Both the position numbers and the translations under genes were made by a program. Under the pieces are notes generated by a model that ran no database searches, was not told the origin of the DNA, and saw only the letters and a program-made list of their open reading frames with translations. Shown piece after piece: positions 1 through 16,188 of a DNA stretch of 16,188 bases (the stretch's first letter is position 1; every line of letters starts with the position of its first letter). The stretch is from Acanthamoeba castellanii str. Neff (taxonomy: Eukaryota > Discosea > Longamoebia > Acanthamoebidae), in assembly GCF_000313135.1 (NCBI RefSeq), contig NW_004457371.1:6244-22431 (forward strand), read 5' to 3'.

Positions 1-1824
1 AGTGTAGGGTGTGGTGTGTCTTGTTTGTTGGTTACAGCAGTCTTTGGGTTTGGATTCCAAGGACAATGAAGACTCAGACAACAAAGACAATGAATTGTTG
101 CTGTCGTCATCACTCTCGCTGTCCAATGCGTGCACAAGGTTCCTCTGCCTGTGCTTGTGTTCTGAGATCCGCTGGCTGCGATCCTTGACCATCTTGCACG
201 TCATGTGGTAGGCGCCGCCGCCCAGGACCAACATGCCGGCCAGCTTGAGGTATGGATTCATCTGGCCGCTGTTGCGCAAATCATTGAAGCGCTCCCAAAT
301 CTTGAGCAGCACAGCGTCATAGTCGCCAATGTTGGTCATCACATTGGACAACCAGTTGTTGAGTTCAGCCTTGATGGGGCTGAGGCTGTTGAGATACTTG
401 ATCACACTGACGCTGAAGATGAGCAACTTGTGTGATGTGTTGAGGCTGCGTGTCACACTGCCCACCTTCTCCATGGAGTTGGCGTACGCGTTCATCTGGT
501 CGACGTCGGATGTGAGATTGAACTTTTGATTGAACCAATGGCCCCTGCGCTCCAGCATGCAGATGCGCACGTGGGCGTTCACGCGCCGCTTGTACTTGGA
601 CATGGTGGTGGCATCGGTGGGCTTGGGCGCGAAGGCACCAGTGACGTTGCCGGCGGCCAGGGCCGCGACGCCAGTCACCAGCGCGGGTATGGGATTCGTG
701 GGTTCTTCCTCCTCTTCTTGTTCCTCAGGCTCTGCTGCCTCCTCTTCCTCTTCCTCCTCCTCCTGTTCTTTGGCTTCAACCTCCTGTCTGGCATCATGGA
801 GCTGATCTGCGAGACTGGGACCGTAGAGCATACCAGCCGTACAAAGCGTAGGATCGACGACGCGCTTCACATGTGGCGCGGGTTCCTCTTCCTCTTCTTC
901 CTCTGGCTGCTCTTCCTCTTCGGCCTCCTCTTCCTCTTCTTCTTCTTCCTCCTCCTCATCATTGCATTGGATCGGCTCACATGCCGATTGTGAGATAGGG
1001 TTGATGCGGGAATCATGGTGTTGCAGAGGGTAGCTCAGCACCGCATCCGGCTTCCTGACCAAGGCGCCGAACGGATTGCCTTTTTGCTCCTCCTCCTGCT
1101 CTTCAGCGGCAGCGGGCGATCCCTGGGACTGTCTGCGCAGGGCCGTCTTGTGATCGTGCACGCGGTCGGGATTGGCGATCTTGTAGAGCTCCATGCTCTT
1201 GCTGAGCGGGTTCTTCTTGATAATCTCATTCAGGTCGCAGTCGTCCGGCAAGGGAGCCGGCGGCACGAACTCGTTGGGCTTGCGCTTGAGCGATGGCGCC
1301 AGAGGAATCGGCTTTGGCGGAGGCGGTGCGGGCTTGCGCTTCGGCGGCGCCGCCGGCTTGGGAGGCGAAGGCGGCGGTGTCGCCACCACCTTGGTCACGG
1401 CTTTTTTCGTCGGCGGCTTGGGTTTCGGCTTGGGGGGCGATGGCGGAGGCGTGGTAGGCTTGCGCCGGCGCGGTGGCGTCGGCTCCTTGCGTGGCGTGGG
1501 AGGAGGCTGCAGGCGATCCGCGAGCCGGTCGCGTAGGGGCTTGGGCGGAGGTGCCGCCGTCGTGATGGTCGCCTGCGGTTCCCCGAGCTGGATCCCCACG
1601 ACCTCTTGCGCATGCGGATCGTTGTCCTGGTCCTCCTCGTTGAAAACCAGCACCCCTTCGTCGTGTTCGAACGATTCGGCCGCGGCGAGCTGGGCCACGA
1701 CGCCGTCATCGCGCGCCAGCTCGGGCTCCACGTGCACGTCATCGTTCCAATTCAGTGATGCGTTGTTGTTGATAAACTGATCAAACGCCGGATGCTGCGA
1801 CATGATGTCATCGGCTTTGGACAT
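1..1824 (-). CDS. NCLDV-type structural protein candidate (DUF5767-like C-terminal region), 3' end beyond window
   Basis: One uninterrupted minus-strand frame runs from the ATG at 1824 to the window edge (608 codons, no stop), so the gene is partial. Visible order: acidic N-terminus; Pro/Lys/Arg-rich tract (about residues 95-200); two poly-Glu tracts (about 290-320 and 354-371); a short hydrophobic Ala/Gly/Val stretch (about 374-395); a well-folded-looking region from residue 408 with GDYDAVLLKIWERF near 500 and LAGMLVLGGGAYHMT near 526-540; and a Ser/Asp-rich tail after 570. The late Gly-rich hydrophobic segment ending in a His-Met pair is what I remember from the DUF5767 family of giant-virus virion proteins. 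That link is from memory of the pattern and is moderate. The long intronless frame, the viral neighbours and the low-complexity linkers fit a virus-derived gene. It lies directly downstream of the OTU gene. If the family call is wrong, it is an unrecognised proline/glutamate-rich protein. Confidence 0.6.
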   Translation of the reverse strand, partial: MSKADDIMSQHPAFDQFINNNASLNWNDDVHVEPELARDDGVVAQLAAAESFEHDEGVLVFNEEDQDNDPHAQEVVGIQLGEPQATITTAAPPPKPLRDRLADRLQPPPTPRKEPTPPRRRKPTTPPPSPPKPKPKPPTKKAVTKVVATPPPSPPKPAAPPKRKPAPPPPKPIPLAPSLKRKPNEFVPPAPLPDDCDLNEIIKKNPLSKSMELYKIANPDRVHDHKTALRRQSQGSPAAAEEQEEEQKGNPFGALVRKPDAVLSYPLQHHDSRINPISQSACEPIQCNDEEEEEEEEEEEAEEEEQPEEEEEEEPAPHVKRVVDPTLCTAGMLYGPSLADQLHDARQEVEAKEQEEEEEEEEAAEPEEQEEEEEPTNPIPALVTGVAALAAGNVTGAFAPKPTDATTMSKYKRRVNAHVRICMLERRGHWFNQKFNLTSDVDQMNAYANSMEKVGSVTRSLNTSHKLLIFSVSVIKYLNSLSPIKAELNNWLSNVMTNIGDYDAVLLKIWERFNDLRNSGQMNPYLKLAGMLVLGGGAYHMTCKMVKDRSQRISEHKHRQRNLVHALDSESDDDSNNSLSLLSESSLSLESKPKDCCNQQTRHTTPYT

Positions 1825-1909
1825 TGCGAGGAAAAGATTGGATGGACGTGCGGGCCTCCGATCACCGATGCAGTCGTGGGTCGTGGATCGGTTTATTGCG
1901 ACGCGTGTG

Positions 1910-2465
1910 TTAGGTGGGACGTGACAAAACCGCCACGCACCCGGCCGCGCGCAGCACGCGGGCGCGCAACGGCTCGGCTGTGCGTGCCGCGAGTGCGCGC
2001 GCCTCCAGGGCAGCTCGCTCAACTGGAAGCTGCCGCGGCCGATGTACGTGATGGGCCGAAAGTGAGAGCCCTCGTCGTACGCCAGCATGACATAGGTGCA
2101 CGCTGCGTCGTCGCCATCGTCATCATCGCCGAATGCTGTGGTGAGGATGCGGGGCAACCCGTCGGTGAAACGCGGATCCTCGTTGGTGGTGCTCACCAAC
2201 AGACACTTGATGTCGAGGATGCGTTCCAAGCGCTCGATGTCGTCGCCGTCGCCCCAATTGTTGGGCTGCGGTGGCAACGCGGCCGTTGTGTCAACGCCGA
2301 GCGCGACATGCGGCGCAGGCGCTCGGTCAAGCCCAGCGCGCCCGTGAGCGAATAAGAGAGCGAGTGAAAGAGGCAGTCGCCATCGCCGGGCACCTCGACC
2401 ACGGCGAAATTGTGGGGGTCGCCGTTGGCCGCGAAGAACGCGGGAGCATTTTGGTTTCCTGACAT
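1910..2465 (-). CDS. OTU-family cysteine protease (deubiquitinase-like), frame broken
   Basis: OTU proteases cleave ubiquitin chains, and giant viruses often carry them. The ATG at 2465 opens a frame with VPGDGDCLFHSLSYSLTG at about residues 25-42. This is the classic OTU catalytic Asp-x-x-Cys motif with the following helix. Near 2300-2320 the coding signal moves to a second frame that carries NNWGDGDDIERLERILDIK and, further on, YDEGSHFRPITYIG. The latter holds the expected catalytic His near the C-terminus. A third frame (about 2020-1910), rich in Ala/Arg/Leu and ending in a stop at 1910, may be the true tail, which would imply a second break. I found no GT-AG pair of sensible size joining the frames, so these are one-base indels, from decay or assembly error. 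A TATTTAA box about 25 nt upstream sits in an AT-rich spacer. All three catalytic elements are visible, so the family call is firm. Activity is doubtful. Confidence 0.75.
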
Positions 2466-2613
2466 TTCGAGACTTTTAAAAGATTTTTTAAATAGGAAAA
2501 GGAGGAGAATATATGATCATATACTTGATCACTTTACACCAATCATAATTGAAAAAATTGATTTTACAAAAAAAAGACAAATCGCATGCGATTGATTGGC
2601 TGTTGCTGTGAGC
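2466..2613. promoter_or_regulatory. AT-rich spacer with two 14-nt palindromes and a TATA-like box
   Basis: This AT-rich spacer lies between the 3' end of the ABCG gene and the OTU start, in an otherwise GC-rich window. It holds TATATGATCATATA (2510-2523) and AATCGCATGCGATT (2580-2593), both perfect palindromes. A minus-strand TATTTAA lies at 2494-2488, about 25 nt before the OTU ATG. It probably combines the ABCG 3' end with the OTU promoter. Which proteins bind it is unknown. Confidence 0.5.
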
Positions 2614-5441
2614 TTAGGTGGAAGACTTCTTGCGGGCAGCTGGACGAGGGAGAGGTAGGCGAAGGAGACGCAGGAGGAAGAGAGCGATGAGGCACACGGG
2701 CCGATCCACAGGTGGTAGCGGTCGAAGTCGAGCCGTCGGATGATCTCCGAGCCCTCGGTATAGGGGCACACGCCGTTCACGAAGCTCGCTCTCGCGGCAG
2801 TGGTAGTCGACCCCGTCGAACTCGTTGATCGCCAGCGGCATGAAGGCGTAGAAGAAGGGCGAGATGTAGAGCAGCCAGTAGAAGTACTTGGGGATGTCGC
2901 TCACCACCAGGAACAGGCCGCCCACCAGCATGTGCGGGATCACCGTAACCGGAAACAGCGCCAGCGCGGCTCTGAGTGTGCGGATATTTAGATATAAAGG
3001 TCAGCCAATCGGGTGAGACGATATGTATGTATGTATGTATGCGGGGCACGTACGGAAGGTCGGTGCTCACGCTCACGAGGAGGCCAAGCGATTGCGCGAT
3101 GTTGGCCACGATGATGGTGATGCCCAGGCAGATGAAGTAGGCGTCGGCTTCGTCCTTGAGCCCGACCATCCAGTAGGTGATCGTGGTGACGATGCAAGGG
3201 TAGATGATCTGGAAAGGAAGGTCGGCGGAGGACTTGGCCAGGTAGTAGGCCGTCACGCCGTACATTCCATTCGCATACTCCCGCAGGAATGTCGGTCGCT
3301 CGGTCGGAACTATATAACAACACGTAAATGTAGAGATGGTCAACGTTACATATCACCCAAAGCCGTATGTCAACACGAATCCGACAAGGTGGGTAGGAGG
3401 CACATACAGAGATAGAGGACGGCGTTGCCGGTCATGAACATGGCCTGAGTAATGAGCAAGTAGAGAACGCCCATTCGATTTTGAATGTCTGTCAGGTTCA
3501 CCACAATCCCACGATGAGTATTGATTGGAAAGGGCTGTAGGGGCGGGGGGGGGGCGAGTACCGCTCTGGCTGTGACCCATCCGGAGGAAGAGGAGGCCGG
3601 TGATCAGGGCAATCACCAGGTTGATGACCAGCCGTTGGGTGGTCGTGCCTGGGTCTCGAATGTACTGCTTCCAGGACCGGCTCAGCAGAAGCCAGACCTG
3701 CGTGGGGAAGCGCGGCGCGGCCTTCTTCAACTTGGGCAGCTTCTCGTTCTTGAATTCAACCGTGACTCTGCCATCATCGCCATCGTCTTCCTTGCCGTAG
3801 CTGACGCTGCTCGCGGCGGCCGACCGGCGCAGGGTCATCGTGTGCCCGTCGATCGGGAGGATGTTGTTGTGCTCCTGGTGGTAGCCATCGAGGCGCATGA
3901 TCCGCGCCACGTACTTCTCCTCGGGGAGGTCCTCTGAGCGCGAAATCAGCCGCATGTAGAAATCGGAGGGGTTGGTGAACTGGGGACAAGGGTATCCCTG
4001 TTGTTGTTGTTGTACATTACATTACAACATGTTGTGACCCCCTTTGTTGGTTAGATAAGAATATATAAATAAATAAATATAGCCAATGGGGAGGGGGGAT
4101 TGAACCTGCTTGGCAAAGTAGGAGGTGAGCTGGGGCACGGGTCCGCTGTAGACCAGCGAACCGTTGGCCAGCCAGAAGACGTCGTCAAACAGGCTGAAGA
4201 TCTCCGATGACGGCTGGTGAATCGTGCAGACGACCTAGACCAATGGCATGAGCAATCACATGCAAAGCACGACGCACACGACATACGACACACACACACA
4301 CGCACACACACACACACACAGGCCAAGGGAGAGGGCGAGCATGTACGGTGCGGCCCTGGCGCGCGAGGTTTCGAAGGATGGTGACCACCTGCTCGGCCAT
4401 GGTGCTGTCGAGGCCCGACGTGGGCTCGTCGAGGAAGAGCAGCCGAGGGTTGACCAGCAGCTCGAGCCCGATGGACACCCGCCGGCGCTCGCCTCCCGAT
4501 ATGCCGCGGGTCACGCCCGGTACGCCCACCCGCGTGTCACAGCACTTGATCAGGTTGAGCTGCCGCATGACCTTCTCCACGCGCGCCAGCTTGGCCTCCT
4601 TGGTCATGGTCCGCGGCAGCCGCAGCAGAGCCGAGTACGTAAGCAGCTCCCTGTGATGGTGATGATGATGATGATGATGACGAGCCAACCCCACAACACA
4701 GTCACATCATGAGCCGTGTGTCACATAAGAGGAGTTGAACAGTCGCTGTTATACCTGGGGGTGAGGTTACCGAGGAGTGTGTCCTCCTGCATGACGTAGG
4801 CGCTCACCTGCTTGAACTTGTTGCGGCTCAGTTTGTGTCCGTTGACGAGAATGTCGCCTTCGTGGCGGCCGTCCCTGGTGCGCCCGCTCAGCAGGTTGAG
4901 GAACGACGTCTTGCCCGCGCCTGCGTGCGGGCGTGTGTGCGCACACAACCAACAATCACACACACCACACATACATTCAGTGGTTGGCCCGCCACGATCC
5001 AAAACGTCCCCACAGCGGGCGCACCGGAGGGTCCCATGATGGCGACGAGTCGGCCGGGCAGGAAGTGGCCGGACATGGGCTGCAGGATGTGCTTGATCTC
5101 GTGGGTCCACAGCTTCTTCTCGCGCCTCGGCACAGCTTGGCGGGCAGGCCACGGAGCCCGTCGGCGAGCGGACCCTTCGAGATCTTGACCGAGAAGCTGA
5201 TGTTGTGGAACGACATACAGACGGGCGGCACCCGGAGGTCCTCCTCGTCGTCAAGATTATCGTGATCGGCGTCTGCGCTGTGGCCAGACTCAAGGTCCAG
5301 CTCGTCCCCGCGGTGCTGGCTGTCATCATCTTCTCTTTCCCTGTCGTCTTCTCTCTCTCCTTCGCTCTTGGAGCTCGTCATCGGTTCGAGCTCGATGTCT
5401 CGCCCGCCCGCGATGTAGTGCTCGTCTTCGCCGCCTTGCAT
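2614..5441 (-). CDS. ABCG-family (White/BCRP-type) ABC half-transporter, 8 exons
   Basis: A membrane ATP-driven exporter with the ABCG layout: nucleotide-binding domain first, then a six-helix ABC2 membrane domain. Exons inferred from splice sites and protein continuity: 5441-5025, 4920-4755, 4650-4347, 4234-4106, 3979-3562, 3488-3408, 3309-3054, 2971-2614 (about 700 residues, normal for the family). Motifs: Walker A GPSGAGKTS split by intron 1; Q-loop in VMQEDTLLGNLTP; signature ISGGERRR; Walker B and D-loop LLFLDEPTSGLDS; H-loop CTIHQPSSEIF. Then comes an acidic/basic linker and membrane segments in exons 5-8, including RPTFLREYANGMYGVTAYYL. The N-terminal about 80 residues are acidic and disordered. 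Frame breaks without any intron occur near 5135 (before RREKKLWTHEIKH) and around 2785 and 2710 in the last exon. Introns are 104, 104, 112, 126, 73, 98 and 82 nt. This is a typical host gene. The substrate cannot be predicted. Confidence 0.93.
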
Positions 5442-5841
5442 GAGAGTTGAGTAGAAGAAGTTGGTATGGTTTGAATCGAATCACCATGGATGGCCAAGCG
5501 TAAATAAAGAAAGCGACGTCACATTTCCCGGGGTTGATAGCAAGAAGAAGGTTGTGCAACGCAACCAGGAAATTGTCCCTGAAAAAGATTCAATTGGTCC
5601 ATCAAACTCCGGACGAAAATAATCCATCCATTGGTCCATCTCGAGAAGCGGTTTTTTCCTATTGGCAAAGCAAAACTTCCGGACGGGCACATATGTCGCT
5701 TTTTGGACATAAGTGCCCGGATTGGTGATCGCCCCGCGCCTTTGGCAACAAGATCGTCACGGCGATATACGGCTGTGCTCGCCGGGGAACGGTGCGGGTA
5801 CCTCACGAGGAACTCGCCGGGTCGGCCAGCACCCACACGAC
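5442..5841. promoter_or_regulatory. Divergent intergenic region with repeated CCAAT-like elements
   Basis: This is a 400-bp gap between the divergent ABCG start and the small plus-strand gene at 5842. No convincing coding signal is seen. It contains two copies of ATTGGTCCATC (5593-5603 and 5630-5640) and two copies of TCCGGACG (5608-5615 and 5678-5685), plus further CCAAT/ATTGG occurrences near 5660 and 5720. The paired spacing suggests transcription-factor sites for one or both flanking genes. This is inference only. Confidence 0.35.
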
Positions 5842-6145
5842 ATGAATCCCGACGACAAAGACACCACGACAACGCTCGACTGGGACAGAGCGCTGCGCGT
5901 GGTCAAGGAGACGCTGCCGCTCATGCGCTGTTCCAAGTCGATCGTGGATCGCAAGATTGCCACGGCCCGTGTGCTCGCCCGTTACAATATCGACGCCGTG
6001 TACGCCGTAGAAGCCATGGAGATATTCAAGCAGCGCCAGGTCGGCTGCGTCTGACGCCGAATTCGACGCCTTTGCCCACGAGATAGTGGGCGAGTGGAAA
6101 GGAAAGGCGGACGCACCAAAGGCCGAGATCGACAGCGCCATTTGA
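5842..6145 (+). CDS. Small hypothetical protein (about 100 residues), one frame break
   Basis: Not recognised. The frame from ATG 5842 begins MNPDDKDTTTTLDWDRALRV and continues as an amphipathic, helix-rich protein (KSIVDRKIATARVLARYN) to a stop at 6052-6054. The next frame, from about 6038, then reads DAEFDAFAHEIVGEWKGK and stops at 6143-6145. Composition and lack of stops suggest that this second piece is the real C-terminus displaced by one base. If joined, the product would be about 100 residues, mostly helical, with alternating acidic and basic stretches. It is intronless and convergent with the minus-strand gene ending at 6222. Possibly virus-derived, judging by its neighbours only. Confidence 0.5.
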
Positions 6146-6221
6146 CCGAGTCGTCCCCCACATCCCCCCGTCATTGTGTTTGGGCGTGCGAAAAGTTAGT
6201 GGCAGATCTAGATATGGCATT

Positions 6222-7187
6222 TCAACACAACTTTTTTGTCGCTGCAACACGTTTGCGTGGGTTGGCGGTCGGTGTTCGCTTGGGTTTTGCGATCGCCTTC
6301 GATAGCTCCCCGATCTTCTGCGGTCGCTGCTTCTTGATGGCATAGGGCACCGCTCTGGGGGCTCGCTTTTTCGTGATACGGTTGGCGCACATGTAGCCGT
6401 CGCCGGTGCGCATGTGCTGCGCCGTCGGATCGTACGCCCCGCACTCGGGGCAGTTGACCTGTTGGCGCCTTTTGTTCTTTCGTCTCTCGGATTCGGCCAG
6501 GATCCAGGCGGCGTCTTCGTGAGTGAATTCGGTGCGTCCCCGCAGCGGCGGATCGCACGGGAGCAACCGCGCGGGTTCGTTGGTCTCGGTGTCGTAGACG
6601 GCAAAGTGTCGCGATCGCGGCACCCATCGCTCGCCCCCTCGCGCCCGCACGACGACGCCGATGTTGCGCGTCTCCATCCACCATCGCGAGATCCAGAGCA
6701 TCTCGCCAAAGCTGTGCGGCAGCCGCAGGCGCTTCAGTCCAGCGTGCGCAAAGTGGTTGGCGTGATTGAGCGTGATGCTGGTGATGACCAGCGTCGCAAA
6801 TTCACTGCGATCAGCCCAGTAGTGGGCCAGCAGGCGCTTGTTGCGTGGGGTGAGCTCGCCCAGTCGGAGCATGGCGCGCTTGAGGTGCGGCCACACAGCA
6901 TCAAGGAAGGCGTCGTGTATCTGCATGTCAAGCAGTTCACAACATCCAGCGTCAGTGTCGCTCTTGACCCGCAGAAATTCCTCAAGCCAGGGCCACATGG
7001 CCTGGATGAGGCTGGCATCGTAGCGGTGGTCGCCCCATTCCAGTACGGCACGTGCGTAGACGCCGAGCTCATCGGGGAGCGCATGCCACAGGCGTATGGC
7101 GCATTCCATGCTAATGAGCTCAACAAGGCATATGAGTGATTGGGGCTTAATTCCTGCCAGGGCACAATCCCACATGTTCATTTCCAT
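6222..7187 (-). CDS. Hypothetical protein, 321 residues, with zinc-ribbon-like motif and basic tail
   Basis: Not recognised, but intact over 321 codons without introns. The first ATG is at 7187. A second in-frame ATG at 7109 (MECAIRLWHALPDELGVYAR) starts where GC-rich codon use begins and may be the true start. The N-terminal half is helical and Trp/Leu-rich. The middle holds WISRWWMETRN and a beta-like stretch with HFAVYDTETNEPARL. Near residue 260 is CPECGAYDPTAQHMR followed by GYMCANR, a CxxC...H...C arrangement like a small zinc-binding knuckle. The last about 45 residues are strongly basic (KKRAP, KKQRPQK, KPKRTP, KRVAATKK), which suggests nucleic-acid binding. It lies in a compact intronless gene block. 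Giant-virus origin is likely from context but unproven. Confidence 0.7.
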   Translation of the reverse strand: MEMNMWDCALAGIKPQSLICLVELISMECAIRLWHALPDELGVYARAVLEWGDHRYDASLIQAMWPWLEEFLRVKSDTDAGCCELLDMQIHDAFLDAVWPHLKRAMLRLGELTPRNKRLLAHYWADRSEFATLVITSITLNHANHFAHAGLKRLRLPHSFGEMLWISRWWMETRNIGVVVRARGGERWVPRSRHFAVYDTETNEPARLLPCDPPLRGRTEFTHEDAAWILAESERRKNKRRQQVNCPECGAYDPTAQHMRTGDGYMCANRITKKRAPRAVPYAIKKQRPQKIGELSKAIAKPKRTPTANPRKRVAATKKLC

Positions 7188-7317
7188 TTGTCAGCCAAAG
7201 TTAGCTCTCTCACACGCACAAATATGTGTGCTGCTCAGATCCAGTCCAAGCATCCAATCGCCGCATTGCATTCGCCAATCGTTGGTTGCGCATGGACTTT
7301 ATTGTGTTGCATACACA

Positions 7318-7324
7318 TATATAA
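7318..7324 (+). promoter_or_regulatory. TATA box upstream of the 7340 gene
   Basis: A perfect TATATAA lies within CACATATATAATGG, 16 nt before the ATG at 7340. That is close, so transcription may start very near or within the first codons, or translation may begin at a later Met (residue 9 or 15). It belongs to the 152-bp divergent spacer (7188-7339). Confidence 0.5.
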
Positions 7325-7339
7325 TGGCCCTGCCTACAC

Positions 7340-7741
7340 ATGACCAGGTGCGCCAAAGCTCTCATGCGACAATACCAGATCATGTCCAAGGAGATAGAAC
7401 GATCCAAGCTCGCCAGAAAACCCGGTGTCGACATCAGCATCCCCTTTCCCGAGGTGCTGGACTCTCTGATCGACAGCAGGTTCACGGTCAATCCGCTTCC
7501 GTGTGGTCTGTCATGGCACGTTTCCTGGCTCGGCCCAACAGCCAGCAATGACAAAGGCAACGACAACAGCTTGGAAGCAGCGTGCGCGTGCTGTAATAGT
7601 TCCCTTGACTCGGACCCCGCCGCTGTCGACAGCGTGCTGCCTGCTTACATGGCTGGCATGTGCTTGTCCTGCTTTACCAAGTTTTACTCTCACGCCAGGC
7701 GATCAAAACCAAACACCATTGTACTCTCAAAACTCAAGTGA
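7340..7741 (+). CDS. Hypothetical protein, 133 residues, with paired Cys motifs (CACC and CLSC)
   Basis: Not recognised; intact, intronless. It starts MTRCAKALMRQYQIMSKE, a basic helix. Residues 80-112 carry CACC (82-85) and CLSC (108-111) separated by 22 residues, a spacing compatible with one zinc ion held by four cysteines. After that comes FTKFYSHARRSK, a basic segment. The layout (basic helix, Cys4 knuckle, basic tail) is common in small DNA- or RNA-binding viral proteins, but no family is recognisable. It is the first of four plus-strand genes in tandem. The next begins 50 bp downstream. Confidence 0.65.
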   Translation: MTRCAKALMRQYQIMSKEIERSKLARKPGVDISIPFPEVLDSLIDSRFTVNPLPCGLSWHVSWLGPTASNDKGNDNSLEAACACCNSSLDSDPAAVDSVLPAYMAGMCLSCFTKFYSHARRSKPNTIVLSKLK

Positions 7742-7791
7742 TGCACTCTCAACAGCAGTAGCAACTACGAACCCCACGACCACTCTCTTTT

Positions 7792-8320
7792 ATGAGATGG
7801 GGACAAGATGCGGCAACAGAAGCACCAGCAACAACAAAACACATTGGACACCTGGCCGTTAGTGTCATCATGAAGCTGATAGACTCGTGCAAGATACCTG
7901 ATGACCACCTCAAGAACGAACTTCGCGTGCATCTCATCCCATTGAAGAGAAGCGGGCTGTTCCCCTGGCGATGATGACAAAGAGTCCTCCTCCTCCTCTT
8001 CTACACGATCACCATCATCACCATCATCGAATGAGGAAGCGACCATATCCGCGGCCGTTGCGGCCATCACCATCTACGAAAAAAGCCCTGGACGATCTAA
8101 GCGCAAGGCCACCAGCGAATCCATCGTACGACCTCACGAACAAAGCACTGGGATGTCTGTTGCAGCCTCATCAGGAGACGACTCTTTGCGCTCACAGACG
8201 GCAAAGACAGAACAACATGACGACAGCAACAATGGCATAGACGACAGCAAGTCTAGTGGAAGCAGCCACCGAAGGAGAAGGGTGAGGAGGATGAGCATCA
8301 GGAAAGCAACACCGCTGTGA
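7792..8320 (+). CDS. Hypothetical Ser-rich protein with basic C-terminus, one frame break
   Basis: Not recognised. The frame from ATG 7792 reads MRWGQDAATEAPATTKHIGH, then HLAVSVIMKLIDSCKIPDD and a helical, partly hydrophobic stretch to about 7965. The following frame then continues without stop from DDDKESSSSSS (7970) to a TGA at 8318-8320, giving about 116 Ser/Asp/Lys-rich residues that end in an Arg-rich tail (SSHRRRRVRRMS). The first frame stops just after 7970, so one base is out of register. The tail is highly charged and probably disordered, and would suit nucleic-acid packing or a nuclear role. That is inference. It sits between other unrecognised plus-strand genes. Confidence 0.5.
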
Positions 8321-8517
8321 GTGACTGTTGACACGAACAGCGCCGTCACCCATTATTGATAGCAATTAAACAAATTCGATCTAGAGCACAGCACCATGTT
8401 GTTGTTGTTGTTGTTGTTGTATATATATATATATACATATATTGCGACCGCTTTTACCAAGTCAACAGAAAATAGTATTTATGTGGTGCCCGCTCCAAAT
8501 CCTTGATCACAATCCAA
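8321..8517. repeat. Intergenic microsatellite: (TTG)n followed by (TA)n
   Basis: This 197-bp gap between two tandem plus-strand genes holds about eight TTG units (8397-8420) running directly into a TA tract (8420-8442) with one ACAT interruption. The rest is AT-richer than its surroundings and may serve as the promoter of the 8518 gene. No coding signal is seen. Confidence 0.75.
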
Positions 8518-9082
8518 TGGCGAGGCCCACAGATGCGATGCTGACCGATTGCCTGTTGCGGTGCGTGTTTTAGACGAAGGCTATCTCGCCGGTTGCGTGG
8601 CCGTCTGCGGGTTCTCGGTCGGCGATGGCGGGTGCGCGATGAGCATGCGATTCGGCGCCCACGATCGGGCCATGGAGTCGGTCTCGCGCATTCTGGATTT
8701 GGTCGCCGGAGAACAGACGACGCCGCGCTGGGTGGTGAGCGGTGTCAGAGGCAGAGCTCGAATGATTGACTCGGATGATACGCTGTCCCTTATCATGAAG
8801 CGGTGGGGTGTCGGACCCCCAAAGGACCAACGCCAACGTCGCGCGTATGCACCGACCCTGTCGTCCGAGATCATGCGCATCGGATTCGTCGCCGCGACTC
8901 TCGATCTGGCGTCCATGCGCGATGAACACGGAGGCCTGCATATTGCATCACCCCAAGGATCGATGGTGCACAGGATCCTGCTTGGATTTGGCATCATGTC
9001 ACGGCTCTCACTCAATGTCATACACCTCACCGCCCGGTGGACCAAGAGACTGGACAACCTGTTGAACTCTGTGGCAACATAA
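8518..9082 (+). CDS. Hypothetical protein, about 180 residues
   Basis: Not recognised. The open frame runs to a TAA at 9080-9082 and covers about 177 codons upstream to 8549, where it has no ATG. The frame one base away has ATG 8518 (MARPTDAMLTD) and stops at about 8572. A one-base break near 8545 would join them. Otherwise translation starts at an internal Met such as MSMRFGAHDRAMESVSR (8639). Visible: a Gly/Cys/Val-rich start with AGCVAVCGFSVGDGGC, then helical segments (VSRILDLVAGEQ, SEIMRIGFVAATLDLASMRD), and a C-terminal helix ending NVIHLTARWTKRLDNLLNS. There is no known motif. It is intronless, with the next gene starting 33 bp downstream. Confidence 0.55.
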
Positions 9083-9115
9083 AACCCGCTCCACGTTCTT
9101 TGTCGCGTACACGTC

Positions 9116-9559
9116 ATGGAAGACGAACTTGCTCACAACCAAGGGCTGATATCGACGATGCTTGACATCATCCGTCACGACAGGGACCCATCCACGTCGG
9201 CATGTTGGTGCCGCCACAGGAAATGCCAGATTCTGTCGGATTCGCATGAGTGTAGATCGAGCGCTGTGACAACGGATGGTTCATGTTTCGCACGACGCAG
9301 GATGACGATCCCGACCGAGCGGCATTGTTGCGTGGTCGAACGGATGCTGGATCGCGTCACCGCATCAGATCAGGGAGCGTCAGTTGGCGACACCACACAA
9401 CCCGCCCGCGAGCGCACCGCTGCCGGCCAACGTGGCATCCCATCCTGCCGCGGCGATGCTTGCAATCAGGATCCGAAGCCAGCCGGATTGTTGCAGATCG
9501 GGCGACAAGGGGGCCATCAAGGCATGGCGCGGAAGAACCGACGGAAAGTCAAGAAATAA
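9116..9559 (+). CDS. Hypothetical Cys/Arg-rich basic protein, 147 residues
   Basis: Not recognised. It starts at ATG 9116 (MEDELAHNQGLISTMLDIIR) and is open to TAA 9557-9559. After a helical acidic start it becomes rich in Cys, His and Arg (for example CWCRHRKC and RHCCVVERM) and ends in a very basic stretch, ARKNRRKVKK. Its Cys pairs could bind metal, but their spacing is irregular. A competing frame from about 9253 to 9540 also looks partly coding (CDNGWFMFRTTQDDDPDR), so a frame break inside this gene is possible and the middle is uncertain. It is the last of the tandem plus-strand block. Confidence 0.45.
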   Translation: MEDELAHNQGLISTMLDIIRHDRDPSTSACWCRHRKCQILSDSHECRSSAVTTDGSCFARRRMTIPTERHCCVVERMLDRVTASDQGASVGDTTQPARERTAAGQRGIPSCRGDACNQDPKPAGLLQIGRQGGHQGMARKNRRKVKK

Positions 9560-9853
9560 ATTGGCCTTTTTATCTCCCTTTGGGTTCTCCTTGTGTTCTT
9601 CTTCCTTATGGTAGAAGCAGAATTGCAGGACCTGTTTCTAATTGGCTCCCGATTTTTTGGCGACTATCATTGCGGTCCTAAATGCAGAAGGGGGTTCCCA
9701 CGTCATTCTTGCCGCGAGTGGCTGCTTCTGCTTGCTCAGTAAGCGCTTCTGTAGGGGCGCGTTGGTCTCTGTGGCGCCATAGAGACCAACTCAGCGAGTG
9801 AGCAGGGCAAAGTGCCACAACAACCACTTTTCTTGCAAGAAGCGCAAGAATCA
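9560..9853 (+). promoter_or_regulatory. Upstream region of secreted-protein gene with a 30-nt palindrome
   Basis: This 294-bp region has no convincing gene. At 9761-9790 lies a near-perfect 30-nt palindrome: arms GTTGGTCTCT and AGAGACCAAC around the self-complementary core TGGCGCCA, with one unpaired position on each side of the core. It ends 63 bp before the start codon, the position of a proximal promoter element or 5' leader hairpin. A role in regulation is inferred from symmetry and position only. Confidence 0.45.
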
Positions 9854-10643
9854 ATGAGACCTTTTGTCGTGGTGGTTTTGGTGGGGCTGATGGCCCTCGC
9901 GGTATCGGCCCAGAACGACTGCAAGGGCCAGGTGGGCGCCTACTCCTACGACCTCAACCCGCTCGCCCGAAGGCTGGGCACGACGCTCCTGCGAACGGAC
10001 TACAACGGGGGGGCGTTTATGTACTCAGTGTGCCACGACCCGGCCATTGTAACCCTGTGGGACCCAGTCATCGTCAGTTGGCTCAGGGCCAACGCTAGCA
10101 TCAAGCCCCTGGCGAGCGGGAACGATGCCGAGGGCTTTACGCTCTACATCCCCAATGGGCAAGATGCCAACCAAATCGTTTTGAATCCCCTCGTGCTGAC
10201 GATCTTGTTCATATGGTACCTGGCCTACCCTTTCTATCAGCAGCGCTTCAGAGATGGGTAAGATTGATATGCTGTCAATGGTGGGCAGCGACTGGGCCAT
10301 GGAGGAAGGTGAGTTCTCATTTGTCAGCCAGACTGGAGTAATCACCGACACCAACAACTCAGTCACCTTCAACTTGCAGTACGTGTCCAAGTACGCATGC
10401 CCAATTGCCGGACCCTCGCCCTCGCCGAGTCCCTCGCCGAGCCCCCCGCCAACCCCCTCGGCGAGCCTCTCGCCGCACAGGGGGAACTCGTGTTGCCTCT
10501 ACCGGTTCAAATACCACCCTAGCGAGACCAAGACCCTGTGCGCTGTCGAGTGTCCCCCGTTCTTCGGTGGCTACCGGCTGGTCTCCAACTGGACCTCATC
10601 GCCCTGCACCAGCGACACCTGTTTCTTCCACAAGAGGAAGTGA
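9854..10643 (+). CDS. Secreted or membrane-associated MRH/Atg27-like protein with Ser/Pro linker and Cys-rich tail
   Basis: The start at 9854 gives a signal peptide (MRPFVVVVLVGLMALAVSAQ). Then come CKGQVGAYSYDLNPL and FMYSVCHDPA, and after an intron VGSDWAMEEGEF, TNNSVTFNLQYV and a Cys. The order DLxPL, Y-x-V-C, late Gly, then a strand ending in Cys resembles mannose-6-phosphate-receptor-homology or Atg27-type domains of the secretory pathway. Similarity is modest. A Ser/Pro repeat (about 10412-10473) links it to a Cys-rich C-terminal domain (CCLYRF, CAVECPPFFGGY, CTSDTCFFHK). The two parts lie in different frames. No GT-AG intron joins them in frame, but a GC-AG intron at 10159-10240 (donor GCAAGA, acceptor TTTCTATCAG, 82 nt) does. 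This is a host gene, convergent with the MCP gene. Confidence 0.7.
10159..10240 (+). other. Candidate GC-AG intron
   Basis: The interval is 82 nt. The donor is GCAAGA, matching the rare GC-donor consensus, and the acceptor TTTCTATCAG follows a pyrimidine tract, with CTGAC upstream as a possible branch site. Removal joins a Gly codon in phase and keeps the frame open from the signal peptide to the Cys-rich tail. The GT donor at 10178 gives 63 nt and leads straight to a stop. Confidence 0.5.
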
Positions 10644-10947
10644 GGACCACAAGCCAGAGGTAACCAAGGCAGACAGATCACGAAAGCCTTTAGGGGATGT
10701 TGTACTTGTGTGCTGCAAACATGAGCATGCAGTTCCTTGGGCACTTCCAAACAACTTGACCTCAGTTGATTGGTTCGGTGTCTCTCGAGAAGGTCTGCCA
10801 CCCCTTTTGCCAATGGAGGTCGATGTTTGATTTGAGAACTGGGGTCTGTTTATTGCCGATTTTGAGTCGCGCAAAAGGCCTCTTCCGTGCGCGTTGCCGC
10901 TCTCTGAACAGTACTGCTTTCTATCCAACAACCTTGGCGCTCTCCGC
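10644..10947. other. Convergent 3' intergenic region, no gene seen
   Basis: These 304 bp separate the stop codons of the convergent secreted-protein and MCP genes. No open frame here has family motifs or a convincing start. It presumably holds both 3' untranslated regions. Confidence 0.5.
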
Positions 10948-12190
10948 TTAGTTGGCATACTGTGTAGGAAAAAAAGAGAGAACAAGGTGAGTATACGACA
11001 TTGGATTGCAGCGGATAGTTGGGGAGACATACCAGCTTGCCTGCACGAGCACGGTAGGGAAAAGAAGGAAGAATGTCAGTAATTGAAATAAGCACAACAC
11101 CAAGAGGAGAGGCGCCGTACCCATCATGCCACTCACAACGCGATGGACATTGTGGTTGGGCGCGTAGACGCGGATCTGGCCGTTGAACGGGGTGGCGTGG
11201 GCGGCCGACTTGGCGTTGTAGGCGTTGGGGAAGATGAGGCGGAGGGTGACGTTGTCGATCCTCGAGAAGTTGCACGAGCCCGAGGGCGCCGGGGCCGGTG
11301 TAGGGCGTGGGCGTGATGGCCGAGTCGCGCTGGACGACCCAGAGGAGCTCCTTGACGGGGTGGTTGAAGTTGAGGCGCACGTGCTGCGAGCTCACGCCGG
11401 CGGTGTGCGACTCGGAGCTCGAGTGCTGCACCTCGTCGACGAGGTACTCGTGCATCTGCTGGGCGAACATGCGCCTCTCCATGGCGTCGAGGAACACGTA
11501 GTTGAGCAGCAGGGTCATCTCGCACATGTCGCCGGGCTGGGCGAGCGTGGCGGGGTTGTTGGCCTCGCCGGAGCGCACGATGAGCTCCTCGGCGCGGCGC
11601 GTGCGCACGTTGATCTTGACGTCGTGATACTGGAGCGCGATGAGCGGCAGGGCGTGCTCGGTGTGCCTGTTCCAGTCAAACTGCAGGGGCACGTAGATGT
11701 GCTGGGTGCGCTTACCGTAGTCAATGAGCTGCTCGCGGGTGTCGGCCTGACCGACCTGGTCGCCGAGCTTCTTCTCCTGCGTGGAGCTCACCTGCTCGAG
11801 CATCTCGAGGTACTCGCCCGAGTGCTCGTCGAACGGGTGGCCACCCACCTCGTAGTTGACGCAGTCGATGGCGGCGTGACCTACATAGTTGGTGTAGTAA
11901 GCCACGTTGTTGGCGAAGCCATCACTCACCATTGACGGGTGGTACTCGATGGGCTTGAGCTGGAAATAGAAGTACGCGCGCGACACCAGGTCACCAGAGC
12001 GGTTGACCAGCGCGGTCATCTTGCGGCCGCAGCCGGTGGCGCCGTTGAAGCCGTTGTCGATTTCGGCGACGGCAAAGTGCGAGTGGCGCCTCACAGATCC
12101 CTTCCAGAAGGTGATCTGCGGGTCAATGGTGAGATACTTGTTCTGAGGGCCTTGGGCCGACAGCTGGGTTAGGGCACCGGAGACCGGCAT
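10948..12190 (-). CDS. MCP: Giant-virus-type major capsid protein (double jelly-roll), internally deleted and intron-bearing
   Basis: The major capsid protein builds the icosahedral shell of NCLDVs. From ATG 12190 the frame has the family hallmarks: DPQITFWKGSVRRHSHFA (about residues 23-40), FNGATGCGRK, a GDL segment, NYVGHAAIDCVNYEVGGH, YVPLQFDWNRHTEHALPLIALQYHDV, and FNHPVKELLWVVQ (275-287). Coding signal then jumps one frame near 11287 to PSGSCNFSRIDNVTLRL, then IRVYAPNHNVHRVVSGMMG. In related MCPs roughly 60-70 residues lie between these two blocks (the strand with the QPYQHHT-like motif), and they are missing here. The last codons are split by introns at 11120-11041 and 11032-10960 around an 8-nt exon, giving a C-terminus ending Tyr-Ala-Asn-stop, as in other MCPs. 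Total about 360 residues against the usual 430-500. This is an endogenous copy, probably non-functional as a capsid. Confidence 0.93.
10960..11032 (-). other. Intron 2 of the MCP gene
   Basis: 73 nt, with donor GTATGT, a long pyrimidine tract and acceptor CCTACACAG. It is followed by the last four codons including the stop (10959-10948). The strength of both sites matches host introns in the ABCG gene. Confidence 0.7.
11041..11120 (-). other. Intron 1 of the MCP gene
   Basis: 80 nt, with donor GTACGG, a branch-like TTACTGAC, a pyrimidine tract (TTCTTCCTTCTTTTCCC) and acceptor GTGCAG. An 8-nt microexon, GCAAGCTG (11040-11033), follows before intron 2. Confidence 0.65.
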
Positions 12191-12429
12191 GCTGATTGTT
12201 CAAGGGTGGAGATGATGGACCGGATGGGAGATGAATAAGCGCGGGGATGACGCGGTGTCGATGGGTCGCGGGATGACAACGAGGTACGTCGCTCGCGTTC
12301 GTCTGCCAGCCCGCGAGGCATAAAGCGAGTGCTATCAGCGACGCGCCCATCGTGCACACTGTAAAAGGCGGGCGATGGCGCGGTCCCCAATTCTGTCGCG
12401 CGGCCGCGCGAGCCGGACAATTGCAAACT
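12191..12429. promoter_or_regulatory. Shared divergent promoter between MCP and the 12430 gene
   Basis: This 239-bp GC-rich spacer lies between two divergent starts. A plus-strand GCATAAAG at about 12318 could be a weak TATA element for the rightward gene. I saw no viral late-promoter motif. The plus frame is open upstream of 12430 to an ATG at 12352, but the codons between are less convincing. Confidence 0.35.
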
Positions 12430-13430
12430 ATGAGCGAGAGCAGCACGCCGACGACGACCAACGCCCTGGTGGAGCAGCAGGGAGAGCGCCGCTCCAAGCG
12501 CCGCCACCGTGCCACGGTCAAGCGCGCCGTCGGGTCCAACGAGTCGCCGGCCATCTGGGCCGCGCGCCACCAGGACGGCCGGGCCTTCGACGGCGACCGG
12601 GTCGAGTTCGGGTTCAACCTCTTTCACAGCGAGGCCGACGCCACCAGGCTGACGGCCACCCGCGCCGCCACGGCCGTGCGCTCGTTCGCCACCCTGCCCA
12701 ACGCCATCGCTTGGGCCAAGAACCGCAAGTCCATCGTCGACAAGACCGAAGCCGCCATCGTGGGCGACACGTGGGTCAGCCCGGCGTTCCCCGACATCGA
12801 CGGCGAGGATGACACGGACGTCTTCCTCACCATCGAGGTGCAGGCCGCCCGCTCGCACGGCCAGTCGGGCAACGAGATCGTGGGCTACGACGCGTGGTTC
12901 GACGGCAAGCGCGAGCTCTCCAACATGTCGGCGCTGCCCAATGCCAACGTGAGCCGGGCCGTCATCGAGGGGTGCATGAAGGCCATTGAACACGCGAGGA
13001 ACCCGGAGACGGGTTCAGCGATGCCACCGCCATCCTGCTGAGCTCTCCCAGCGTCATCCCCTACCTCGCTCTGTCGGACGCTCGCAAGGGCATGCCGGCG
13101 TCGTGCAAGAACCTGGCCAAGTCGTTCCGTCGCACGTGCCAGGGACTGCCCCACTGCCGGGACAGTAGACGGGAAAGTGATGATTTTGCGCGCCTTGACG
13201 CTCAATTCCGCCCTTTTCCCACCTTTTCGGGTGACCCCGAGCTGGACCAGCTCACCTTGATGGACAAAAGATGGAACGTTCCATCTTCAAGTCCGCCTTG
13301 GGGGCACCTTGGTGGACGGAAGACGAAATGTTCCATCTTCATGTCCACCTTGAGTGCACCTCGAGGTGGACACGACGCAGATCCGCTCTGCAAGGTGGTT
13401 GACCACCTCAAGTCTGTTGGAAAGGTGTAG
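12430..13430 (+). CDS. Hypothetical protein divergent from MCP, one frame break
   Basis: Not recognised. From ATG 12430 (MSESSTPTTTNALVEQQGER) comes a basic patch RRSKRRHRATVKRAVG, then a well-structured-looking region: FDGDRVEFGFNLFHSEAD, TRAATAVRSFATLPNAIAWA, DIDGEDDTDVFLTIEVQAAR, and a helical segment through IEGCMKAIEHARNPE. Near 13010 the coding signal shifts to another frame, which continues FSDATAILLSSPSVIPYLAL, then SCKNLAKSFRRTCQGLPHC (to about 13168). The original frame stops at 13041. The second frame stays open to 13430 but runs through the 52-bp tandem repeat, so the true end is probably near 13170. About 245 residues of plausible protein. It shares an intergenic region with the MCP gene and has no introns, so a viral origin is likely by context. 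Function unknown. Confidence 0.6.
13268..13408. repeat. Two-copy 52-bp tandem repeat with nested palindromes
   Basis: The unit starting GTTCCATCTTCA at 13278 recurs at 13330, and the two copies align with about a dozen differences. Nested in or beside them are the perfect 20-nt palindrome AAGATGGAACGTTCCATCTT (13268-13287), CACCTCGAGGTG (13357-13368), and AGGTGGT/ACCACCT arms with a 2-nt loop (13393-13408). It lies at the 3' end of the 12430 gene. Confidence 0.7.
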
Positions 13431-13795
13431 TGTGATATAAGGCTGAGAATAAGAAGAAAGAAAAGAGTAAGGATCGAGAAAGTGTAGAGAAAAGATGGAG
13501 ACGGTGAATGTCCAACAAAGTCCGCAGGAGAGGTGGAAAAAACGTGATCTTTTGAGCTGCGGTGTCAAGGAGTTGGGAGGTGCCGAGACTTGAAGTGAGT
13601 GCGGGCGGCGCAGCTTGGGTTGTGGCATGCGACGGGCGGGCAGGGGCAGCGCAGGGCCACTGGCGGTCTGTGCTGTGCTGTTCTCCAGCAGCACCACCAC
13701 CACCGGTGTTGATTGTCTGTCACACAGCACACACGATCGCACAACACGCACACAAACTGAGAAAAAGCGGCAGTAAGGAACGGGGTGGATATAGA
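13431..13795. other. Non-coding transition region
   Basis: A purine-rich stretch (13440-13530, mostly G and A on the plus strand) is followed by mixed sequence with CA-rich patches. Open frames here lack starts, motifs or consistent codon use. I see no gene. Confidence 0.5.
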
Positions 13796-13821
13796 TTAGG
13801 GTCTAGGGTTTGGGTTAGGAG
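13796..13821 (+). repeat. Degenerate telomere-like repeat
   Basis: Four consecutive near-copies of TTAGGG: TTAGGG, TCTAGGG, TTTGGG and TTAGGA, the last followed by G. TTAGGG-type repeats are usual telomeric units in many eukaryotes, including amoebae. Only about 26 nt and imperfect, so it could be chance, but its place at the edge of the CpG-free segment is notable. Confidence 0.45.
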
Positions 13822-13861
13822 TAGTTTGGAGGTGATCTGTCAAGTGGGTGCTCCAATTTCG

Positions 13862-14854
13862 CCTCTGCTTTGGTTTGGCTGGTGCCTGATTTTTCAGCTG
13901 CCATCTGCAATTTCACTCTCCCATGTCCAATGTTTAATACCCCTATGCTGTTGTAGTGCTATGCAGGGTGTTGAGCACCATGTTGTAGATGTGGTTGTAC
14001 TCCAGCACATCCCCCTACATAGAAACAAATAAGGCACTACTGGGGAGGTCACCACCTACACCTGGGTGTGTGGTGTGGAGGGGTGGTGTGTGTGGCTGTT
14101 GTGTGGCCATGCCATTGCAGGGCTAAGTCAGTACCCAGCCCTTGGTGAAGTTGAGGAGGTGGAGGTGGGACACCAGGTGGAAGATCTGTGTGTGTAAGGT
14201 GAGCAGTCCCATGGTGCATTGGCCCACCAGCATCCTTGTCCATACAGGTGGCTCTGCTTCTGCACACACATCACACACAACACACAACACACACACACAA
14301 GACACACACATCAGTTCATCCAGTGCCAGCCAGGCATTGCAAGATTACACAGTTGGCAGAACCATACAGTGAGTGCACACTTGAGCTGGTTGAGGATGGC
14401 ATCTGGTCAGTGGAGATGAACTTGGTCTGGCTTGCCAGTTGGCAAGCTCTAGTGCATGTGTGTGTGAGTGGTGTGTGCAATCATGCATAAAAGGGTGATG
14501 CAAAAAAGCAAGTCATGGCAGTGTGGCAAAAAGAGTGTGTGTACCACTTGTTGGAGAGTTGCTTTGCACTGAAGAAGACCTGACAGGTTGAGAGTGCCCA
14601 TCATCCCAAAAAAATCAAAACTGTTCACTCTGAGTAAATTACTATACCAAACACAACTCAATCATTAGAGCAGGGCCACCATCATGCCACATGAGCACTG
14701 CCCCAAGCTCATCATTTGGCCAAGAGTTGGTAGGTAAGCAGCAAGCAAGCTGGTGATCCACTTGTGGTCAGGTGCACTTGAGGGCCAGCAGTGCAAGTGT
14801 ATTTTTCTTCTCCTTCCACTTGCTCATCCACTGCACTTGTGGTGTCTTTGCCTG
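13862..14854. other. 993-bp segment with no CpG dinucleotide
   Basis: Reading line by line, no CG occurs between the CpG at 13860-13861 and the one at 14855-14856. TpG and CpA are abundant (TGTGTG and CACACA tracts at 14060-14105 and 14261-14312), while GC content stays moderate. The rest of the window is dense in CpG. No gene with a credible start or motif is seen inside. The pattern is what long-term cytosine methylation with deamination leaves behind. Confidence 0.85.
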
Positions 14855-14909
14855 CGCAGCAGGAACGCTTGGCGCATTTGGTTTGCATTTTTTTATTCAG
14901 TTTCAGTGT

Positions 14910-14971
14910 CCGGAAAAAACAGGGCAACCATCCTCAAAAATTTCTGAGGATGGTTGCCCTGTTTTTTCTGG
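14910..14971. repeat. Near-perfect long hairpin
   Basis: Arms of 23 nt (14914-14936 and 14945-14967) are exact reverse complements, from six A residues plus CAGGGCAACC to its complement, with an 8-nt loop. Beyond one further pair and one G/T mismatch, two more pairs extend the stem to 14910/14971. No coding frame uses it. It may be a miniature inverted-repeat element, a replication or assembly fold-back, or a transcript hairpin. Confidence 0.8.
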
Positions 14972-15276
14972 CATGTGCCTTTTGGACTTAGTGCCAAATC
15001 TGCGCTGCTCCGCCCAATTTGCCTCGCCCCCCTGACATGGTAGCCATCATGTGAATTCTGGTGCATATGCTCCTCCCTTTTACCCACCTGCTGCAACCGT
15101 TTAGTTTCACAGGACTAAGAGGTACTCACCCATTTTCTCTTCTCCATGCAGCCTAATCAATTGGTTCCTTTGTTTTGCTCAGCCTCATGCAAATTCCATT
15201 CAATTGCCTGGTAGGAGATGCACACTGTGGTTCACAGCATCATGGATCACTGGATTTGCTGTTTGAATCATGCATT
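14972..15276. other. Non-coding region with reduced CpG
   Basis: There is no convincing gene. CpG reappears but stays rare. The sequence between the hairpin and the coding remnant shows no repeat unit or motif I recognise. Confidence 0.45.
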
Positions 15277-15792
15277 AAGGACTTGCATCAGACCAAATCA
15301 AATTCCTGATCGGTCCCAACAAGCGCATCCACGCCATCAGGGGCAGGATCCACATTGCCACTGGTGGCTATCTGGAGCATGACTCCATGGGATGGTGGAT
15401 CATCAAACCAAAGACACCACAGGTGGAGGTGGTAGACATGGACCCCACCAAACATAAAGATCTGGATCAGCTCTCTCTAACAAATGCATGGACACCTACA
15501 GGACATGGGCTGTCACAGGATGCAAACCATTTTGGAACAGCAGCGCCTGGTGCCTGGATGGTGTGCTGCTGTTCCTCAACAAAAATAAACAATGGATCTC
15601 ACAGGCATGCACTCATCACAGTGGAGACCATTCCACAGCGCGGTGGTGGCGCTCCATGGCCCTAACCTGCACTGCATTGGGCAGGAGTTCACACCTGGAA
15701 CACACATCTTCATCAGTATGGACTATTACCACAACAAGAACCAGCGCATCACAATCAACATCAGGATACTTGTGGTTGATCCAAAAGGAATG
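15277..15792 (+). pseudogene. Decayed coding remnant of unknown family
   Basis: After an in-frame TAA at 15274-15276, a protein-like frame reads DQIKFLIGPNKRIHAIRGR, then IHIATGGYLEHDSMGWWIIK and further to ALITVETIP near 15640. From there the plausible continuation lies one frame over: HSAVVALHGPNLHCIGQEF, then ISMDYYHNKNQRITINIRIL and VVDPKG at about 15790. It then runs into a GGT microsatellite. Across the break it looks like one protein of about 170 residues with beta-rich character. I do not recognise the family. No start Met is evident before residue Met 15387. It could instead be an internal exon of a spliced gene. Codon use is poorer in G/C than in the left-hand genes. Confidence 0.45.
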
Positions 15793-15838
15793 GGGGTGGT
15801 GGTGGTAGTGGTAGTGGTGGTGGTAGTGGTGGGTGGTA
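15793..15838 (+). repeat. GGT/AGT microsatellite
   Basis: About 15 imperfect GGT/AGT units directly follow the decayed coding remnant. Read in frame it would encode poly-Val or poly-Gly, but it probably marks the end of the coding part. Confidence 0.8.
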
Positions 15839-16034
15839 CCCATGATGGTGGGGGAGGTTGAGCACTGAACAGAATGTGAGGTGTGTCTTGTTTGGCAAAT
15901 GGTGGAGTTGCTGATTTTTGCCAAGGGGGGGGTTCTGTGGAGGTGCACACACACACACACACCACCACCAGAGAGCAAACAAGAAATAGACCCCTTTTCG
16001 TTCAGTTTTCCCCTACATCTCTGCAGCATTGGCC

Positions 16035-16096
16035 TGCAAGAGTGGTTGTTCTTGCAAAAAGTGGTTGTTTTTGCAAAAGTGGCTGTTTTTGCAAAC
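16035..16096 (+). repeat. Short tandem repeat, period 18-19 bp, about 3.3 copies
   Basis: Units begin TGCAA at 16035, 16053, 16072 and 16090. Each has the form TGCAA(A)nGTGGYTGTTTT with small changes. No coding frame is supported. The stretch from 15839 to the window end otherwise holds an AC microsatellite (about 15944-15962) and no recognisable gene. Confidence 0.75.
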
Positions 16097-16188
16097 AAAC
16101 AGCTGCTGGCTGGCTCTCATAGTTCACATTCTTGCCTGTGTATCTCTCTTCCTTGTTGCCTCAAGCTCCTCATCACCCCTACCCGTGG

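What the first reader, a model, noticed from the sequence alone, without database searches (positions are those of the whole stretch)
10948..11160. Endogenous giant-virus capsid gene with two host-type introns and an 8-nt microexon in its last codons
NCLDV capsid genes usually end their frame in a conserved Gly-x-x-Tyr-Ala/Ser-Asn tail. Here the frame after SGMMG meets GTACGG. Removing 11120-11041 and 11032-10960 joins 8 nt plus the last 12 nt to restore a tail ending Tyr-Ala-Asn-stop. Both introns have pyrimidine tracts and good acceptors, and one has a TTACTGAC branch-like site. Introns in a capsid gene imply long residence and transcription in the host nucleus, or an undescribed virus with spliced capsid genes.
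Basis: partly seen in the sequence, partly recalled or inferred. Interest (0 to 1): 0.88.

Follow-up and report, generated by a model that had tools for sequence, protein, structure and literature searches.

The report
Spliced tail of a virus capsid gene
A broken copy of a giant-virus capsid gene in an amoeba's genome appears to have its last few codons split by two short introns, and a sister copy has one of them in a different place, which suggests that the introns came in with the virus and not during decay in the host.

Summary
The window lies in an Acanthamoeba castellanii Neff assembly. The minus-strand gene is an NCLDV major capsid protein (MCP), and removing 11120-11041 and 11032-10960 gives SGMMG-KL-YAN-stop. 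NCBI's own protein for the gene already ends this way. A sister copy in the same genome is the best test. It has intron 2 at the same site (59 of 75 columns match), but its first intron lies 12 nt upstream and is hardly alignable; its middle exon is 19 nt, not 8. The spliced tail protein is the same in both.

Three corrections. (1) The copy is broken: 236 nt are missing upstream and the frame shifts. (2) Both intervals together are 153 nt with no in-frame stop, so the frame alone does not demand splicing. (3) 'Long residence in the host' is not the best reading. In the 49 shared codons before the introns, 9 of 10 differing codons are synonymous (P = 4e-5), so intron 2 was present while the protein was still under selection, most likely in a virus.

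Eight of 196 MCP proteins that reach this tail break there, seven as if running into a GT intron (protein evidence only). No transcript was tested. Spliced capsid genes are known elsewhere, so this is a variant.

The parts
11285..12190 (-). 5' coding piece of the major capsid protein (302 codons, ATG at 12190)
   Evidence: Pfam Capsid_N E=3.4e-33 and first part of Capsid_NCLDV E=1e-12; 100% to NCBI P0001 over this piece
11283..11288 (-). deletion junction: 236 nt present in the sister copy are absent here, with 5 nt of microhomology (GCCCT); the frame shifts
11121..11280 (-). 3' coding piece, in another frame, GSCNFSRID...VVSGMM plus first base G of the next codon
   Evidence: Pfam Capsid_NCLDV positions 136-195, E=4.5e-8, 33.5 bits, under its cut-off of 34.8 when searched alone
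11209..11275 (-). extra intron implied by NCBI's protein P0001 (GALG|LSAAH), boundaries inferred by me; it removes the conserved SCNFSRIDNV stretch next to the deletion and is probably an annotation artefact
   Evidence: inferred from P0001 residues
11041..11120 (-). intron 1, 80 nt, GT-AG, phase 2
   Evidence: position not shared with the sister copy
11075..11082 (-). TTACTGAC, branch-site-like, about 35 nt before the 3' splice site
   Evidence: the sister copy's intron 1 also has ACTGAC
11033..11040 (-). 8-nt microexon GCAAGCTG
   Evidence: the sister copy has the same bases but for one synonymous change, inside a 19-nt exon
10960..11032 (-). intron 2, 73 nt, GT-AG, phase 0
   Evidence: same position in the sister copy, 59 of 75 columns match, 0 of 500 shuffles reach the score; first 13 nt 13/13 and branch/pyrimidine block 23/25 identical
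10948..10959 (-). last exon, TATGCCAACTAA (Tyr-Ala-Asn-stop)
   Evidence: identical 12 nt in the sister copy; family tail YAN
10849..10854 (-). AATAAA, possible poly(A) signal about 95 nt after the stop
   Evidence: motif only

Best explanation
The stretch is the 3' end of an endogenous, now broken, medusavirus-like MCP gene. Its last codons are split by two ordinary GT-AG introns that the nuclear spliceosome would remove, giving the conserved C-terminal tail SGMMGKLYAN. Shown by sequence: splice signals, the family tail, a sister copy with the same tail and intron 2 but a displaced, hardly alignable intron 1. Inferred: the introns were acquired while the gene was a working capsid gene in a virus whose late transcripts pass through the amoeba nucleus. 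Integration, the 236-nt deletion and silencing came later. The 3' end of this capsid gene seems to be a place where introns are gained or replaced repeatedly.
For: Exact splice anatomy and a single solution within the limits set, 10 of 4000 shuffles. Sister copy G000:C153: exons conserved, intron 2 shared, intron 1 displaced by 12 nt, both phase 2. Of 10 differing codons among 49 shared, 9 are synonymous (expected fraction 0.262; P=4.4e-5), about 0.24 per synonymous site by hand from these counts, beside 13 mismatches in 72 aligned intron-2 bases. Inside intron 2 the donor and branch/pyrimidine blocks are kept (36 of 38) and the rest drifts (23 of 37 kept), blocks drawn after looking. Relatives: P0004 and P0030 each carry a 25-residue in-frame insertion whose ends are codon-compatible with GTAC...AG, and P0003 runs into a GTAY-compatible donor; P0002, 97% identical to P0004, lacks the insertion. 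Published: medusavirus has seven genes with putative spliceosomal introns, lacks RNA polymerase and replicates its DNA in the host nucleus (PMC6450098, passages); viral regions in Neff are transcriptionally suppressed (PMC12210455, passages).
Against: No transcript was examined. The read-through of both introns is open in the window copy, and the sister copy's introns hold no in-frame stop either. Only 49 codons and 10 changes carry the selection argument; over the 480 alignment columns of 11787-11308 the copies differ by only 3 substitutions and 2 gaps, against 10 of 147 before the introns (Fisher P=6e-5), so recombination or gene conversion has mixed histories. Host selection on a domesticated capsid protein would give the same signal. 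The DNA of P0003, P0004 and P0030 could not be read, and whether their contigs are viral or amoebal is unknown. Clarke et al. [quoted passage not shown] A published discussion holds that introns in endogenous nucleocytoviruses are a sign of decay (PMC12768974, passage).
Confidence: 0.6

Rival explanations
1. The introns are real but were gained in the amoeba after integration, as part of ordinary intron colonisation of transferred genes; the two copies then duplicated inside the host.
For: [quoted passage not shown] introns in endogenous nucleocytoviruses are usually read this way (PMC12768974, passage); intron sizes and GT-AG signals are ordinary for a nucleus.
Against: Intron 2 predates the split of the copies, and since then 9 of 10 differing codons are synonymous, which would need selection on a capsid protein in the host; such regions are reported silent (PMC12210455); recent intron gain is reported as very rare in this amoeba.
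Confidence: 0.3
2. No splicing: the intervals are coding and the protein carries a 51-residue insertion before YAN.
For: The frame is open through both intervals and ends at the same stop.
Against: An open frame arises in 1148 of 4000 shuffles. Read through in the same way, the sister copy gives a different peptide, with GMMGKL inside it, and misses the YAN stop because its intron 2 is 74 nt. 188 of 196 MCP proteins that reach the SG anchor have the short tail, P0001 itself among them.
Confidence: 0.04
3. Assembly or gene-model artefact.
For: NCBI's model contains a doubtful extra intron next to the deletion; the sister copy lies at a contig end with several one-base gaps. A long-read study of Neff says that only one of its 16 MCPs, a Mollivirus-like one, had been identified before (PMC11702301, passage), so this copy may not be among its seven; [quoted passage not shown]
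Against: The tail structure recurs in the sister copy with a different first intron; in the long-read study the frameshifts of its MCP genes were also present before short-read correction (PMC11702301, passages), though I cannot tell whether this copy was one of them.
Confidence: 0.03
4. Self-splicing (group I type) introns as in the kaumoebavirus and, in part, the faustovirus capsid gene.
For: Those capsid genes are known to be spliced.
Against: The introns here and in the sister copy are 73-96 nt with GT-AG ends and pyrimidine-rich; no Rfam family matched 10800-11400 at E<=1.
Confidence: 0.01

Closest known systems
Medusavirus / Mamonoviridae MCP and its endogenous Acanthamoeba relatives
   Same: NCLDV-type MCP; published trees put the medusavirus MCP in one group with endogenous Acanthamoeba MCPs (PMC6450098, PMC12210455, passages)
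   Different: No passage I read says whether the medusavirus MCP gene itself has introns; supplementary Table S1 of PMC6450098 was not readable here
Mimivirus L425 capsid gene
   Same: Capsid gene with introns in an Acanthamoeba virus (PMC2688009, abstract)
   Different: 3430-bp gene for 593 aa, so about 1.6 kb is not coding; number and kind of its introns not seen in the abstract
Faustovirus E12 MCP
   Same: Spliced capsid gene, 13 exons, seven of the introns called spliceosome-like (PMC6247863, abstract)
   Different: Five group I introns, and all splice sites non-canonical; here canonical GT-AG
Kaumoebavirus MCP
   Same: Introns mostly at non-orthologous places in two strains, with suggested insertion hot spots (PMC7909422, passages)
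   Different: Those are type I introns, some with endonuclease genes
Mirusvirus MCP
   Same: Short GT-AG introns (length peak about 80 bp), variable positions in closely related MCP genes, CTGAC branch motif in one order (PMC12768974, passages)
   Different: HK97-type capsid protein, another virus phylum

Membership tests
NCLDV major capsid protein | Capsid_N and Capsid_NCLDV domains | tested here: met
   Piece 1: PF16903 E=3.4e-33 and PF04451 E=1e-12; piece 2: PF04451 positions 136-195, just under its cut-off alone
NCLDV major capsid protein | Conserved C-terminal tail SGMxGxxYAN | tested here: met
   Only after removal of both intervals; short tail in 188 of 196 anchored proteins and at the end of solved chain 3kk5 (PBCV-1 by recall)
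NCLDV major capsid protein | Intact open gene | tested here: not met
   236-nt internal deletion with frameshift
Mamonoviridae-derived insertion | MCP phylogeny with medusavirus | not tested
   Published only (PMC6450098, PMC12210455, passages); no medusavirus sequence bore that name in the listings
Spliceosomal (GT-AG) intron | GT...AG ends, pyrimidine-rich 3' part, branch-like site, family tail restored | tested here: met
Spliceosomal (GT-AG) intron | Spliced transcript | not testable with these tools
   no RNA reads available
Group I/II intron | Conserved catalytic RNA core | tested here: not met
   no Rfam match at E<=1 in 10800-11400; 73 and 80 nt long
Introner (mobile intron family) | Similar introns elsewhere in the genome | tested here: not met
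   Only self and the sister copy found for 10948-11160; only self for the sister's intron 1; a partial 38.4-Mb assembly, and the tool skips very common words

The most novel reading that the evidence does not exclude
Medusavirus-like viruses carry spliceosomal introns in the last codons of the capsid gene, a spot where introns are gained or replaced so often that two close copies differ and several relatives are broken at the same tail; the virus would then need the amoeba spliceosome to finish its main structural protein, and introns in such endogenous genes would be inherited from the virus, not a mark of decay.
Probability: 0.45. Interest if true: 0.75.

Novelty: new variant of a known kind. 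Interest (0 to 1): 0.55.

Why it matters
Introns in endogenous giant-virus genes are taken as a sign of decay and assimilation (PMC12768974, passage). Here intron 2 was present while the capsid protein was still under selection, and intron 1 sits at two different places in two copies that are nearly identical over part of the gene. If the virus brought them, nuclear splicing of a structural gene would be a testable property of medusavirus-like viruses, and the last codons of their MCP would be a small natural laboratory for intron gain, in an amoeba where recent intron gain is reported as very rare.

Tried and rejected
Scans of viral contigs and genome contigs, each with a few short peptide patterns, and tblastn of the phage collection gave no relative of the query, so the DNA behind the metagenomic relatives could not be read and the free-virus test could not be made. 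Maumus and Blanc 2016 is not held. A third Neff copy (C86) stops matching at codon 257 of the query, before the tail, and says nothing on introns. A distant MCP match on C234 was looked at and not used. Introner and group I/II readings were tested and not supported. P0018 loses the tail but cannot be read as a GT donor; P0091 reads as a frameshift, judged by eye. A search for papers with microexon, protist, intron and Acanthamoeba gave 0. That I found no report of introns in a medusavirus-like MCP rests on the searches (listings) and on passages; supplementary tables were not open to me.

Full report
What the window is. The window is G000:C169:6244-22431 of a 38.4-Mb, 250-contig assembly. A protein search returned the gene itself as NCBI 'major capsid protein [Acanthamoeba castellanii str. 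Neff]' on a 22,431-base contig (P0001), the length of C169. The strain has since been renamed A. terricola Neff (PMC11702301, passage).

The observation. The exon ends in ATG ATG G at 11121; intron 1 is 80 nt; the microexon GCAAGCTG is 8 nt; intron 2 is 73 nt; TATGCCAACTAA ends the gene. The tail SGMMGKLYAN is the family tail: 94 of the 120 proteins listed by the first search (of 7281 matches) end in Tyr-small-Asn/Ser by a strict pattern, Neff's own P0001 and P0010 among them. Over the 216 distinct proteins listed by two searches, 196 reach the preceding 'SG' anchor and 188 of these have a normal short tail, P0001 included; 20 lack the anchor as I wrote it and were left out of that count, though several of them have a normal tail. 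The solved chain 3kk5 ends SGMGGLAYAN. A tail of this kind is reachable by removing one or two introns, within the size limits given under the observation check, in 10 of 4000 dinucleotide shuffles; the real sequence has exactly one solution.

Two facts against an easy reading. The two intervals sum to 153 nt and contain no in-frame stop, so the unspliced frame runs to the same stop codon; shuffles do this in 1148 of 4000 cases. And the gene is broken upstream: compared with the sister copy, 236 nt are absent between positions 11288 and 11287, with 5 nt of microhomology, and the frame shifts there. NCBI's model bridges this by an implied intron that removes the conserved SCNFSRIDNV stretch (inferred from P0001), which I take as an annotation artefact. 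The annotation pipeline combined RNA-seq transcripts, a trained gene finder, protein matches and manual editing, and 32,836 of 113,574 exons are exactly covered by transcripts (PMC4053784, section on gene structure prediction), so the NCBI tail may or may not rest on reads.

The sister copy. The same genome holds a second copy at the end of contig C153. Its tail is also SGMMGKLYAN, but its introns are 96 and 74 nt and its middle exon is 19 nt. Intron 2 lies at the same place in both, with 59 of 75 columns identical and 0 of 500 shuffles reaching the score. Intron 1 lies 12 nt apart, in phase 2 in both, and the two sequences align only a little better than shuffles (5 of 500 reach the score). 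Within intron 2 the first 13 bases and the block around CTCAC and the pyrimidine tract are kept (36 of 38), the rest less so (23 of 37) (the division into blocks was made after looking). Read without splicing, the sister copy is also open through both introns, but gives a different peptide and misses the YAN stop. NCBI's protein for this copy (P0010) ends NHN|YAN and skips SGMMGKL, so the annotation of the two copies is inconsistent.

When the introns came. In the 49 codons shared just upstream of the introns there are 10 differing codons, 9 synonymous and 1 not; random changes would be synonymous in 26% of cases (P=4.4e-5). The Ser codon that the sister's intron splits (AGT against TC|G) was not counted. 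By hand from these counts the synonymous difference is roughly 0.24 per site, near the 13 mismatches in 72 aligned bases of intron 2. So since the ancestor that already had intron 2, the protein was kept while the intron drifted. Silent, decaying host copies would not show this; capsid genes in replicating viruses would. The 5' part tells another story: 3 substitutions and 2 gaps in the 480 columns of 11787-11308, significantly fewer (Fisher P=6e-5; the last 19 bases towards the contig end, with one more substitution and one more gap, were left out). Recombination or conversion has evened out that part. Host domestication of the capsid protein is an alternative that this test cannot exclude.

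Relatives. Eight of the 196 anchored proteins lose the tail right there; seven can be read as a codon run into a GT donor and one (P0018) cannot. The donor test is lenient, and P0014, P0121 and P0122 look alike and are not independent. The firmest cases are P0004 (insertion of 25 residues at QPSG|SMN with codon-compatible GTAC...GCAG ends, then a break after SGM), P0030 (25 residues at SGMAG with GTAC...GTAG ends, then a second possible donor within the Ala codon of the tail) and P0003, not one of the eight (a GTAY donor within CNF|SRID). P0002 is 97% identical to P0004 and has none of this; it might be a transcript, since the source of its contig is not known. Position bias is possible: proteins broken earlier score lower and may be missing from the lists, which hold only the best 120 of each search.

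Context and literature. The window also carries a DUF5767 protein and a piece of an OTU-type protease (E=0.008, under its cut-off), and between them and the MCP an ABC transporter in pieces: it looks like a mixed viral and host stretch. Passages read: medusavirus has seven genes with putative spliceosomal introns and its MCP groups with Acanthamoeba MCPs (PMC6450098); [quoted passage not shown] 4 of 7 MCP genes in a long-read Neff assembly looked intact, and only one of that study's 16 MCPs, another gene, had been identified before (PMC11702301), so this copy may not be among them; intron gain in transferred genes of this amoeba is called very rare in recent times (PMC4053784); nucleocytoviruses are said to lack spliceosomal introns in general apart from decaying insertions, pandoraviruses and a few chloroviruses, whereas intron positions vary among closely related mirusvirus MCP genes (PMC12768974); kaumoebavirus MCP has type I introns with suggested insertion hot spots (PMC7909422). 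Abstracts and outlines only: mimivirus L425 (PMC2688009) and faustovirus (PMC6247863).

Verdict. The introns pass the sequence tests made here; splicing itself was not observed. They most likely came with the virus (0.6) and not by later host colonisation (0.3). The kind of thing, a spliced capsid gene, is known; the canonical GT-AG form in the last codons of a medusavirus-like MCP, with a displaced intron between close copies, is a new variant as far as the searches listed show.

Noticed in passing
window 11283-11288 (minus): The capsid gene lacks 236 nt present in the sister copy, with GCCCT at both ends of the missing piece; the frame shifts and the upstream frame then stays open as a 446-aa ORF down to 10850.
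   Followed up: yes
window 11308-11787 against L002: The two MCP copies differ by 3 substitutions and 2 gaps in 480 columns of the 5' part but by 10 substitutions in 147 before the introns, which suggests recombination or gene conversion.
   Followed up: partly
G000:C153:162009-163140 (L002): The sister MCP runs off the end of its contig, and its NCBI protein P0010 skips SGMMGKL although the DNA supports the full tail.
   Followed up: partly
L002:1534-1722 (minus) and window 10960-11120: The introns of both copies are free of in-frame stops when read through in the gene's frame; in the window copy both together keep the frame.
   Followed up: partly
G000:C86:22949-23719 (L004): A third MCP copy stops matching at about codon 257, followed by sequence that does not read as MCP.
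   Followed up: no
window 1-2465 (minus): A DUF5767 protein (E=1e-25) and, in another frame just upstream, a weak OTU-protease start (E=0.008): perhaps a further viral gene, broken or spliced.
   Followed up: no
window 2614-5329 (minus): ABC transporter (ABC_tran, ABC2_membrane) in several ORF pieces, so probably an intron-rich host gene.
   Followed up: no
window 12430-13041 (plus): A 203-aa ORF head to head with the MCP (NCBI ACA1_337630), with only one other weak match (P0218) in the protein search and no Pfam domain at E<=0.1.
   Followed up: partly
proteins P0014, P0121, P0122: Three metagenomic capsid ORFs break at the same Gly and run on with similar residues, as if they shared one homologous intron.
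   Followed up: partly
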